In this document: piece after piece, positions 1-64,000 of the stretch
How positions within the stretch are numbered: the stretch's first letter is position 1
Layout of the letters: every line of letters begins with the position of its first letter
Origin: Clostridium pasteurianum DSM 525 = ATCC 6013
GTDB lineage: Bacteria; Bacillota; Clostridia; Clostridiales; Clostridiaceae
Assembly: GCF_000807255.1 (NCBI RefSeq)
Contig: NZ_CP009268.1
Span: 526,384-590,383 of the forward strand
DNA length: 64,000 nucleotides
Direction of reading: 5' to 3'
Position numbers and translations under genes: made by a program
The notes under the pieces: model-generated
What the model was told of the DNA's origin: nothing
Seen by the model: only the letters and a program-made list of their open reading frames with translations
The model's database searches: none

Positions 1-39
1 TATTTTTAAATGTAAAAAATCATTTAATTAGTAATATAC

Positions 40-1245
40 TTAAAGAGTTAAATCTAAAACTTTAGTTAAAATATTAATCATATTATCAGTATCTTTTTCA
101 GTTACTATTAGAGGGGGCATTAAACGAATAATTGAAGGTCTTGGTGAATTTAAAATTAAGCCTTCATGCAAACATTTATCTACAATTTCAGTACCCTTGT
201 CACATGGAAGATCGAATGCAATGAGAAGTCCATTACCACGTATATTTTTCAATTTATACTTATCTTTTAATTCACGTAATTTTTTTAATATATAATTTCC
301 TTGTATTTCGGCATTAATGAATAGTTTTTTGTTAATAACTTCTTCTACCACAGCCATTCCTACAGCCATTCCTAAGGGTTGAGCTGAATAAGTTCCACCT
401 TGATCACCAGGTTCAAATATATTTAACTTTTCTTTAGTCAATAATGCCGATAGTGGATAGCCTCCACCTATACCTTTAGCAAGTGTCATTATGTCAGGTT
501 CAATTCCATAGTGCTCATAAGCAAATAATTTACCAGTTCTGCCGATGCCTGTTTGAACTTCATCAAAAATAAGTAGTATTCCATGTTCTTTGCATATATT
601 GCTTATGGTTTCAATATAAACTTTATCTGCTTTATTAACTCCACCTTCACCTTGAATAGGCTCCAGCATAATTGCACAGGTTTTTGAAGTTATAGAAGCT
701 TTTAGTGCATCAATATCATTTAGTGGTACGTGTTTAAAGCCTGGAACCTTTGGTTCATATAAATTCTCCCAGACTTTTTTCCCTGTTGCAGACATTGTAG
801 CAAGTGTTCTTCCATGAAAACTGTTAATCATAGTAATTATTTCATAGGCACCGTCAAGAAATTTTTCACCATATTTTCTTGCAAGCTTAATAGCACCTTC
901 GTTTGCTTCAGAGCCACTATTGGAAAAAAATACTCTGTCAAAGCAGGAATTATCAGTAAGCAGCTTTGCAAATTGAAGCATGGGTTTATTATAAAAAGAA
1001 GGACTGGCATTTATTAGTGTTTTAGCCTGTTTTATAATAGCATCATTAATAATATCAGGACAATGTCCAAGACAATTCACAGCCCAGCCCCCTATAAAGT
1101 CAAGATAACATTTTCCTTCAGTGTCCAATAGGTACATACCTTTTCCATGTTCCATTACGATGTTTGGACGATTTGTAGTAAACAATATTGAATTCTTATT
1201 TTGGCTTATAAGATTATTAGTATAATTTATGTTTATTTGTTTCAT
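40..1245 (-). CDS. argD: Class-III aminotransferase, acetylornithine aminotransferase-like
   Basis: PLP-dependent fold-type I aminotransferase of about 401 residues. It shows the class-III pattern: NSGSEANE near residue 110 (cofactor phosphate), DEVQTGIGRTG near 228 (PLP-ring Asp) and LAKGIGGGYP with the Schiff-base Lys near 257. The closest family is acetylornithine/succinylornithine aminotransferase (arginine biosynthesis or catabolism); other omega-amino acid aminotransferases of this class look alike, so the substrate is inferred. I place the start at the ATG at 1245, preceded by AAAGGTG about 11 nt upstream; the upstream TTG/ATG at 1264-1269 lack a ribosome binding site. No other arg genes are adjacent, and its 3' end is near the window edge. 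Confidence 0.85.
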   Translation of the reverse strand: MKQININYTNNLISQNKNSILFTTNRPNIVMEHGKGMYLLDTEGKCYLDFIGGWAVNCLGHCPDIINDAIIKQAKTLINASPSFYNKPMLQFAKLLTDNSCFDRVFFSNSGSEANEGAIKLARKYGEKFLDGAYEIITMINSFHGRTLATMSATGKKVWENLYEPKVPGFKHVPLNDIDALKASITSKTCAIMLEPIQGEGGVNKADKVYIETISNICKEHGILLIFDEVQTGIGRTGKLFAYEHYGIEPDIMTLAKGIGGGYPLSALLTKEKLNIFEPGDQGGTYSAQPLGMAVGMAVVEEVINKKLFINAEIQGNYILKKLRELKDKYKLKNIRGNGLLIAFDLPCDKGTEIVDKCLHEGLILNSPRPSIIRLMPPLIVTEKDTDNMINILTKVLDLTL

Positions 1246-1496
1246 AAATATATCAACACCTTTCATCAATGAATTTTATTTAGTGGGAGTTTGTATTCCT
1301 GTTATTGGATAAATTTATAATATATTATATGCATTATTATACAATTAAATTTATAAATATGCAATAAATCATTTTAAATTTTAATTTAAATTGGTTCATG
1401 GGATAAAATTATCTTAAACAAGCTGCAATTAAAATTGTAGATTTAATTAATGACAGGTAGTAGTGGTATAGAAGTAATTTGAATAGAATAGATATT

Positions 1497-1567
1497 TTAT
1501 CCGATGACTAGTCGCTGGATAATTAATCTAAACTTGAAGGGAGTACAACAAACTCCCTTCAAGTAAG
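1497..1567 (+). repeat. Structured repeat family 1, copy 1 (minimal form)
   Basis: Shortest copy of the dispersed structured element. TTATCC (1497-1502) pairs with GGATAA after an internal GACTA motif, and TCTAAA then leads into a perfect 12-bp hairpin (ACTTGAAGGGAG 1532-1543 / CTCCCTTCAAGT 1553-1564). It lacks the middle of the full copy at 47460-47579 but keeps both structural ends. It is the main content of the roughly 500-nt gap before the MarR gene. Confidence 0.75.
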
Positions 1568-1714
1568 ATTCATTGATAATGAATATAATTTATTGCAGCT
1601 TATATATTTAAAAATTGTTGTAGTTTTATATAGAATTAATATAAATATTTATGCATAAATATTTAGTGCTTTTCTAATACATAGAAAAAATCTATTAAGT
1701 AAATTAAAAAAACA

Positions 1715-1729
1715 GTTGTAATATACAAC
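1715..1729. promoter_or_regulatory. Palindrome upstream of marR, likely operator
   Basis: GTTGTA-ATA-TACAAC is a perfect inverted repeat ending 33 nt before the MarR start codon. MarR dimers typically bind such 15-20 bp palindromes at their own promoter, so autoregulation is the simplest inference. Confidence 0.5.
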
Positions 1730-1762
1730 AGTTTTGCATTACAATTAAATCGAGGTGATTAA

Positions 1763-2203
1763 ATGGAAAGCCAGGAAAGTAGTTATTTGCGTGAACTGAT
1801 TAGAATATTGGTAAGAAACCTGGGAATATTGGAGAAAGGGGATGCAACCTGCTGTGGTGTAACAATTTCACAATGTCATGCTATTGTGGAGATTGGAAGA
1901 GCACAAGAAATTTCTTTAAATGAGCTTGCTGAAATATTAACCTTAGATAAAAGTACAATGAGCAGAACCATAAATAATCTTGTAGAAAATGCTTTAGTGG
2001 TTAGAAAATTACATCCAGAAGATAGACGGTATGTAACCATAAAGCTAACTGATGAAGGAATAAAGATATTTAAAAATATTGAAGAAGGAATGAAACAGTA
2101 TTTTAATGCCATTTTTAATTCTATTCCAGAAAATAAAAGGGATCAAGTGCTTGATAGCTTAAAGCTTCTAATTAAAGCTGTAAGTGAAAATAAATGTTGT
2201 TAG
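1763..2203 (+). CDS. MarR family transcriptional regulator
   Basis: A 146-residue winged-helix regulator. The DNA-binding part shows the typical MarR block (LNELAEILTLDKSTMSRTI, then the wing HPEDRRYVTIKLTDEG). Start ATG follows GAGGTG by a few nt. Cysteines are notable: ATCCGV and SQCH near residues 32-42 and a C-terminal NKCC, in a gene that directly precedes an arsenic methyltransferase (14 nt to the arsM start). That suggests a thiol- or arsenite-responsive repressor of the arsM operon; this is inference from context. The palindrome at 1715-1729 is the probable operator. Confidence 0.85.
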   Translation: MESQESSYLRELIRILVRNLGILEKGDATCCGVTISQCHAIVEIGRAQEISLNELAEILTLDKSTMSRTINNLVENALVVRKLHPEDRRYVTIKLTDEGIKIFKNIEEGMKQYFNAIFNSIPENKRDQVLDSLKLLIKAVSENKCC

Positions 2204-2216
2204 GGGGAATTTAATT

Positions 2217-3050
2217 ATGAAAAATAATATTAAGGGACAAGTTAAAGCCTATTACGGAGGTATAGCTAAAAAAGTAAATGCTGAAACTAAAGTTACTTGT
2301 GGGTGCGGCAGCTCATGCTGTGGAGATGATGCTGCAATTAACTCAAATCTTTATACAAAAGATTATATAGAAGGATTACCAGAGGAAGCTATTAATGCAT
2401 CACTAGGATGTGCAAACCCTATTGTACTTGCAAATCCTCAAAAGGGAGAGGTGGTATTGGACTTAGGAAGCGGCGGCGGAATAGATGTATTTATTTCATC
2501 AAAGTATGTAGGTGAAAGTGGAAAAGTATACGGTCTTGATATGACAGATGAAATGCTTGAATTGGCAAATAAAAATAAAGATAAAATGGAAGTGAAAAAT
2601 GTAGAGTTTATTAAGGGATATATTGAAGACATTCCTCTTAAAAATGAAAGTGTAGATGTTATTACATCAAATTGTGTAATAAATCTTTGTGAGAGTAAAG
2701 AAGATGCATTAAAAGAAGCATATAGAGTATTGAAAAATGGCGGAAGGTTAGCAATCGCTGATGTTGTGGTTCTTAAAGATATTCCTGAGGATATAAAGAA
2801 AAGTGTTGAAATGTGGGTTGGATGCATTGCTGGTGCTTTGGAAGTTAATGAGTATAAAAAAATACTTGAAAATGTTGGATTTAAGGATATTGAAATTACT
2901 CCAGTTAATATATACACCAAAGAAATAATAGAGGATATTGCAAAACAGAAGAATTTGGAAGATGTATATAGTAAGATAGATTCAGAGCTTCTTGATGGAG
3001 CTTTTGCAGGAGCACATGTTAAGGCATATAAACAGAGCTCTTGGCATTAG
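2217..3050 (+). CDS. arsM: Arsenite methyltransferase
   Basis: SAM-dependent methyltransferase of 277 residues that methylates arsenite. The SAM-binding motif LDLGSGGG lies at about 81-88. Three cysteines expected to hold As(III) are at about 64 (SLGC), 153 (SNCVINL) and 203 (VGCIAGAL); the 50-residue gap between the last two equals that of characterised ArsM proteins. An extra CGCGSSCC cluster is near 28-35. The start is the ATG at 2217 behind AGGGGG; an in-frame GTG at 2184 overlaps marR and has no binding site. It is cotranscribed with marR. A structured repeat begins at the base after the stop codon. Confidence 0.93.
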   Translation: MKNNIKGQVKAYYGGIAKKVNAETKVTCGCGSSCCGDDAAINSNLYTKDYIEGLPEEAINASLGCANPIVLANPQKGEVVLDLGSGGGIDVFISSKYVGESGKVYGLDMTDEMLELANKNKDKMEVKNVEFIKGYIEDIPLKNESVDVITSNCVINLCESKEDALKEAYRVLKNGGRLAIADVVVLKDIPEDIKKSVEMWVGCIAGALEVNEYKKILENVGFKDIEITPVNIYTKEIIEDIAKQKNLEDVYSKIDSELLDGAFAGAHVKAYKQSSWH

Positions 3051-3208
3051 GTGGAGGGTTTTATTCCACATGATGCTTAGAGATCGTTATCCAGGGACGT
3101 AGCCGCTCTTTACTCCAACTTTAGGTAAAACGAAAATTTCAGAAATTTTGTGTGAATGGCTTTCACAGAGTGTGATAGGAGTATTAGAGCGGGTAGTCAT
3201 CGGGTAAG
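3051..3208 (-). repeat. Structured repeat family 1, copy 2
   Basis: Read on the minus strand it has the same order as the 47460 copy: TTACCCGATGACTAC, stem CCGCTCT/AGAGCGG, ACTCC/GGAGT, one hairpin arm containing CACTCTGT...CACACAAAATT, then GGATAAC, TCTAA and a 3' hairpin (GTGGA/TCCAC). On the plus strand that hairpin starts immediately after the arsM stop codon. The stem sequences differ from other copies, yet pairing is kept. Confidence 0.75.
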
Positions 3209-3226
3209 TAGTTGGGGGAGAGAAAG

Positions 3227-3724
3227 ATGGATTATAAAATTGATGAAATGAAGGAATCGGACTGGGAACAAGTAGCAAAGATATATCTAGAGGGCATTAA
3301 TACAGGTAAGGCAACATTTCAGACAGAAGTTCCAACCTTTGAAAATTGGAATAATGGACATATTACTTCCTGTAGATTAGTAGCACTCTCAGTAGAAAAG
3401 AATGTATTGGGTTGGGTTGCATTAAGCCCCACATCAAGTAGATGTGTCTATGCAGGAGTTGCAGAGGTTAGTATATATATTGGAGAAAATTATAGAGGAT
3501 TAGGAATAGGGAAAGGCCTCCTTAATAATTTGATTAAAAAATCAGAAGAAAATGGATTTTGGACATTGCAATCAGGTATTATAAGAGAAAACACTGCAAG
3601 TATAGAGCTGCATAAGAAATGTGGATTTAAGCTGGTTGGCATAAGAGAAAAAATTGCCAAAATGAGTAATGGTGTATGGCATGATGTTGCCTTTATGGAG
3701 CGTAGAAGTAATATTATAAGATAA
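3227..3724 (+). CDS. arsN: GNAT N-acetyltransferase, phosphinothricin/arsinothricin type
   Basis: A 165-residue GNAT enzyme of the phosphinothricin/methionine-sulfoximine acetyltransferase group. The acetyl-CoA loop YRGLGIGKG is near residues 89-97, and the family-typical start (EMKESDWEQVAKIYLEG) and end (KCGFKLVGIREKIAK, WHDVAFMER) are present. Members of this group next to arsenic genes are called ArsN and acetylate arsinothricin, a methylated-arsenic antibiotic analogue of glutamate. Location behind arsM supports that role, but phosphinothricin or methionine sulfone are possible substrates. The ATG at 3227 is chosen because GGGGGAG lies 6 nt upstream. Only the repeat separates it from arsM. 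Confidence 0.8.
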   Translation: MDYKIDEMKESDWEQVAKIYLEGINTGKATFQTEVPTFENWNNGHITSCRLVALSVEKNVLGWVALSPTSSRCVYAGVAEVSIYIGENYRGLGIGKGLLNNLIKKSEENGFWTLQSGIIRENTASIELHKKCGFKLVGIREKIAKMSNGVWHDVAFMERRSNIIR

Positions 3725-3786
3725 GCACTTTATTTTAGAGTTATAGGTAAAATCAATATATGTATTTTACCTATAATCGTGTATTT

Positions 3787-3816
3787 AGGACAGTATTTAA
3801 ACTGCCCTATTTTTTA
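3787..3816 (+). terminator. Rho-independent terminator of the arsenic operon
   Basis: AGGACAGT-ATTTAA-ACTGCCCT hairpin followed by a run of T, about 60 nt after the acetyltransferase stop. Confidence 0.7.
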
Positions 3817-3826
3817 TCCAAAATTA

Positions 3827-3878
3827 TTGACATATATCACAATGTGATGTATTATAACTATATCATATTGTGATATAG
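3827..3878 (+). promoter_or_regulatory. padR promoter with two operators
   Basis: A -35 TTGACA (3827-3832) and a -10 TATTAT (3850-3855) are 17 nt apart. Two related palindromes with a TATCACA/TGTGAT core surround the -10: 3834-3850 lies inside the spacer and 3858-3878 (CTATATCA...TGATATAG) lies at the transcription start. This suits repression by the PadR protein it drives. Confidence 0.7.
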
Positions 3879-3905
3879 TTTCCTGTGATATATGGAGGTG
3901 GATAT

Positions 3906-4223
3906 GTGAATATTGAAAAAATACGCAAGCGTTATATTCCTATGAGTGAAACCATGTTTTATATTCTTTTTTCTTTACAAGAAGAACGACACGGATATGC
4001 AATTATGCAGCATGTAAAGAAATTGACAAAAGAACGTATTACTTTAGGTGCAGGTACAATTTATCAAAGCTTAGGAAAGCTTGAAAGTGATGCATTAATT
4101 ATACAAGTAAAAGAAATAGACAGAAAAAAGATTTATGTAATAACTGATATCGGCAAACAAATCCTCTTAGAAGAAGTACGCCGTATTGAAGAAATATATC
4201 ATACTGTGGAGGGATTATTATGA
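3906..4223 (+). CDS. PadR family transcriptional regulator
   Basis: A 105-residue PadR-type winged-helix regulator. The hallmark block (MSETMFYILFSLQEERHGY, then GAGTIYQSLGKLE and the wing IDRKKIYVITDIGK) is complete. The start is the GTG at 3906 behind GGAGGTG; a GTG at 3885 in frame has no binding site. It overlaps the next gene by four bases (ATGA), so the two are translationally coupled. PadR/DUF2812 pairs are common in Firmicutes and usually autoregulated; two palindromes cover its promoter. Confidence 0.88.
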   Translation: MNIEKIRKRYIPMSETMFYILFSLQEERHGYAIMQHVKKLTKERITLGAGTIYQSLGKLESDALIIQVKEIDRKKIYVITDIGKQILLEEVRRIEEIYHTVEGLL

Positions 4224-4759
4224 AGAATACAAAGACAGTCTGGTTATCTGTATTTATAAATGTTGTTCCTGCTGACTATGAAAATTGGCTTGAGCAATTA
4301 GCTCTTCAGGGGTGGAATATCGATCATATAAGTCAGTGGAGTTCAGTAGCTATGACTTTTCATCGTTCAGAGCCTAAAAAATATCGTTATGTTTACGATT
4401 TGCAAGCATTTCCTAAAAAAGAGTATAAATCCACATATGAACAGTTTGGATGGGAACTTGTTGGGCAAATGGCAAGTTGTTTTATATGGAGAAAGGAATA
4501 TACTGATAAAAGGCCTGAGTCTTTTACAAATATTGAAAATTTAGAAAGAAGAAACAAACAGGTAGTTTATGCTGTTTCAGTATCTTTTATAATGTTTTTA
4601 ATAATTTCTATAGTATTAATTACAGCTTTTATAATGAAATTTTCAAATCTATCTACAAGTGGTATATTACAATTTACTTTAGGTATAGTTCTGTTATCAG
4701 CTTTTACAGTATATCTTGGTTATGTTATGAGAAAAATATATAAAAATAGATTTAAATAA
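4220..4759 (+). CDS. DUF2812 membrane protein
   Basis: A 179-residue protein with an N-terminal soluble DUF2812 domain (residues about 10-95, rich in W and Y: YENWLEQLALQGWNI, then FGWELVG) and two C-terminal membrane segments (about 115-140 and 150-172). Function is unknown; the family is almost always encoded behind a PadR regulator and is thought to be a membrane sensor or effector. It is coupled to padR through an ATGA overlap. No export or catalytic motif is visible. Confidence 0.8.
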   Translation: MKNTKTVWLSVFINVVPADYENWLEQLALQGWNIDHISQWSSVAMTFHRSEPKKYRYVYDLQAFPKKEYKSTYEQFGWELVGQMASCFIWRKEYTDKRPESFTNIENLERRNKQVVYAVSVSFIMFLIISIVLITAFIMKFSNLSTSGILQFTLGIVLLSAFTVYLGYVMRKIYKNRFK

Positions 4760-4775
4760 AAATTATTAAAAAATA

Positions 4776-4804
4776 TTGACAAATACAAACGTTTACATTA
4801 TAAT
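4776..4804 (+). promoter_or_regulatory. Consensus promoter with cre-like operator, unit 1
   Basis: TTGACA (4776-4781), a 17-nt spacer and TATAAT (4799-4804) form a perfect sigma-A promoter. The spacer contains TACAAACGTTTACA (4784-4797), a LacI/CcpA-type near palindrome with central CG. The same arrangement recurs at 7261-7289. Confidence 0.8.
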
Positions 4805-4994
4805 AAAGACATAAAGAAGATTAAAAACTTCTTTATAGCAACCCTAACTCATAAAGTAAGGGTATTGAAGGTAACAAAGAATTGCAAAGATTTAGTAATA
4901 AGGTTAAAAGCATTAACAGTAAAAAACTTATCAGGTATGGAAAAATGGATATTAAGTCAAAATATACTGTGTTATTTTGGATCATATAGGGAAA

Positions 4995-5093
4995 TAGAAA
5001 ATAGATAGTGAGTTATCAAAGGGTTCTATTGGTGAAGTATGATACAGAATGTGAAGTAGTATGATGACGATTTATTTATTTGAATATACCTTA
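4995..5093. repeat. Repeat family 2, copy 2 (degenerate, inside unit 1)
   Basis: GATAGTGAGTTATC-AAAGGGTTCT and the right end GATTTATTTATTTGAATATACCTTA match the intact copy at 6418-6579 (GATAGTAGGCTATC, GAGGGTTCT, TTATTTATTTGAATATGCCTTA). The left terminal half is not recognisable. Confidence 0.6.
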
Positions 5094-5442
5094 AGTAAAC
5101 AAAAGTGGATATTGTTAAATATTTGCAGATGTAAACTGTAAGAGGATTACTGAAAATGCCATGAACGTTCGATTTAAGAGAATGTTCAGAAAAACTAAAA
5201 ACATTTAGTAGTATTAATTTATAGAAAACACAGAATACAGATACTGAGAATCTGATTTCATGTGTACTATAAAATTATATTTACAAATGTTAAAAAAGAA
5301 GTAAATATAATTGTAAAGATATGTATATTGGCTAGTTATTAATCAATATAGTATATTGAAGAAGATTGTATTTAGAGAAATTTAAAAATAGTAGATTTTT
5401 ATAGTGTAATACACATTATAAAAAAATAACTAAAAAAGGGTG

Positions 5443-5493
5443 ATGGATATTCAAATAGAATCGGATTGTTTCAATGAGTTAGGAGTTGCTTAA
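5443..5493 (+). CDS. Conserved 16-codon micro-ORF in unit 1 (tentative)
   Basis: ATG to TAA encodes MDIQIESDCFNELGVA. Unit 2 has the same length ORF (MNIQIESDYFNELGVA at 7640-7690). Five base differences separate them: three are synonymous third-position changes and two change the amino acid. The purine run AAAAAAGGGTG directly precedes the ATG, closer than a normal ribosome binding site, so translation is doubtful. The stop codon overlaps the terminator stem. Confidence 0.25.
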   Translation: MDIQIESDCFNELGVA

Positions 5494-5545
5494 CCACCAA
5501 TTAGTTTATATTTAATATATAGCTAATTGGTGGTTTGATTTTTTG
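5492..5545 (+). terminator. Terminator of unit 1
   Basis: A 13-bp stem AACCACCAATTAG (5492-5504) / CTAATTGGTGGTT (5523-5535) followed by TGATTTTTT. Relatives occur at 7689, 9735 and 18360. Confidence 0.85.
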
Positions 5546-5686
5546 CACTGTAGATTGATAGATCAATATTGGCGATAATAGCATTATATTGCAATCATAT
5601 AATAGTATTATTTATACCATGACTTTTAAGCATTGTGTATTATAAGCAAAAATTTTATCTGGTGCAAGAATTCTGTTTATTAGTAA

Positions 5687-6391
5687 CTATTTTATAAGAA
5701 CACTAAATATTTTTGTTACTATAGGTGCAAATATTACAATAAACATACCTGCAAGGCCGATAGATAAACCACTCATGGCACCTTCTACTTCACCCATTTC
5801 TATGGCTTTTGAAGTTCCAACTGCATTGGCAGTTGTACCAAGGGCAACTCCCTTTGCTATAGGATCTTTAATTTTTAAAATCTTAAACACTAGTGGATAT
5901 ACCACAATGGTAATAGTTCCACTGACTATAATAGCGGCAATTGTTATTGTAGATATTCCTCCGATTTGCTTTGAAACATCTACAGCTATTGGTACCGTTA
6001 CGGATTTTGGTATAATAGATAGAGTTAATTGTTTTGGAAGAAGGAATAGGTGACATAATAATATTATACTGCACATTCCACTTAAAGATCCTGCAGCTAT
6101 TCCTACTATTATTGGGACTAAATTCTTCTTTAGGAGCTGCAATTTTTTATATAGTGGTACGGCTAATATAACTGTAGCTGGAGTCAAAAAGAAGCTAATT
6201 AAATTTCCACCTTTATTATACGTATCAAGGCTTATATTTAGTAATTTGATTATAATTATTACCAATACTATCGCAATAATTATAGGATTAAATAATGGAA
6301 ATTTAGTCTTTTTGTATACAATACAGCCTATTTCAAAAGCCATTAATGAAATCATAACAGAAAAAATAGGAGAGCTAATTATGGCACTCAC
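5687..6391 (-). CDS. lrgB: LrgB/CidB family membrane protein (orphan)
   Basis: A 234-residue integral membrane protein of the LrgB/CidB family, with the family-typical segment LTLSIIPKSVTVPIAVDVS and the motif KGVALGTTANAVGTSKA. LrgB proteins pair with the small holin-like LrgA/CidA and influence autolysis and, in some bacteria, pyruvate or acetate traffic. No LrgA-like ORF is adjacent on either strand, so the gene stands alone. The start is a GTG at 6391, with AGAGGGAG about 10 nt upstream. It is divergent from an Lrp/AsnC regulator, a natural candidate controller. Confidence 0.87.
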   Translation of the reverse strand: MSAIISSPIFSVMISLMAFEIGCIVYKKTKFPLFNPIIIAIVLVIIIIKLLNISLDTYNKGGNLISFFLTPATVILAVPLYKKLQLLKKNLVPIIVGIAAGSLSGMCSIILLCHLFLLPKQLTLSIIPKSVTVPIAVDVSKQIGGISTITIAAIIVSGTITIVVYPLVFKILKIKDPIAKGVALGTTANAVGTSKAIEMGEVEGAMSGLSIGLAGMFIVIFAPIVTKIFSVLIK

Positions 6392-6417
6392 TTAAAATCA
6401 TCTCCCTCTAGTATAAT

Positions 6418-6579
6418 TAGGCATGTGAAAATAAATAGTAAGTCAAAGATGCCACGAATATTTTGAATCTAACAAGGAAGCAGGTTCCGAGGATAGTAGG
6501 CTATCTGAGGGTTCTGCTGACGCAGTAAGATTCAAAATAGGCTAGCATACTGACTTGTTATTTATTTGAATATGCCTTA
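6418..6579. repeat. Repeat family 2, copy 1 (intact)
   Basis: Imperfect terminal inverted repeats of about 28 nt (TAGGCATGTGAAAATAAATA...AAGTCA / TGACTTG...TATTTATTTGAATATGCC). Inside are nested stems: TATTTTGAATCT / AAGATTCAAAATA, AGCAG/CTGCT and GATAG/CTATC. The whole element folds into one long cascaded hairpin, as in a MITE. It fills most of the lrgB-lrp gap. No transposase is encoded. Confidence 0.7.
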
Positions 6580-6763
6580 ATGTTAATAACACAATTTGCT
6601 TACTCATTAATATGTAGATAAACAGAGATCTTTGTTTTAGATAAATTAATGATATAATATATATAAATTAATTTACATTAAATAATGAATAAATTATATT
6701 GTATATATCTACATTTTGAATAAATATAGTTTTAAATAACTTCATTTTGAAAGAGGAGGTTAA

Positions 6764-7207
6764 ATGGATAAATTAGATATTGATTTGATAAAAATTTTAC
6801 AGGAAAATTCACGAATAACCATAAGTGAGCTATCAAAGAGGTTAGCACTTAGCAGGCCAAGTATTGCGGAAAGAATTATAAGGCTGCAGGAGAGGGGAAT
6901 AATTGAAGAATTTACTACGAGAATATCTTTAAAGGCAATTGGAAGAAATACTATACTATTTATTGAATTAAGTTCTTTAAAGGTATCTCCGGAAATATTT
7001 GAGGATATGATTAGAGAAGATCAGGATATTTTAGAGTGCCACAGAGTAACTGGACATATTAATTATTTTATTAAGGCTGCTGTAAATAATATGGAGAGTA
7101 TGAGTTTACTTATAGATAGATTATTGCCCTATGGTAATGTTAACACATCTGTAGTACTTAAATCTCCTGTACCTTATCGTCATATTGTTCCTTATACAGA
7201 AGATTAG
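6764..7207 (+). CDS. Lrp/AsnC family transcriptional regulator
   Basis: A 147-residue regulator: N-terminal helix-turn-helix (KLDIDLIKILQENSRIT, ELSKRLALSRPSIAERI) and a C-terminal RAM/AsnC ligand-binding domain (ECHRVTGHINYFIKAAV). AGGAGG precedes the ATG. It is divergent from lrgB and separated from it by a repeat-family-2 element, so it may regulate lrgB in response to an amino acid; the effector cannot be read from the sequence. Confidence 0.9.
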   Translation: MDKLDIDLIKILQENSRITISELSKRLALSRPSIAERIIRLQERGIIEEFTTRISLKAIGRNTILFIELSSLKVSPEIFEDMIREDQDILECHRVTGHINYFIKAAVNNMESMSLLIDRLLPYGNVNTSVVLKSPVPYRHIVPYTED

Positions 7208-7260
7208 TCATTTATCACTAATACATTTTCATAAGTTGAAAATTAAAGTTATAAAAACTA

Positions 7261-7289
7261 TTGACAAATGTAAACGTCTACATTATAAT
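7261..7289 (+). promoter_or_regulatory. Consensus promoter with cre-like operator, unit 2
   Basis: TTGACA (7261-7266), 17 nt, TATAAT (7284-7289). The spacer contains TGTAAACGTCTACA (7269-7282), which fits the CcpA cre consensus with one mismatch and is nearly palindromic. Confidence 0.8.
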
Positions 7290-7639
7290 GAAGACATAAA
7301 GAAGATACAAAAAGATTTTAAATAACAGAAGGATGTTAATTCTAATGAAATTTAAAAATCTTAATCTAAAAATGAGCAGTGTAGATTAAAGCTTAAAAAC
7401 TTTAATTAAGGCATAAAGCTTATTGTTAGAGAAAAACTTCTTTATATTGTATAGAGCAACCCTAATTCATAAAGAAAAACTAAAACTTTAATAAGATGGT
7501 GTTAGAGTATTAGTGAATTTTAAAAAATCTAATAGTAGAAATCTTGTGAATAGCAAAGGTAAATAGATATGATTAAATATTTACAGAAGTTAAAATTTAT
7601 AGTGTAATACACATTATAAAAATAACGGGAAATAGGGTG

Positions 7640-7690
7640 ATGAATATTCAAATAGAATCAGATTATTTTAATGAATTAGGAGTTGCTTAA
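7640..7690 (+). CDS. Conserved 16-codon micro-ORF in unit 2 (tentative)
   Basis: Encodes MNIQIESDYFNELGVA and ends at the terminator, as in unit 1. GGGTG directly precedes the ATG. Reported because the reading frame survives sequence drift between the two copies. Confidence 0.25.
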   Translation: MNIQIESDYFNELGVA

Positions 7691-7741
7691 CCAGCAATTA
7701 GTTTATATTAATAATATAGCTAATTGCTGGTTTTATTTTTT
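7689..7741 (+). terminator. Terminator of unit 2
   Basis: AACCAGCAATTAG / CTAATTGCTGGTT stem then a T-rich tract. Relative to unit 1 a C-G pair has become G-C, a compensatory change. Confidence 0.85.
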
Positions 7742-7780
7742 GTTATGAAAATCATATTGTAATATGTTTAAAAAGATAAA

Positions 7781-7969
7781 TTGAAGCAAGTTCTTGATTC
7801 AGGTGGAGATTCTTTTACCCCATCTGAATTTTAGAACTGCAAATACATGGCTTACTTGGCGTCGAACTCCCACTTGAATAAAAGCAGAGAACCAAAATCT
7901 TTTTTTGATTTTGTGTGAATCGCTGTATAGAGTGCGTAGAAGACTTACGCCAAGTTAGTCAGGTGAAAA
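7781..7969 (-). repeat. Structured repeat family 1, copy 3
   Basis: A long-form copy read on the minus strand: CCTGACTAACTTGGCGTAAG, one hairpin arm (GCACTCTATACAGC...CACACAAAATC), ACGCCAAGTAAGCC, then the 3' hairpin GTTCTAAAATTCAG / CTGAATCAAGAAC. It follows the terminator of unit 2. Confidence 0.8.
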
Positions 7970-8034
7970 GATATGTATATATGTATATTTTTATATGCTA
8001 TAATATTTCCAGAAGATAAATATGTATTTAGGTT

Positions 8035-8100
8035 GCCACCTTCTAGATTATTTATCTCTCCAAAGAAAAGCTGTTATGGAAAGACAACAGAGGAGGTGGC
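8035..8100 (+). promoter_or_regulatory. Hairpin burying the ribosome binding site of the small membrane protein
   Basis: GCCACCTTCT (8035-8044) can form ten consecutive pairs (one G-U) with AGGAGGTGGC (8091-8100), which contains the whole Shine-Dalgarno sequence. Inside, CTCTCCA and TGGAAAG extend the stem. Such leaders hold translation off until opened by processing, a ligand or temperature. Confidence 0.6.
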
Positions 8101-8103
8101 TGA

Positions 8104-8292
8104 ATGAGTGATGAAATTGTTATCACTGCTATAGTATGTATTACTATAGTTGCTTTAGTTTTAGGTGTAACAGGTATATTTGCTATACTTGCCTATTTAA
8201 AAGATAAAGCATCACTTAAATTAAAGACTAGAGCTAAAACTTTAGTTGATAATGAAGTGATTATTGACATAGAAGATACTCAAAAAAAGTAA
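8104..8292 (+). CDS. Small single-pass membrane protein
   Basis: A 62-residue protein with one membrane helix (about residues 5-32, IVITAIVCITIVALVLGVTG) and a charged C-terminal tail, basic first (KDKASLKLKTRAK) and then acidic. I do not recognise a named family. Start ATG lies 7 nt after a perfect AGGAGG, which is sequestered by a 10-bp stem. A small hydrophobic protein with a blocked ribosome binding site resembles type I toxin mRNAs or holin-like proteins, but no antisense antitoxin was found, so that is only a suggestion. Confidence 0.6.
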   Translation: MSDEIVITAIVCITIVALVLGVTGIFAILAYLKDKASLKLKTRAKTLVDNEVIIDIEDTQKK

Positions 8293-8320
8293 AAGGGCGC
8301 TTTGCGAGAGCACCTTTTAC
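8290..8320 (+). terminator. Hairpin after the small membrane protein gene
   Basis: GTAAAAGG...CCTTTTAC stem with GC-rich upper part directly after the stop codon. The T tract is short. Confidence 0.55.
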
Positions 8321-8526
8321 TTAACCCAAATAATCAATAACTTTTAAAGCCATAACAGCTTTTCTATTTATATTATATCACAAATATTTGATTTTAAAAC
8401 ATAGTATGATTACAAATGTATAGATTTCAATTATAATTTTAAATTTTATATTAGAATATAGCTTTATTCTAATAAATTATGTCATAGAAGATATGGAAAA
8501 AGGACTAAGTAAGGAGCAAGTACGTT

Positions 8527-9684
8527 ATGGAAAAGGTTGCTTTGTTAAAATGTACAGATTATGATGTTGATAATATTGAAAAAAAACTTAGAGAAGGCTT
8601 TGAACTTTTGGGAGGAAATTCTTTTTTGAAAAGTCTTATACCTGAAAATAGTACTGTATTGCTAAAACCTAATCTACTCAGTATAGTTAAAAAAGGTTCT
8701 GCCGTTATAACACATTATGCAATGTTTGAAGCTGTTGTCAGGATAGTTAAGGAATACAGCAATAATATAATATTCGGGGACTCTCCAGGTTCAGCAGATA
8801 CGAGAAAAGCTGCTGAGAAATCAGGGTTGATTGAGGTCGCCAAAAGATATGGAGTTAAGTTTGTTGATTTTAATGATAAAGTACATGTGGAACTGGAAAA
8901 TCCGTTAATGTATAAGTTTTGGAATATTGCTAGAGCACCTTATGAAGCAGATGTGGTTATAACTCTGCCTAAGCTTAAAACTCATGCCATGATGTATTAT
9001 ACTGGAGCAGTTAAGAATCAATTTGGATGTATACCTGGTTCTCAAAAGGCAGCATGGCATACAAAACTACCAGATGCAGTTAACTTTAGTAAAATGCTTT
9101 TAGACCTAAATTCTGTTGTGAAAACCAGCTTTGCAATTCTTGATGGTATAATTGCTATGGAGGGGAATGGTCCAAGGAATGGAACACCTAAAAAAATGGA
9201 TACCATAATTATGGGTAAATCTCTTACAGCCGTTGATTCTACAGCGGTAAGTCTAATTGGTTATGATAATGTATCAGCTATACCCGTTTTAAAAGTTGCT
9301 CATGATACAAAATGGGGAACTGTAATTCCAGAAGAAATAGAGATTCTGGGAGAAAAAGTTCAGCACATGAAATGTAAAGACTTTAAGCTCTCACGAAGTG
9401 CTAAGGTAATTAATTTTATAAGTCCGTCACTAAATAATTTTGTTGCTTCACTTACTGCACCTAATCCAGTTCTAATAGAAGAAAAATGTATAGGCTGTAA
9501 GAGATGCGGTGAGGTCTGTCCAGAAAAATCTAAAGTAATATCCTTTGTAAAACATAATAATAAGGTAATACCAAAATGGAAATATAGCAATTGTATACGC
9601 TGCTTCTGCTGTCAAGAACTTTGTCCAAAAGGAGCCATAGTCACAAAAGATAAGTTGTTAAGCAGGATGTTAGGGTTAAAATAG
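8527..9684 (+). CDS. DUF362 protein with two [4Fe-4S] clusters
   Basis: A 385-residue protein: DUF362 domain (about 1-300, with DSPGSADTRKAAEKSG and TLPKLKTHAMMYYTGAVKN) followed by a bacterial ferredoxin domain. The cluster ligands are CIGCKRCGEVCP (from 321) and CIRCFCCQELCP (from 356, with two extra Cys). Members are iron-sulfur proteins of uncertain role, often in strict anaerobes; some act in maturation or electron transfer. AAGGAG sits about 10 nt before the ATG. It is convergent with cooS; a ferredoxin role in CO metabolism is possible but unproven. Confidence 0.85.
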   Translation: MEKVALLKCTDYDVDNIEKKLREGFELLGGNSFLKSLIPENSTVLLKPNLLSIVKKGSAVITHYAMFEAVVRIVKEYSNNIIFGDSPGSADTRKAAEKSGLIEVAKRYGVKFVDFNDKVHVELENPLMYKFWNIARAPYEADVVITLPKLKTHAMMYYTGAVKNQFGCIPGSQKAAWHTKLPDAVNFSKMLLDLNSVVKTSFAILDGIIAMEGNGPRNGTPKKMDTIIMGKSLTAVDSTAVSLIGYDNVSAIPVLKVAHDTKWGTVIPEEIEILGEKVQHMKCKDFKLSRSAKVINFISPSLNNFVASLTAPNPVLIEEKCIGCKRCGEVCPEKSKVISFVKHNNKVIPKWKYSNCIRCFCCQELCPKGAIVTKDKLLSRMLGLK

Positions 9685-9734
9685 ATATAAAAAATAATTA
9701 GAATGAAATTGTTCTAATGAATTAGGAGTTACTT

Positions 9735-9787
9735 AATCAGCAATTAGTTTATATTAATATATAGGTAGTTGCTGTTTTGATTTTTTG
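9735..9787 (+). terminator. Terminator of the DUF362 gene (family member 3)
   Basis: AATCAGCAATTAG...GTAGTTGCTGTTTTGATTTTTT. The preceding 35 nt match the 3' end of units 1 and 2, but the micro-ORF frame is broken by TGA. Confidence 0.7.
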
Positions 9788-9799
9788 AAGGATATAAAT

Positions 9800-9829
9800 A
9801 AAAAAACTGCCCTAAAATTTTAGGGCAGC
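9800..9829 (-). terminator. Terminator of the cooS transcript
   Basis: Perfect 22-bp palindrome CTGCCCTAAAATTTTAGGGCAG (9807-9828); on the minus strand it is followed by seven T. Confidence 0.85.
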
Positions 9830-9838
9830 CTTTCAAAG

Positions 9839-10031
9839 TTATACGGCCTTATATTGAAAACTACCATCTGGCTGTATACTGAAAAAATCAGAATAATCTA
9901 TTTTGAAGATATTTTTGTTTATATTAGATATATTTCTCTTATTCTTTATAATTTGCTGCAGTACTCCGCAGTAGGAGATATCTCCAAGGAGAATTGCTCC
10001 ATATATTATTCCATCTTTATGGATTATCTTT
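9839..10031 (-). pseudogene. C-terminal remnant of a FAD/NAD(P)-dependent oxidoreductase
   Basis: Directly behind the cooS stop, a frame without its own start reads YKKIIHKDGIIYGAILLGD, SYCGVLQQIIKNK and ends QPDGSFQYKAV. This matches the C-terminal domain style of pyridine-nucleotide oxidoreductases (NADH:rubredoxin reductase type, pattern G-A-I-L-x-G-D). In acetogens such an enzyme is encoded behind cooS and cooF. Here cooF and about five sixths of the oxidoreductase are missing, which points to a deletion ending at the cooS stop codon. The shared terminator remains at 9800-9829. Confidence 0.65.
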
Positions 10032-11915
10032 TTATAGTCCTAATGATTTTCTTCTGTTTAGTACAATCTCTTCAAGCTTATCAGCTGCTTTTACTACATC
10101 ATCTTCAAGTATAAGTTTTCCGCCAGTTAAGCCTTCAAGATCTTCTGTAAGAACTTTGGTTACTACTTTACTTCCTGTTATAAATGGTGGTATTGCAAGG
10201 TGAAGAGGCAGTCCAAGGGCCAGACCGAAAGCTCCATCAGCTAAAGCTTGTTCTTCAAGCCATTGTGGTGCAGATAGTACTAGCGGCAGCTGTGGAATAT
10301 CTATTCCAAGGTATGCAGCAAGCTCTGTCGCCACTAATTCAAGCCTTCCTATAGCAAGACATGGTCCAAAATTTAATACAGGAGGTATTCCGAGGCTTTT
10401 GCATACTTCTTTTAAATTTTCTCCTGCCAGTTCTGCAGCAGATGGTGACATTAAGCCTACATTTTCAAGTCCGCCGCTGGAGCATCCGGCTGAAAGAACT
10501 ATTATATCTCTTTTTATGAGTTCTTTTGTAAGTTCCACAGTGAATATATCGTGACCTTTAGCAGTAAGGTTTGAGCATCCAACCACGCCAGCTACACCTT
10601 TAATTTTGCCTGAAGCAATTAAATCTACAAGAGGTTTCCAAGTTCCTCCAAGGAAATTTTTAAGAGATTCTTCACTGACACCAGTTATTACATCATCATA
10701 GCCATGATCCATTGGTATATTAATAGTGACTTTATCTCTTCTAGCGCTGTAGCTCTTAACAGCTTCATCTATAATATAATCACTTATTTCTTCTCTATTT
10801 TCAAAGGAATATGGCTTATATTCAGCATTTGCCTTCTTTGCCACATCATCAAGACAAATCATTTTAACCATAAATTCATCTACAATAGGTTCGATACCTG
10901 GAAGTGTGCAGTTAAATTCTGAAACTATTATATCTACTCCGCCAGTGGCAATTAATGCTTCACTGGTAAAGTTATTTCCAGCATGGCCTGAGAATACATC
11001 CTTATAGTGTTCTCCTCTTAATTGAAGATCTTGACCTACACAGGTACATCCTACAAGTTTAAAGCCTTTTGCACCAGCTACTTTAGCCTTTGCTGCTACT
11101 TCTTCATTATTTAATATATCTTGTAAATGGGATATAGTGGAGTGCTGATGTCCTGTAACCATTATATTTATATAATCAGTATCTACTACTTTAAAACCTA
11201 CTTTAGCCGGCCTTATTACAGGTTCTCCAAGCATAACATCGTTAAGCAGGTTTGTTAATGTAAGACCATAAAGTCCTGTAGATATTCCAAGATTTAAGCA
11301 GTTTAGTAGCATGTCTACTGGATCACTGTTTAAGTTGGTAGAAGTTTTAACTATAGCATCAAACACTTCTGATTTAGCTCCACCAGGCATTATATTTAGT
11401 TTTTTCCAGTTTTCAACTCTTGGCTTATACGCCATCTTTTCTACAATTTCCATTTTTTCATATCTAGGTTTGTATATATCTTTTAGAACTGATTCAGCTA
11501 CTAATACGGCCTTCTTATGTATGTCATTTTCTTCTATATTTAAAATTGAAGCTACTCTGTTTAGAGCATTAACTCCTTTTATAGTGCCTTTGGTTTCTCC
11601 TATAGATTTTAAATTTAAAGCAGTGTTTTCAATAACGTGAAGGTAGCAAGCAGAACCGGAAGCCACAGCTCTTAAAAAGTTTCTTGCTACTATTGTATCT
11701 GCATTAGCTCCGCAGACACCTCTTGGTGATTTTGGAGTTATTCTGCAAGGACCATTGGCACATAATTTGCAGCAGACGCCCTGGGTACCAAACCCACATT
11801 TTGTCTTTTGGCTTTCTACTCTGTGATGAGAAGTCTCCATATTCATAGAGCCTATAAAACCCTCTAGTACTTTATCTGCTGATTGGCATGTTGTGCAATT
11901 TTCACATATTGACAT
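10032..11915 (-). CDS. cooS: Anaerobic carbon monoxide dehydrogenase catalytic subunit
   Basis: A 628-residue Ni-Fe CO dehydrogenase (CO + H2O to CO2 plus two electrons). N-terminal cysteines C40 and C48-C49-C52-C57 (KCGFGTQGVCCKLCANGPCR) are the D/B-cluster ligands. The C-cluster region follows (GHQHSTISHLQDI, CTCVGQDLQLRGEHYKDVFSGH, GVVGCSNLTAKGHD, SAGCSSGGLENVG, FGPCLAIGRLEL). The length is typical of monofunctional CooS. The start is the ATG at 11915 behind AAAGGGGGA; an upstream in-frame start has no binding site. No cooF or maturation gene (cooC) is adjacent, so its electron acceptor must be encoded elsewhere. Confidence 0.95.
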   Translation of the reverse strand: MSICENCTTCQSADKVLEGFIGSMNMETSHHRVESQKTKCGFGTQGVCCKLCANGPCRITPKSPRGVCGANADTIVARNFLRAVASGSACYLHVIENTALNLKSIGETKGTIKGVNALNRVASILNIEENDIHKKAVLVAESVLKDIYKPRYEKMEIVEKMAYKPRVENWKKLNIMPGGAKSEVFDAIVKTSTNLNSDPVDMLLNCLNLGISTGLYGLTLTNLLNDVMLGEPVIRPAKVGFKVVDTDYINIMVTGHQHSTISHLQDILNNEEVAAKAKVAGAKGFKLVGCTCVGQDLQLRGEHYKDVFSGHAGNNFTSEALIATGGVDIIVSEFNCTLPGIEPIVDEFMVKMICLDDVAKKANAEYKPYSFENREEISDYIIDEAVKSYSARRDKVTINIPMDHGYDDVITGVSEESLKNFLGGTWKPLVDLIASGKIKGVAGVVGCSNLTAKGHDIFTVELTKELIKRDIIVLSAGCSSGGLENVGLMSPSAAELAGENLKEVCKSLGIPPVLNFGPCLAIGRLELVATELAAYLGIDIPQLPLVLSAPQWLEEQALADGAFGLALGLPLHLAIPPFITGSKVVTKVLTEDLEGLTGGKLILEDDVVKAADKLEEIVLNRRKSLGL

Positions 11916-11937
11916 AATAAAATCCCCCTTTTGATAA

Positions 11938-11954
11938 TATACCATTTTGGTATA
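11938..11954. promoter_or_regulatory. Palindrome at the cooS start region, likely operator
   Basis: TATACCATTTTGGTATA is a perfect 7-3-7 palindrome about 22 nt before the cooS start and just upstream of its ribosome binding site. A related one (GTATAC-AAATTTA-GTATAC) lies at 12072-12090. Confidence 0.55.
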
Positions 11955-12532
11955 CTTTAAATTATAAAAAATTCATTTAAATAAATAATTTTTAATTATG
12001 TTTGCTGCGATAGATTACGTATATGACAAAATGATTAGTGAATTAACTATTATTAAATTTATTTTATTAATGTATACAAATTTAGTATACATTCAATATA
12101 TAACTTTTTGATGATGATGTCAAGTAATTATTATTAAAAAGTTATATTTATTTTATAATTTTTTATATTTTATAATAGTGCATTAAGTTTCATTGATGCT
12201 ATTGTATGTTTGTATTTGTAATAATATTTCTTATTATTTAATTAATATCTTGTATATGAATAAAAATTAATAAGAAATAGGCTTATTTAAATAAAAAAAT
12301 TTATTTAAATAATAAAAGAATTTGCAGATGAAAATTTTACGAAAAAGTTTTTAAAAGATTTTCATCCTCAGTAATCTTTGAAATATAAGAGCTGTCAATG
12401 GTTTATACATATGAAAATAGGTCAAGAATAAATAAAAAATATTGCATAGAGTTAAGAGGAAATTTGTAAATAAAAGTCTGAAAATTTTTTTAATTTTTTC
12501 ATTTTGAATACATTTACATTTTAAGTATCCAT
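11955..12532. other. Long AT-rich intergenic region between cooS and mtlD
   Basis: No supportable gene. It holds the distal palindrome at 12072-12090 (half-sites GTATAC, 7-nt centre), tandem TTATTTAAATAA palindromes near 12290-12315, and an imperfect hairpin GATGAAAAT/ATTTTCATC (about 12327-12365). A 62-codon reading frame on the minus strand (12351-12539) is low-complexity and lacks a ribosome binding site. Confidence 0.6.
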
Positions 12533-12575
12533 TTGACAACTAACAACTTGCATAATATAATAGGGTTGTCAGTTG
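12533..12575 (+). promoter_or_regulatory. Consensus promoter with overlapping inverted repeat upstream of mtlD
   Basis: TTGACA (12533-12538), 17 nt, TATAAT (12556-12561). CAACTAACAAC (12537-12547) and GTTGTCAGTTG (12565-12575) form an inverted repeat with one mismatch across the -10, a plausible repressor site. The transcript would have a leader of about 240 nt. Confidence 0.7.
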
Positions 12576-12806
12576 AAAGCACCATAATATATTTATACTA
12601 TTTAGTTGGCTATAAGTTTTCAATTAAATATGTAATCAATAATTGACCTGATCTTATAAATACATTTTCTAGTTTGTACAAATAGTTTTTTTAATAGAAG
12701 ATCATTGTACAAAATCATTTAAGAATTCAAAGACAAAATATAAATAAAAAAATAGAAAATAACAGATGAAAATTGATAAATATAAAATATAATTGGAGGG
12801 GAAAGT

Positions 12807-14999
12807 ATGATTTTTGAAAATAAAAAAGTAAATGCGGCTATTTTTGATATGGATGGAACTATGTTTGATACAGAAAGACTTAGAATGAAAATGTTAAAAG
12901 ATGCATCTAAAATGCTTTATGGGGAAAGCATTGATGATCAGATATTAATAGATTCCCTAGGACTTAGTGCAAAGTCTTCAGAAGCTCTTGCTAAAGAGAG
13001 ATATGGGAAAGATTATCCCTATAAGGAAATTCGTAAAAAAGCAGACGAGCTTGAACTGCAATATGTTAGAAAAAATGGAGTCCCCATTAAGGAAGGTCTC
13101 ATAGATGTTTTAGAGAGGCTGAAGAGAAATGGCGTATTGCTGGCAGTAGCTACTTCAAGCAGAAGAGTTATAACAGAAGAATATCTTATGCGTGCTAATA
13201 TAATAGGTTATTTTGATATTATTGTATGTGGAGATGAGGTTGAAAAGGGTAAACCTAATCCTGAAATATTCTTGAAGGCAGCTGGTGAATTAAATTGTGA
13301 ACCTTCAAATTGTTTAATATTTGAGGATTCTCAAAATGGACTTCTTGCAGCAGCAGATTCTGCTTCAATGCCTATATTTATAAAGGACATGAAAGAACCA
13401 AAAGAAGAAATTAAAGCTCGTGCATTTAAAGCTTATGACAATATGTTGGAATTTTTAGAAGATTTGATAAAATATACTGCTAAAATGCCTACACCGCCAA
13501 AATTAAATGAGCATTTCCCAAAAAGATTAAACCATATGAAAGTTGGAATTCATGGTTTTGGTGCTATTGGAGGAGGGTATTTGACACAAATTTTTTCACA
13601 TTGGGATGGATATACAAGACCAGCTGAAATAATTGGAGCTACAAGAAATTCAAATCTCATAGAACTTATAAATGCCTTTGGAAAATTTAATGTTCATTAT
13701 GAAAGTTTGGCCTTTGATCAGACAATTACTAATGTGAGGTTGATAAATACCTCAGATGAAGAAGCCATGAAGAAGATGTATTCTCAGTCGGAAATAATCG
13801 GGCTTAGTCTTCCAGAAGGAGCTATCAAAAAAGAAGCAGATATTATTGCAAAGGGACTTATAGAAAGATACAACAACAATGGTAAATATATAACAATCCT
13901 CGTAATACTAAATAAAATAGGTGGAGGATTATATGTAAAAGATAATGTAGAGAAGTCATTGAAAAAGTTTATTGGAGAAGAAAAAGCTAAAGAGATTATA
14001 GAAAAAGCTTTATTTACAGAAACAGTTGTAAATAGGATGGTATCTAAGATAAAGGAACAAACTATACTAAAACAAGTAAAAATGAATTTAAAAACTGTTG
14101 AAGGAAACATTTTGAAAAAGGATATTGATATTAGTTCTATTTTAGGTATTCCTTCAAATGAGAATATGGATAGAAACAGAAATAAAAAAGCAGCAGATGT
14201 AAATACAAGCGACTCCTTAATAAGTAATATTTCTAAAAAACTGTATAATGTATCTGAAATTGCTCATGAATTATCCAAGCTGAATATTACTGTATTTAAT
14301 AGTGAAGCTGATATGCTGCTGTATGCAAGTAAGGGAAGTCTTATTTTAGAGAGAATGAGGCAGATTAAAACTGTGGATAATATAGCTGAAATGCAGGATG
14401 TAAAAAATAAGTTATCTAATGGAACTCATGCTATTATTGCTTGGTATTCAAGTCTTTTAGGATATAAGACTATTGGTCAGGGAATGGGAGATGAACAGGT
14501 AATTTCTCTAGTTAAAAAGGTTATGAGCAAAGAAATAAAACCAGCTATTGTAAAAAACAATAAAGAATTAACAGAATATGTAGACAGCTTCATAGCTAAA
14601 TTTATTAAGAGATGCAGATATTCTTTTAAAGATCCTTGTGTACGTGTTGGTCGTGATCCTCTTAGAAAATTGAAAAGTGGTGAGCGTGTAATGGGAACTA
14701 TTGACTTAGCCCACAAAAATGGCGTGTCTACTCCTATGCTTGAGTTTGGTGTTGCGGCAGGATTACTTTATTCTATTTTAGCTGTTAATCCAAAGGACAA
14801 AGAATGTGAAGTTATCAGAAAGGTATACGAAAAAGAGAAGTCCATAAAAGCCGTGCTTACTTATGAAGGAAACTATAATGGGAAACCGTATAAGTGCCTT
14901 GATGAGGAGAAGGACAAAGATTTGATTAAGAGAATAGAAAGACAATTTGAAGTTCTAGCTGGAAGTATTGAGAGAAAAGATTTACTCATGACCAGCTAG
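12807..14999 (+). CDS. mtlD: Fused HAD phosphatase / mannitol-1-phosphate dehydrogenase
   Basis: A 730-residue two-domain enzyme. Residues 1-220 are a HAD phosphatase (FDMDGTMFD with D14/D16, EKGKPNPEIF, IFEDSQNG). From 244 begins a long-chain polyol dehydrogenase with NAD motif GIHGFGAIGGG; later come NGTHAIIAWYSSLLGYKTI and RVGRDPLRKL, typical of mannitol-1-phosphate dehydrogenases. The same fusion is known from Acinetobacter, where one protein reduces fructose-6-phosphate and dephosphorylates mannitol-1-phosphate to make mannitol. GGAGGGG precedes the ATG. It has its own promoter and terminator, with no PTS genes nearby, which fits mannitol synthesis rather than uptake. Substrate is inferred. 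Confidence 0.82.
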   Translation: MIFENKKVNAAIFDMDGTMFDTERLRMKMLKDASKMLYGESIDDQILIDSLGLSAKSSEALAKERYGKDYPYKEIRKKADELELQYVRKNGVPIKEGLIDVLERLKRNGVLLAVATSSRRVITEEYLMRANIIGYFDIIVCGDEVEKGKPNPEIFLKAAGELNCEPSNCLIFEDSQNGLLAAADSASMPIFIKDMKEPKEEIKARAFKAYDNMLEFLEDLIKYTAKMPTPPKLNEHFPKRLNHMKVGIHGFGAIGGGYLTQIFSHWDGYTRPAEIIGATRNSNLIELINAFGKFNVHYESLAFDQTITNVRLINTSDEEAMKKMYSQSEIIGLSLPEGAIKKEADIIAKGLIERYNNNGKYITILVILNKIGGGLYVKDNVEKSLKKFIGEEKAKEIIEKALFTETVVNRMVSKIKEQTILKQVKMNLKTVEGNILKKDIDISSILGIPSNENMDRNRNKKAADVNTSDSLISNISKKLYNVSEIAHELSKLNITVFNSEADMLLYASKGSLILERMRQIKTVDNIAEMQDVKNKLSNGTHAIIAWYSSLLGYKTIGQGMGDEQVISLVKKVMSKEIKPAIVKNNKELTEYVDSFIAKFIKRCRYSFKDPCVRVGRDPLRKLKSGERVMGTIDLAHKNGVSTPMLEFGVAAGLLYSILAVNPKDKECEVIRKVYEKEKSIKAVLTYEGNYNGKPYKCLDEEKDKDLIKRIERQFEVLAGSIERKDLLMTS

Positions 15000-15017
15000 G
15001 AGTATTGAAGATATGGC

Positions 15018-15056
15018 TGTCCTGCAGGATATAATTTATTGCAGGACAATTTTTTT
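15018..15056 (+). terminator. Terminator of the fused mtlD gene
   Basis: TGTCCTGCA / TGCAGGACA stem followed by ATTTTTTT, shortly after the stop codon. Confidence 0.88.
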
Positions 15057-15327
15057 ATATATTATACAGCAACTAGTTATCGGATAAATAGCTATTAAAA
15101 TGTAATTTTTCCAATATAGTTGATTTTATTAAAAAAAGAGTGTATTATTTAACTATGACAATAATGTTTTATAGTGCTAAATGGATTTCTATTTTATATA
15201 TTTTCTTAAGGAAATCTTAATAATTAATTTCGCAATTTTTAATAATAATGGTATAAAATAAAATTATAATACATTAGAGGGAAACAATGGATAAAAACAG
15301 ATAAATTACATAGTCTGGAGGTAATTG

Positions 15328-15684
15328 ATGAAAAATAATAGGGCCATAAACATTGCAATTATAATATGTATACTTAGCTTATTTATAACAGGTTATTCTC
15401 CTTTAGCATCTATAAAGAATAACATTACCACTAAGGAAAGCAATAAATCACAGGTGTTTTTTAATGGAAAGAATGATGAGAAGGTTAATCTTACCTACGA
15501 GTCTTCTGTTAAAGAGGGGATTTTAAAATTACAGTTAATTGATAAAGATGGAAATATAGTAGAGGATTTTCAGCCAAATAAAAATGATTCAAAACAGATA
15601 TTATTAAATAGGGCAGGAGAATATATGATTTTGGTGGTCTATAACAATTTTATAGGTAATTATAAAATTAGTGTAAAAAGATAG
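15328..15684 (+). CDS. Small secreted protein of unknown function
   Basis: A 118-residue protein with an N-terminal hydrophobic segment (about 6-24, INIAIIICILSLFITGY) that looks like an uncleaved anchor or signal peptide; no lipobox Cys is seen. The mature part (about 40-118) is polar with alternating beta-like strands (VNLTYESSVKEGILKLQLID, YMILVVYNNFIGNYKISVK). I do not recognise the family. GGAGG lies 6 nt before the ATG at 15328. It stands alone between terminators. Confidence 0.65.
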   Translation: MKNNRAINIAIIICILSLFITGYSPLASIKNNITTKESNKSQVFFNGKNDEKVNLTYESSVKEGILKLQLIDKDGNIVEDFQPNKNDSKQILLNRAGEYMILVVYNNFIGNYKISVKR

Positions 15685-15727
15685 TATATAAATTATTTGA
15701 TGAGTAATTATATAAGTTAAAATCAAA

Positions 15728-15748
15728 TTACCACTAAATTAGTGGTAA
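15728..15748. terminator. Palindrome between convergent genes
   Basis: TTACCACTAAATTAGTGGTAA, an almost perfect palindrome between the small secreted protein and the mntR-like gene, probably a shared terminator. Confidence 0.55.
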
Positions 15749-15752
15749 AATG

Positions 15753-16148
15753 TTATTTGTTCAAAGAATTTTTTATCCAAACATTATTTAAAAAATTATT
15801 CATAGCAGTAATGGAATAATTACTGATTACGTGTTCAATAGCACAGGCATCAGTGTTCGCAATAGTATTATCGATGTTTAGAACTTCAGTAAAAAATTTT
15901 TGAATAACTTGATGTTTTTCTGAAATGATTTTTGCCAGTTTTAGACCTTCTTCAGTAAGGTAAATTTTATGATACTTTTCATTAGTAATAAGTTTTTTTT
16001 CAGAAAGTACTGACATGGCTGTATTAGCCGTAGCTTTGGTCACATCCATTTTAATGGCAATGTCTGTTAATCTAGTGCCTTGATTCCCATTGGATAATTC
16101 ATATACAGCTTCAAGATAATTTTCCATAGTAAAAGTAAGTTTGTCCAT
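15753..16148 (-). CDS. DtxR/MntR-family metal-dependent regulator
   Basis: A 131-residue regulator. N-terminal winged helix (TMENYLEAVYELSNGNQG, TDIAIKMDVTKATANTAMSVL, KIYLTEEG) is followed by a metal-binding dimerisation domain (ISEKHQVIQKFFTEVL, NTDACAIEHVIS with Cys and His ligands). It lacks the C-terminal SH3-like domain, as do MntR-type members. The metal (Mn or Fe) is not certain. No transporter is adjacent. GGAGGATTATTTT precedes the ATG. A structured repeat lies 43 nt upstream and a 44-bp palindrome about 250 nt upstream. Confidence 0.85.
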   Translation of the reverse strand: MDKLTFTMENYLEAVYELSNGNQGTRLTDIAIKMDVTKATANTAMSVLSEKKLITNEKYHKIYLTEEGLKLAKIISEKHQVIQKFFTEVLNIDNTIANTDACAIEHVISNYSITAMNNFLNNVWIKNSLNK

Positions 16149-16190
16149 AAAATAATCCTCCTACAATATATGTAATATGTAGATCTTCAA

Positions 16191-16373
16191 TTGAAGCAAG
16201 TTCTTAATTCAGGTGGTGATTCTTTTACCCCATCTGAATTTTAGAACTTCAAATGCATGGCTTACTTGGTGTAGAGCTTCCACTTGAAGAAAAGCAGAGA
16301 ACCAAAATCTTCGATTTTGTGTGAGGGCTGTACAGAGTGCGTGGGAGACTTACGCCAAGTTAGTCAGGTTAAA
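16191..16373 (-). repeat. Structured repeat family 1, copy 4
   Basis: Long form with one hairpin arm. Minus-strand order: CCTGACTAACTTGGCGTAAG, CTCCCAC, arm, then GTTCTAAAATTCAG...CTGAATTAAGAAC. It lies upstream of the mntR-like gene, so transcription of that gene could start inside or beyond it. Confidence 0.8.
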
Positions 16374-16403
16374 TCTATTATAGATAGACCTATTGTAAAA
16401 TAG

Positions 16404-16447
16404 TTAATATGTTATTGGTTAGAAATTTCTAACTAATAACATATTAA
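16404..16447. promoter_or_regulatory. 44-bp near-perfect palindrome
   Basis: Arms of 22 nt (TTAATATGTTATTGGTTAGAAA and its complement) match at 21 positions. It has no T tract on either side, so an operator or cruciform-type site is more likely than a terminator. A second, perfect 11-bp inverted repeat (AGTGTTGTTAA / TTAACAACACT) is at 16577-16602. The rest of 16448-16798 is AT-rich with no gene seen. Confidence 0.55.
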
Positions 16448-16798
16448 GTTTAACATATGCTGATTAGAAATACAAGTGATATTTATACTTAATTTGGTAA
16501 TAATGTATCATTATATAAATATATTATACATTAAAAATAATTATTTTTAATGTATTAGTTTAAAATTTAACAATAAAGTGTTGTTAAATTGTTAACAACA
16601 CTTAACAATTTATTGATATTTTCCATAGAAAAGTATAGGGGTTATATAGTAAAATTATCATAATAAAATAATATGAGTAATTTTATACTTGGAATATTAT
16701 AATAAAGATGTTTTGAAAATAAAGAAAATATAATATATAAAAGTTAATTATTTAACTTATCCATATAATTAAATATAATAATATCAGGAGAATTTTTT

Positions 16799-18286
16799 AT
16801 GTTAAGAATACTAGAAAAGATTAAATACATTAAAGATAATTATCTAATAGAAACTATTATATTGGTGATTATAGCAATTATACTAATAAACACTCTATTT
16901 GTTTATCCTATAGTGGGAAAATGTGATAATGGTGATTTTGAAAGATTTATGAGGTATGGAGGACTAAAGAATATACATAATGAATATAAAAAGATTTATG
17001 ATGGATATTTCCATAATAAATTTTTAATATCAAATCCAAATCCATTGCTGTTTGTGCCTGTGTATATCAACTGGGTTTCAAGTACTATATTGCTTAAAAT
17101 ATCGGTTTTTATTTTTTTAGTAATCCATGGTTTTAGCAGCAATCTTTTTGATATAAGATATTTAGCTTTTGTATATTGTGTAATATTTTTAATTGGGATA
17201 TTTCTTATAGTGAGCTTTAAAAGATTTAATTCCATACTTAAAATTATCTGTGGTGCCTTTTTTATTGTATTTTTTACCAGTACCTGTTACATAACTTATT
17301 TCAATTCTTTCTTTGGAGAAGCGGGGACAATTATATTTTTATTTTTGAACATAGGTACGTACTTGTATCTCATAACAAGAGAAAAGCCAGAGATAAGACA
17401 TTTTATATATTTCTTCTTAGCTTCCTGTGGATTTTTAACTGCAAAATCTCAGAATATACCTTTGCTCGTATTTATGCTGATCATATATGCTGGATTATTT
17501 GTTTATTATAAACAAAAGAAAATAAGGATAAGTATTATTATAGGCACTTTAATAGTTATTTCAATATGCGGCATAGGATATTTCTCTCTATCTGATACCA
17601 TGAATAGAAATAATTTATATCAATCTGTTTTTTTAGGAGTGCTTAGGGATTCTCCTACACCTGAAAGGGATTTACAGGAGATTGGTATAGATAAAAAATT
17701 TATGGTATTCTACGGACATTCCTTCTATGATAGAAAAGGGGAACAGGATCCTTTGGGAAAGGAAATGATAGACGATTTTTATCCTAATATATCCTTTGGG
17801 AAAATATTGGTATTTTATATTAATCATCCGGATAGGTTGTGGGAAAAGATTGTTGATTCAGCTAATAATGCCTATGCCTTTTCAAATATAAAAAAGGGAA
17901 GCTTTATTAAAAATCAATATGATTCCAATAAGGTTGTAAATGGTATAAGAGTTTATCTCATAGAAAAATTTCCAAAGCTTCATCGTAATATCTATGTATT
18001 CATTGGATTTTCAATATTGTATTTGTTAATATCAATATTTTATTTTATAAAATATAAGGATAGGACCACAAGACTTTTAGTACTTATGCTTTTATTTATA
18101 CTAGCATCAGGTGCTTCACAATTAGTATTACCGGTTCTAGGCTCAGGACATGGGGATTTTGGAAAACATTTATTTTTATTGAATCTATCCTATGATATAA
18201 TGGCAGGAATTGCTGTATTATGGATTGCCCATATAATATACAAATGTTCCTTGAAGTATTTCAAAAACATAATTAGATTAAAATAA
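16799..18286 (+). CDS. Polytopic membrane protein, possible GT-C glycosyltransferase
   Basis: A 495-residue protein with about ten or eleven membrane helices starting at residues 19-36. The first extracytoplasmic loop begins GKCDNGDFERF and is followed by a long soluble loop; a second large loop lies about 265-365 (GVLRDSPTPERDLQEIG, YGHSFYDRKG). An acidic motif in the first outer loop and this helix layout are typical of GT-C lipid-linked sugar transferases, so cell-envelope glycan assembly is possible. No family is recognised with certainty. AGGAGA is 7-8 nt before the ATG. No glycan operon is adjacent. Confidence 0.6.
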   Translation: MLRILEKIKYIKDNYLIETIILVIIAIILINTLFVYPIVGKCDNGDFERFMRYGGLKNIHNEYKKIYDGYFHNKFLISNPNPLLFVPVYINWVSSTILLKISVFIFLVIHGFSSNLFDIRYLAFVYCVIFLIGIFLIVSFKRFNSILKIICGAFFIVFFTSTCYITYFNSFFGEAGTIIFLFLNIGTYLYLITREKPEIRHFIYFFLASCGFLTAKSQNIPLLVFMLIIYAGLFVYYKQKKIRISIIIGTLIVISICGIGYFSLSDTMNRNNLYQSVFLGVLRDSPTPERDLQEIGIDKKFMVFYGHSFYDRKGEQDPLGKEMIDDFYPNISFGKILVFYINHPDRLWEKIVDSANNAYAFSNIKKGSFIKNQYDSNKVVNGIRVYLIEKFPKLHRNIYVFIGFSILYLLISIFYFIKYKDRTTRLLVLMLLFILASGASQLVLPVLGSGHGDFGKHLFLLNLSYDIMAGIAVLWIAHIIYKCSLKYFKNIIRLK

Positions 18287-18359
18287 TATTTCAATAGAAT
18301 TATAATAGTGCATTGTTATTAGAAAAAAGCAAATAGTTTCTTTTTTATTAAAACAACTT

Positions 18360-18404
18360 AATCCAAAATAGTTTATGTGATACATAGCTAATTTTGGGTT
18401 TTGT
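18360..18404 (+). terminator. Terminator after the GT-C-like gene (family member 4)
   Basis: AATCCAAAATAG...CTAATTTTGGGTTTTGTT, with the loop TTTATGTGATACATAG similar to the loops of the unit 1 and 2 terminators. Confidence 0.7.
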
Positions 18405-18411
18405 TGTATTT

Positions 18412-18762
18412 GAAATAGAAACTTTAGAAACTATCCTCAAACTACAGGGAGGTTCAAAGTCTGCCATTGAAATTGCATCTCAAGCTGTTCGTAAAGGCGG
18501 AACAGTATCTGTGGTAGGAGTTTACGGTGCTAGGTATAATAATTTTCCGTTTGGAGATTTTTTCTCAAGAAATATAACATTAAAAATGGGTCAATGTCCT
18601 GCAGATTCTTATATAGATACTATTTTAGATCTAATAAAAAAGAATAAATTTGATGCCATAGATATAATAACCCACAGAATGTCCCTTTCAGATGGTGAGA
18701 AAGCTTACAAATTATTTGATCAAAAACTGGATAATTATATAAAAATTGTATTAAAACCATAG
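18412..18762 (+). pseudogene. C-terminal fragment of a zinc-dependent alcohol dehydrogenase
   Basis: About 115 codons match the end of medium-chain Zn alcohol dehydrogenases: GGSKSAIEIASQAVRKGGTV, then FFSRNITLKMGQCP, THRMSLSDGEKAYKLFDQK and NYIKIVLKP. The catalytic-zinc half and most of the coenzyme domain are absent. The open frame begins inside the preceding terminator and no ribosome binding site is present, so it is a dead 3' end. A second remnant of a similar gene is at 23642-23761. Confidence 0.8.
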
Positions 18763-18891
18763 TGTACAGGTTAAATTTTAAATAATTATATCTATAATCT
18801 CGTTTTATGTATGATAATCCTCCAAAGGAAAATAATAAATAAGTAACAATACTATTTCATCTATTTATTATAGGAAAAGGAGATTATTTTT

Positions 18892-21800
18892 ATGGCAAAG
18901 ATTATGAAAACTATGGATGGGAATGAGGCTGCTGCTTATGCTTCTTATGCATTTACAGAAGTGGCAGCAATATATCCCATAACACCATCTACACCAATGG
19001 CAGAGAGTGTTGATGAATGGTCTGCTCATGATAAAAAGAATATTTTTGATCAGGCTGTTAATGTTGTAGAGATGCAATCTGAAGCAGGAGCAGCAGGTTC
19101 CGTACATGGATCATTAGCAGCTGGAGCTTTAACTACTACATATACGGCATCACAGGGATTACTTCTGATGATACCAAACATGTATAAAATAGCTGGTGAG
19201 CAGCTTCCAACAGTATTTCATGTAAGTGCAAGAGCAATTGCCACACATGCATTATCAATTTTTGGAGATCATCAGGATGTTATGGCTTGCAGGCAAACCG
19301 GTTTTGCACTACTGGCTTCCAGCAGTGTCCAGGAGGCTATGGACCTTGGATGTATTTCACATTTGAGCACTATAAAATCAAAAGTACCATTTTTACATTT
19401 CTTTGATGGATTCAGAACATCTCATGAATATCAAAAAATAGAAATAATTGATTATGAAGATTTAAAAAATTTAGTGGATTATAATTCTATTAAAGAATTT
19501 AGAGATAAGGCATTAAATCCTGAGCATCCAGTTGTTAGAGGTACAGCACAAAATCCTGATATATATTTTCAGGGAAGAGAAGCTTCAAATAAGTTTTATG
19601 ATGCAGTTCCAGATATAGTAGAAAACTATATGAAGGAAATAAAAAGTATAACTGGAAGAGAATATCATCCATTTGATTATTATGGTGCACCTGATGCGGA
19701 AAATATAATAATAGCTATGGGTTCAGTTTGTGATACTATAGATGAATCTATAGACTATTTGAGAAATAAGGGAGAAAAGGTAGGAGTAATAAAAGTACAT
19801 CTTTACAGACCTTTTTCCAGCAAGTATTTCTTCAATGTGTTTCCAAAGACAGTTAAAAAAATTGCAGTTCTTGATAGAACAAAGGAACCAGGTTCCCTTG
19901 CAGAACCTCTATACTTAGATGTTGTTCATCTATTCAACAATAGTGCTGAAAAACCAATAATAATTGGCGGAAGATATGGACTTGGTTCAAAGGATACTCG
20001 TCCTTCTCAAATTCTATCCGTATTCAATAATTTAAAAAGTGATAATCCAAAGGATAAATTTACAATAGGCATCGTAGATGATGTTACTAACACATCTTTA
20101 CCAGAAGGAGAGATAATAGACACAACTCCAGAAGGAACAATAAACTGTAAATTTTGGGGACTTGGATCAGATGGCACAGTTGGTGCTAATAAAACTGCCA
20201 TTAAAATAATAGGAGATAATACTGGCCTCTATGCTCAGGCATATTTTTCCTATGACAGTAAAAAATCTGGTGGTACTACAATTTCACATTTAAGATTTGG
20301 TAAGAAGCCAATAAAATCTCCATACTTAGTTTACAATGCAGATTATATTGCATGTCATAATAAATCCTTTATTTATAACTATGATTTACTGCTTGGATTA
20401 AAGAAAAATAGTACATTTGTATTAAACTGTCCATGGAGTGAAGAGGAGCTTACAGATAAAATACCTGCACCAATCAGAAGATATATTGCTGAAAACAATA
20501 TAAATTTCTATACAATAGATGCTATTTCAATTGCTTCGAAAATAGGTCTTGGTGGAAGAATAAATATGATTATGCAGGCCGCCTTCTTTAAACTTGCTAA
20601 TGTAATACCAGTAGAGGAAGCTTTAAGTCTTCTAAAGACATCAGTAGAAAAAACTTATGGAAAAAAAGGTCAAAAGATTGTAGATATGAATAAGGCAGCA
20701 ATAGATCAAGGTGTAGGCGCTTTGGTAAAGGTTAATGTTCCAGCTTCCTGGGCAAATGCGGAAGAAGAAAAGCTGCCTGCTAAAGAATTACCTGACTTTA
20801 TTAAGAGAATACAACTGCCTATGGCTAGACATAAAGGTGACGAACTACCAGTAAGTGCATTTAATGGTATGGAAGATGGTAGATTCCCTCTTGGAACTGC
20901 TTCCTATGAAAAGAGAGGTATTGCTGTAATGGTACCTGAATGGCAGATTGATAAATGCATTCAATGTAATCAATGTGCATATATTTGTCCACATGCAACA
21001 GTAAGATCATTTTTATTGAATGATGAGGAACTAAGCAAGGCACCGGACACCTTTAAGACTAAAAAACCCGTTGGTAAGGGATTAGAGGAAATGCATTTTA
21101 AAATTCAGATAAGTCCCCTGGATTGTACTGGATGCGGAAATTGTGCAGATGTTTGTCCTGCACCGGGAAAAGCTTTAATAATGAAACCTGCCGATCATGA
21201 AATTGAAATGGAAAGCGAAAACTGGGAATTTGCTATGAGCGTTCAAGAGAAAAAGGATGTTATGGATCCTAAAACAGTTAAGGGAAGTCAATTTAGAAGG
21301 CCTCTACTTGAATTCAATGGAGCCTGCCCAGGATGCGGTGAAACTCCATATATTAGACTTCTTACTCAGCTTTATGGAGATAGAATGATGATAGCTAATG
21401 CCACAGGTTGCTCATCCATTTGGGGAGCTAGTGCACCATCTATACCATATACTGCAAACACAGATGGAAAAGGACCTTCCTGGGGAAATTCACTGTTTGA
21501 AGACAATGCAGAATACGGCTATGGCATGTATCTTGGAGTAAGAGCAATTAGAGAAAAACTTGCCGATCTTATGAAACAGGGAATGCAATCAGATCTTAGT
21601 GATGAAGTAAAAGATTCCTTTAAAGAGTGGCTTGATAATTTTAACTCTGGTGAAGGCTCTAAAGAGGCCAGTGGAAAGTTGTTGCAGGTTATAAATTCTA
21701 TAGGCATCGGAAAAAATAAAATAGTTGATGAAATATTGGAAAAGAAGGACTTTCTAATTAAAAAATCACAGTGGATAATAGGCGGAGATGGCTGGGCATA

Positions 21801-22419
21801 TGATATAGGCTTTGGTGGATTAGATCAAGTAATTTCAACAGGTGATGATGTGAATATATTTGTATTGGATACTGAAATATATTCAAATACCGGTGGACAG
21901 TCATCTAAATCAACTCCAACTGGTGCCACAGCTAAATTTGCTGCTGCCGGGAAAAAGACGAGGAAAAAAGACTTAGGTATGATGGCTATGAGCTATGGGT
22001 ATGTATATGTGGCACAAATTGCAATGGGAGCCAATATGAATCAGACAATTAAAGCAATAACTGAGGCTGAAAGCTATGATGGACCATCACTTATAATCGC
22101 ATATGCACCTTGTATAAGTCATGGTATAAGATCTGGTATGGGAACAAGTATAATGGAGCAGAAAAAGGCAGTTAATACTGGATATTGGCATCTATACAGA
22201 TTTAGTCCTTTATTAAAAGAAGAGGGAAAGAATCCATTTGTGCTTGAATCTAAAGAACCAACTGGAGAATTTAAGAATTTTATAAATGGTGAAGTAAGAT
22301 ATACAGCACTAAGAACCATGTTCCCAGAAGTTGCTGATAAAATGTTTGATTTGGCAGAGAAAAATGCTAAGGAAAGATATGAGAGTTACAAGAGATTAGC
22401 AAATCAACAATTTAGTTAA
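18892..22419 (+). CDS. nifJ: Pyruvate:ferredoxin oxidoreductase
   Basis: A 1175-residue single-chain PFOR: pyruvate + CoA + oxidised ferredoxin gives acetyl-CoA + CO2 + reduced ferredoxin, reversible in acetogens. Domain order is complete: N-terminal pyrimidine-binding domain (GNEAAAYASYAFTEVAAIYPITPSTPMAE), transketolase-like and gamma domains, an inserted two-[4Fe-4S] ferredoxin domain (CIQCNQCAYICP near 688, CTGCGNCADVCP near 744), and the TPP domain (CPGCGETPY near 812, GDGWAYDIGFGGLD, SNTGGQSSKSTPTG). AAGGAG is about 10 nt before the ATG. It is transcribed alone, with a terminator at 22538. Confidence 0.97.
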   Translation: MAKIMKTMDGNEAAAYASYAFTEVAAIYPITPSTPMAESVDEWSAHDKKNIFDQAVNVVEMQSEAGAAGSVHGSLAAGALTTTYTASQGLLLMIPNMYKIAGEQLPTVFHVSARAIATHALSIFGDHQDVMACRQTGFALLASSSVQEAMDLGCISHLSTIKSKVPFLHFFDGFRTSHEYQKIEIIDYEDLKNLVDYNSIKEFRDKALNPEHPVVRGTAQNPDIYFQGREASNKFYDAVPDIVENYMKEIKSITGREYHPFDYYGAPDAENIIIAMGSVCDTIDESIDYLRNKGEKVGVIKVHLYRPFSSKYFFNVFPKTVKKIAVLDRTKEPGSLAEPLYLDVVHLFNNSAEKPIIIGGRYGLGSKDTRPSQILSVFNNLKSDNPKDKFTIGIVDDVTNTSLPEGEIIDTTPEGTINCKFWGLGSDGTVGANKTAIKIIGDNTGLYAQAYFSYDSKKSGGTTISHLRFGKKPIKSPYLVYNADYIACHNKSFIYNYDLLLGLKKNSTFVLNCPWSEEELTDKIPAPIRRYIAENNINFYTIDAISIASKIGLGGRINMIMQAAFFKLANVIPVEEALSLLKTSVEKTYGKKGQKIVDMNKAAIDQGVGALVKVNVPASWANAEEEKLPAKELPDFIKRIQLPMARHKGDELPVSAFNGMEDGRFPLGTASYEKRGIAVMVPEWQIDKCIQCNQCAYICPHATVRSFLLNDEELSKAPDTFKTKKPVGKGLEEMHFKIQISPLDCTGCGNCADVCPAPGKALIMKPADHEIEMESENWEFAMSVQEKKDVMDPKTVKGSQFRRPLLEFNGACPGCGETPYIRLLTQLYGDRMMIANATGCSSIWGASAPSIPYTANTDGKGPSWGNSLFEDNAEYGYGMYLGVRAIREKLADLMKQGMQSDLSDEVKDSFKEWLDNFNSGEGSKEASGKLLQVINSIGIGKNKIVDEILEKKDFLIKKSQWIIGGDGWAYDIGFGGLDQVISTGDDVNIFVLDTEIYSNTGGQSSKSTPTGATAKFAAAGKKTRKKDLGMMAMSYGYVYVAQIAMGANMNQTIKAITEAESYDGPSLIIAYAPCISHGIRSGMGTSIMEQKKAVNTGYWHLYRFSPLLKEEGKNPFVLESKEPTGEFKNFINGEVRYTALRTMFPEVADKMFDLAEKNAKERYESYKRLANQQFS

Positions 22420-22537
22420 AAATAAAAGAAGGAGCTGTGTTTGAAGAGGAATGAATATTTATTAAATTTAGAAATAGCCTTACTTATTATTAAAATAGAA
22501 TTTTGATAATTGTTATTAATAGTAAGATGGTTAAAAA

Positions 22538-22580
22538 TCTGTCTCACCATGGATAAATACATGTGAGACAGATTCTTCTT
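22538..22580 (+). terminator. Terminator downstream of nifJ
   Basis: TCTGTCTCAC(C)ATG / CATGTGAGACAGA stem with one bulge followed by a T-rich tract. Confidence 0.75.
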
Positions 22581-22607
22581 TATTATTATAGATTATGGTA
22601 TTAAAAT

Positions 22608-22775
22608 TTATTTTTGATTAGCGTCTACCCAATCCTTTGCATTTCTGGTTTCCTGTTCATTGGGAATAGATACATTTGTAACAGGTTTTACCTTTGAAAT
22701 ATTGGCCCAAGCAGCAGTATCATGTTTTTCAATGGGAATGCCTTGAAATTTTTCTTTGAAATTATTCTTAGCCAT
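22608..22775 (-). CDS. Small DUF3787-type spore surface protein
   Basis: A 55-residue soluble protein with the family-typical stretch EKHDTAAWANISKVKPVTNV and ending RNAKDWVDANQK. DUF3787 proteins are short clostridial proteins, at least one of which is found on the C. difficile spore surface. The gene lies 32 nt downstream of a CotF-like coat gene on the same strand and has GAGGAGTG before its ATG, which supports a spore role and cotranscription. Confidence 0.75.
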   Translation of the reverse strand: MAKNNFKEKFQGIPIEKHDTAAWANISKVKPVTNVSIPNEQETRNAKDWVDANQK

Positions 22776-22807
22776 GTTACACACTCCTCTTTATTATATA
22801 TTAAAAT

Positions 22808-23371
22808 TTATACATGTTGAAGTTGTCTAACTTCATTATATATAGAAGATATAGTATTCATCTCATTCTCAGCCGCTGGTGATAGAGGATAATATCCCTT
22901 TTGTACCATCCACTGCCATACGTCGTAAGCATGATTACAACTCATTGTAAATGCATCTTTTAGAAATTGTCTTATTTCAGGATTACCAGTTTCCATAGCA
23001 CTCCAAGCATATTCTCTACCTGCTCTTTTTAATGTTAAAAGATAGGCAGTAGCTATTTCTCTATCATTCATTTTTTGTACATTGGTATTAGGTGTGACTG
23101 ACTCAAAACTGCTTACTGGTGACTTTGTAAAATCATTAAGCTTAACATTTAACTCTGGTACATTTAGTTTTTCATTAGGAGCACTAGCATTTTTTATAAA
23201 TTCAACCTTCATATTATAATCTTGAATGTGAGCCGGAAAATGGGCCTCAAGCATATTTTTCAGTTCTTGATCTTGAACCATATTTTTAAACATGGCCATA
23301 TTAGTTATAGAATTGACACAGCTAACAATCAATTCATGTAAATCATATAATTCATGTGATGCTAATTGCAT
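22808..23371 (-). CDS. CotF-like spore coat protein
   Basis: A 187-residue protein of the CotF/coat ferritin-like group. N-terminal helices (ASHELYDLHELIVSCVNSITNM), a middle linker (about 70-98), and a C-terminal four-helix-like part (REIATAYLLTLKRAGREYAW, CNHAYDVWQWMVQKGYYPL). A TAGGAGGA binding site precedes the ATG. It probably contributes to the spore coat; it forms a unit with the downstream DUF3787 gene and lies next to a CotJC-like gene. Confidence 0.8.
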   Translation of the reverse strand: MQLASHELYDLHELIVSCVNSITNMAMFKNMVQDQELKNMLEAHFPAHIQDYNMKVEFIKNASAPNEKLNVPELNVKLNDFTKSPVSSFESVTPNTNVQKMNDREIATAYLLTLKRAGREYAWSAMETGNPEIRQFLKDAFTMSCNHAYDVWQWMVQKGYYPLSPAAENEMNTISSIYNEVRQLQHV

Positions 23372-23641
23372 AAAAATATCCTCCTATAATGGTTATTATT
23401 TTTTAATAGTACAACATTGTTAATATACTTCATTTTATATTTTTTATGCAATTCTATAGTACTACTTCCTTATATTTTTCTATTTAGTATGTCATTTACG
23501 CTTCAATTAATAAATTTAATTAATTTTTGGTTTTAAGTAAAATTTCTTTATTAATCAATGGTTGTATAAAAAAGGCATTATTTATATGAAAATGTTCTAA
23601 AAACCAATAGAGAAGTCAATTCTTGTTATGTTTATTTTTAA

Positions 23642-23761
23642 AATTTCATACATGATGGATCAGATGCAGTAGTTTATTGTGTGGATATGGATGGTGAAAA
23701 ATTTTACAAATTATTTGGTAGAAAATTAGATAATTGCATAAAAGTTATATTAAAGCCATAA
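23642..23761 (+). pseudogene. Internally deleted alcohol dehydrogenase remnant
   Basis: Forty codons read HDGSDAVVYCVDMDGEKFYK, then LFGRKLDNCIKVILKP and stop. The first half matches the middle of a Zn alcohol dehydrogenase (G-x-D-x-x-I-D-C-V-G-M-D-G), the second half its extreme C-terminus. The junction lies at a shared GATGG, suggesting deletion between short repeats. The sequence after the stop (GTACAG-TAAATT) also resembles that after the fragment ending at 18762. Confidence 0.75.
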
Positions 23762-23848
23762 CGTACAGATAAATTATAAAGGATTTATGAATAGATATAA
23801 GGCTGCTGCAAATAATAAACTTGTATTTAAATTTTGGAGGTGTGTAAT

Positions 23849-24526
23849 TTGTTTAAACATGAAAAGCAGTTATTGAATAATTTACAAGTAAAAGTAGAAA
23901 GACCTAATCCACAATATGCAGTACTTATGCAGGAACAGCTAGGTGGTGGAAATGGAGAATTAAAAGCAGCGATGCAGTATATTTCCCAAAGTTTTAGAAT
24001 AAAAGATCCAGCAATAAAGGATTTATTTCTTGACATAGGTACAGAAGAACTTAGTCATATGGAAATAGTTGCAGAAACTATAAATTTATTAAATGGACAT
24101 GAAGTTAATCATGAAGCTGTAGGAAGCGGGGAAATTGAAACTCATATACTTTCTGGATTATCTCCGGTTTTAATAAATTCTTCAGGAGCTCCATGGACTG
24201 CTGATTATGTAACGGTTACGGGTGATATTGTAGCAGATATACTTTCTAATATAGCTTCAGAGCAAAGAGCTAAAGTTGTGTATGAATATCTATATCGTCA
24301 AATAAATGATAAGGAAGTAAGAAATACAATAGATTTTCTTTTAAATCGCGAAGAAGCACACAATACGCTATTTAGAGAGGCGTTAAACAAAATGAGAGAT
24401 GAAGGATCAAATAAAGACTTTGGAGTAACAGAAGACTCTAAATTATATTTTGACTTATCAACACCAGGCAAGTATTTTGATGCACCTAATCCTACACCAC
24501 CAAGTTTTGCTGGAACAAGAAGATAA
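23849..24526 (+). CDS. cotJC: Manganese catalase family protein, CotJC-like
   Basis: A 225-residue di-manganese catalase-type protein. Ferritin-like helices carry the metal ligands: E in GGNGELKAAMQY, EELSHME near residue 68-74, and REEAHNTLF near 171. Length and the terminal SPTPPSFAG-like motif (FDAPNPTPPSFAGTRR) fit the spore-coat subfamily CotJC. It would decompose hydrogen peroxide at the spore surface. Start is a TTG at 23849 eight nt behind GGAGG; no in-frame ATG is better placed. cotJA and cotJB partners are not adjacent. Confidence 0.85.
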   Translation: MFKHEKQLLNNLQVKVERPNPQYAVLMQEQLGGGNGELKAAMQYISQSFRIKDPAIKDLFLDIGTEELSHMEIVAETINLLNGHEVNHEAVGSGEIETHILSGLSPVLINSSGAPWTADYVTVTGDIVADILSNIASEQRAKVVYEYLYRQINDKEVRNTIDFLLNREEAHNTLFREALNKMRDEGSNKDFGVTEDSKLYFDLSTPGKYFDAPNPTPPSFAGTRR

Positions 24527-24599
24527 AATATAAATATGAAATAAATAGGTTTTTAGTATTTACTAAAAATGTTTAATTTATAAAAAAATGAAAAATTAC

Positions 24600-24628
24600 T
24601 TGCTATCTATAATTTTATGTGTTATAAT
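24600..24628 (+). promoter_or_regulatory. Promoter of the cold-shock gene
   Basis: TTGCTA, 17 nt, TATAAT. It leaves an untranslated leader of about 135 nt, as is usual for cspA-type mRNAs whose leaders refold in the cold. Confidence 0.65.
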
Positions 24629-24771
24629 GAATTCATACCTTAAATGAATCGTAATTAATTTAAAACCAATATATTTCAGTAACTCATATAATAAGTATGT
24701 TTGTAACGAAATTTTATTTGGGTAGTTATTGCAACGAGTTTAAGATAAATAAAATTTTGGAGGTACTTATT

Positions 24772-24969
24772 ATGACAGGTACAGTTAAATGGTTTAATGG
24801 ACAAAAAGGATTTGGATTTATAACAGGAGAAAATGGAAATGATGCATTTGCACATTTTTCACAAATACAATCAGATGGTTATAAATCACTTGAAGAAGGA
24901 CAAAAAGTTTCTTACAACGAAGTAAAAGGTCAAAGAGGATTACAAGCAGAAGAAATAACTATTCTTTAA
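24772..24969 (+). CDS. cspA: Cold-shock protein
   Basis: A 65-residue OB-fold RNA chaperone. Both RNA-binding motifs are intact: KGFGFI and DAFAHFSQI (RNP1 and RNP2 positions), after the standard start [18 protein letters not shown] precedes the ATG at 24772. Upstream in-frame codons fall within the leader and are not translated starts. A strong terminator follows. Confidence 0.95.
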
Positions 24970-24994
24970 TTGTAATTACTTAATAGTGTAAGTG

Positions 24995-25024
24995 AAGCCT
25001 AGGGCATATGCTCTAGGCTTATTT
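24995..25024 (+). terminator. Terminator of the cold-shock gene
   Basis: AAGCCTAG-GGCATATGCT-CTAGGCTT hairpin then ATTTT. Between here and 25168 a further weak hairpin (AGAGAT/ATCTCT near 25130-25155) is the only structure. Confidence 0.85.
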
Positions 25025-25168
25025 TAAATTTTATTTAATAACTATAACTGGTTACTGTAACACTCCGTTGCACTTTATATAGCAATAAAAAACAAAATAA
25101 ACAAAGTTTTTTAGGGTAAATAAGTTATCAAGAGATGTAGCAGCAGTTATCTCTCATTTTTGTATAAT

Positions 25169-25200
25169 GAAAAAAATAGATGTACCAAAAGGCACATCTC
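25169..25200 (-). terminator. Terminator of the two-component operon
   Basis: On the minus strand AGATGTGCC-TTTT-GGTACATCT is followed by ATTTTTTT, about 140 nt after the response regulator stop. Confidence 0.8.
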
Positions 25201-25342
25201 AAGGTTAAATCTGTTAACAATAATCATAACGTACTATAAGATAGTATAACATAACAACAATAAATTTTCAATGTAGTAGGATAAAAAAATAGGTAAAATG
25301 TTTTTATGGATTAATGTCAATTTTAATCCAATTTAACTTAAC

Positions 25343-26038
25343 TTACACTCTAAGTCTGTAACCCGCACCCCATACTGTCTCTATATATTGAGGGTCCGAA
25401 GGAGAAGATTCTATTTTTTCTCTTATCCTTCTTACATGAACTGTAACGGTAGCGTTGTCTCCAAGAGAATCAAGTCCCCATATGGCCTCAAAGAGATCTT
25501 CTCTGCTGAAGACTTTGTTTGGATTTTCTGCCATGTACAAAAGCAGGTCAAATTCTTTTTGAGCTAGAGTCACTTCATTTCCATTTATGAATACCTGTCT
25601 TGAATCCTTATCCAGCTCAAGACCTCTTATAACAATCCTATTTGATTTTTCAGGCTTATTAAATTTGTTTTTTATTCTTTCATAGTTGGTTATGTGAGAT
25701 TTAACCCTGGCCACCAGTTCACTTGGATTAAAGGGTTTTGTTATGTAATCATCTGCACCTAAGGTGAGACCTTTAATTTTATCAATTTCTTCTTTTTTAG
25801 CAGAAACTAAAAGTACAGGAATATCTTTTTCCTGCTCTATGCTCCTCAGAATACTGTATCCATCAAGACCTGGAAGCATTAAATCCAGGATTAATAGGTC
25901 AAAATCACCATTTTTTAATACGTTTAATCCATCTACACCGTCTTTGCAAATAGAAACTTCAAAATTGTTAAGTTCAAGATAATCCTTCTGAAGTTCTGCT
26001 ATACTTAAATCATCTTCAATTATTAAAATTTTTCTCAT
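25343..26038 (-). CDS. OmpR-family response regulator
   Basis: A 231-residue response regulator. The receiver domain has the acidic pair at 9-10, phosphoacceptor D52 (LILDLMLPG) and the conserved Lys in ADDYITKPF; a C-terminal winged-helix DNA-binding domain (KEFDLLLYMAENPNKVFSRE, VTVHVRRIREKIE) follows. It is the last gene of a minus-strand cluster that also holds the histidine kinase and an ABC transporter. The expected targets are the transporter and the secreted paralogues upstream. Confidence 0.94.
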   Translation of the reverse strand: MRKILIIEDDLSIAELQKDYLELNNFEVSICKDGVDGLNVLKNGDFDLLILDLMLPGLDGYSILRSIEQEKDIPVLLVSAKKEEIDKIKGLTLGADDYITKPFNPSELVARVKSHITNYERIKNKFNKPEKSNRIVIRGLELDKDSRQVFINGNEVTLAQKEFDLLLYMAENPNKVFSREDLFEAIWGLDSLGDNATVTVHVRRIREKIESSPSDPQYIETVWGAGYRLRV

Positions 26039-26196
26039 AGTTCGCTCCTCATTACATATTTATATTTATAGTTTATTTCAACTAGACACTGTAACAGTGA
26101 GGCCATAATCTATAATAACATCCACTGGATTTTGGATAAATCATTATTATTGAATTCCAGTATCAATTACATTTAAAAGATATTATTAGAGAGTAA

Positions 26197-27627
26197 TTAT
26201 ATTTTAGCAAGAGATATTATTATACTTGTACCTTGGTCTTTATGAGAATTTGCCCATATTTTTCCCTTATGGCCTTCTACAATCTGTTTTGCTATGGCAA
26301 GGCCAAGACCACTGCCTTTAGCATTGCTTCTTGCAGAATCTGATCTGTAGAATCTATCAAATATTTTATTTGTATTTTCTTCGTCTATTCCAGAACCATT
26401 ATCTCTTATTTCTATTATAATACTTAAATTGTTTTCCCTGATAAATATAGTTATTTCACCTCTATCTTTATTCATGTATTTTCTTGAATTATCAAGAATG
26501 TTGAGAATAACTCTTCTGAAACGCTCTCTATCTATCAAAAAGTACTTTGAATTATCAAGGTGATTTTCAAGTTTTATATCTATGTTTGAATGTTTGAGTA
26601 TGACATAACTCTCTTCAACGCAGTAACTGAAATATTCATCTATATCAGTTTTCTCAAAATTAAAGGGAATTTGACCTAAGTCCAGTTTTGAATATAGAAG
26701 TAAATCGTTAATCATGGAATCCATCTGTTTTGTCTTTACATTTATGGTTTTTAAGTAGTGTTCCAGCTTCTCAGGGCTATTTGCCACTCCATCTAGTATA
26801 CCCTGCACATAGCCTTCAATGGAGGTAAGGGGGGTTTTTAAATCGTGAGAGATACTGGATACCAGCATTTTTCTATTGTCATCATATTTTGTTTTCATAT
26901 GTATGGAATCTTTAAGTTTTATACGCATTTCTTCAAAATTACTGCATAGTTCTCTTATTTCCTTATCGCCGCTTTCCACTATTTCTGAATCCAAATTACC
27001 ATTTTTTATTTCATCAGCAGCTTTTTTTAAAAGGGATATAGGTAATAATATCTTCTTTGAAAGAGCATAGGATACAATAATACTGACTAATGTATAAGAT
27101 GCAAAAAATGCAATTAATACGTATATGATGAATCTTTTGAAAAAGCCAGAATCCTTTCCAATAGGAGTTAAAAATATCACATTACCAGTGCTTTTATCTT
27201 TAAACTCTATGGGAAAGGAACTAATAGAATAATAAGTGTCATTTATAAATATAGGATCCCTTGATTTGTCCCTGGACTGCTGCAGTGTATTTTCAAGGCT
27301 TATATTATTTATATCCTTGGAGGAATATAACACAATACCATTTTTATTTATTATAATTTTACCTTGAGTAATTGCCAGTTTACTTTCTAGATAACTTTTA
27401 AAATGTTCATCTTCAATACTTTTATTATCAGATTTGGCTATATCTTTAGTCATATTTAAAAGTTCTGAATTTATGAAGGTAACTTTTTTAAAGTTGTTGT
27501 AACCTATGGTTTTTCCTAAAAATTCTGAAGATACAAATGTTAGTATAAAAGCGGTTATGGCAGTAATTATAAGGGGAATTATTATAGTTAAAGTATTATA
27601 AATAATAAGACGTCTTTTAATATCCAT
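26197..27627 (-). CDS. Sensor histidine kinase
   Basis: A 476-residue membrane kinase: transmembrane helices at about 8-31 and 164-190 around an extracellular sensor of about 130 residues, then HAMP, HisKA with H261 (SSISHDLKTPLTS), and a HATPase domain (NILDNSRKYMN, DNGSGI, GSGLGLAIAKQIVEGHKG). Partner of the response regulator 158 nt downstream. The sensor domain has no recognised ligand fold, so the signal is unknown; ABC transporter and secreted proteins in the same cluster suggest an envelope or antimicrobial stress cue. Confidence 0.93.
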   Translation of the reverse strand: MDIKRRLIIYNTLTIIIPLIITAITAFILTFVSSEFLGKTIGYNNFKKVTFINSELLNMTKDIAKSDNKSIEDEHFKSYLESKLAITQGKIIINKNGIVLYSSKDINNISLENTLQQSRDKSRDPIFINDTYYSISSFPIEFKDKSTGNVIFLTPIGKDSGFFKRFIIYVLIAFFASYTLVSIIVSYALSKKILLPISLLKKAADEIKNGNLDSEIVESGDKEIRELCSNFEEMRIKLKDSIHMKTKYDDNRKMLVSSISHDLKTPLTSIEGYVQGILDGVANSPEKLEHYLKTINVKTKQMDSMINDLLLYSKLDLGQIPFNFEKTDIDEYFSYCVEESYVILKHSNIDIKLENHLDNSKYFLIDRERFRRVILNILDNSRKYMNKDRGEITIFIRENNLSIIIEIRDNGSGIDEENTNKIFDRFYRSDSARSNAKGSGLGLAIAKQIVEGHKGKIWANSHKDQGTSIIISLAKI

Positions 27628-27693
27628 TTTCTATTTAATCCTCATTGTATTTTTATATATAATAGACAGTGTTTCCTGAAAAAAATATTTTAT

Positions 27694-28446
27694 TTAAAAG
27701 TCTTTTCTGTCAAATAAGAGATATCCTCCTGTAAATAGTATTATAGCATAACTTAAGAGCATCATGAACTGGCGGAAAATTTTAAAAACAGGTATAGTGT
27801 CCATAATCCATAGATTGTACCAGCTTAGCATAGAGGTAAAAATCAATCCTGAATAGGCTGAAAAGAAAATTCCAAGGGCTTTGAGACCGATAAATACCAG
27901 TATAGAAAAGAAAAACACACCTACTTCGCTTTTTATTATATTTGTGAATAGTGCAATCATAAGACATAATACTATCATTGGAAACAGGGTAACTACATAG
28001 GAGAGTATTATCTCTAAAATTCCTATAAAACTAAAGGAATTTGCATTAAATATAAGTCCCGAAATTATGGAAAATATCATTGTAAGCATTAAAATTGAAA
28101 ATATAAATATTACTATGGAAGCTATTTTTGCTGAAAAAAGCTTCAGTCTTGATACAGGTCTTGTAAGGACAATTTTCATAGTGTTTTTGGAAAATTCACC
28201 AGAAAAACTGTCGATAGTTACCAATGCCACAAATAAAGGCAGCAGAGTGTTTATTATTATGGATAAAATAAGAAAGGGGAACTCATTACTGGAAACTCCT
28301 TGAACTCCAAAATTACTTCTCACTAGGGATATAAAAATCTGACCTATTATTATAAAAAATAGTGCAAGTATAATTCCAACTAAAGCTTTTTTCTTTTTAT
28401 ATAATTTTTCTAATTCGTTTATTAAAGCTGCTTTAAATTCTACCAT
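27694..28446 (-). CDS. ABC-2 type transporter permease
   Basis: A 250-residue membrane protein with six predicted helices and the ABC-2 pattern of a large loop after helix 1 (KNTMKIVLTRPVSRLKLFSAK, coupling region). It overlaps the ATPase gene by 14 nt within an operon, so the two form one exporter. The substrate is unknown; similar NatB/bacitracin-type pairs export ions, peptides or antibiotics. Confidence 0.87.
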   Translation of the reverse strand: MVEFKAALINELEKLYKKKKALVGIILALFFIIIGQIFISLVRSNFGVQGVSSNEFPFLILSIIINTLLPLFVALVTIDSFSGEFSKNTMKIVLTRPVSRLKLFSAKIASIVIFIFSILMLTMIFSIISGLIFNANSFSFIGILEIILSYVVTLFPMIVLCLMIALFTNIIKSEVGVFFFSILVFIGLKALGIFFSAYSGLIFTSMLSWYNLWIMDTIPVFKIFRQFMMLLSYAIILFTGGYLLFDRKDF

Positions 28447-29158
28447 TTCTCTCTACCTCGCTGATAAAATAATTTTCTAATGAAGCATAATTATTCAATA
28501 TATTTTTAGTGTTATCTACATTGATAAGTCTTCCATTATATAAAACTCCAATAGTTGTGCAAGTCAATTCTATATCGTGTATAAGATGACTGGAAATAAA
28601 GAAAGTTGTCTTTTCTTTTTTCGCTAGATTTTTTATTATATTTCTCATGCTGATCATTCCTTCTACATCCATACCGTTTAGAGGCTCATCTAAAATTATA
28701 ATCTTTGGATTTGATAATAATACTGCTGCAATACCCAATCTTTGTTTCATTCCAAGAGAAAATTTAGTAGGTTTTTCATCTTTGAATTTGGAGAGACCTA
28801 CCATATCTAAAACTTCATTAATTCTATTGTTATCTACATTTTCATAGAATCTTGAGAATTGTTTAAGATTTTCAAAGGCTGTAAGATAGTGAAATACTTC
28901 AGCGGTTTCAATGATGCAGCCCACACTGGCCATGGCCTTTTCAAATTCTTCCTGAACACTGTGACCTAATATTTTTACTTCTCCTCTATCGGGTTTTACA
29001 AGTCCTGTCATTATTTTCATGGCAGTGGTTTTACCAGCACCATTGGGACCAAGAAAGCCGAATATGTCTCCTTCGTATATGTCAAGATTAAGATCCTGAA
29101 CACCTCTGTTATTTTTATAGGTTTTAGATAGGTTGGTTATTTCTATAACTTTTTTCAA
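28433..29158 (-). CDS. ABC transporter ATP-binding protein
   Basis: A 241-residue ATPase with Walker A GPNGAGKTT, signature FSLGMKQRLGIAA, Walker B KIIILDEPLNGMD and the switch His in FISSHLIHD. It belongs to the drug/antibiotic-type (NatA, BcrA-like) group. The start is a TTG eight nt behind GGAGG; the GTG nine bases upstream lies within the binding site region. It forms an exporter with the overlapping permease. Confidence 0.93.
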   Translation of the reverse strand: MKKVIEITNLSKTYKNNRGVQDLNLDIYEGDIFGFLGPNGAGKTTAMKIMTGLVKPDRGEVKILGHSVQEEFEKAMASVGCIIETAEVFHYLTAFENLKQFSRFYENVDNNRINEVLDMVGLSKFKDEKPTKFSLGMKQRLGIAAVLLSNPKIIILDEPLNGMDVEGMISMRNIIKNLAKKEKTTFFISSHLIHDIELTCTTIGVLYNGRLINVDNTKNILNNYASLENYFISEVERNGRI

Positions 29159-29340
29159 TAAGTACACCTCCGAATTTATAGTGATAAACTGTAAACTGCT
29201 GCTAAAGGACAGAATAAGCAGCAGTTCACTGTTGTAGTCATTTTTTAGATGAAATTCAGTAAAATATATTTTTGTATAGTCTATGCAAATACTTTAACTG
29301 AAAAACTGAAATTTTAACTATAGATATCTAAAGTCTGTAA

Positions 29341-29578
29341 TTGAAGCAAGTTCTTAATTCAGGTGGGGATTCTTTTACCCTATCTGAATTTTAGAACTGC
29401 GAATGCATGGCTTACTTGGCGTTGAACTCCCACTTGAAGAAAAGCAGAGAGCCCAAATTTTAATTTGGTGCGAATCGCTTTCACAGAGTGCAAGCAGAGA
29501 ACCAAAATCTTCTTTTCGATTTTGTGTGAGGGCTGTACAGCGTGCGGGGGAGACTTACGCCAAGTTAGTTAGGTTAAA
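29341..29578 (-). repeat. Structured repeat family 1, copy 5 (two arms)
   Basis: Long form with two tandem hairpin arms of about 50 nt, each with AAGCAGAGA-CCAAA-TTTTG/TTTGG and ending CTGTACAG or CTTTCACAG, then TGC. It separates the secreted-protein genes from the ABC transporter genes of the same strand and so would be within a common transcript. Confidence 0.8.
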
Positions 29579-29589
29579 TATGAATTTTA

Positions 29590-30858
29590 TTATTTAAATA
29601 CTTTAGTGTATGAACCGTGTCCTGAAGCATTTAAGTTTGGGGAAGAAATATCTATAGTTGCTGCATCAGAATTTAAATATATCTCTCCATCTAAATTTTT
29701 TTCAGAATCGCTTGTTATTTTTGCGGCATAAGGAGAATGATTTTTATCTTTATAAAATTTACCTGTAAAACTGAATTTCTTACTGTTGGATTTTTCATAA
29801 CCTGGTAAATATTTTTCCTCATAAGTTCCACTTATATTTTCTGTGTCTATTTTTTCAATATTTACAGTACTTTCGCCTATTTTAATGAATTTACCATCCT
29901 TTTCAATTGCTATAGTGGAAGTATATTTTCCTATATATTTTTCTGGATTAGTTAGTTTGTCATAATTTGAAGTCTTAGTTTCTTCTATTACATTTTTACC
30001 AGAAAGATCGGGTTTATTTATTTTAGTAGAATTAACATCATATATCTTTAACATCATTTCAAAGGTTAAATCATGAAAGGTGTTATTTTTATCCTTACCG
30101 GAAATTATTCCAGATACCAGCCCCGTTTTAATTAAGTCGCTTTTATCTATGGTCATGTTTCCTTTTACATTTTTTATGGATATATCCTCTATAAGTTTTG
30201 GCATTTTACTGTAGTTAGGGTCATTGCTGTTAAACATATCTTTAAATTTATAGGATAGTAATGCATTTGCAATGGAAGGAATCTGTGTATTGTTTACAGT
30301 ACCTGATAATTCTTTGCTTCCATCCTGTTTCACATTTACCGCCACAATATCTTTAAGATTTCCTACTAGAGCATCTGCTATTTTTTCTAGATCTTCAGCT
30401 CCAGCTTGTTCAAAGGGGTTGTGAGGGAGTATATTTGGTTCAGTATTATCATGACTTTTGTAGTTTGTGACATAATAAGAATCGTTTTTATAACCGTCTG
30501 ATGACTCTTGACCTGTATATTTTGATATAGCAGTATTCTTATCAAGATACATATAGCTGCCTTTTTTACTTTTTCCGTTATAAGTTTCGCCGATAGTTTC
30601 TTTTGTCTTATTAGTTAAATTATACTTATTTATGGAATTTTCATAGGATACAATAGTACTACCATCTTTTATAATCATAGATCCTTCCATAGTATAGCTG
30701 GAAAGCCCTGTAGAAGTCTGCTTTCCTGTATATTTAAGTGAATCCTTCATCTGTTCATAACCACTTTTGGTAGCTGCTTCTGCCATGGCAGTGCTGGCAA
30801 ACATCAGTGTTCCCAAGGCGAAGCTTATGGCCATAAGGGTCTTTTTCTTAAATTTCAT
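29590..30858 (-). CDS. Secreted protein, paralogue B
   Basis: A 422-residue exported protein with a clear signal peptide (KFKKKTLMAISFALGTLMF, cleavage after TAMA). It is similar along its full length to the protein encoded 12 nt upstream; shared stretches are KSGYEQMKDSLKYTGKQT, EKIADALVGNLKD, NVKQDGSKELS and NPEKYIGKY. Features: asparagine/serine/lysine-rich, no Cys in the mature part, many beta-like strands (a LolA/LppX-like fold is possible). I do not recognise the family. AAGGAG lies 8 nt before the ATG. It ends next to the structured repeat. Confidence 0.7.
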   Translation of the reverse strand: MKFKKKTLMAISFALGTLMFASTAMAEAATKSGYEQMKDSLKYTGKQTSTGLSSYTMEGSMIIKDGSTIVSYENSINKYNLTNKTKETIGETYNGKSKKGSYMYLDKNTAISKYTGQESSDGYKNDSYYVTNYKSHDNTEPNILPHNPFEQAGAEDLEKIADALVGNLKDIVAVNVKQDGSKELSGTVNNTQIPSIANALLSYKFKDMFNSNDPNYSKMPKLIEDISIKNVKGNMTIDKSDLIKTGLVSGIISGKDKNNTFHDLTFEMMLKIYDVNSTKINKPDLSGKNVIEETKTSNYDKLTNPEKYIGKYTSTIAIEKDGKFIKIGESTVNIEKIDTENISGTYEEKYLPGYEKSNSKKFSFTGKFYKDKNHSPYAAKITSDSEKNLDGEIYLNSDAATIDISSPNLNASGHGSYTKVFK

Positions 30859-30870
30859 TTTTTCATCTCC

Positions 30871-32127
30871 TTAGTCAAAAATTTTATTATAAATAGGATC
30901 AAATCCTGTTGAATTCTGATTATTTATATAGAAGTTTATTGAAGGACTTTCTGGATTTAGGTATAAATGTGCTTCCAGATCTTTTTTATTACTATTATTT
31001 AAAGATAACTCTGCGTCAAAAGGAGAGTAATTTTTTTCTTTATGAAACTTACCTGTAAAGCTAAACTTTTCATTACGCTTTTCATATTCAGGTATATATT
31101 TTGTTTCATAGCTTCCAGTAACAGTTTCAGCATTTATTTTTTCAATGTTTATAGTAGCTTCACCTATTTTAACGAATTTACCATCTTTTTCTTCTACTAT
31201 GTTAGATATATATTTTCCTATATATTTTTCAGGATTTGTCAATTTGTTATAATCATAGGAGGTCTGGGTGCTTTCCTGTACCTTCTTTCCTGTTAAATCT
31301 GGTTTACTTACTTTGGTTGAATTTATATTGGATATACCAAGTGATACCTGAAAAGTTAAGTTGTGAATAGTATTATTTTTGTCTTTACCAGAAAGTACTC
31401 CGGAAGTAACAACAGTTTTAATTAATCCGTTTTTATCAGTGATTACATTACCTTTTGCATCTTTTATAAATATATCTTTTGTAAGCTTAGGCATCTTGGT
31501 AAATCTAGTGCCCTGTTGATTACCATAGGAATTTTTAAACTGGAAGGATGCCAGAGCATTTACTATAGAGGGAATTTGTGTATTGTTTATGGTGCTGGAT
31601 AATTCTTTGCTTCCATCCTGTTTTACATTAACTACTATTGCATCCTTTAGATTTCCCACAAGGGCATCGGCTATTTTCTCAATATCCGCAGTCTTGTCCT
31701 CTTCAAAAGGATTTTTTGGTAAGCTTATATTTTTATTGCCATTTGTGTAATTTGTCACAAGATAAGAATCCTGTGATCCTTTTATATTCGTTGATATTAT
31801 TGTGTTTTCATCTGAGTAATTATAGGAAGTATATTTATCTTTTCCATCATAATATCCAGTTGTATTTTCCATGGATTTATTTTTTAGATCATATTTAGTT
31901 GTATTGTTTGACTGATAAATCACCGTGTCGCCAGTCTTTATACTCATAGATGTATCTAAAGTATAATTGGAAAGCCCAGAGGTAGTTTGTTTTGCTGTGT
32001 ATTTAGCTGAGTCTTTAAGCTGATCGTAACCACTTTTAGTAGTTACTTCTGCCATGGCAGTGCTGGCAAACATAAGTGTACCTAAGGCAAAGCTTATGGA
32101 CATAACAGTTTTTTTTCTAAATTTCAT
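30871..32127 (-). CDS. Secreted protein, paralogue A
   Basis: A 418-residue exported protein, first gene of the cluster. Signal peptide KFRKKTVMSISFALGTLMF ends at TAMA. The mature part parallels paralogue B (KSGYDQLKDSAKYTAKQTTS, EKIADALVGNLKDAIVVNV, NPEKYIGKY, TGKFHKEKNYSPFDAEL). The start at 32127 is chosen since AAGGAG is 8 nt upstream, identical to the layout in paralogue B. Two tandem secreted paralogues ahead of an ABC exporter and a two-component system suggest an extracytoplasmic sensing or protective role; this is inference. Confidence 0.7.
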   Translation of the reverse strand: MKFRKKTVMSISFALGTLMFASTAMAEVTTKSGYDQLKDSAKYTAKQTTSGLSNYTLDTSMSIKTGDTVIYQSNNTTKYDLKNKSMENTTGYYDGKDKYTSYNYSDENTIISTNIKGSQDSYLVTNYTNGNKNISLPKNPFEEDKTADIEKIADALVGNLKDAIVVNVKQDGSKELSSTINNTQIPSIVNALASFQFKNSYGNQQGTRFTKMPKLTKDIFIKDAKGNVITDKNGLIKTVVTSGVLSGKDKNNTIHNLTFQVSLGISNINSTKVSKPDLTGKKVQESTQTSYDYNKLTNPEKYIGKYISNIVEEKDGKFVKIGEATINIEKINAETVTGSYETKYIPEYEKRNEKFSFTGKFHKEKNYSPFDAELSLNNSNKKDLEAHLYLNPESPSINFYINNQNSTGFDPIYNKIFD

Positions 32128-32272
32128 TTTTTTCATCTCCTTGTTTTAATTGTTAATATGGAAAAGGACGAACTGATGACAGTAAATTGCCAAATGTATG
32201 TTTTGCTCGCTAGATAATAAGTGAAAATTACTATATAGTTCTTTAGCTAATTTAATAGTTTACTTTTTACAA

Positions 32273-32338
32273 AAACTTTCGAATTCCAGAGGGGGAACTC
32301 TTACAGAAACTCGAAAGTTTGTCTAGGAAGTACTTCCT
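32273..32338. promoter_or_regulatory. Inverted repeats upstream of the secreted-protein operon
   Basis: AAACTTTCGA (32273-32282) / TCGAAAGTTT (32311-32320) is a perfect 10-bp inverted repeat; AGGAAGTACTTCCT (32325-32338) is a perfect 14-bp palindrome. They lie about 150-210 nt before paralogue A and could be binding sites of the response regulator or a leader hairpin. The rest of 32128-32603 shows no gene. Confidence 0.5.
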
Positions 32339-32603
32339 GATTATATTCTAAAGTAGATACCTCTATTTTATCTAAACTAATTATAAACAAAATCTAAACT
32401 TTGCAGAGATGAAAAATTTTCATATATATTCCTGTTTTTTTATCAGTTTGACATTATTAATTTGGAAGTATAGTATTAAAAAAGATACTTTCGTAATAGA
32501 GGGAAAAGACGAAGGAAAAGGCAAAGTATAAAGTTCAAAGAACAAATATCAGATTTAGAAAAGCTTCGTACTTTTCTCCAATATTGACTTGGAGTGATGT
32601 ATT

Positions 32604-33821
32604 ATGAGTTATATTCAAAAGGGAACCAAGGAATTTAAAAATACTAATATCGCCTTGTTTGCAGGGGGATTTAATACTTTTGCTATTTTATACTGTACAC
32701 AGCCTTTAATGCCAGAACTTTCTAGAGAATTTAAAATTTCACCAACCATTGCAAGTTTGTCACTTTCAGTTACAACTATTACATTGGCTTTTAGTATGTT
32801 ATTATTTGGTTCATTATCAGAAGTTTTGGGACGAAAAATAGTTATGTCATTTTCAATTGTTTCAGCTTCAATATTAGTATTACTTACTGCCTTTGTTCCT
32901 GGATTTCACTATCTTTTAATATTCAGAGTGCTGCAAGGACTTGTTTTAGCAGGGTTGCCAGCTGTTGCTATGGCATATATAGGTGAAGAAATTGAAGCAA
33001 AAAGTCTTGGTATGGCTATGGGACTATATATTAGTGGAAACTCTATAGGGGGTATGGCAGGACGTATAATAATAGGTACTATCACGGATTTCTTTAATTG
33101 GAGAGCTGCACTTGCCTGTATAGGAATTTTGGGGCTTATGTTTAGTATTTTATTCTTGATTAAGCTGCCGGAGTCAAAAAATTTTACTCCTCGTAAATTT
33201 GAAGTGAGTAAATTATTGAAGTCTATGATAAATCATATTAAGAATCCTAGATTGCTCTGTTTATATGCTATAGGATTTTTAATTATGGGAAGTTTTGTTT
33301 CCTTATATAATTTTATCGGATATCAGTTGCTAGAACCTCCTTATTCACTTAGTCAGGTTTTAGTTGGGTTCATTTTTCTTATTTATATAATAGGTACCTT
33401 TAGTTCTACCTGGATGGGACGTATGGCAGATAGATATGGACAATCTAAAGTACTTTGGATTGTAATATTGGTGATGGCTATAGGTGCAGTTATAACTTTA
33501 AAAATAAGTTTAATTATAAAAATTATAGGAATTGCAATTTTTACCTTTGGATTTTTTGGGGCCCATTCTATCGCCAGCAGCTGGATAGGAAAACTGTCTA
33601 CTCATGATAAATCACAGGCTTCTGCACTTTATCTGTTCTTTTATTACATAGGCTCAAGTATTGGTGGGACTTCAGGAGGAACTTTTTGGTCGTTGTATGG
33701 ATGGAAGGGAGTAATTGGAATGATAAGCTGTTTTTTGATATTGGCGGTATTGCTTTCCGTTACAGTAGCTTTCATCACAAAGAAGATCAATTTAAAACAG
33801 GAAAATTTGCCCTGTAAGTAA
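32604..33821 (+). CDS. MFS transporter
   Basis: A 405-residue major facilitator with 12 predicted helices. The loop 2-3 motif GSLSEVLGRKIVM and loop 8-9 GRMADRYGQSKV are present, and the start (LFAGGFNTFAILYCTQPLMP) is typical of the YnfM/AraJ-like proton-driven exporter group. TTGGAG precedes the ATG by about 9 nt. Substrate unknown. It is monocistronic with its own terminator. Confidence 0.88.
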   Translation: MSYIQKGTKEFKNTNIALFAGGFNTFAILYCTQPLMPELSREFKISPTIASLSLSVTTITLAFSMLLFGSLSEVLGRKIVMSFSIVSASILVLLTAFVPGFHYLLIFRVLQGLVLAGLPAVAMAYIGEEIEAKSLGMAMGLYISGNSIGGMAGRIIIGTITDFFNWRAALACIGILGLMFSILFLIKLPESKNFTPRKFEVSKLLKSMINHIKNPRLLCLYAIGFLIMGSFVSLYNFIGYQLLEPPYSLSQVLVGFIFLIYIIGTFSSTWMGRMADRYGQSKVLWIVILVMAIGAVITLKISLIIKIIGIAIFTFGFFGAHSIASSWIGKLSTHDKSQASALYLFFYYIGSSIGGTSGGTFWSLYGWKGVIGMISCFLILAVLLSVTVAFITKKINLKQENLPCK

Positions 33822-33868
33822 TAAATTTCAAAAAAGTTATAGAATAGTGTGTTAGAAAATGGGAAAAT

Positions 33869-33930
33869 TGTACCTTGTAAGATATACACAGAAAAGAGTT
33901 GTGTAACTTATAGGGTACAGTTTAATTTTT
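33869..33930 (+). terminator. Terminator of the MFS gene
   Basis: A long irregular hairpin TGTACC...TACACA / TGTGTA...GGGTACA then GTTTAATTTTT. Confidence 0.65.
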
Positions 33931-34052
33931 AGTTATTTCATTATTAAAAATGGTTATTAAAGCTTAAATTCTAACAATTAAATGGGAAGATTCTCAAGTT
34001 GAATTAATATTTATTCCTTTGGAGATAGTCATTTATAACAATTTTTTATATG

Positions 34053-34865
34053 TTAACGACTGTTATTAAGTTCATTTATCAGAGCCTGTATGTTATCATT
34101 GGTTTTAGGGTATTCTAATTTTAAACTTTGTAGATTATTTACTATAATTTTAAGTATTATATAGTCCCTAAACCATCTATTATTTGAAGGTATTATATGC
34201 CAAGGGGCCTTTTTTGTACTGCAATTACAAATTATGTCTTCATAGCATTGTTGATATTTATCCCAAAAATTTCTTTCTTTAAGATCTGATAGAGAAAATT
34301 TCCAGTGCTTTTTAGGATTTTTAAGTCTTTCTTCAATTTTTTCTCTTTGAAAATCCTTTGATATATGTAAAAAAAATTTTAATACTAGTATGTTATTATT
34401 TATTAAGTATTTTTCAAATTTATTTATTTCTTTAAATCTTTTAAAAGCTATTGTATCATTTATTTGTCTATGAACCCTTGTTATTAGTACGTCTTCATAG
34501 TAAGATCTATTGAATATGGTTATGTTTCCCATTGAGGGGCAGTATTTATGAACTCTCCAAAGATAATCATGACTTAGTTCTTCCTGGGTTGGTTCCTTAA
34601 AACTTTTTACATTGAAGCCATTGGGATTTATTCCTGAGAGTATCTTTTTTGCAGTACCATCTTTGCCACTGCAGTCCATTCCCTGCAGGATAATCAGTAG
34701 AGAAAATTTTTTTGAAGCATAGAGGATGTTTTGAAATTCTGAAAATTTTTCTTGTAAACATAAATATTCATCATTGATATTATCTTTTGAGAGATTTTCA
34801 GTATCCTCAGGGGAGAAATCTTTTAAACTAATTTTATTATTTTTAACTATAGTGAAATTTTCCAT
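34053..34865 (-). CDS. Polyphosphate kinase 2 family protein
   Basis: A 270-residue PPK2-family nucleotide phosphotransferase. Walker A GMDCSGKDGT and the family blocks SFKEPTQEELSHDYLWRVHK and IFNRSYYEDVLITRVH (Walker B-like region) are intact, and the lid segment NPKKHWKFSLSDLKER follows. PPK2 enzymes phosphorylate nucleotides (ADP/GDP or AMP) at the expense of polyphosphate. The ATG at 34865 is chosen with AAAGGA about 9 nt upstream; the ATG nine bases earlier abuts the binding site. Divergent from the CBS gene. Confidence 0.9.
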   Translation of the reverse strand: MENFTIVKNNKISLKDFSPEDTENLSKDNINDEYLCLQEKFSEFQNILYASKKFSLLIILQGMDCSGKDGTAKKILSGINPNGFNVKSFKEPTQEELSHDYLWRVHKYCPSMGNITIFNRSYYEDVLITRVHRQINDTIAFKRFKEINKFEKYLINNNILVLKFFLHISKDFQREKIEERLKNPKKHWKFSLSDLKERNFWDKYQQCYEDIICNCSTKKAPWHIIPSNNRWFRDYIILKIIVNNLQSLKLEYPKTNDNIQALINELNNSR

Positions 34866-35305
34866 AATATACATCCTTTCTGTTATTATAGTTTACTTAG
34901 TTTTACAAGTAAGTATAAAAATATTCATATTTATAATTCTATATTAATGGATTTTATTAATAAGTGAAAGAATTATAATTAATAATTTTGCATGAAATAG
35001 ACATATATTGATTGATGTTTTCAAAAAAAAGCTGTTTTATTTGAAAAATTAATATACAATAGATTATAAGATTAAAAAATAATTTGATTTCTATGGAACA
35101 AAATGGTATTATTATACTGCATTGGTTATTAAATTTTTACATAAAGTTAAATAACACTTTATTGAATTTATTAATTATAGAGATATAATAATTCTTAGAG
35201 AGATAAATAAATAATATTTTTATTAGGGTTAGTTTAATCTTATAGAATTTATTATAAACGATAGAGATGAAATCGTTTAAATAATACAAAGAGGGGTTAA
35301 GTAGT
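34866..35305. other. AT-rich divergent intergenic region
   Basis: About 440 nt between the PPK2 and CBS genes. No gene seen. The only clear structure is the inverted repeat AAACGAT (35256-35262) / ATCGTTT (35272-35278) shortly before the CBS gene. Confidence 0.5.
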
Positions 35306-35731
35306 ATGAATGTAGCATTTTTTTTAACACCGAAAACAGAAGTTATATGTGAGAAGATAACTTCTACAATGAGGCAGGTATTAGAGAGAATGGAATATCA
35401 CAGATATAGTGCAATTCCAATAATAGATGATGAAGGAAAATATGTAGGGACTTTAACAGAAGGGGATTTACTTTGGAAGATGAAAAATAGTCCAAATCTT
35501 AAATTTAAAGATACCAGTAAAGTTCATGTATATGATATACCAAGGCATATTGTAAATAAGCCAGTCCATATAAATTCCAATATAGAGGATTTAATTTCAA
35601 CAGCGGTAAACCAAAATTTTGTTCCAGTAGTAGATGACAATAACATATTTATAGGAATAATTAAGAGGAGTGATATAATAACCTATTGTTATGAAAAGCT
35701 ATTTCATAATAACATGAAAAAAGAAGCTTAG
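35306..35731 (+). CDS. Tandem CBS domain protein
   Basis: A 141-residue protein made only of two CBS domains (about 8-60, ending GTLTEGDLLWKM, and 74-130, ending GIIKRSDIITYC). CBS pairs bind adenosyl ligands (AMP, ATP, SAM) or c-di-AMP and regulate partner proteins. No effector domain is attached. GAGGGG precedes the ATG and a terminator closes the unit. Confidence 0.88.
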   Translation: MNVAFFLTPKTEVICEKITSTMRQVLERMEYHRYSAIPIIDDEGKYVGTLTEGDLLWKMKNSPNLKFKDTSKVHVYDIPRHIVNKPVHINSNIEDLISTAVNQNFVPVVDDNNIFIGIIKRSDIITYCYEKLFHNNMKKEA

Positions 35732-35827
35732 TTTTAACCAAAAGTATGGAATTCTCCAATTATGGTTGAGCAGGATTAAGGGAAGCACTCACTTCTATAA
35801 GTGAAGTGTAGTTCACTATAAGGACAG

Positions 35828-35866
35828 AACTACTGATTAAGATATAATTTATCAGTAGTTTTTTTA
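35828..35866 (+). terminator. Terminator of the CBS gene
   Basis: AACTACTGAT / ATCAGTAGTT stem followed by a run of seven T. Confidence 0.9.
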
Positions 35867-35975
35867 TTTTATATTTATTGACTAGTCAACTATTTAGTTT
35901 GTATAAATATAGTTCTTTATGTATAATAATAAGTAAGGGGATTCTTGAAAATTCAATTTTATAGGGGGGATGTAG

Positions 35976-36833
35976 ATGAAAAAAAAGTTAATAGATGTCT
36001 ATCGTAATATTAGCAGGGTATTATTTATAATCATAGGAGCTCTTTTATCATCTATAGCATTGGAAACATTTTTAATTCCAAATAACATGATAGATGGAGG
36101 TATAGTAGGTATATCCATTATGGTTAGTCATATAACAAAAATACCTTTAGGTGTTTTCACATTTGCGCTTAATGTACCATTTTTTATATTGGGATATAAG
36201 CAAATAGGTAAGACTTTTACTTTATGTACGCTATTTGCGGTATTCTGCCTATCTATGGGAGTTTCATTTTTTACACCTTTTCGTGAAGTTACACATGATG
36301 TATTTCTTGCAGCTATCTTTGGAGGTATTATTCAAGGGCTTGGAGTAGGTTTAATCATAAGAAATGGAGGATCTCTTGATGGAACAGAAATAGTGGCCAT
36401 AATACTTGATAAGAGAATAAGTTTTTCAATTGGAGAAATTGTTATGTTTTTCAACTTATTCATCTTAGGAATTTCAGGATTTATGTTCGGATGGGACAGG
36501 GCTATGTATTCACTTATAGCTTATTTTATAGCCTTTAAAGTTATTGATATTGTGGTAGAAGGTTTGGATGAATCAAAGGCTGTCACTATTGTTTCATCAG
36601 AATATCAGGAAATATCAGAAGCCATAATGGCAAGACTTGGTAGAGGGCTAACTCTTCTTGATGGAAAGGGTGCCTACAAGGGAATTCCAACAAGTGTATT
36701 GTATGTAGTTGTATCTCGTCTTGAAGTAGCCAAGCTCAAATCTATAGTATACAATTTTGACCAAAGTGCATTGATAACCGTAAGCAGTGTAGAAGTAGCA
36801 GGAAAGAAATACAAGAAGAAGGCTATCCATTAA
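35976..36833 (+). CDS. YitT family membrane protein
   Basis: A 285-residue protein with five or six N-terminal helices (YitT/DUF161: ALETFLIPNNMIDGGIVGIS, LGVGLIIRNGGSLDGTEIVA) and a C-terminal soluble DUF2179 domain (about 205-280: KAVTIVSSEYQEISEAIMAR, GRGLTLLDGKGAY, VVVSRLEVAKLKSIV). Function is unknown; the DUF2179 domain is a small alpha/beta fold that may sense a ligand. GGGGGGA precedes the ATG at 35976. Single-gene unit. Confidence 0.88.
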   Translation: MKKKLIDVYRNISRVLFIIIGALLSSIALETFLIPNNMIDGGIVGISIMVSHITKIPLGVFTFALNVPFFILGYKQIGKTFTLCTLFAVFCLSMGVSFFTPFREVTHDVFLAAIFGGIIQGLGVGLIIRNGGSLDGTEIVAIILDKRISFSIGEIVMFFNLFILGISGFMFGWDRAMYSLIAYFIAFKVIDIVVEGLDESKAVTIVSSEYQEISEAIMARLGRGLTLLDGKGAYKGIPTSVLYVVVSRLEVAKLKSIVYNFDQSALITVSSVEVAGKKYKKKAIH

Positions 36834-36952
36834 TAGATAGTCTTTTTAATTTGCTAATAAAGTGCTTGTGCTTCTTGCATTTCTATAAATATTAATATAT
36901 TAAGAACTCTACTAAAAATTTATATTATCTTCTTAACCTAAATATTTTGCAG

Positions 36953-39418
36953 TTATATAAATAGATTTACATTTGAGTTTTCTGCTTCTCCCAGATAGTA
37001 ACCTACGCCGCCTATTTTAATATCATCAATAAGTTCTTCCTTTTGTATTCCCATTACATCCATGGACATTTGGCAGGCAACTATTTCAACACCATTAGCT
37101 ATAGCAGTCTCCATCAGATCTTCAAGAGAAGATACATTTTTATTTTTCATAATACCACGTATCATCTTAGCACCCATACCAAGCATATTCATATTTGACA
37201 GTTTTAATTTTTTACTTCCTCTTGGCATCATTATTCCAAACATCTTTTCAATAAAGCTTTTTTTAACTGACACTTTTTCACTTTTCCTTAAAACATTAAG
37301 TCCCCAGAAGGTGAAAAACATAGTTACTTTTTTACCCATACTGGCAGCACCATTAGCAATTATAAAGGAAGCTATGGCTTTGTCTAAATCTCCGCTGAAT
37401 ACTACCATGGTTTTATTAGTATTAGCAGGGGGAACAGAAATGTTGGAGGAAGTTTTTTCTAAGGTTTCACAATTCTTTTTAATCAAAGCCGTAATATTGG
37501 CATTATCCTTAGTTAAATTTATAAGAGTATTATTAGTAGTATTACACCAAGATTTTATATCTTCATAAAAGCCTGGATCGGAAGCAGTAACTTTTAACGT
37601 TTCTCCATTCTTTAATTCATCTACAGATTTTTTTACTTCCATTAAAGGTCCTGGGCAGCATAAGCCGCAAGTATCCAAAACCTTATTGCAGTTATAGTTA
37701 CCATCAGTTGCCGCTACTTCTTTCATTGATTCAGAATCTAATTCTTTTTGTTCAGTAAAGTTAATTTCCTTTGGTTTATAATTTAGCATGGATGCAGTTT
37801 TGTATCCACCAGTTAAATTTTTAACCTTGAAACCTTTTTGTTTAAGTATCCTTTCAGCTACATAGCCTCTAAGACCTACCTGACAATAGACAATAATTTC
37901 CTTGTTTTTATCCAGCTCTGATAATCTTTCTCTTAAATTATCTACAGGGATATTTATGGCTCCATCTATATGACCATTGTTAAATTCCAGTTTAGAACGT
38001 ACATCAACTAATATAGAATTTGACAAGTCATAGTAATATAGTTCTGTAGGAGTAATAACTTCACTTTTTCCAGTAAGTACATTTTCAGCAGTAAAGCCTG
38101 CCATGTTAACAGGATCTTTTGCAGAGGAAAAAGGAGGAGCATAATTAAGTTCAAGTTCTGTTAAGTCATATATGGTTCCGTGAAGTCTCATAACTGAAGC
38201 TATAACGTCTATTCTTTTATCAACACCTTCATAACCCATAGCTTGGGCACCAAGTATTGTTCCCTTTTCATTGAAAATAAGTTTTATTGAAATAGGGGAT
38301 GCACCAGGGTAATAAGAAGCGTGTGATACTGGATGAACGTATATAACTTTATAAGGTATATCTAATCTTTTTAAAGTCCTTTCATTATTTCCTGTGTTTG
38401 CGGCAGTTAAGCCAAATATCTTAATGATAGCAGTGCCTTGGGAACCATTAAAGCTTTTGTTTAGACCGGCTATATTATCTGCTGCAATTCTTCCTTGTTT
38501 ATTAGCTGGTCCAGCAAGGGGTATAGCTGTACTTTGCCCATTTACGAAGTCTTTTATCTCCACAGCATCACCTACAGCATATATATTTTCTATATTTGTC
38601 TTCATATTCTTATCAACTAATATATGACCCCTTTTTCCAAGTTTAATCTGGCTTCCTTTTATAAAATCTGTATCAGGAACAACACCAATAGCTAAAATTA
38701 CTAGATCAGTAGTTAGTTTTGTGTTACTTGACAATAAAATTTCAAGGCTGTTTTCAGTATCTTTAAAACTTTTAACACCATCTCCAAGTATTAAATTAAC
38801 CCCATTACTTTCCAACTCCTTTTCAGCTATAACTGTCATATCAGTATCAAAAGGAGCCAATATATGGGGGGCTGCTTCCACTAAAGTTACATTTATTCCT
38901 CGCTGCACTAAGTTTTCAGCCATTTCAACACCGATAAAACCGCCGCCTATAACTACAGTATTCTTTATATCATTATTATCCACATAGTTTTTTATTTTAT
39001 CTGTATCTGGAATGTTTCTGAGGGTTATAATTTTTTTGCTGTCTATGCCTTCTATATTTGGTTTCATTGGTTTTGCACCTGGAGAAAGTATTAAGTAATC
39101 ATAGTTTTCTTCATAAATTCCTTTATCTTTACTATTTACCTTTACAAATTTTCTATTGGTGTCAACGCCTATTACTTCACTATTAGGTTTTACGTCCACA
39201 TTAAATCTTTTTACCATATTTTCAGGAGTCTGAACAATAAGTTTTTTTCTATCCTTAATGGTTTCACCTATATAGTAAGGTAAACCACAATTTGCAAAAG
39301 AGATATATTCACCTTTTTCAAACATTATTATTTCTGCATCCTCATCTAATCTTCTAAGTCTTGCAGCTGCGGATGCACCACCAGCAACGCCACCTATAAT
39401 TAAAATTTTCTTTTTCAT
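36953..39418 (-). CDS. Four-domain sulfur enzyme: CoA-disulfide reductase, rhodanese, TusA and DsrE-like
   Basis: An 821-residue fusion. Residues 1-445 are an FAD/NAD(P) disulfide reductase of the CoA-disulfide/NADH-peroxidase-like group (GGVAGGASAAARLRR; redox Cys44 in SFANCGLPYY). A rhodanese domain follows (DVRSKLEFNNGHIDGA, active Cys near 510 in CQVGLRG), then a TusA/SirA domain (TCGLCCPGPLMEVKKSV near 590) and a DsrE-like domain from about 669 (SGDLDKAIASFIIANGA). Together these handle persulfides and polysulfides on one chain. GGAGG precedes the ATG. An ArsR-type regulator is encoded upstream on the same strand, with a structured repeat between. Confidence 0.92.
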   Translation of the reverse strand: MKKKILIIGGVAGGASAAARLRRLDEDAEIIMFEKGEYISFANCGLPYYIGETIKDRKKLIVQTPENMVKRFNVDVKPNSEVIGVDTNRKFVKVNSKDKGIYEENYDYLILSPGAKPMKPNIEGIDSKKIITLRNIPDTDKIKNYVDNNDIKNTVVIGGGFIGVEMAENLVQRGINVTLVEAAPHILAPFDTDMTVIAEKELESNGVNLILGDGVKSFKDTENSLEILLSSNTKLTTDLVILAIGVVPDTDFIKGSQIKLGKRGHILVDKNMKTNIENIYAVGDAVEIKDFVNGQSTAIPLAGPANKQGRIAADNIAGLNKSFNGSQGTAIIKIFGLTAANTGNNERTLKRLDIPYKVIYVHPVSHASYYPGASPISIKLIFNEKGTILGAQAMGYEGVDKRIDVIASVMRLHGTIYDLTELELNYAPPFSSAKDPVNMAGFTAENVLTGKSEVITPTELYYYDLSNSILVDVRSKLEFNNGHIDGAINIPVDNLRERLSELDKNKEIIVYCQVGLRGYVAERILKQKGFKVKNLTGGYKTASMLNYKPKEINFTEQKELDSESMKEVAATDGNYNCNKVLDTCGLCCPGPLMEVKKSVDELKNGETLKVTASDPGFYEDIKSWCNTTNNTLINLTKDNANITALIKKNCETLEKTSSNISVPPANTNKTMVVFSGDLDKAIASFIIANGAASMGKKVTMFFTFWGLNVLRKSEKVSVKKSFIEKMFGIMMPRGSKKLKLSNMNMLGMGAKMIRGIMKNKNVSSLEDLMETAIANGVEIVACQMSMDVMGIQKEELIDDIKIGGVGYYLGEAENSNVNLFI

Positions 39419-39440
39419 AACAATCCACCTCCAAAAGATA

Positions 39441-39575
39441 TTTCACCTGACTAACTTGGCGTAAGTCTCCACTTTATTTAAGTGGGAGTTCAACGCCAAG
39501 TAAGCTATGCATTTGCAGTTCTAAAATTCAGATGGAGTAAAAGAATCCCAACCTGAATTAAGAACTTGTTTCAAT
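39441..39575 (+). repeat. Structured repeat family 1, copy 6 (no arm)
   Basis: Sense orientation on plus: CCTGACTAACTTGGCGTAAG, CTCC/GGAG closing a short loop without an extra arm, ACGCCAAGTAAGC, then GTTCTAAAATTCAG / CTGAATTAAGAAC. It lies between the sulfur enzyme and its regulator. Its last bases supply the stop codon of the ArsR gene (TTGAAACAAG contains the TGA). Confidence 0.8.
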
Positions 39576-39855
39576 CTTCACTAAACAATGTATTCAATAA
39601 AGCGGCTATTTTTTTATTAGATACTTTATAGCGTATTTCTAATCCATTTCTCATTCCTCTTATGATTCCGGCACTTTTAAGCTTTTGTAAATGTTGAGAT
39701 ACTGTGGACTGGGGAATTCCCAAACATTCTTGCATATGGCTTACATTGCAGCCTCCATTTTCTATTAAACCCTTGACTATACAAAGTCTTACCGGATGGG
39801 CAAGTATTTTTAGTATTTCAGCTGCATCGTTAAATTGAGATAAATCCTTATTCAT
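39571..39855 (-). CDS. ArsR-family regulator, probably persulfide- or thiol-responsive
   Basis: A 94-residue ArsR/SmtB winged-helix repressor (AHPVRLCIVKGLIENGGCNV, GIPQSTVSQHLQKLKSAGII, EIRYKVSNKK). Cysteines occur at about 29, 37 and 44 (GGCNVSHMQECLG), near the recognition helices; related regulators use such Cys to sense persulfide or metals. Cotranscription with the downstream sulfur enzyme makes reactive sulfur the likely signal. GAGG lies about 9 nt before the ATG. The stop codon falls inside a structured repeat. Confidence 0.85.
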   Translation of the reverse strand: MNKDLSQFNDAAEILKILAHPVRLCIVKGLIENGGCNVSHMQECLGIPQSTVSQHLQKLKSAGIIRGMRNGLEIRYKVSNKKIAALLNTLFSED

Positions 39856-39887
39856 TAAATCACGACCTCATTAATATTAATATATCA

Positions 39888-39927
39888 CTATATTTATATA
39901 TTACGATATATAAATATAGTCTGTCAA
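39888..39927 (-). promoter_or_regulatory. Promoter and 32-bp operator of the arsR-sulfur operon
   Basis: The minus-strand -35 TTGACA is at 39922-39927. Downstream of it a perfect palindrome (14-nt arms CTATATTTATATAT, centre TACG; 39888-39919) covers the -10 TAATAT, as expected for an ArsR repressor site. Confidence 0.75.
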
Positions 39928-40033
39928 TTTTTTTATCACTATATGTGAAAAAATAATATATTGAAAACTTACTATTGTGATGTTTATGCAATAATTTGGT
40001 ATAAATTTTATGTTTTAATATAAAATAAACTTG

Positions 40034-40157
40034 ACATTAAATGTAAAGCTAGCTGCACAATAAGAAAAGTCACACAAAGTGAACTGGCTGACGCTGTAAA
40101 TGTCACAAGGCAAACAATTATATCTCTTGAGAATGGGAGATATAATTGTTTGCCTTG
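40034..40157 (+). pseudogene. Fragment of an XRE-type helix-turn-helix regulator ending in a 21-bp inverted repeat
   Basis: The plus strand reads IRKVTQSELADAVNVTRQTI, ISLENGRYN and then stops. This is the middle of an XRE-type regulator (usual text VTQEELADKVGVTRQTI...LENGRYNPS), with both ends missing. From 40106 to 40126 the coding sequence is repeated in perfect inverse orientation at 40137-40157, so the fragment ends in a 21-bp hairpin with a 10-nt loop. It is a gene ruin probably made by a fold-back rearrangement. Confidence 0.65.
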
Positions 40158-40308
40158 TATTGTTTGATTATATTATATGCAGCAGAACTTATTGCAGGAC
40201 TTTTTTATCCTATTTTAGTTGAAGTACTTTTGATTATGATTTATATTTTTATTGTATTATATGTTTAAAATGTTTAAATGTGGTATTAATTATTTTACGA
40301 TATGATAT

Positions 40309-41265
40309 CTAAAGCCCTTTAAAAGTATAGCCTTTATCCTTTAGAATTTTTATAATTTGAGGCAATGCTTCCGGTGTAGTAGTTTTATAAGGTGCATCGT
40401 GCATTAAAATTATAAGCTTATCTTGATTTCCCATGGTTTCATTGAATCTAAGCAGCAATCTATCTACAGAAGCCCTTGATACTTCCGCATCTCCTGTAAG
40501 ACAATTCCAATCAATGTAGCGATAACCGGCTTTACTTACAGCATCTTTATAAGAATGTCTGCCAAAAGAACCACCTGGAAATCTTATAAGGCTTGTATCA
40601 TGAGTACCAATTATTTTAGTTATTACATCTTGGGATTTTTTAATATCTTTGATGAAATTTTCAGGGGATGAATATACTATGTTATACTCATGAGAATAAG
40701 TATGGTTACCAATGGAATGACCTTCTGCCTTCTCACGTTTTAAAAGCTCAGGATTTTCTTCACACATGCTTCCTATTACAAAGAAAGTAGCTTGTACATT
40801 TTCTTGCTTTAATATATCTAAAACTTTTGGAGTAACATTAACACTTGGGCCATCATCAAAGGTTAAATATGCCACCTTATTGGGAACTTCTTCATTATCT
40901 GGTGTTGGTGCCTCACTTCCTTTGTCAGTTGATGAAGTATTAGCTGGCGGTACTGGATTATTTCCTGCATTTTTTGATGAAGGTGCATTATTTCCAGCTG
41001 AATTATTACTACTAACTGTGTTTTGAACAGCGGGTGGTTTGTCAGCTTTATTTTTGGCAGTATTATTATGTTGAATGCTTTGATTATTAGTTGTGGAAAC
41101 AGGTACTTTTTGTAAGGTATTTTGATTTTCTGAACTAGCTTTTGCTCTCAGAGTAAATTTAATTCCAATTCCAGCAAATAATATACAGACAATAAATAAA
41201 CTTGTAATGATAATAAATTTATTTCGTCTTTGATATTTTCTTCTATTTAGTCTGCTTTTTTTCAT
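40309..41265 (-). CDS. Polysaccharide deacetylase (NodB domain), membrane-anchored
   Basis: A 318-residue protein: an N-terminal anchor helix (about 16-33), a long Asn/Ser/Pro/Thr-rich linker (about 38-125), and a NodB deacetylase domain. Catalytic motifs are present: TFDDGPS (general base and metal Asp), HSIGNHTYSHE (metal His pair), RFPGGSFGRH and a late ILMHDAPYKT. It would remove N-acetyl groups from peptidoglycan or another surface glycan. Basic N-terminus (KKSRLNRRKYQRRNK) sets topology. Monocistronic. Confidence 0.9.
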   Translation of the reverse strand: MKKSRLNRRKYQRRNKFIIITSLFIVCILFAGIGIKFTLRAKASSENQNTLQKVPVSTTNNQSIQHNNTAKNKADKPPAVQNTVSSNNSAGNNAPSSKNAGNNPVPPANTSSTDKGSEAPTPDNEEVPNKVAYLTFDDGPSVNVTPKVLDILKQENVQATFFVIGSMCEENPELLKREKAEGHSIGNHTYSHEYNIVYSSPENFIKDIKKSQDVITKIIGTHDTSLIRFPGGSFGRHSYKDAVSKAGYRYIDWNCLTGDAEVSRASVDRLLLRFNETMGNQDKLIILMHDAPYKTTTPEALPQIIKILKDKGYTFKGL

Positions 41266-41833
41266 TTTGTTGCATAGTCGTTAAAACCTTATAAAAATCT
41301 ATAAAGCTTATTTAATTAATTTATTTCATGCTAAATAATCAATTCGGATAAAATAATAAGATAGGTACATACTACAAACTATTATAATTATTAGTTATTA
41401 TAACATAATATGGAATGCGCTGACTCAATTATAGAATATTATTATGTATTTTATTAATATAGTTGTAATTATAATAATATGATTAAATGTAAAACTCTGC
41501 TTTTATAGTTTTATAATGTTACTGGTTTTGGACAACTTACTCCCTTCTTTATTTAAATTTACGTTGTAACCTACGCAAAATTTCTCTAATTTACATTAAT
41601 ATAATTAATATACTATTATTATACAGTATAAACTATGTTTCAACAATGATAAAATCTAAATTTATTTAAGAATTAACATAAAAATCTAAAATCAATATTG
41701 ATGATAAATCAATATTTTAAAGTACATATTATTATAAATTTTAATAAAAAATTTAATTATATTATAGTAATTTATAAAACTAAAAATAATTAAGGTGCTT
41801 TAATAAAAAAGTATCCATATTTTTATATTGCTA

Positions 41834-41892
41834 TTGACATATAAATAAGAGGGGGATATAATTAACATCGATAGTGATAATCAATGTCAATT
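41834..41892 (+). promoter_or_regulatory. feo promoter with Fur box
   Basis: TTGACA (41834-41839), 17 nt, TATAAT (41857-41862). A Fur-box-like TGATAATCAATGTCAATTA (41874-41892) follows the start point, and a second (TTGATAATGATTATATA) is at 41991-42007. The rest of the 840-nt gap from 41266 is AT-rich without genes. Confidence 0.75.
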
Positions 41893-42101
41893 ACAAACGG
41901 ACTTTATATAAATTACTATCGGTGGTGTGTTTATTTATGCATAATTTAATGCAAAAGACATGATTAACATAATTTGACTTTATTTATCTATTGATAATGA
42001 TTATATAGTGTAATTGAGAATGAATATTTGTCTCATGTAAATACAATGTGGATAAATATTTGAATGGGTGAAATTTATTAATATTAATAAAGGAGAAAAA
42101 T

Positions 42102-42314
42102 ATGATGCCGATTACAATGTTAAAAGTAGGAGAAACGAACAATATTAAAAATATTACTGGTAATGATAAAACTCGCCGACATCTAGAACATCTTGGATTT
42201 ATTATTGGAGAAAACGTAACAGTGGTATCTGAGATAGCTGGCAATCTGATTGTAGGTGTTAAAAATTCTCGTATTGCCTTAAGCAAGTCAATGGCAAATA
42301 GGATTATGGTATGA
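42102..42314 (+). CDS. feoA: FeoA domain protein (first copy)
   Basis: A 70-residue SH3-like FeoA protein (MLKVGETNNIKNITGND, HLEHLGFIIGENVTVVSE, GVKNSRIALSKSMANRI). FeoA is a cytoplasmic partner needed for FeoB-dependent ferrous iron uptake. AGGAG lies 6 nt before the ATG. The operon carries two feoA genes; a repeat remnant separates them. Confidence 0.93.
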   Translation: MMPITMLKVGETNNIKNITGNDKTRRHLEHLGFIIGENVTVVSEIAGNLIVGVKNSRIALSKSMANRIMV

Positions 42315-42357
42315 GGCATATGAAACATACTGACTAGTTATTTATTTGAATATGCCT
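42315..42357. repeat. Repeat family 2, copy 3 (minimal)
   Basis: GGCATATGAAACATACTGAC...TTATTTATTTGAATATGCC keeps only the two ends of the element at 6418-6579, the middle being deleted. It begins at the first feoA stop codon. Confidence 0.65.
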
Positions 42358-42401
42358 AACATAATCTACTATTTGTATATATAAGAAAGGAGATATTATA
42401 T

Positions 42402-42623
42402 ATGAAAACTCTAAAAAGTACTAAATGTGGTGAAACAGTTACTATAATTAAAGTTCATGGACAAGGACCAGTAAAAAGAAGATTTATGGATATGGGCTTA
42501 ACTAAAGGAACTGAAGTTTATGTAAGGAAGGTAGCTCCTCTTGGAGATCCTGTAGAAGTAAATGTAAGAGGTTATGAGCTTAGTCTTCGTAAAGAAGATG
42601 CAAGCATGATTGAAGTAGGCTAA
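42402..42623 (+). CDS. feoA: FeoA domain protein (second copy)
   Basis: A 73-residue FeoA protein with the usual TKCGETVTIIKVHGQGPVKR, MDMGLTKGTEVYVRKVAPL and YELSLRKEDASMI motifs. AAAGGAGA precedes the ATG. It lies 54 nt upstream of feoB. It diverges from the first FeoA, so this is an old pair rather than a recent duplication. Confidence 0.95.
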   Translation: MKTLKSTKCGETVTIIKVHGQGPVKRRFMDMGLTKGTEVYVRKVAPLGDPVEVNVRGYELSLRKEDASMIEVG

Positions 42624-42677
42624 AAGATTACATATATCAAATTATAAATAATTTATATTAAATTAGGAGGGATAAAA

Positions 42678-44834
42678 TTGTCAATTAAAATTGCTCTTGC
42701 AGGTAATCCAAACAGTGGTAAGACAACTATGTTCAATGATTTGACTGGAAGCTCACAGTACGTAGGTAACTGGCCAGGGGTAACTGTAGAAAAAAAAGAA
42801 GGTAAACTTAAAGGACACAAAGATGTTATTATTCAGGATTTACCAGGAATATATTCCCTTTCTCCATATACTTTGGAGGAAGTGGTTTCAAGAAATTATC
42901 TAATCAACGAAAAACCAGATGCTATTATTAATATTATTGATGGTACTAACATAGAAAGAAATCTATATTTAAGCACACAACTTGTAGAAATTGGTATACC
43001 AGTTGTCATGGCTGTAAACATGATTGATGTTGTCCGTAAAAATGGAGATACTATAGATTTAAAAAAATTAAAGGAAACCCTTGGCTGTGAAGTTGTTGAA
43101 ACATCCGCATTAAAGGGCATTGGTTCTAAGGAAGTAGCCCAAAAGGCAATAGAACTTGCAAAAGCTAAAAATATTTTTTCTTCAATTCATACTTTTTCAA
43201 AAGACGTAGAGGATGCTCTTACAAAAATTCAAGACGTTATTCAAAACCATATAAATAATTTAAATCTTCGTTGGGTGGCTATAAAGTTATTTGAGCGAGA
43301 TGAGAAAATTCACGAACAACTATCCCTTTCTTCTGATTTAAAAGAAAAAATCAACAGCATTATTGAAGTTTATGAAGAAAAACTTGATGATGATGGCGAA
43401 AGTATTATAACTAATGAACGTTATTTGTATATCAGTAAGGTTATAAAACAAGCTGTACATAAGAAGTACAGAGGTAAGCACACAACTTCCGATAAAATAG
43501 ACGGGATTGTTACAAACAGATGGCTTGGACTTCCTATTTTTGCAGGAGTAATGTTCCTTGTATATTATCTTGCAGTTTCATCCATTGGATCCATAGGAAC
43601 TGATTGGGTAAATGATGTGTTGTTTGGTGAAATTGTTCCAAATGCTGTAGGAAATTTCTTAACAGCAATAGGTACTGCTGAGTGGCTTAATTCTCTTATC
43701 TTAGATGGTATTGTAGCTGGTGTGGGTGCTGTACTTGGATTCTTACCTCAAATGCTTGTGCTATTTTTCTGCCTTTCCATATTAGAGGATTGTGGATATA
43801 TGGCTCGTATCGCATTTATCATGGATCGTATATTTAGAAAATTTGGATTGTCAGGTAAGTCGTTTATTCCAATATTAATTGGTACAGGATGTGGTGTTCC
43901 TGGTATTATGTCAACACGTACAATTGAAAATCAACATGATAGAAGAATGACTATTATCGTTACTACTTTTATTCCTTGTGGTGCAAAACTTCCTATTATA
44001 GCTCTTATTGCAGGTGCTTTATTCCCTGGATCTGTATGGGTAGCTCCTTCAGCTTACTTTGTTGGGATCGCAGCAATTATTATATCAGGTATTATGCTGA
44101 AAAAAACAAAGCTTTTCTCAGGAACTCCTGCTCCTTTTGTAATGGAACTTCCAACATATCATATTCCAGGAATTAAAAATGTTCTTATTCACATGTGGGA
44201 TCGTTCAAAGCACTTTGTACAAAAAGCAGGAACTGTAATATTACTTGCTACAGTTGGTGTGTGGTTCTTAAGTACTTTCAGCTGGAATCTTGCAATGGTA
44301 GATGCAGAAGACTCCATACTTGCTTCTATAGGACGTGTAATTGCAGTTATATTTGCACCACTTGGATGGGGGAACTGGAGAGCAGCAGTGGCTACTATAA
44401 CAGGACTTATTGCTAAAGAAAATGTAGTTGGAACTTTTGGTATTCTCTATGGTTTTGCTGAAGTTGCTGAAGATGGAGCAGAGGTTTGGGGAACCCTCCA
44501 TGCATCTTTCACCCAGGTAGCTGCTTATAGTTTCCTTGTATTCAATTTGTTATGTGCACCTTGTTTTGCTGCTATTGGTGCAGTTCGTAATGAAATGGGT
44601 TCAGCAAAATGGACTTGGTTCGCTATTGGATATCAAACTGTATTTGCCTATGCAGTAGCATTGATTATAAATCAGGTAGGTTCGTTGGTTACAGGCGGTA
44701 GTTTTGGATTTGGAACAGTAGTAGCTTTTGCTTTAATTCTTGTATTGATTTATTTATTATTTAGAAAGCCAAGTAAAACTTCTCATAATGAAATTGGTAA
44801 TTCTATAGATAGTGAAAAGGAAGCGGTGATGTAA
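42678..44834 (+). CDS. feoB: Ferrous iron transporter FeoB
   Basis: A 718-residue inner-membrane Fe(II) transporter. N-terminal G domain with G1 GNPNSGKTT, G3 DLPGIYSL, G4 NMID and G5 TSALKG, a helical spacer (about 170-270), then the two Gate motif regions (VLFFCLSILEDCGYMARIAF; FIPCGAKLPIIA; the second Gate near TGLIAKENVVGTFGI). Start is a TTG behind AGGAGGG; no ATG fits better. It is part of the Fur-boxed operon feoA-feoA-feoB-small Cys-rich protein. Confidence 0.97.
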   Translation: MSIKIALAGNPNSGKTTMFNDLTGSSQYVGNWPGVTVEKKEGKLKGHKDVIIQDLPGIYSLSPYTLEEVVSRNYLINEKPDAIINIIDGTNIERNLYLSTQLVEIGIPVVMAVNMIDVVRKNGDTIDLKKLKETLGCEVVETSALKGIGSKEVAQKAIELAKAKNIFSSIHTFSKDVEDALTKIQDVIQNHINNLNLRWVAIKLFERDEKIHEQLSLSSDLKEKINSIIEVYEEKLDDDGESIITNERYLYISKVIKQAVHKKYRGKHTTSDKIDGIVTNRWLGLPIFAGVMFLVYYLAVSSIGSIGTDWVNDVLFGEIVPNAVGNFLTAIGTAEWLNSLILDGIVAGVGAVLGFLPQMLVLFFCLSILEDCGYMARIAFIMDRIFRKFGLSGKSFIPILIGTGCGVPGIMSTRTIENQHDRRMTIIVTTFIPCGAKLPIIALIAGALFPGSVWVAPSAYFVGIAAIIISGIMLKKTKLFSGTPAPFVMELPTYHIPGIKNVLIHMWDRSKHFVQKAGTVILLATVGVWFLSTFSWNLAMVDAEDSILASIGRVIAVIFAPLGWGNWRAAVATITGLIAKENVVGTFGILYGFAEVAEDGAEVWGTLHASFTQVAAYSFLVFNLLCAPCFAAIGAVRNEMGSAKWTWFAIGYQTVFAYAVALIINQVGSLVTGGSFGFGTVVAFALILVLIYLLFRKPSKTSHNEIGNSIDSEKEAVM

Positions 44835-44835
44835 T

Positions 44836-44976
44836 ATGTCTACATTTATAGTTGGCGTAATTGTTATTGGACTTATAGGATTTTCAGGATATAAGGTATA
44901 TAAATCTCACAAAAATGGAGGTGGCTGCGGCTGCTCTGGTGGTTGTGATGGTTCTAGTGATTGTTGTAAACATTAA
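44836..44976 (+). CDS. FeoB-associated Cys-rich membrane protein
   Basis: A 46-residue protein: one membrane helix (FIVGVIVIGLIGFSGYKVYK) followed by a Cys-rich tail (GGGCGCSGGCDGSSDCCKH, six Cys). Small proteins of this form are regular partners of clostridial feoB and may deliver iron or help assembly. It begins one base after the feoB stop codon, and is clearly coupled to it. Confidence 0.85.
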   Translation: MSTFIVGVIVIGLIGFSGYKVYKSHKNGGGCGCSGGCDGSSDCCKH

Positions 44977-45009
44977 ATTTAGTATTTATTACTTTTTATA
45001 AGCTGTTAC

Positions 45010-45037
45010 ATATATGCAGTCTGCAGACTGTATATAT
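45010..45037 (+). terminator. Hairpin after the feo operon
   Basis: ATATATGCAGTCTGCAGACTGTATATAT, a 28-bp palindrome with one G-T pair. It has no T tract, so termination is uncertain. Confidence 0.5.
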
Positions 45038-45188
45038 GATAACTAATTTTAAGAAATATGGAATTCAATTGAATTTCATATTTTTATTAATGGGGTTAAA
45101 TAATTTTAACGATACTTTACATAGTTAAATATAAAAAATATAAAATTTAATAAATAAAAAAGTATCATATAAAAGGGTGTTGTTAATT

Positions 45189-45668
45189 ATGTATACCATA
45201 GATGATATTGATTATATAAGATCAAAATTAAAAAATAATGGATATAAGCTTACAAGGCAGAGGTTTCAGATAATAAATGTTATTAATAAAAATAAAAAAC
45301 ACATGAGTATTGATGAGATATACAGTAAAGTTAAAAGAAAAAATATAGGTCTTAGCACTGTTTACAGAAATGTTATTATACTTGAAAAAGTTGGAATATT
45401 AAAGTGCATAAATATATCTAATTCCAATTACTATGAGATAGAATGTACTGGAGAACATAAAGTCCATGTACATGCACAGTGTACAGAGTGTAATAAGTTA
45501 ATAGATATAGATGAAAGCAAATTATTTAAAAATTGGGAAATAATTATGGGAAAAATGGAACAGAATTACAATATCACAGTAGATAGTATAAGTATGGTGG
45601 TATCTAGTGTATGCAATAAATGCAGTGATTCTAGTGATACTTGGCAAGATCAGATTATAAATAAGTAA
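45189..45668 (+). CDS. Fur family metal regulator
   Basis: A 159-residue Fur/PerR/Zur-type repressor. DNA-binding domain (LKNNGYKLTRQRFQIINVI, LSTVYRNVIILEKVG) is followed by the regulatory metal region HKVHVHAQCTECNKLID and a second CxxC (SVCNKCSD), forming the structural zinc site. The ATG at 45189 is taken as start; AAAAGGGTG is about 10 nt upstream. It lies directly behind the feo operon, whose promoter carries Fur boxes, so it is a candidate controller; PerR or Zur function cannot be excluded. Confidence 0.88.
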   Translation: MYTIDDIDYIRSKLKNNGYKLTRQRFQIINVINKNKKHMSIDEIYSKVKRKNIGLSTVYRNVIILEKVGILKCINISNSNYYEIECTGEHKVHVHAQCTECNKLIDIDESKLFKNWEIIMGKMEQNYNITVDSISMVVSSVCNKCSDSSDTWQDQIINK

Positions 45669-45884
45669 TTTTACATAAATTTTTATTTAATTAGTAATAT
45701 TTTATGTTATAAATCTTATTTTAGATATATAAGAGTCTTATTCTGTAAAGGAGTTATCTAAACTTAGTTCAGAACAAACTCAATTAATTGAGTTTTATTA
45801 TAAAGTTAGTAGTAAACTCAATTCTTTTTATTTATACTGAAAGGATATTAAAAGGGAGTGTTGTAGAATGTTAATGAGAGTTTT

Positions 45885-45933
45885 AAAAAAACTGTCTTAC
45901 AACGTATATGCATACATTGTAAGACAGTTTTTT
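45885..45933. terminator. Strong bidirectional terminator
   Basis: AAAAAACTGTCTTACAA / TTGTAAGACAGTTTTTT stem between the convergent Fur-family and AI-2E genes. A smaller palindrome AACTCAATTAATTGAGTT lies at about 45778-45796. Confidence 0.88.
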
Positions 45934-45935
45934 GG

Positions 45936-47096
45936 CTATTTTAACTTTTCAGGTGAAATTTTTTTTGCTTTTAGTCTCGGATAAACATCTTCTCTTAAAA
46001 GAGTATATATTACTGAAAATACGGGTACACTTACCAGCATTCCCACAATACCAAAAGTGCTTCCAAGCAGTGTTATTGCAGCCAATACCCAAATAGCAGG
46101 CAGACCTACAGAATTTCCTACTACTCTTGGATATATTAGATTACCTTCTATTTGCTGCAGTATGAAAAATAAGATTATAAACCATAGGGCCTTTACAGGA
46201 TCCGATACCAAAATTAGAAAGGTTCCTACAAATAATCCTATAAAACCTCCTACTAGAGGAATTAATGCCGTAAAAGATATTAATACTCCTATTATTAAGG
46301 CATAAGGTAAGCCCAATATAGTCATACTTATAAAGAACATAGCCCCTAAAATTACTGCCTCAAGACATTGACCAGATATAAAGTTTGAAAAAATTTTACT
46401 TGAAAGTCTTAGTATATATAGAATTCTATCTACTTTTCCTTCTGGTAAATAGGCATACATAATTTTCTTAAATTGCTTTGAAAGTTTTTCTTTTTGAATT
46501 AAAATATAAATTGCAAACACAAGGCCTAAAATAAAATTGAGAATACCACTGAATATAGAGCTAGCTATACTTACAGTTAAGCCTAAAATATTAGTAGTAC
46601 CAATTTTTAGAAAATCAAGAGCTGTTTTATTGATTTCATCCCAGTTGATATTGTTTATGGTGTTTATGGGAATTATTTCAGGCAGTTTTAACATCAGTCT
46701 ATTATATAACCCTTGAAGTTTTAAAATAGAATTTGATACATTTGTACTAAGGGTGCTAATGGTATCAATTAATTCTGGAATAACGATACCAGTAACGAGT
46801 ATTATAATGGCCAGTATAAATATAATTGTCAATAAAATACTTATAGGACGTTTGATTTTATCATTTATGTTCTTTTTACTTTTTAAATTATAAGAAAATA
46901 GTTTTTTCTCAATTATTCTCATGGGTACGTTAAGGACAAAGGCCATACACATACCTAGTAAAAAGGGAGTTAGTATTTGAAAAGTTCTGCTAAAAAAACT
47001 CGACACAGTTGAAAGATTTTGTAATCCCCAATATAGTAAAACAGCTATTACTATAATTGAAATAATTTTTTGCATATTTCTGCGATTAAGTTCCAA
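45936..47096 (-). CDS. AI-2E family transporter
   Basis: A 386-residue polytopic protein of the AI-2E transporter (TqsA/YdbI, UPF0118) family with eight predicted helices, a long soluble loop (about 95-190), and the family blocks LNFILGLVFAIYILIQKE, SGQCLEAVILGAMFFI, FIILFFILQQIEGNLIYPRV and NSVGLPAIWVLAAITLLGS. Members export AI-2, other small molecules, or act as Na+/H+ antiporters; substrate unknown. The start is a TTG eight nt behind GGGAGGAG; upstream in-frame starts lack a site. Confidence 0.88.
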   Translation of the reverse strand: MELNRRNMQKIISIIVIAVLLYWGLQNLSTVSSFFSRTFQILTPFLLGMCMAFVLNVPMRIIEKKLFSYNLKSKKNINDKIKRPISILLTIIFILAIIILVTGIVIPELIDTISTLSTNVSNSILKLQGLYNRLMLKLPEIIPINTINNINWDEINKTALDFLKIGTTNILGLTVSIASSIFSGILNFILGLVFAIYILIQKEKLSKQFKKIMYAYLPEGKVDRILYILRLSSKIFSNFISGQCLEAVILGAMFFISMTILGLPYALIIGVLISFTALIPLVGGFIGLFVGTFLILVSDPVKALWFIILFFILQQIEGNLIYPRVVGNSVGLPAIWVLAAITLLGSTFGIVGMLVSVPVFSVIYTLLREDVYPRLKAKKISPEKLK

Positions 47097-47459
47097 GTCA
47101 ATTTCTCCTCCCATTCCCCATGTGTAATTAGCATATAAATTATAGTGAATATACATTTATTTAGTAACCATTTCTGTTTTGAGTATTTAATCTATAAAAA
47201 TATTAAACTCAAGTGCAATAAGCTTGAGTTTAATATATCAATTGATATGATAATTGTCAATCTAATGAAAAAAGATGAGGTGAAAACAATTGATAATTGA
47301 AATTGACAGCAGGTTAAAATAATAAATAGATAGCTTAAAATGAAGGGGATTTTTAAAAAAATTTATAATGGTATATTTCAGTGAATCAGTATATAATATT
47401 AATATCAGTAAAATTAAATCTTAGGTATTTGCTGCCCATATTAATAGTGAAATAATTAT

Positions 47460-47579
47460 TTATCCGATGACTACCAGCCGTAATACTCCCAGTGCACTTT
47501 GTACAGTGGGAGACAACGGCTGCTATGTCCCTGGATAACAATTTCTAAACTTCAGATGAAAAAAACATCTGAAGTAAAG
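47460..47579 (+). repeat. Structured repeat family 1, copy 7
   Basis: Sense-oriented copy that defines the architecture: TTATCC...GGATAA outer stem, GACTA motif, AGCCGT/ACGGCT stem, CTCCCA/TGGGAG closing a small loop (GCACTTTGTACAG is a vestige of the arm), then TCTAAA and a perfect 3' hairpin ACTTCAGATG / CATCTGAAGT. It is the main content of the 580-nt gap between the AI-2E and coiled-coil genes. Confidence 0.8.
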
Positions 47580-47679
47580 AACTTTGTTTATAGAATTTAT
47601 TGAAATAGTTGTATTAATATATAGAAAAGTGGTCAAAATCATGAAAAAGAGTATAAACTTATAATTAGGTGGTGAAATA

Positions 47680-48024
47680 GTGGATAAAGAGATTTTGGAA
47701 ATATTAAAGAGATTAGAGCTGGGACAAAATGAGTTAAAGAAAAACTACGCAAGTCTAGAACTAGGACAGAAAGAGTTAAAGGAAAACTACGCAAGTTTGG
47801 AACGGGGACAGAGTAGGTTAGAAGTAAGGCTTAATGAGACTTATGAAATAGTAAGAACTCTTGAACATTCAGCAGAAGTAAGCAAAGCTGAGCATGATAA
47901 AATGAACAATGATATAGTGCACATAAAAGGTAATGTAGAAGGGCTTAGAAAAGACCTATCAACAGTGGAGATAGTAACGGCAAATAATTACGCAGATATA
48001 GCAAAATTAAAAGCAATAAAATAA
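47680..48024 (+). CDS. Coiled-coil protein with 14-residue repeats
   Basis: A 114-residue, almost wholly helical, charged protein. The N-terminal half has three 14-residue repeats (LELGQNELKKNYAS, LELGQKELKENYAS, LERGQSRLEVRLNE); the rest keeps heptad-like spacing (VHIKGNVEGLRKDLSTVEIV). No domain of known function. Start is a GTG behind AGGTGGTG. The first two repeats are also very similar at DNA level, so the copy number could vary between strains. Terminator follows directly. Confidence 0.7.
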   Translation: MDKEILEILKRLELGQNELKKNYASLELGQKELKENYASLERGQSRLEVRLNETYEIVRTLEHSAEVSKAEHDKMNNDIVHIKGNVEGLRKDLSTVEIVTANNYADIAKLKAIK

Positions 48025-48056
48025 CTAGGGTAAGCAAATATCCCCTAGTTATTTTA
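48023..48056 (+). terminator. Terminator of the coiled-coil gene
   Basis: AACTAGGG / CCCTAGTT stem then ATTTTATT, starting at the stop codon. Confidence 0.8.
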
Positions 48057-48089
48057 TTGTCATAACGTATAGGAAAAGGAGTAGAAATT

Positions 48090-48461
48090 ATGTTTACTTA
48101 TGAAGTGATTAAAAAGGTGAAATTTGATGCAGCACATTTTATTCCTGAATATAAGGGTAAGTGTAGAAATATCCATGGACATACTTGGTTTGTAGAAGCA
48201 GGGGTAAAGGGCAATAAATTAGAAAATGGAATGCTATTTGATTTTACAATTCTAAAGAAAGAATTGAAGAGCATTTGTGATGAATTCGATCATAAATTTT
48301 TAAATGAATTAGAAGAATTTAAAGAGCTTGCTCCAACGGCAGAAAATATAGGAAGAGTTATATATGAAAAAATTGAAGATAAGCTTGATAAGGGCTTAGA
48401 ACTCAGCTTTATAAAAGTTTTTGAAAATCCTGATTCTTGGGTTACTGTAACTAAGGATTAA
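48090..48461 (+). CDS. queD: 6-carboxytetrahydropterin synthase
   Basis: A 123-residue QueD that converts dihydroneopterin triphosphate to 6-carboxytetrahydropterin in queuosine biosynthesis. Zinc-binding His at about 16, 29 and 31 (FDAAHFI, NIHGHTW) and the catalytic Cys25 (KCRNIHGH) are present, with the late EFDHKFLNE motif. AAGGAG precedes the ATG. It precedes queE, the next enzyme, by 172 nt; no preQ1 riboswitch was seen upstream. Confidence 0.93.
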   Translation: MFTYEVIKKVKFDAAHFIPEYKGKCRNIHGHTWFVEAGVKGNKLENGMLFDFTILKKELKSICDEFDHKFLNELEEFKELAPTAENIGRVIYEKIEDKLDKGLELSFIKVFENPDSWVTVTKD

Positions 48462-48633
48462 TAAAATTATTAGATTAAAAGAAAGTATTTTAAATTTTCA
48501 GAGGCTGTAAACAGAAAAGTTCATTTGGAACAAAGCAATCTGTTTATAAGCAGCTGAATTATAGATAGGATTGTCATACATAATATAACATATAAGTTAA
48601 TTAGAACTACAACAAGATTAGGAGGAATAGTCT

Positions 48634-49386
48634 ATGCCGCAAAGAGCCTATATAAAGGAAATATTTAAATCAATACAGGGTGAAGCTGAATATGTAGGTT
48701 ATGAACAGATATTTGTAAGATTTATAGGCTGCAATATAAAATGCAATTATTGTGATACAGACATAAATAAATCTGAACATTTAAAGTTTTATAAAAATTG
48801 GGATTTGAATAATTATGAGTCAGTTAAAAATCCAGTAAGTCCAGAGGAACTCATAAAGCTCATAGAAAAATTAGATCCTGAAAACAGTGTTCACTCTATC
48901 AGTCTTACTGGAGGAGAGCCTTTAATTAACATAGATTTTTTAAAAGAATTTTTACCTAAATTTAAAAGAGCCAGGGATACTAAAATATTTTTAGAAACTA
49001 ATGGGACTTTAGCAGAGGAGCTTAGCGGCATAGCTGAATATGTAGATATTGTATCCATGGATTTAAAGCTGGCAAGTTATCTAGAAGATAAGAAGAATTT
49101 AATGAATGAACATAGATTATTCTTAAAGCAGTGCGTGGAAAATAATATAGCAACTTATGTAAAAGTAGTTATAGATAATAATTTCAATCAGGAAGAGTTA
49201 AATAATTATTTGGCATTAGTGGAGCCCTACAGGAACAATATAAAGGTATATATTCAACCTATGATGCAGGGGGATAAGATGCTTGTAAATTCAGAAAAAT
49301 TAAGAGCTGCCTTTGAACTTTGTAAAAGTAAGGGATTGGTTCCAAGGATAATACCTCAAATACATAAGATGCTATCTTTAAATTAA
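48634..49386 (+). CDS. queE: 7-carboxy-7-deazaguanine synthase
   Basis: A 250-residue radical SAM enzyme that contracts 6-carboxytetrahydropterin to 7-carboxy-7-deazaguanine. The [4Fe-4S] motif is CNIKCNYC (C33, C37, C40), followed by the SAM-binding LTGGEPL. N-terminal KEIFKSIQGEAEYVG is the QueE signature. AGGAGG precedes the ATG. queC and folE are not in the window. Confidence 0.94.
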   Translation: MPQRAYIKEIFKSIQGEAEYVGYEQIFVRFIGCNIKCNYCDTDINKSEHLKFYKNWDLNNYESVKNPVSPEELIKLIEKLDPENSVHSISLTGGEPLINIDFLKEFLPKFKRARDTKIFLETNGTLAEELSGIAEYVDIVSMDLKLASYLEDKKNLMNEHRLFLKQCVENNIATYVKVVIDNNFNQEELNNYLALVEPYRNNIKVYIQPMMQGDKMLVNSEKLRAAFELCKSKGLVPRIIPQIHKMLSLN

Positions 49387-49445
49387 TAGCATTGTATTTG
49401 CTTATACTTGGATAGATAACTTTAATTTTATATATAAAGTATGGA

Positions 49446-49486
49446 GAAGTACAAGACTATGAAAAAGTATAGTTTGTACTTCTTTT
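49446..49486. terminator. Terminator between queE and the HD-GYP gene
   Basis: GAAGTACAAGACTAT...ATAGTTTGTACTTC stem followed by TTTT. It can serve both convergent genes. Confidence 0.7.
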
Positions 49487-49489
49487 GCC

Positions 49490-50548
49490 CTATAAGTATT
49501 TAGTATCTAGAAATAACTGTTTTACGTATAAGTCTTTATTATCTTTTAAATCTATGAAACCGTCTTCTGATAATAATAAAGGCCTTAAAAAATCATTTTT
49601 ATGTATTTGTATTATTTTACATACTCTATCATCACTGAGTAATACATTCTCACCCATATAATAATTAATCATGTGATTCAAAAATATTGTACAGTAATTG
49701 TAATCAAGCTTTCCTATACTGTCTTCTTTAATTATCTGCAATGCTTCAAAAGGCTTCTTTCTTGATCTATAGGCTCTATTGGAATTAATTGCATCAAAGG
49801 TATCAGCAATAGCAATTATTTTTGCAAAAGGATGAATTTTATCAGCTTTTAATCTCAAAGGATATCCTGATCCATCTTCTCTTTCATGATGCATAAGTAT
49901 GGAATTAGCTACTGATTTGTCCAAAAAGTTTATTTTGTTTATGAGTTGATAGCCTATTATAGGATGAGTCCTTAATTTATTTATTTCATTAAGGGTCAAT
50001 TTATCTACTTTATTTATAATAGAATTATCTATTTTAGTTTTTCCAAAATCATGCAATATGGATGCATAAGTAAGTAAATTTAATTGTTTATCATCTAGTC
50101 CAATCCATTTTCCAAGTATTAAACTTAGGGCTGCCACATTAACCCCATGCCTGTAAATGCTGTCTTTACCGCTGCCATAAAGCACAATATTTTTTATAAT
50201 AGAATCTGTAAAGTATAGGGATTCTTTTATTTTAGCAGAAAAACTTCTAATGTCTTCCATGTCTATTGAATCTAATTTATTGGCTTTAGAAAATAATTTT
50301 TCCAAATTAAAAGTAAGTTTAATAAAATCTTCTTCTATTTTGATTAAATCCTTTTGAGTATATTCTTCTAGTTCATAATATATTTCAATATGACTGTAAA
50401 TATATTTTTCTCTTAATTTTTCTATTAATTTGTTTGTTAAAGGTATTCCCTTTTCTACAAGTACAATGTTATCATATTTTATGGGATTAACAAGTATCAT
50501 GCCTTCTTTTAAATCTTTAACTTTTATAGTTTTTTTATTATTTTCCAT
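49490..50548 (-). CDS. HD-GYP domain protein, likely c-di-GMP phosphodiesterase
   Basis: A 352-residue protein with an N-terminal helical region (about 1-125) and an HD-GYP domain. The catalytic HDFGK lies near 166-170, and HHEREDGSGYP near 217-227, so both metal-binding HD residues and the GYP tripeptide are intact. HD-GYP enzymes hydrolyse cyclic di-GMP (or cGAMP). No membrane or receiver domain. A PilZ c-di-GMP receptor is encoded divergently next to it. A terminator is shared with queE. Confidence 0.9.
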   Translation of the reverse strand: MENNKKTIKVKDLKEGMILVNPIKYDNIVLVEKGIPLTNKLIEKLREKYIYSHIEIYYELEEYTQKDLIKIEEDFIKLTFNLEKLFSKANKLDSIDMEDIRSFSAKIKESLYFTDSIIKNIVLYGSGKDSIYRHGVNVAALSLILGKWIGLDDKQLNLLTYASILHDFGKTKIDNSIINKVDKLTLNEINKLRTHPIIGYQLINKINFLDKSVANSILMHHEREDGSGYPLRLKADKIHPFAKIIAIADTFDAINSNRAYRSRKKPFEALQIIKEDSIGKLDYNYCTIFLNHMINYYMGENVLLSDDRVCKIIQIHKNDFLRPLLLSEDGFIDLKDNKDLYVKQLFLDTKYL

Positions 50549-51008
50549 ATATAAGCAGCACTCCTTGTAACTTAATTACAGTAATTAAGTTTATTTTACC
50601 TTAATTGAAATCCATTATCAAGAATATTTTGGAAATTATTATTACATTAAACATTGAATAACTAGGATTTAATAGTTATAAAATAATATATTTTATCTAG
50701 AAAAAATATATGTATACTTTTACTAATTAGTATAAAAATGTATAATAGGTTGATAATCATTATTGATTAAAGTATAATGATTTCATATAACTGATTATAT
50801 AATTATTTTAATAATATATGAGCCAATATATCTTCAAGTATAAAATTAAGAATTTTAATTTTATGCGAATTACTATATAGATTACCATAGAACACTAGGT
50901 CTGATAGTAATGGGATAAATTATCTGAATTTAAATATAGAGTAGTAAAGTTAATCCTCCAAGGTTAACATTCATTGATAACAATCAATAAGAAGAGGTGA
51001 CCAGCTTC
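50549..51008. other. Divergent intergenic region with Fur-box-like sites
   Basis: About 460 AT-rich nt between the HD-GYP and PilZ genes. TTGATAATCATTATTGATTAA (50750-50770) resembles a Fur box, TACTAATTAGTA (50721-50732) is a palindrome, and ATTGATAACAATCAAT (50973-50988) lies just before the PilZ ribosome binding site. No gene seen. Confidence 0.5.
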
Positions 51009-51371
51009 ATGAAAAATAATTATAATAATAACTATCAATTTAACAGAAACAGTATATTTAAAAAAAATAAAAGAATTTATAAAAGACTTAAGTATAATGA
51101 TACTATAATTATAACCAGTATAAACGGTGAAAAAACTAATTTAAAGCTGCAGGGAATAAACCTATCCATTTCAGGAATAGGCTTTGTATCTAGAAGCAAA
51201 TTTGAAATAAATGATGTGCTTGAGGTAATATTTAAATATGATAAAATAACTATACCAGCAATAGTGCAGGTAATGCATATAAGTATATATGACAATGGAT
51301 ACTTTATAGGTGGTCAGTTTGTTGCGTTGCATAATACTTATATAGAAATTCTAAAACAGGAACTATCTTAG
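51009..51371 (+). CDS. PilZ domain protein
   Basis: A 120-residue single-domain PilZ protein. The c-di-GMP binding pattern is recognisable: basic RIYKRLKYND and NLSISGIGF (N/DxSxxG). The N-terminus is Asn-rich (KNNYNNNYQFNRNS). The start is an ATG at 51009 about 11 nt behind AGAGG; the in-frame GTG at 50997 overlaps that site. It probably senses c-di-GMP levels set by the divergent HD-GYP enzyme. The partner it acts on is unknown. Confidence 0.8.
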   Translation: MKNNYNNNYQFNRNSIFKKNKRIYKRLKYNDTIIITSINGEKTNLKLQGINLSISGIGFVSRSKFEINDVLEVIFKYDKITIPAIVQVMHISIYDNGYFIGGQFVALHNTYIEILKQELS

Positions 51372-51618
51372 TTTTATGAAATAAGAGATTATAGTGAAGA
51401 TACTATAAAATAAAATCCTATATGTAATTTAAACTATTTTAGGTAATATTTCATCTCAATGTGCTATATAGATAGTATATAAGAATAAAAATTGATATAG
51501 ACAAGCAACTTTATATAAAGTTGGATTTTAAAATTAAGACTCAAAAGTTTTATTTTTTAAAATAATGTTTTAATACATTGAATGTCTATAGTTAGCAATT
51601 TAAAATGAGGTGAAAAAT

Positions 51619-52767
51619 TTGTTAGAGAAAAGAGCCAGCAGAGGAACAAGTCCAGCCATATTAATTATTTTATTGCCAATAGGTATGCTTTTACTTTTAA
51701 TTATGGCATCACTTAAAAATCAATTCAGTTTAATAATACAGAACACAATAGTCCAAAGCTTTACAACTATATTCTTAAGTATAATTCTAGAGGCCATTCC
51801 ATTTATAATAATTGGAGTTTTCATATCTTCGTTAATTCAGATTTTTGTATCTGAAGAAACTATATCTAAAATACTGCCTAAAAATAAATTTGTAGGAATT
51901 TTTTTGGCGGGAATCATAGGAATAGTATTTCCAGTATGTGAATGTGCCATAGTTCCCATAGTTAGAAGATTATTAAAAAAGGGAATGCCTTTATACATAG
52001 GAATCACCTTCATGCTATCAGTTCCAATAATAAATCCTGTAGTACTGGTATCAACTTATTATGCCTTTCTTGGAAATCCATATATGGTTTTATTGAGGGC
52101 AGGTATAGGGTGCACTAGTGCTATGCTTATTGGATTTATAATAAGTAAAATTGAACCTGAAAATAAGATCCAAGAAAATAGACAAGTTGTTACCAGACAG
52201 AATCTATGTAATCGCTGGATATATAATTTAAATACGGATAAAACTAAAAATAAAGTAGATTTCCACATACATGATGCAATTCATCATCATGAGCATGGAG
52301 GAGAATGCAGCTGTGGTCATGATCACAGTAAATCTGGAAAAAATATGAGTATTGCAGATTCCGTTGTGGATATACTGGAACATACTAGCAGCGAACTTCG
52401 CAGTGTGGGGAAATTTGTTATAGCAGGAGCTTTTTTATCTTCAATAATGCAGGTGGTACTCCCTAGAAAATATATGTTATCCATAGGTCATAATACTATT
52501 ATTTCAATTGTAATTATGATAGCTTTGGCATATTTGTTATCTGTTTGTTCAGAAACAGATGCCTTTATTGCAAGAAGCTTTGCAGCACAATTCAGCAGCG
52601 GTTCCATAATAGCATTTTTAGTCTTTGGTCCAATGATGGATATAAAAAATACCATCATGCTAAGCCAAGCCTTTAAGGCAAAATTTATTATGAAGCTGAC
52701 AATATTGATATTTATAGCAGCTTTTGCTGGAGGAATTATTGTAAATATGGCAGGGGTTAAAATATAG
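51619..52767 (+). CDS. YcgR/ArsP-type permease with His-rich loop
   Basis: A 382-residue permease (DUF318/ArsP_1 family) with eight or more helices. Core motifs are VFPVCECAIVPIVRRLLKKG and SVPIINPVVLVSTYYAF, repeated in degenerate form in the second half (SVCSETDAFIARSF, FGPMMDIKNTIML). The cytoplasmic loop (about 190-240) is His/Cys-rich (HIHDAIHHHEHGGECSCGHD), suggesting metal binding. Start is a TTG behind GAGG, spaced 8 nt. It forms a pair with the TIGR03943 protein 10 nt downstream. Zinc or organoarsenical transport are the known possibilities. Confidence 0.82.
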   Translation: MLEKRASRGTSPAILIILLPIGMLLLLIMASLKNQFSLIIQNTIVQSFTTIFLSIILEAIPFIIIGVFISSLIQIFVSEETISKILPKNKFVGIFLAGIIGIVFPVCECAIVPIVRRLLKKGMPLYIGITFMLSVPIINPVVLVSTYYAFLGNPYMVLLRAGIGCTSAMLIGFIISKIEPENKIQENRQVVTRQNLCNRWIYNLNTDKTKNKVDFHIHDAIHHHEHGGECSCGHDHSKSGKNMSIADSVVDILEHTSSELRSVGKFVIAGAFLSSIMQVVLPRKYMLSIGHNTIISIVIMIALAYLLSVCSETDAFIARSFAAQFSSGSIIAFLVFGPMMDIKNTIMLSQAFKAKFIMKLTILIFIAAFAGGIIVNMAGVKI

Positions 52768-52777
52768 GGGGAGTTTC

Positions 52778-53578
52778 ATGTTTAAAATAAATATTAAAGA
52801 ATTGAAGTGGTTTATAATATTATTTGGTTTCTCTTACTGCCTATATTATCTTATTTCCAGTAAAAAGATATATCTTTTTATTCATCCAAGACTTACTATT
52901 TATATGTATTTTTCATTATTTATCTTTATAATATTGACTCTGCTTCAGATAAAAAAGATATTTAAGGTGAAAAACGAAAATATGAAGGCAGCTTCCAGCA
53001 TATTTTTACTTCCTTTGATTTTAATATATCTGGTAAATCCTCAGGGAATAAATGCTCAGATGGTATCACAAAAGGGATTTTCTACCAATGCATCTTTGAC
53101 AGGAAATTTAGAAGCCAATAAAACTTCTGCTGTGAAAACTAAAGCTAATGCTGATGTTGATTTACAAGTCAGTGATGATACAATGCAAGGAGGAAATATA
53201 AATATAAATGAGCAGAATTATTCCGATGTAGTAAATGAAATAACCTATAATATGAATAAATATAAAGGAAGAACTATAAAAATCAATGGTTTTGTATATA
53301 CAGATAATACTTTCCCAAAGAATACTTTTGTAATTGGACGAATGCTTATAATATGCTGTGCAGCAGATGCAGAAATGGTGGGACTCGCCTTTAAAATGGA
53401 TAAACCTGTAATTCAAAAGGATCAGTGGGTAGAGATTACCGGGGTACTGGATACTATGGCTAACTTTGATAAGGAAGATACAGATAATAGGACTATACCC
53501 TTTATTAAGGTTACTGCTGTGAAACCAATTCAGAAGCCAAGTAACCCCTATGTATATCTAAAAGCTTCTGGTAATTAA
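52778..53578 (+). CDS. TIGR03943 family putative permease subunit (YcgQ-like)
   Basis: A 266-residue protein with three N-terminal helices (about 7-28, 33-55, 70-90) and a C-terminal exposed domain (about 140-266: YKGRTIKINGFVYTDNTF, IICCAADAEMVGLAFKM, WVEITGVLDTMANF, PFIKVTAVKPI). The CC-A-D-A block is typical of the family. It is always encoded with a YcgR-type permease, as here, and probably forms a complex with it. GGGGGAG precedes the ATG. The linker (about 95-140) is low in complexity. Confidence 0.85.
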   Translation: MFKINIKELKWFIILFGFSYCLYYLISSKKIYLFIHPRLTIYMYFSLFIFIILTLLQIKKIFKVKNENMKAASSIFLLPLILIYLVNPQGINAQMVSQKGFSTNASLTGNLEANKTSAVKTKANADVDLQVSDDTMQGGNININEQNYSDVVNEITYNMNKYKGRTIKINGFVYTDNTFPKNTFVIGRMLIICCAADAEMVGLAFKMDKPVIQKDQWVEITGVLDTMANFDKEDTDNRTIPFIKVTAVKPIQKPSNPYVYLKASGN

Positions 53579-53771
53579 ATTATACAGATACCAGTTCAGG
53601 AATAAAATATTTATATAATTATTTACTCTCATGTAATTTAAAGCATAGTCAATTAAAAGGTTTTTTGCATATATTATATATGGGTTAGGGTTAATGTAAA
53701 TTAATATACAGAAGAAAATTTTTATAGATAAGCTTAATATACGGCAGTTAGTTATTAGATAAACTTATTAA

Positions 53772-54009
53772 TTGAAGCAAATTCTTAATTCAGGTGGGGA
53801 TTCTTTTACCCCATCTGAATTTTAGAACTGCAAATGCATGACTTACTTGGCGTTGAACTCCCACTTGAAGAAAAGCAGAGAACCAAAATCTTCTTTTTGA
53901 TTTTGTGTGAGGGCTGTACAGAGTGCAAGCAGAGAACCCAAATTTTAATTTTGTGCGAATCGCTGTACAGAGTGTTTGGGAGACTTACGCCAAGTTAGTC
54001 AGGTGAAAA
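53772..54009 (-). repeat. Structured repeat family 1, copy 8 (two arms)
   Basis: Long form with two tandem arms; the arm order is reversed relative to copy 5. It lies about 190 nt after the YcgQ-like gene. Confidence 0.8.
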
Positions 54010-54280
54010 TTAATACTTTTTTAGCTCTGGACATATGGTCCAGGGCATCTGTAATTTTGTATAGATTTAATATAAATAATTTTAATGACAATAGATTAAG
54101 TAGATTTGTTAACAAAGTTTTGGTGCTCTATATACAATTAAAGGAAAAAATAGTATACTATAATTAGTTACTATCTCATTTAAACATAATTCTTTATATA
54201 TTAGCCAGGATATTGTATCCTGGTTTTTGTTATATAAATAACAATATGCTTTTAATGTTATTAAACAATTTATAAAAGAT
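54010..54280 (+). other. Spacer between two structured repeats with a hairpin and a terminator
   Basis: GCTCTGGAC-ATATG-GTCCAGGGC (54024-54046) is a strong hairpin, and CCAGGATA-TTG-TATCCTGG followed by TTTTTG (54205-54230) is a typical terminator. No credible ORF lies between. A short untranslated transcript or the remains of a gene are possible. Confidence 0.45.
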
Positions 54281-54461
54281 TCAAGCAAGTTCTTAATTCA
54301 GGCGGGGATTCTTTTACCCCGTCTGAATTTTAGAACTGCAAATGCATGGCTTACTTGGCGTCGAACTCCCACTTGAAGAAAAGTAGAGAGCCCAAATTTT
54401 AATTTGGTGCGAGGACTGTACAGAGTGCGTTGGAGTCTTACGCCAAGTTAGTCAGGTGAAA
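54281..54461 (-). repeat. Structured repeat family 1, copy 9
   Basis: Long form with one arm, same orientation as copy 8 and 270 nt from it. Outer end varies (TTCAAGCAAG in place of TTGAAGCAAG). It precedes the nitroreductase gene by about 200 nt. Confidence 0.8.
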
Positions 54462-54657
54462 GTTTGGGTATTTTTGATATATAGTTGGATAATTCTGAAT
54501 ATTGTGCTAAAATAATTATATTAACAAGATTAACTACATAGATATTAAACTTAAAAATAAATTTATATTTCAAGTTGAGTATCTATATTTTGTAGATAAT
54601 TTATAAGGGCAGTAAAAAGGTAGTTGAAAATTAAACTCAGTTTAAGGAGTGATAATT

Positions 54658-55218
54658 ATGGATACTATAAGAGCAATAAATGAGAGAAGAAGTATAAGAA
54701 GTTTTAAAAGTAATTTAATCCCCGCAGAAAGTATAGAAAAACTTCTGGAGATAGCCACTAAATCTCCTTCTGCAAAAAATCGTCAGCCTTGGAGATTTGT
54801 TGTACTGCAGGGAAACAAAAAAGATAAATTAGTAGAAATTATGACTAACACAGCTAAAGATCACAGGGAAAAAGGATTGGAAATTGGTAGCCTTGAGCTA
54901 AGTACTAATTCAATTAATGAGTCCTCTACCATAATTCTTGTATTTAATGCTTTTTCCAATACTGAAAAAGATTATAATAGGCATAAATTACTTGTAGATA
55001 CTCAATCCATAGGAGCTGCAATTGAAAATATGATTTTAGGGGCAGAGGATATGGGCCTGGCTACACTTTGGATTTGTGACATATTTTATTCTGATAAAGA
55101 CATATGTGATTGGCTGGACAAAAAAGAAGAACTTGTAGCAGCAGTTGCTATAGGTTATGGAAATCAGCATCCCCATAAAAGACCAAGGAAGGATTGGAGA
55201 GAGATTACCGAGTGGTAA
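54658..55218 (+). CDS. Nitroreductase family protein
   Basis: A 186-residue FMN-dependent nitroreductase-fold oxidoreductase. The FMN-binding start RAINERRSIRSF, KSPSAKNRQPWRFVVL and the late GLATLWICDIFYSD and AVAIGYG motifs are present. The natural substrate is unknown; the family reduces nitroaromatics, quinones or flavins with NAD(P)H. The ATG at 54658 lies 8 nt behind AAGGAG. Single-gene unit closed by a strong terminator. Confidence 0.9.
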   Translation: MDTIRAINERRSIRSFKSNLIPAESIEKLLEIATKSPSAKNRQPWRFVVLQGNKKDKLVEIMTNTAKDHREKGLEIGSLELSTNSINESSTIILVFNAFSNTEKDYNRHKLLVDTQSIGAAIENMILGAEDMGLATLWICDIFYSDKDICDWLDKKEELVAAVAIGYGNQHPHKRPRKDWREITEW

Positions 55219-55222
55219 TGAG

Positions 55223-55264
55223 AAAACTTCACTGAATGCTAATAGTATTTAGTGAAGTTTTTTT
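55223..55264 (+). terminator. Terminator of the nitroreductase gene
   Basis: AACTTCACT...AGTGAAGTT stem followed by seven T. Confidence 0.9.
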
Positions 55265-55391
55265 GCTTTGTAAAAAATAGTTATTATAAGTAAAAAAATT
55301 TTAACCTATGCGTAAATCAAAATTAACTAAGTATATTTATAATTTAAAACTGTTGTAACTAATACAATTATTTTTTTATGGAGGTATTAAA

Positions 55392-56327
55392 ATGGAAAAA
55401 GCAGCAGAGCAGTTAGAAGAAGTATCCAAATCGGATTACTTTACTGGAACTCAAGTTGCAGAGAAGAAAAAAAAGTTAAGTTTTCTGGAACCCTATATGT
55501 ACTTGCTTCCCTGCCTTATAGTTTTTATAGGATTTACTTATTTTCCTTTTTTTAAAACTATATATATAAGTTTATTTAATACAAATGCCCAGGGAGATAT
55601 AAGTTCTTTTGCAGGTATGTCCAATTACTTGGAGCTATTCAAATCACCAAGTTTTATAAACAGTATACTGGTTACTTTGAAATTTGTAGTAGTAACTACC
55701 GTACCATCTATTTTTATAGGACTTATTCTGGCGCTTTTAGCTGATAATAAGCTGAAACTAAAGGGGATTTTTAATACTTTATATGCTATGCCTCTGGCAG
55801 TATCGTCTTCATCAGCGGCAGTAATATGGCTGCTTTTATTTAATCCAAGTATTGGTTTTATAAATTTCTTATTAAAGAGAAATATAGAATGGCTTACAAG
55901 TCCATTTTGGGGATTCATTGCAGTATCTATAGTGTGTATTTGGCTTAGAAGCTGTATGAATTTCATATTTATAACTGCAGGACTTAAGAATATACCAAAA
56001 GAGTTAAATGAAAGTGCAGCTATAGATGGAGCAAATTATTTTCAGCGTTTAAAGAATATAATATTACCTTGTCTGTCTCCAACACTTTTCTTTGTACTGG
56101 TAATAAATTTTATAACATCCTTTCAGACCTTTGGAGAAATAAACATAATGACCAAAGGTGGACCAGGAGAAGCTACTAATGTGTTGGTGCATTCCATATA
56201 TAAAGATGCATTTTTTAATAATAAATTGGGACTGGCAAGTGCCCAGTCAATAGTTCTATTTTTCATAATTCTTATAATAACTCTAGTACAATTCAGATAT
56301 GAAAAGAAAAAGGTATTTTATCAATAA
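55392..56327 (+). CDS. ugpA: ABC transporter permease, glycerol-3-phosphate/sugar type
   Basis: A 311-residue inner-membrane permease of the MalF/UgpA (CUT1) class with six helices and the cytoplasmic EAA loop NESAAIDGANYFQRLKNIILP near 215-235, which docks to the ATPase. GGAGG precedes the ATG. It is followed by a second permease, a binding protein and a glycerophosphodiester phosphodiesterase, so uptake of glycerol-3-phosphate or its diesters is likely. Confidence 0.87.
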   Translation: MEKAAEQLEEVSKSDYFTGTQVAEKKKKLSFLEPYMYLLPCLIVFIGFTYFPFFKTIYISLFNTNAQGDISSFAGMSNYLELFKSPSFINSILVTLKFVVVTTVPSIFIGLILALLADNKLKLKGIFNTLYAMPLAVSSSSAAVIWLLLFNPSIGFINFLLKRNIEWLTSPFWGFIAVSIVCIWLRSCMNFIFITAGLKNIPKELNESAAIDGANYFQRLKNIILPCLSPTLFFVLVINFITSFQTFGEINIMTKGGPGEATNVLVHSIYKDAFFNNKLGLASAQSIVLFFIILIITLVQFRYEKKKVFYQ

Positions 56328-56353
56328 AAATCTACAGGGGGAGAGGTGAAAAC

Positions 56354-57175
56354 ATGAGTAAGAATATAAGTAAAGTAGCACTTTATGGTGTAAACATAAT
56401 ACTGGGATTAATTACAATATTACCTATTCTATATGCCCTAGATATAAGTATTATGTCAGGAGATCAGGCATTTTCCTATCCACTGAAATTAATACCTAGA
56501 GAACTGCATTTTCAAAATTATCTCGATGTGCTCAATATGGCACCTATACCAAGATTTATATTGAACACTTTTGTTGTGTCTACATTGATAACTGCCGGGC
56601 AGATCTTAATTTCCTGTGCAGCAGCTTTTGCCTTTTCATTCTTTGAATTTAAGGGAAAGAAAATAATTTTTATACTTATTTTGGCAACTATGATGATTCC
56701 AGGTGAATCAACTATTATATCAAACTATCTTACCTTCGGAGAGATGGGACTTCTAGATACCTACAGGGCTTTGGTTATTCCATTTTTAGGTTCAGCTATG
56801 GGAATATTTATGATAAGGCAGTACTATTTGATTTTGCCTAGAGAGATTTACGAAGCCGCTAAAATAGATGGATGTAATAATTTTCAGTTTTTTTTAAGAA
56901 TAGTTTTACCTATGTCAAAAACTGTAGTAGGGTCCTTTGGAGTATATACTTTCCTATCCAGCTGGAATCACTACATGTGGCCTCTGCTTGTTACCAGCAA
57001 GGATGAATCAAGAACAGTACAAATTGGTATAAGTATGCTTCAATCTGTGGACAATCAATCCTTTGGTCCTATAATGGCAGGCATAATAATGATACTGATA
57101 CCTTCTATTTTAATATTTGTATTTGGACAAAAACAGCTTATAGAGGGAATGACCTCTGGTGCAGTAAAGGGCTAA
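56354..57175 (+). CDS. ugpE: ABC transporter permease, second subunit
   Basis: A 273-residue MalG/UgpE-class permease with six helices and the EAA loop YEAAKIDGCNNFQFFLRIVLP near 163-183. The C-terminal FGQKQLIEGMTSGAVKG is typical of this subunit. GGGGGAGAGG lies upstream of the ATG. It pairs with the preceding permease, 26 nt away. Confidence 0.88.
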   Translation: MSKNISKVALYGVNIILGLITILPILYALDISIMSGDQAFSYPLKLIPRELHFQNYLDVLNMAPIPRFILNTFVVSTLITAGQILISCAAAFAFSFFEFKGKKIIFILILATMMIPGESTIISNYLTFGEMGLLDTYRALVIPFLGSAMGIFMIRQYYLILPREIYEAAKIDGCNNFQFFLRIVLPMSKTVVGSFGVYTFLSSWNHYMWPLLVTSKDESRTVQIGISMLQSVDNQSFGPIMAGIIMILIPSILIFVFGQKQLIEGMTSGAVKG

Positions 57176-57313
57176 AAGATAAAAAAATCAATAAATATTA
57201 TTTTATGTAAGTTTCTACTTTCACTAAGTTTAAATAAATTATCCAGAGATCTTCAGATGTTGAAGTATTCATAGTAATCAGGTAGAATAATAAATTTTAA
57301 GGAGAGAAATACA

Positions 57314-58666
57314 ATGAAAAGGAAAATTATAGGCTTATTAACCGCTTCACTTCTTTTAGGAAGCATTTTTACAGGCTGCAGTGGTAGTAACAGTAGAGCA
57401 AAGGCTTCCGATGGGAAACCGGTAGAGATAACATTCTGGCATTCCATGTCAGGTAAAAATGGAGAAGCTATTACAAAAATGGTAAATGACTTTAACAGTT
57501 CTCATAAGGATATAAAGGTTAAAGCACAGTTCCAAGGTAAATATGATGAGGCAATAAACAAATTAAAAAGTGCTCAGAAAGTAAAACAGGGACCTGACGT
57601 AATGCAGTTATACGATATAGGTACAAGATTTATGATAGATAGCGGATGGGTTGTACCAGTACAGAATTTTATAGATGAGGAAAAGTATGATGTGTCTGAT
57701 CTAGAGCCAAATATAGCAAGCTATTATACAGTAAATAAAAAGCTCTATTCCATGCCTTTTAATTCATCTACACCTATAATGTATTACAATAAAGATGCTT
57801 TCAAGGCTGCAGGATTAGATCCTGAAAAGCCGCCAAAGACCTTTGCTGAACTAGAACAGGCTGCGGCAAAATTGACTAAGAAGGATGCTTCGGGTAATAC
57901 AACTCAATATGGTTATTCTATGGCTGTATATGGATGGTTTTTTGAACAGTTTATAACTAAACAAGGTGAAAACTATGCAAATAATGACAATGGTAGAAGT
58001 GCTGCACCAACTGCTGTAGAATTTGATAAGAATGGAACAGGACTTAAAGTATTAAATGAATGGAAAAAACTTGTGGCTTCCGGTAATGCAGGAAACTTTG
58101 GTAGAGATACGGATAATACAAAAAATGCATTTATAGCTGGTAAGACTGCAATGTATGTGGATTCAACAGCAGTGCTTGCTTCAACTTTAAGCGGTGTTGG
58201 AAACAAATTTGAAGTTGGTACAGCTTATTTCCCTAGTTTTGATGGAGTAAAAGATGGCGGTGTTTCTATAGGTGGAGCTTCTCTATGGGCTATTGACAGC
58301 AAAGATAAAGATAGACAAAAGGCTACTTGGGAATTTATGAAATTCATGGCATCTTCTAAAGAACAAGCTTACTGGTCATCTCAAACAGGATATTTCTCTG
58401 TAACAACAAAAGCTTATGATGAACAGGTAATGAAGGATAATTTAGCTAAAAAACCTCAATTCCAAACTGCTATAGATCAGCTTCACGCATCACCAGCAAC
58501 TGCTAATGGAGCACTTATGTCAGTATTCCCAGAGGCAAGAAAGACAATTGAATCAAATATAGAAGAAATGCTTCAAAATAAGAAGAGTCCTGAGGATACT
58601 TTAAAATCTTCAGCAGACACTATAAATGCAGCTATAAAGAAATATAATGAAGATAATAAAAAATAA
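57314..58666 (+). CDS. ugpB: Extracellular solute-binding lipoprotein
   Basis: A 450-residue class-1 solute-binding lipoprotein. Signal peptide with lipobox SIFTGC (Cys near 22) followed by a Ser/Asn-rich linker. The mature domain has the UgpB/MalE-type pattern (EITFWHSMSGKNGEAITKMV, NSSTPIMYYNKDAFKAAGLD, GGASLWAIDSKDKDRQKATW). Substrate is inferred from the neighbouring glycerophosphodiesterase as glycerol-3-phosphate or glycerophosphodiesters. GGAGAG precedes the ATG. A hairpin after it may lower expression of the downstream gene. Confidence 0.87.
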   Translation: MKRKIIGLLTASLLLGSIFTGCSGSNSRAKASDGKPVEITFWHSMSGKNGEAITKMVNDFNSSHKDIKVKAQFQGKYDEAINKLKSAQKVKQGPDVMQLYDIGTRFMIDSGWVVPVQNFIDEEKYDVSDLEPNIASYYTVNKKLYSMPFNSSTPIMYYNKDAFKAAGLDPEKPPKTFAELEQAAAKLTKKDASGNTTQYGYSMAVYGWFFEQFITKQGENYANNDNGRSAAPTAVEFDKNGTGLKVLNEWKKLVASGNAGNFGRDTDNTKNAFIAGKTAMYVDSTAVLASTLSGVGNKFEVGTAYFPSFDGVKDGGVSIGGASLWAIDSKDKDRQKATWEFMKFMASSKEQAYWSSQTGYFSVTTKAYDEQVMKDNLAKKPQFQTAIDQLHASPATANGALMSVFPEARKTIESNIEEMLQNKKSPEDTLKSSADTINAAIKKYNEDNKK

Positions 58667-58694
58667 GTTATACTTCAAATGCTCTTTACTTGAG

Positions 58695-58732
58695 TTATAG
58701 TGGAAACTATATTTGAATAGTTTCCACTATAA
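58695..58732 (+). terminator. Hairpin between the binding-protein and phosphodiesterase genes
   Basis: TTATAGTGGAAACTAT / ATAGTTTCCACTATAA, a perfect 16-bp stem without T tract. It is more likely an mRNA-stabilising or partial termination site in the operon. Confidence 0.6.
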
Positions 58733-58850
58733 TCCATTGGTAGAACTGAATTTAAATTGATAAAAGCATCTTACAAATAGTATACTTTTATAGTATTCTA
58801 ATGATTGAATAATCAATTATAATTTGGGTTAATTTTAAGGAGATGGAGAT

Positions 58851-59600
58851 ATGGTTAAAAGTTTAAATATAGCTCATAGAGGTTTTAGTGGAAAATATCC
58901 TGAAAATACTATGATAGCTTTTAGAAAAGCTGTAGAAGCAGGCTGCGACGGTATAGAAACAGATGTACATATTACAAAGGATGGAGCAATTGTAGTATGT
59001 CACGATGAAATGGTATATAGAACCACAAATGGCCAGGGGTCCATTAAGGATCTTACCTATGATGAAATAAAGAAATTAGATGCAGGGATAAAATTTGGAG
59101 AAGAATTTAAAAATACCTCTATACCTGATATAGATGAATTTATGGATTATGTAAAAGATAAAAATTTACTTGTAAATATTGAACTTAAAAATGGAATAAT
59201 TAACTATAAAAATTTGGAAAAGAGAATTATAGAAAAAATATATGAATATGGATTAAAGGACAATGTAATATTATCTTCCTTTAATCATTATTCCATGGTA
59301 AAGGTTAAAGAAATAGACAGCAGCATAAAGACAGGGCTCTTATATGCTGCAAATATTTACAAGGTTCATGAATACGCACAAAAAGTTTCTGCAGATGCCC
59401 TTCATCCTTATTTTCCATCCGTTATGAATGAAGATATAGTAAAGGAAATTAAAGATAGCAATATAGCTATAAATACTTACACGGTGAACGAGGAAAAATA
59501 TATGAGAAGGCTTATGGAACTTGGGATAGATGGAATTATAACCAATTATCCTGATGTACTTAAAAGAATAATTGATGAATCTGAAAGAATAGTTGTTTAA
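58851..59600 (+). CDS. ugpQ: Glycerophosphodiester phosphodiesterase
   Basis: A 249-residue cytoplasmic GDPD of the TIM-barrel family: HRGFSGKYPENTMIAF (catalytic His, Arg and Glu), GCDGIETDVHITKDGAIVVCHDE (metal Glu and Asp, second catalytic His) and late VNTYTVN-like NTYTVNEEKYM. It cleaves glycerophosphodiesters to glycerol-3-phosphate and alcohol. AAGGAG precedes the ATG. Its position behind the transporter identifies the system as Ugp-like. Confidence 0.93.
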   Translation: MVKSLNIAHRGFSGKYPENTMIAFRKAVEAGCDGIETDVHITKDGAIVVCHDEMVYRTTNGQGSIKDLTYDEIKKLDAGIKFGEEFKNTSIPDIDEFMDYVKDKNLLVNIELKNGIINYKNLEKRIIEKIYEYGLKDNVILSSFNHYSMVKVKEIDSSIKTGLLYAANIYKVHEYAQKVSADALHPYFPSVMNEDIVKEIKDSNIAINTYTVNEEKYMRRLMELGIDGIITNYPDVLKRIIDESERIVV

Positions 59601-59629
59601 TATTGGGAATATATGGGGGTAAACATAAG

Positions 59630-59678
59630 GCTGACTTACATTATGCGGATATACGCATTGTAAGTCAGCTTAAATTTT
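59630..59678 (+). terminator. Terminator of the ugp-like operon
   Basis: GCTGACTTACA / TGTAAGTCAGC stem with TGCG/CGCA upper part, then a T-rich tract. Confidence 0.8.
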
Positions 59679-59806
59679 TATATTAAAAATGTTCATGAAA
59701 ATTAAAATATTACATAGCAATAATGCTTTTTTGAGGGTATAATTAATATATAATAGTTAAATTTTGAACAAATATAGATGATAAACACGAAGGGAATGTA
59801 TATTAA

Positions 59807-61069
59807 TTGAAAATCTGGAAAAGAAATTTAATAGTATGCTGGTTTGGAACCTTTGTAACTCTTATAGGAATGAGTCAGATAGCACCAATAATGCCTCTTT
59901 ACATAAAACAGCTGGGAATTCATAATGTATCTGCTATTTCACAGATATCGGGTATAGCTTTTGGAGCAACATTTGTTGTATCCGCTATTTTTTCGCCTAT
60001 TTGGGGGTATGTGGCAGATAGATTTGGACGTAAGCCCATGCTGTTACGTGCCAGTTTAGGTATGGCTGTTGTGGTTGGAAGTATGGGACTTGCACAAAAC
60101 GTTTATCAGCTTATTGGACTTAGAATACTTCAAGGAGTTATAACGGGATATAGTACAGCCTGTACTACATTAGTGGCAACTCAGACGGAAAAAAAACATG
60201 CTGGATGGGCTCTGGGAGTACTGTCTACAGCTTTTGTATCTGGTTCCTTACTCGGACCTTTAGTTGGAGGATACTTAGATGAATTCCTAGGTCTCAAATT
60301 TACATTCTTTCTTACTGGGGGACTTATGCTTATAGCATTTTTTACCACTTTATTTTTTGTTAAAGAGGATTTTGTTCCTTCCGAGAAGAAAAAGGTAGAA
60401 AGTGCAAAGGAACTGTGGAAGCAGCTGCCAAACTCTAATATTATAGTAACTTTGTTTGTAAGTTCTTTTATATTACAATTTGCCTATTATTCAGTGGAAC
60501 CTATAATAACCATCTATATAGGTCAGTTAGCTGGAAGTTTGAATCATGTTGCTTTAATTGCTGGTATGGCATTTTCTGCTTCTGGTCTTGCCAATATTAT
60601 AGCTGCGCCTAGACTTGGAAAGCTTTCTGATAGAATAGGACCTCAAAAGGTAGTTTTAGGAGCACTTATTTTAGCTGGTATAGTATTTATACCTCAAGCC
60701 TTTGTAAAAAATCCATGGCAGCTTATGGCTCTGCGTTTTGGACTTGGAATTGCTACAGCTGGCTTATCACCATCAATTAATACTCTTTTAAAGAAGATAA
60801 CTCCAGAAAAGTTTACAGGAAGGATATTTGGCTTCAATATATCCGCATATTATATGGGGACTTTTACTGGATCTGTAATTGGAGGACAGATAGCAGCTCA
60901 TCTGGGAATAAAATATGTTTTTTTTATAACTAGTTCATTACTTTTTTTTAATGCTATATGGGTATATAGAGGAGTGTATAAAAAGCTTAAAGATCATGAT
61001 AAAATATCTGAAGCGGATATTGCTATGGATGTAGACACAGATCGTAAGTCCGCTCATAGGACTGCTTAA
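59807..61069 (+). CDS. MFS drug-type transporter
   Basis: A 420-residue 12-helix MFS protein of the TetA/MdfA-like multidrug group. Loop 2-3 has GYVADRFGRKPMLL, helix 5 has the antiporter-like GSLLGPLVGGYLDE, loop 8-9 has GKLSDRIGPQKVVL. Start is TTG with AAGGGAA about 10 nt upstream; no nearby ATG. Substrate unknown. It lies between the ugp operon and alpha-galactosidase but has its own terminators. Confidence 0.88.
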   Translation: MKIWKRNLIVCWFGTFVTLIGMSQIAPIMPLYIKQLGIHNVSAISQISGIAFGATFVVSAIFSPIWGYVADRFGRKPMLLRASLGMAVVVGSMGLAQNVYQLIGLRILQGVITGYSTACTTLVATQTEKKHAGWALGVLSTAFVSGSLLGPLVGGYLDEFLGLKFTFFLTGGLMLIAFFTTLFFVKEDFVPSEKKKVESAKELWKQLPNSNIIVTLFVSSFILQFAYYSVEPIITIYIGQLAGSLNHVALIAGMAFSASGLANIIAAPRLGKLSDRIGPQKVVLGALILAGIVFIPQAFVKNPWQLMALRFGLGIATAGLSPSINTLLKKITPEKFTGRIFGFNISAYYMGTFTGSVIGGQIAAHLGIKYVFFITSSLLFFNAIWVYRGVYKKLKDHDKISEADIAMDVDTDRKSAHRTA

Positions 61070-61082
61070 TAAAGTGTAATTA

Positions 61083-61116
61083 AAAACCATGCAGGATAGA
61101 TAACTGCATGGTTTTT
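61083..61116. terminator. Bidirectional terminator
   Basis: AAAAACCATGCAG / CTGCATGGTTTTT stem between the convergent MFS and alpha-galactosidase genes. Confidence 0.88.
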
Positions 61117-61144
61117 GTATGTGTAAAAAATTTAACAGGTTAAA

Positions 61145-63337
61145 TTAATCATTGCTTCTCAGCACCCAGGTAAGGCTCTGATAGTCACCTTCTAAGTCAG
61201 GAATAACAAGACCTGAATACATCAATTCATCTCCAGAGAATGTACCTTCCTTTCCTGTAATAGAGTAGTCCTTGTCTGGATCAAGTCCTTTAAACTTTAT
61301 TCTACTTATTGGCTCATTTGGAGTAGCCAGTACTCTGAAATAAGCTGCAAAGGCTTTTGTCTTATCTTCTGAAACTACTATCCAAGCTGCTTCAGTACCT
61401 TCAAAAGGATTTAGAAGTCTATACATGTTTCCGAACTGAATAAGCTCCCTGAGAGATTTATATTGTTTAACCTGGTCTTTTACAATTTCCTTTTCTTCTT
61501 CAGAAAACTTTGTAAGATCAAGTTCATAGCCAAAGTTACCAGACATTGCTACGTCTCCTCTGGTCTTTAGAGAAGTGTTTCTGTGTACCTGATGATTTGG
61601 AACAGCTGAAACATGAGATCCCATAGTACTTATAGGATAAACTATGCTGGTACCATATTGTATTTTTAATCTTTCCACTGCATCTGTATCATCACTGGTC
61701 CAGATTTGAGGCATGTAGTATAGTATACCGCCATCAAAACGTCCGCCGCCGCCAGAGCATCCCTCAAATAACACATTTGGAAAATCAGCAGTAAGTTTTT
61801 CGTAAATTTTATATAGTCCAAGTATATATCTGTGAGCAGTTTCTCTCTGTCTCTCTACTGGTAGATACTGGGAACCTATTTCTGTCATATTTCTATTCAT
61901 GTCCCATTTAACGTATTCTATATGAACAGTACTTAAAATATCTGATACTGATTTTATTATATAATCACACACATCTTCTCTTGAAAGATCCAGAATTAGT
62001 TGTTTTCTTGCCTGAGTACGTCTTCTGTCAGGTACGTGAAGGCACCAGTCTGGATGAGCTCTATATAAGTCACTGTCAGGAGATACCATTTCAGGCTCAA
62101 ACCATAAACCAAATTTTAAATCCAGATTATTTATTCTATTTGCCAAATCGTCTAGGCCATTAGGGAGTTTTTTTTCATCTACAACCCAATCTCCTAAAGA
62201 GCAATCATCATTGTCTCTTTTACCAAACCAGCCATCATCCAGTACAAAGAGCTCAATACCAAGCTCCTTAGCAACGGAAGCAATGTTTTCTATTTTTTCT
62301 GCATTAAAGTTAAAATAAGTTGCCTCCCAGTTATTTACAAGGACAGGTCTTGTTTTATCTCTGAAGTTGCCTCTGCATAGTCTACTGCGATAGAGTTTAT
62401 GATAAGTTCTTGACATTTCACCTAGACCCTTTGAAGAATATACCAGTACAGCTTCAGGTGATTGGAAAGCCTCACCAGATTCTAAAAGCCATGAAAAATC
62501 AAATGGATTTATACCAATAGATACTCTGGTAGTTTTATATTGATCTACCTCTGCCTGGGCTATGAAATTTCCACTGTAAATTAAGTTAAAGCCATAAACC
62601 TCTCCATGGTCTTCTGTAGCATCTTTACTTAGAATTGCTATGAAAGGATTATGTTGATGACTGCTTGCACCACGTCTGCTTTCAACGGATTGATTTCCAT
62701 TTATAAGAGGAGTTCTTTCGATTAATCTTTCTCTTGCCCAAGAACCATGAAGGTGCATAAAATCGTAATTACAATGGTTAAAATCAATACTTGTACTCAA
62801 GGCACTAAGCAGTTTTAATTTTGTATTGCCGCTATTTACAAAACGTACATTTCTAGTAATAGCATCATAGTCTTTATAAGCTGTATAGGATAATATTACA
62901 TCTAGCCCTATTAATGAGTCCTTTAATGTTATTTCTAAAGTTTCAGCTTCATCATCACTTTCTACATAAGTAGCAGGCAGCCCCTGAAGTTTTGATTTAC
63001 CTTTTGTAATCTTATGGGAGTCATATCTTAAATCGGTTATAGTTGATCCATTTTCCAGCTGTACTTCATAAGCAGGCACTCTAAAGTCGCTGGTACCATA
63101 GCCTGGATATTCCTGAGGTAATGTGTCCAGGGATAGTGATTCATTATCTGGATCTGTATTTGGTGAAAAAGATCCTCTTCGTTTAGTGTATGAAAGTTCA
63201 TTTACATTAAAGCTTTTTAGTTTTCTTCCCCAATATAGATGAGTTAGGTAATTGTAATCATTTATTCCTATTATATAACTGCTGTCACCAGCTGTAAGGT
63301 GAAAAGATTTTGTATTTTCATCATAAATAATACTCAT
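61145..63337 (-). CDS. Alpha-galactosidase, GH36
   Basis: A 730-residue GH36 alpha-galactosidase, tetrameric-type length. Domains: N-terminal beta-supersandwich (1-330), TIM barrel and C-terminal beta domain. The nucleophile is in YVKWDMNRNMTE, the acid/base in IWTSDDTDAVERL, with FVLDDGWFGKRDND, FGLWFEPEMVSPDSD and CSGGGGRFD lining the site. It releases galactose from melibiose and raffinose-type sugars. It has no signal peptide, so it acts in the cytoplasm. AAGGAGG precedes the ATG. A divergent AraC-type gene is the likely activator. Confidence 0.96.
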   Translation of the reverse strand: MSIIYDENTKSFHLTAGDSSYIIGINDYNYLTHLYWGRKLKSFNVNELSYTKRRGSFSPNTDPDNESLSLDTLPQEYPGYGTSDFRVPAYEVQLENGSTITDLRYDSHKITKGKSKLQGLPATYVESDDEAETLEITLKDSLIGLDVILSYTAYKDYDAITRNVRFVNSGNTKLKLLSALSTSIDFNHCNYDFMHLHGSWARERLIERTPLINGNQSVESRRGASSHQHNPFIAILSKDATEDHGEVYGFNLIYSGNFIAQAEVDQYKTTRVSIGINPFDFSWLLESGEAFQSPEAVLVYSSKGLGEMSRTYHKLYRSRLCRGNFRDKTRPVLVNNWEATYFNFNAEKIENIASVAKELGIELFVLDDGWFGKRDNDDCSLGDWVVDEKKLPNGLDDLANRINNLDLKFGLWFEPEMVSPDSDLYRAHPDWCLHVPDRRRTQARKQLILDLSREDVCDYIIKSVSDILSTVHIEYVKWDMNRNMTEIGSQYLPVERQRETAHRYILGLYKIYEKLTADFPNVLFEGCSGGGGRFDGGILYYMPQIWTSDDTDAVERLKIQYGTSIVYPISTMGSHVSAVPNHQVHRNTSLKTRGDVAMSGNFGYELDLTKFSEEEKEIVKDQVKQYKSLRELIQFGNMYRLLNPFEGTEAAWIVVSEDKTKAFAAYFRVLATPNEPISRIKFKGLDPDKDYSITGKEGTFSGDELMYSGLVIPDLEGDYQSLTWVLRSND

Positions 63338-63454
63338 ATAATAACCTCCTTAGAATATGTAATAGAATAATTTTATTGATACTATTACATTTATTTAAAA
63401 ATTTAGTTTTCTTTAAAACTTAGTAAGTGCAAACTTTCAATAAGTAATGTTAAT

Positions 63455-63546
63455 TTACTGTATTGTATTTAAATTAATATTTTAATACAATACAGTAAGT
63501 AAAAATTTGTAGTAAAATAAAAGTAAAAGAAAACGTTTGCTATAAT
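63455..63546. promoter_or_regulatory. Inverted repeat and cre site between alpha-galactosidase and araC
   Basis: A perfect 15-bp inverted repeat TTACTGTATTGTATT (63455-63469) / AATACAATACAGTAA (63484-63498), and a CcpA cre-like AAGAAAACGTTTGCT (63527-63541) that overlaps a TATAAT at 63541-63546. This fits carbon-catabolite repression plus a regulator site. The rest of the 436-nt gap shows no gene. Confidence 0.6.
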
Positions 63547-63773
63547 AATTATAGAAATTATTATAAGTAAATGAAATGGATAAATATAAGATAAATATGG
63601 TATAATCTAAGATATAGTATTTATTATTATACTTATGGAATTATTATAAACTGAATTAAATCTATTCATTAAAATTAAATATTAAACGAAAATGTCTTTT
63701 TATAATTTGTGTAAAATTACTGTAAATACAAGATGTATAAGTAAGTAGAGATTCATAGATGGGAGATTTTTAT

Positions 63774-64000
63774 ATGGAATCTAAAAGGGAAATAACATTC
63801 TTTTCTACAGTTAATAAAGAGAGTTCTGATCTTATAGTGTATCAGTGCGGCATGGAAAAATGTAATTCTTCCTATGCCTTTGGACCAGCAGTAAGAGATC
63901 ACTATTTAATTCATTTTATATTAGAAGGAAAAGGTAAATTTTGCGTTAAGGATAAATTGTATAAGCTGGAAAAAAATCAGGGATTTTTAATATGTCCCAA
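63774..64000 (+). CDS. AraC-family regulator, N-terminal part (runs off the window)
   Basis: The first 75 codons are present, cut by the window end. The text (YQCGMEKCNSSYAFGPAVRDHY, IHFILEGKGKFCVKDKLYKL, NQGFLICP) is an AraC-type cupin ligand-binding domain; the helix-turn-helix half must lie beyond 64000. GGGAG precedes the ATG. It is divergent from the alpha-galactosidase gene, as is usual for MsmR-type alpha-galactoside regulators. Confidence 0.8.
   Translation, partial: MESKREITFFSTVNKESSDLIVYQCGMEKCNSSYAFGPAVRDHYLIHFILEGKGKFCVKDKLYKLEKNQGFLICP

Follow-up and report, generated by a model that had tools for sequence, protein, structure and literature searches.

The element and its copies in the window

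The window analysed here is a stretch of 64,000 nucleotides (30.5% GC) at positions 526384-590383 of the single-contig genome of Clostridium pasteurianum DSM 525, which has 4,352,101 bases. Scattered through it are nine copies of a folded element, all of which were found at the positions and on the strands given for them in a preliminary description of this DNA. As that description had proposed, a covariance model was built. This model, R2, was trained on nine sequences from the same genome that belong to subfamilies A and C (see below); the copy at 47460 is the only one of them from the window, no B copy is included, and all nine places are matched. An earlier model, R1, made from mixed A and B sequences, yielded no consensus pairs and was discarded. 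The copies, and the parts of the one at 47460, are as follows.

47459-47591 (+): complete subfamily A copy, 133 nt (R2 E=1e-27; fold z=-8.4)
47459-47463 (+): left target word TTTAT of this copy, placed by conserved left edges and by the single TTTAT at empty sites elsewhere
47476-47521 (+): its 5' hairpin, AGCCGT...ACGGCT with inner CTCCC/GGGAG, from the MFE fold; helices 2-3 covary
47533-47539 (+): its proposed guide word GGATAAC, pairing with the left TTTATCC (helix P1) or, alternatively, with the right GTTTAT
47542-47581 (+): its 3' hairpin (P5), in which 14 of 22 pairs are changed on both sides in alignment A3
47587-47591 (+): its right end TTTAT, element-borne, placed by common edges and by empty sites elsewhere
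3028-3208 (-): subfamily A copy with one module (R2 E=9e-19)
1496-1578 (+): C-type variant with the 5' hairpin lost and right end TTGATA (R2 E=1e-6 over 1496-1577)
39442-39576 (+): subfamily B copy with no module, from length and R2 (39448, E=2e-4)
7779-7967 (-): subfamily B copy with one module, from length and R2 (7781, E=0.002)
16189-16372 (-): subfamily B copy with one module, from length and R2 (16191, E=0.005)
29339-29577 (-): subfamily B copy with two modules, from length; R2 is weak taken alone (29341, E=0.02)
53770-54007 (-): subfamily B copy with two modules, from length, missing from the syntenic region of genome G003; R2 is weak taken alone (53772, E=0.08)
53873-53926 (-): 53-nt module inside the copy at 53770 (98% match to the module query)
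54278-54460 (-): subfamily B copy with one module, from length and R2 (54280, E=0.01), missing from the syntenic region of G003

Beyond the nine, partial or decayed copies lie at 14888-15092 (-) and 50719-50923 (-), and weak R2 matches at 5611-5680 (+) and 25097-25196 (-). The window copies contain no open reading frame (ORF) of 90 aa or more, which agrees with the earlier statement that no protein is encoded. Together with the copies measured elsewhere they span 83-351 nt, complete elements being 133-351 nt long.

Subfamilies and modules

The preliminary description had divided the copies into two subfamilies that also share an arm sequence. Here the nine are assigned to subfamilies A and B, and the shared arm, CACTCTGT...CACACAAAAT, can now be described as a module of about 53 nt whose number varies. 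Subfamily A is represented in the window by the copies at 47460, 3051 and 1497 (the last being the C-type variant without a 5' hairpin) and subfamily B by the remaining six. Because four B copies reach E<=0.01 with R2, a model that contains no B sequence, A and B are regarded as structural relatives. The B copies are also linked independently of R2: of 196 candidates in the genome 40 were scored, and at 40 places identity to them is 84-100%.

Subfamily A follows the left word TTTAT with CCGATGACTACC, a 5' hairpin with inner CTCC/GGAG, CCCTGGATAAC, a 3' hairpin set between TCTAA...AAGAACTCTG, and finally TTTAT. The plan of subfamily B, after TT(A/C)AC, is CTGACTA, ACTTGGCGT, AAGTCTCC, a variable number of the ~53-nt modules, GGGAGTTCAACGCCAAGT, ATTTG, a 3' hairpin and TTCAAT. 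Judged by length, 36 B copies carry zero to four modules: none in 1 copy, one in 10, two in 19, three in 4 and four in 2. These counts are biased, as most copies were retrieved with a query that itself has two modules. Outside our genome, A copies can have similar modules at the same position (L128, L119, L136, L095 and L239), and modules in the loop of the 5' hairpin may be passengers tolerated by whatever enzyme moves the element. A mini-form was also seen, ~60 nt long and made up of TTTATCC-TAAA-GGACAA and the 3' hairpin; it stands alone in L108 at ~3213-3273 (G003:C1 ~689141-689201) and is nested within the 3' hairpin of larger copies (L005/L067, L065, L073 and L116) in two genera.

Fold and covariation

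Three core copies fold more stably than expected, with RNA fold z-scores of -4.5 for 39442, -8.4 for 47459 and -6.2 for L014; the value for 39442 folded as DNA is -6.2, and that for the two-module copy at 53770 is -5.4. Covariation of the stems, which had been proposed from the window copies, was confirmed on alignment A3, a MAFFT alignment of 46 sequences, mainly from other genomes, that was not fitted to a structure; the structure was drawn on the L080 row. The 46 were picked by eye from 58, the 12 left out being composite, truncated, near-identical or poorly aligned. Paired bases occupy 87.2% of the 2091 cells; the shuffles give 81.6%, and slid partners no more than 46.2%. Two-sided changes affect 26 of the 46 pairs (shuffles 14.3, slid partners at most 17) and 120 cells (shuffles 37.8 +- 6.3, slid partners at most 32), and neither of these two figures is reached in any of 500 shuffles. 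Since the rows are related, the shuffle controls overstate significance, and their figures should not be read as probabilities. For instance, at columns 97/139 of the 3' hairpin 23 sequences have U-A, 21 have C-G and two are exceptions.

A strongly conserved fold with compensatory changes speaks for a mobile structured RNA, as had been suggested earlier; this would be a retro-element or SINE-like sequence copied by a reverse transcriptase. An RNA under selection should show far more G.U than A.C. Among pairs that are at least 70% Watson-Crick there are 50 G.T and 40 A.C, no clear excess, and counts so close to each other speak for folded DNA or neutral decay rather than for RNA, although the test is weak because old copies decay. 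Rfam 15 gave no match at gathering score anywhere in the window, and a permissive search with two window stretches and seven loci from six genomes returned only chance-level matches (microRNA, snoRNA and similar). Copies also stand in both orientations to genes, and the target is precise, without variable duplications or tails. A mobile RNA is therefore improbable.

Insertion sites and ends

The element is mobile. Both of its edges are sharp in A and in B, and the left word TTTAT is 92-94% conserved per base over 49 left edges. The preliminary description had recommended a look for empty sites, and these were found: two independent A insertions can be compared base by base with an unoccupied site, and both lie directly 3' of TTTAT. 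Each empty site has one TTTAT, and the element, CC...TTTAT, follows directly after it; neither insertion shows further duplication or inverted repeats. The first lies beside a RAYT gene, where the filled locus L170 (genome G173) is matched by the empty L172 (G174). L172 reads GTGTTTT TTTAT GCTAATT, and L170 is identical except for CC...TTTAT inserted after TTTAT. The second, L151 in G174, lies inside a tnpB-like gene, and its empty counterparts are tnpB genes of our genome (L048 and L049). The inserted copy, L151:1511-1645 (G174:C13:317010-317144, -), is flanked on its left by sequence with 85-86% identity to L048/L049 and on its right by sequence with 81-83%.

The first case came to light by chance. 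The second was obtained from a comparison of 212 copies with the fetched loci that listed eight pairings, two of which (L145 and L192) represent a single place. Near-clean cases are L084 and, in subfamily B, L013; the pairing of L029 is not clean, and L264 is a tandem. Head-to-tail copies with a single shared TTTAT occur at L138 and L264. For subfamily B, one near-clean case suggests that the target may be TTMAC. The G003 region corresponding to 53772 and 54281 has neither copy, and it holds a C-type copy and a ~60-nt mini-copy of its own. At contig 22 of G173 an exact empty site was not found, the flanks being too diverged, and G174 and G175 have no full element there.

The right end is part of the element and reads TTTAT or TTGAT, or TTCAAT in subfamily B. 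Read from common edges, the g3-type (L284-L286) combines right end TTGAT, and the C-type right end TTGATA, with the left word TTTAT. With right ends in other subfamilies that do not match the left word, a target duplication cannot be the general origin of the flanking word.

Possible pairing of an internal word with both ends

The word between the two hairpins of subfamily A can pair with either end. The pairing of GGATAA with the left TTTATCC, helix P1, is well supported: 98.9% of cells are paired, and C-G is replaced by T-A in 3 of 46 sequences. The pairing of the overlapping ATAAC with the right GTTTAT is suggestive. Here 96.5% of cells are paired, C-G changes to T-A in two cells of one pair, and among 500 shuffles the percentage was reached by 13, the number of two-sided pairs by 92 and the number of two-sided cells by 6. 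When guide words and right ends of seven hand-picked subfamilies were exchanged and scored by RNA energies, 41 of 5040 permutations did as well, the true one included, and a foreign right end outscored the element's own in three of the seven (A-T, C and f81). The left and right pairings use common bases and are mutually exclusive; we infer an internal word that serves both ends in turn. GGATAAC is, in addition, complementary to the joined right-left junction GTTTATCC except for one bulged T.

Orientation and gene context

Copies are mostly intergenic and stand in either orientation; only 2 of 115 copies in the fetched loci overlap an ORF of at least 90 aa by more than half. Subfamily A, pooled over many genomes, has no preference relative to flanking genes (same direction in 42/80 and 47/79), and B tends to oppose the upstream gene (same direction in 7 of 32). 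Relative to replication, A is co-directional in 105 of 163 copies from two genomes (p=0.0003) and B is without bias (21/40). The 163 comprise 109 of the 145 G003 matches and 54 matches of our genome, those at E<=0.001 among the 88 at E<=0.1; the midpoint of the contig was taken as the border between replichores, with which GC skew at 54 own-genome and 12 G003 loci agrees.

The median distance to the nearest ORFs, 98-131 nt, and the stable folds would suit a regulatory or structural RNA kept for its function at each site. As the main explanation this is largely refuted, and we give it hardly any weight: copies face both ways relative to genes, their presence differs between related genomes, and one has been inserted into a tnpB-like gene. 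Individual copies may nevertheless have been co-opted.

Distribution and age

The element is abundant in its host and widespread among related bacteria. Between 8 and 150 candidates were scored per genome, and all copy numbers are thus lower bounds. Our genome has at least 88 R2 matches at E<=0.1 and at least 54 at E<=0.001 (150 candidates scored), and at least 48 matches to a B query (40 of 196 candidates scored). Four of five genomes of the genus are positive, with at least 145 R2 matches in G003. Across the host's own family, 82 of 206 genomes were positive, representing 22 of 46 genera (E<=1e-4), and a sample of the class gave 27 positives among 391 genomes (E<=1e-5), 14 from the same family and 13 from seven other families. 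G527 (family f81) holds eight copies that are 93.5-97.8% alike, and nine of ten copies sampled in G173 are identical in unlike surroundings, which together point to a recent burst. A sample of ten copies from G174 includes two pairs with common flanks, which are duplicates.

Searches of other collections were negative. Plasmid records gave no match to the A or B query, phage records none to the A query and IMG/VR none to one exact 23-base pattern; these are weak negatives, run without a positive control. A protein-anchored search of genome contigs also gave no match. No published description was found among the open-access literature searched, and the consulted part of PMC6429828 has nothing on the element. 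The C. autoethanogenum genome is reported to be repeat-rich, without mention of the element in the consulted part of that paper, which does describe an additional putative CRISPR array, made up of three repeats of 55 bp and spacers of 16 bp (PMC4022347). From that account, the array could be a miscalled run of the 53-nt modules of subfamily B.

Search for the mobilising enzyme

The preliminary description had proposed a search for a TnpA/TnpB or other protein with matching ends. No Y1 or TnpB locus examined carries such ends. A Y1 search of ten element-bearing genomes was positive in eight, with 61 matches in total (7 in G173), and 30 of the 61, from the eight genomes, were examined; none has an R2 match. 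Motifs of the A ends number 23 across these 30 Y1 loci, 20 RAYT loci and 11 own-genome loci, as against 22.0 in shuffles. Among the own-genome Y1/TnpB loci and the 20 RAYT-type loci, an element lies within the 1.5-kb flanks at L044, L047, L170 and L177, and no gene is bounded by element ends. The host's own IS200 element was considered as a parent and rejected, as the ends of its three copies (L039-L041) differ. These copies, identical over at least 684 bp and inserted after TATAA or TTTAA, belong to a recently active Y1 element.

The idea of a guide-RNA-like scaffold, also raised earlier, finds no backing in Rfam or at the five tnpB loci of our genome. In a related reading, the element would derive from the right end or the omega-RNA of an IS605 element of the TnpB type. 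We take the left flank TTTAT to resemble the target-adjacent motif of TnpB elements, a point for such an origin; against it, none of the five loci has the element at its 3' end, the nearest sign being a weak match (E=0.003) in L047, some 1.3 kb beyond the stretch matched by TnpB. A TnpB derivative is thus slightly less probable still than the mobile RNA discussed above. Nothing examined shows the copies to be decayed ends of one known insertion sequence.

RAYT (REP-associated Y1) proteins were a further candidate. RAYT-type proteins (E<1e-40) occur in 55 of 206 genomes, and the element in 29 of these 55 versus 53 of the 151 others, a weak association (p=0.025, kinship not corrected); 53 of the 82 element genomes have no RAYT at this threshold. 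Among the 20 RAYT loci, an element lies within 1.5 kb in only 2, and one of these two is L170, which was inserted recently. By comparison, a palindrome, CCCCAGGGG, lies within 300 nt of the RAYT gene at 9 of 20 loci (L164-L166, L172-L174 and L179-L181) and at 0 of 26 other loci; it is likely the REP of these RAYTs and unrelated to the element. With a palindrome of its own and so seldom adjacent, RAYT is probably not the mover, and it was rejected as a candidate.

A folded element might also be moved by a recombinase other than Y1 that reads structured DNA. Such an enzyme would account for G133 and G153, which are rich in elements and have no Y1 match, and for the Y1/TnpB loci examined, none of which carries the ends. 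However, the insertion habit, the guide-like pairing and the orientation bias of A match IS200/IS605, and the copies sampled in the Y1-free genomes look old: no pair exceeds 97% identity in G133 (14 sampled) or 94% in G153 (6 sampled), the sample being the best model matches and not a random one. The greater apparent age compared with G173, which has Y1 matches and identical copies, fits a requirement for Y1, as far as very few genomes allow. We consider a non-Y1 recombinase unlikely, less so than either a mobile RNA or a TnpB derivative.

Proposed mechanism and comparison with known systems

Taken together, the evidence points to a gene-free element that probably transposes the way IS200/IS605 elements do, as single-stranded DNA in folded form, and is mobilised in trans by a Y1-type (HUH) transposase. 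The boundaries of the element, its covarying two-hairpin fold, its spread and, base for base in two cases, the insertion of subfamily A directly 3' of TTTAT are established here. The mover would recognise the hairpins, GGATAAC would guide it to the left target word and to the right end, and the transposition intermediate would be single-stranded. The earlier suggestion of a non-autonomous IS200/IS605-like element is supported in behaviour (fixed 5-nt target without further duplication, no terminal inverted repeats, subterminal hairpins, potential pairing of the ends with an internal word) but not by descent, as none of the Y1/TnpB loci examined carries these ends.

Non-autonomous relatives of IS200/IS605 include palindrome-associated elements (PATEs). 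The present element likewise has subterminal hairpins, a short fixed left target, a right cleavage word that it carries itself and no inverted repeats; it differs in that it lacks a transposase gene, and an autonomous copy bearing its ends was not found. As set out in the consulted part of PMC6006769, the subterminal hairpins are what IS200/IS605 enzymes bind; a guide word lies 5' of each hairpin, one pairing with the target that flanks the left end, the other with the final bases of the right end. An internal guide that base-pairs with the ends may be common to both (PMC6006769). The element, by contrast with that account, appears to use one internal word for both ends, placed 3' of the first hairpin, instead of one guide per end; the arrangement of the right-end pairing could be the same, whereas the left partner is placed differently.

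Other dispersed repeats are similar in part. REP/RAYT systems (REPINs) also consist of many gene-free intergenic hairpin copies, but the present element is complete at 133-351 nt, has two unlike hairpins and is rarely found beside a RAYT gene. BOX elements of Streptococcus pneumoniae, as described in the part of PMC3049150 consulted, are folded and intergenic, with constant ends and a varying number of internal modules. The likeness is one of plan only. BOX has terminal inverted repeats, proposed to resemble ISSpn2 (PMC3049150). Among clostridia, Clop-1 of C. perfringens (93 nt, 44 copies) and Clot-1 of C. tetani (74 nt, 19 copies) are intergenic folded repeats, compared here by their description alone, and could be related to the element, judging from the consulted part of the source (PMC2267715).

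Implications

In its behaviour, this is a gene-free, modular, IS200/IS605-like element family of clostridia. A more far-reaching proposal is that it represents a widespread gene-free structured mobile DNA of the Clostridia whose two ends are read alternately by a single internal word. Its mover, acting in trans, would be an orphan enzyme or one of the host for which no role in transposition has yet been described, and the element would have stayed active while the class diverged. In its entirety this proposal is doubtful, and we offer it tentatively. If the IS200/IS605-like reading favoured here is right, clostridia have a common dispersed element that Rfam, as far as searched, does not contain, and an element without genes has kept up transposition of the single-strand type across a whole class. 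The subfamilies, with their changed stems, right ends and, in part, guide words, would provide natural variation for testing the pairing code. The element would further account for some of the interspersed, hairpin-rich DNA between the genes of these genomes.
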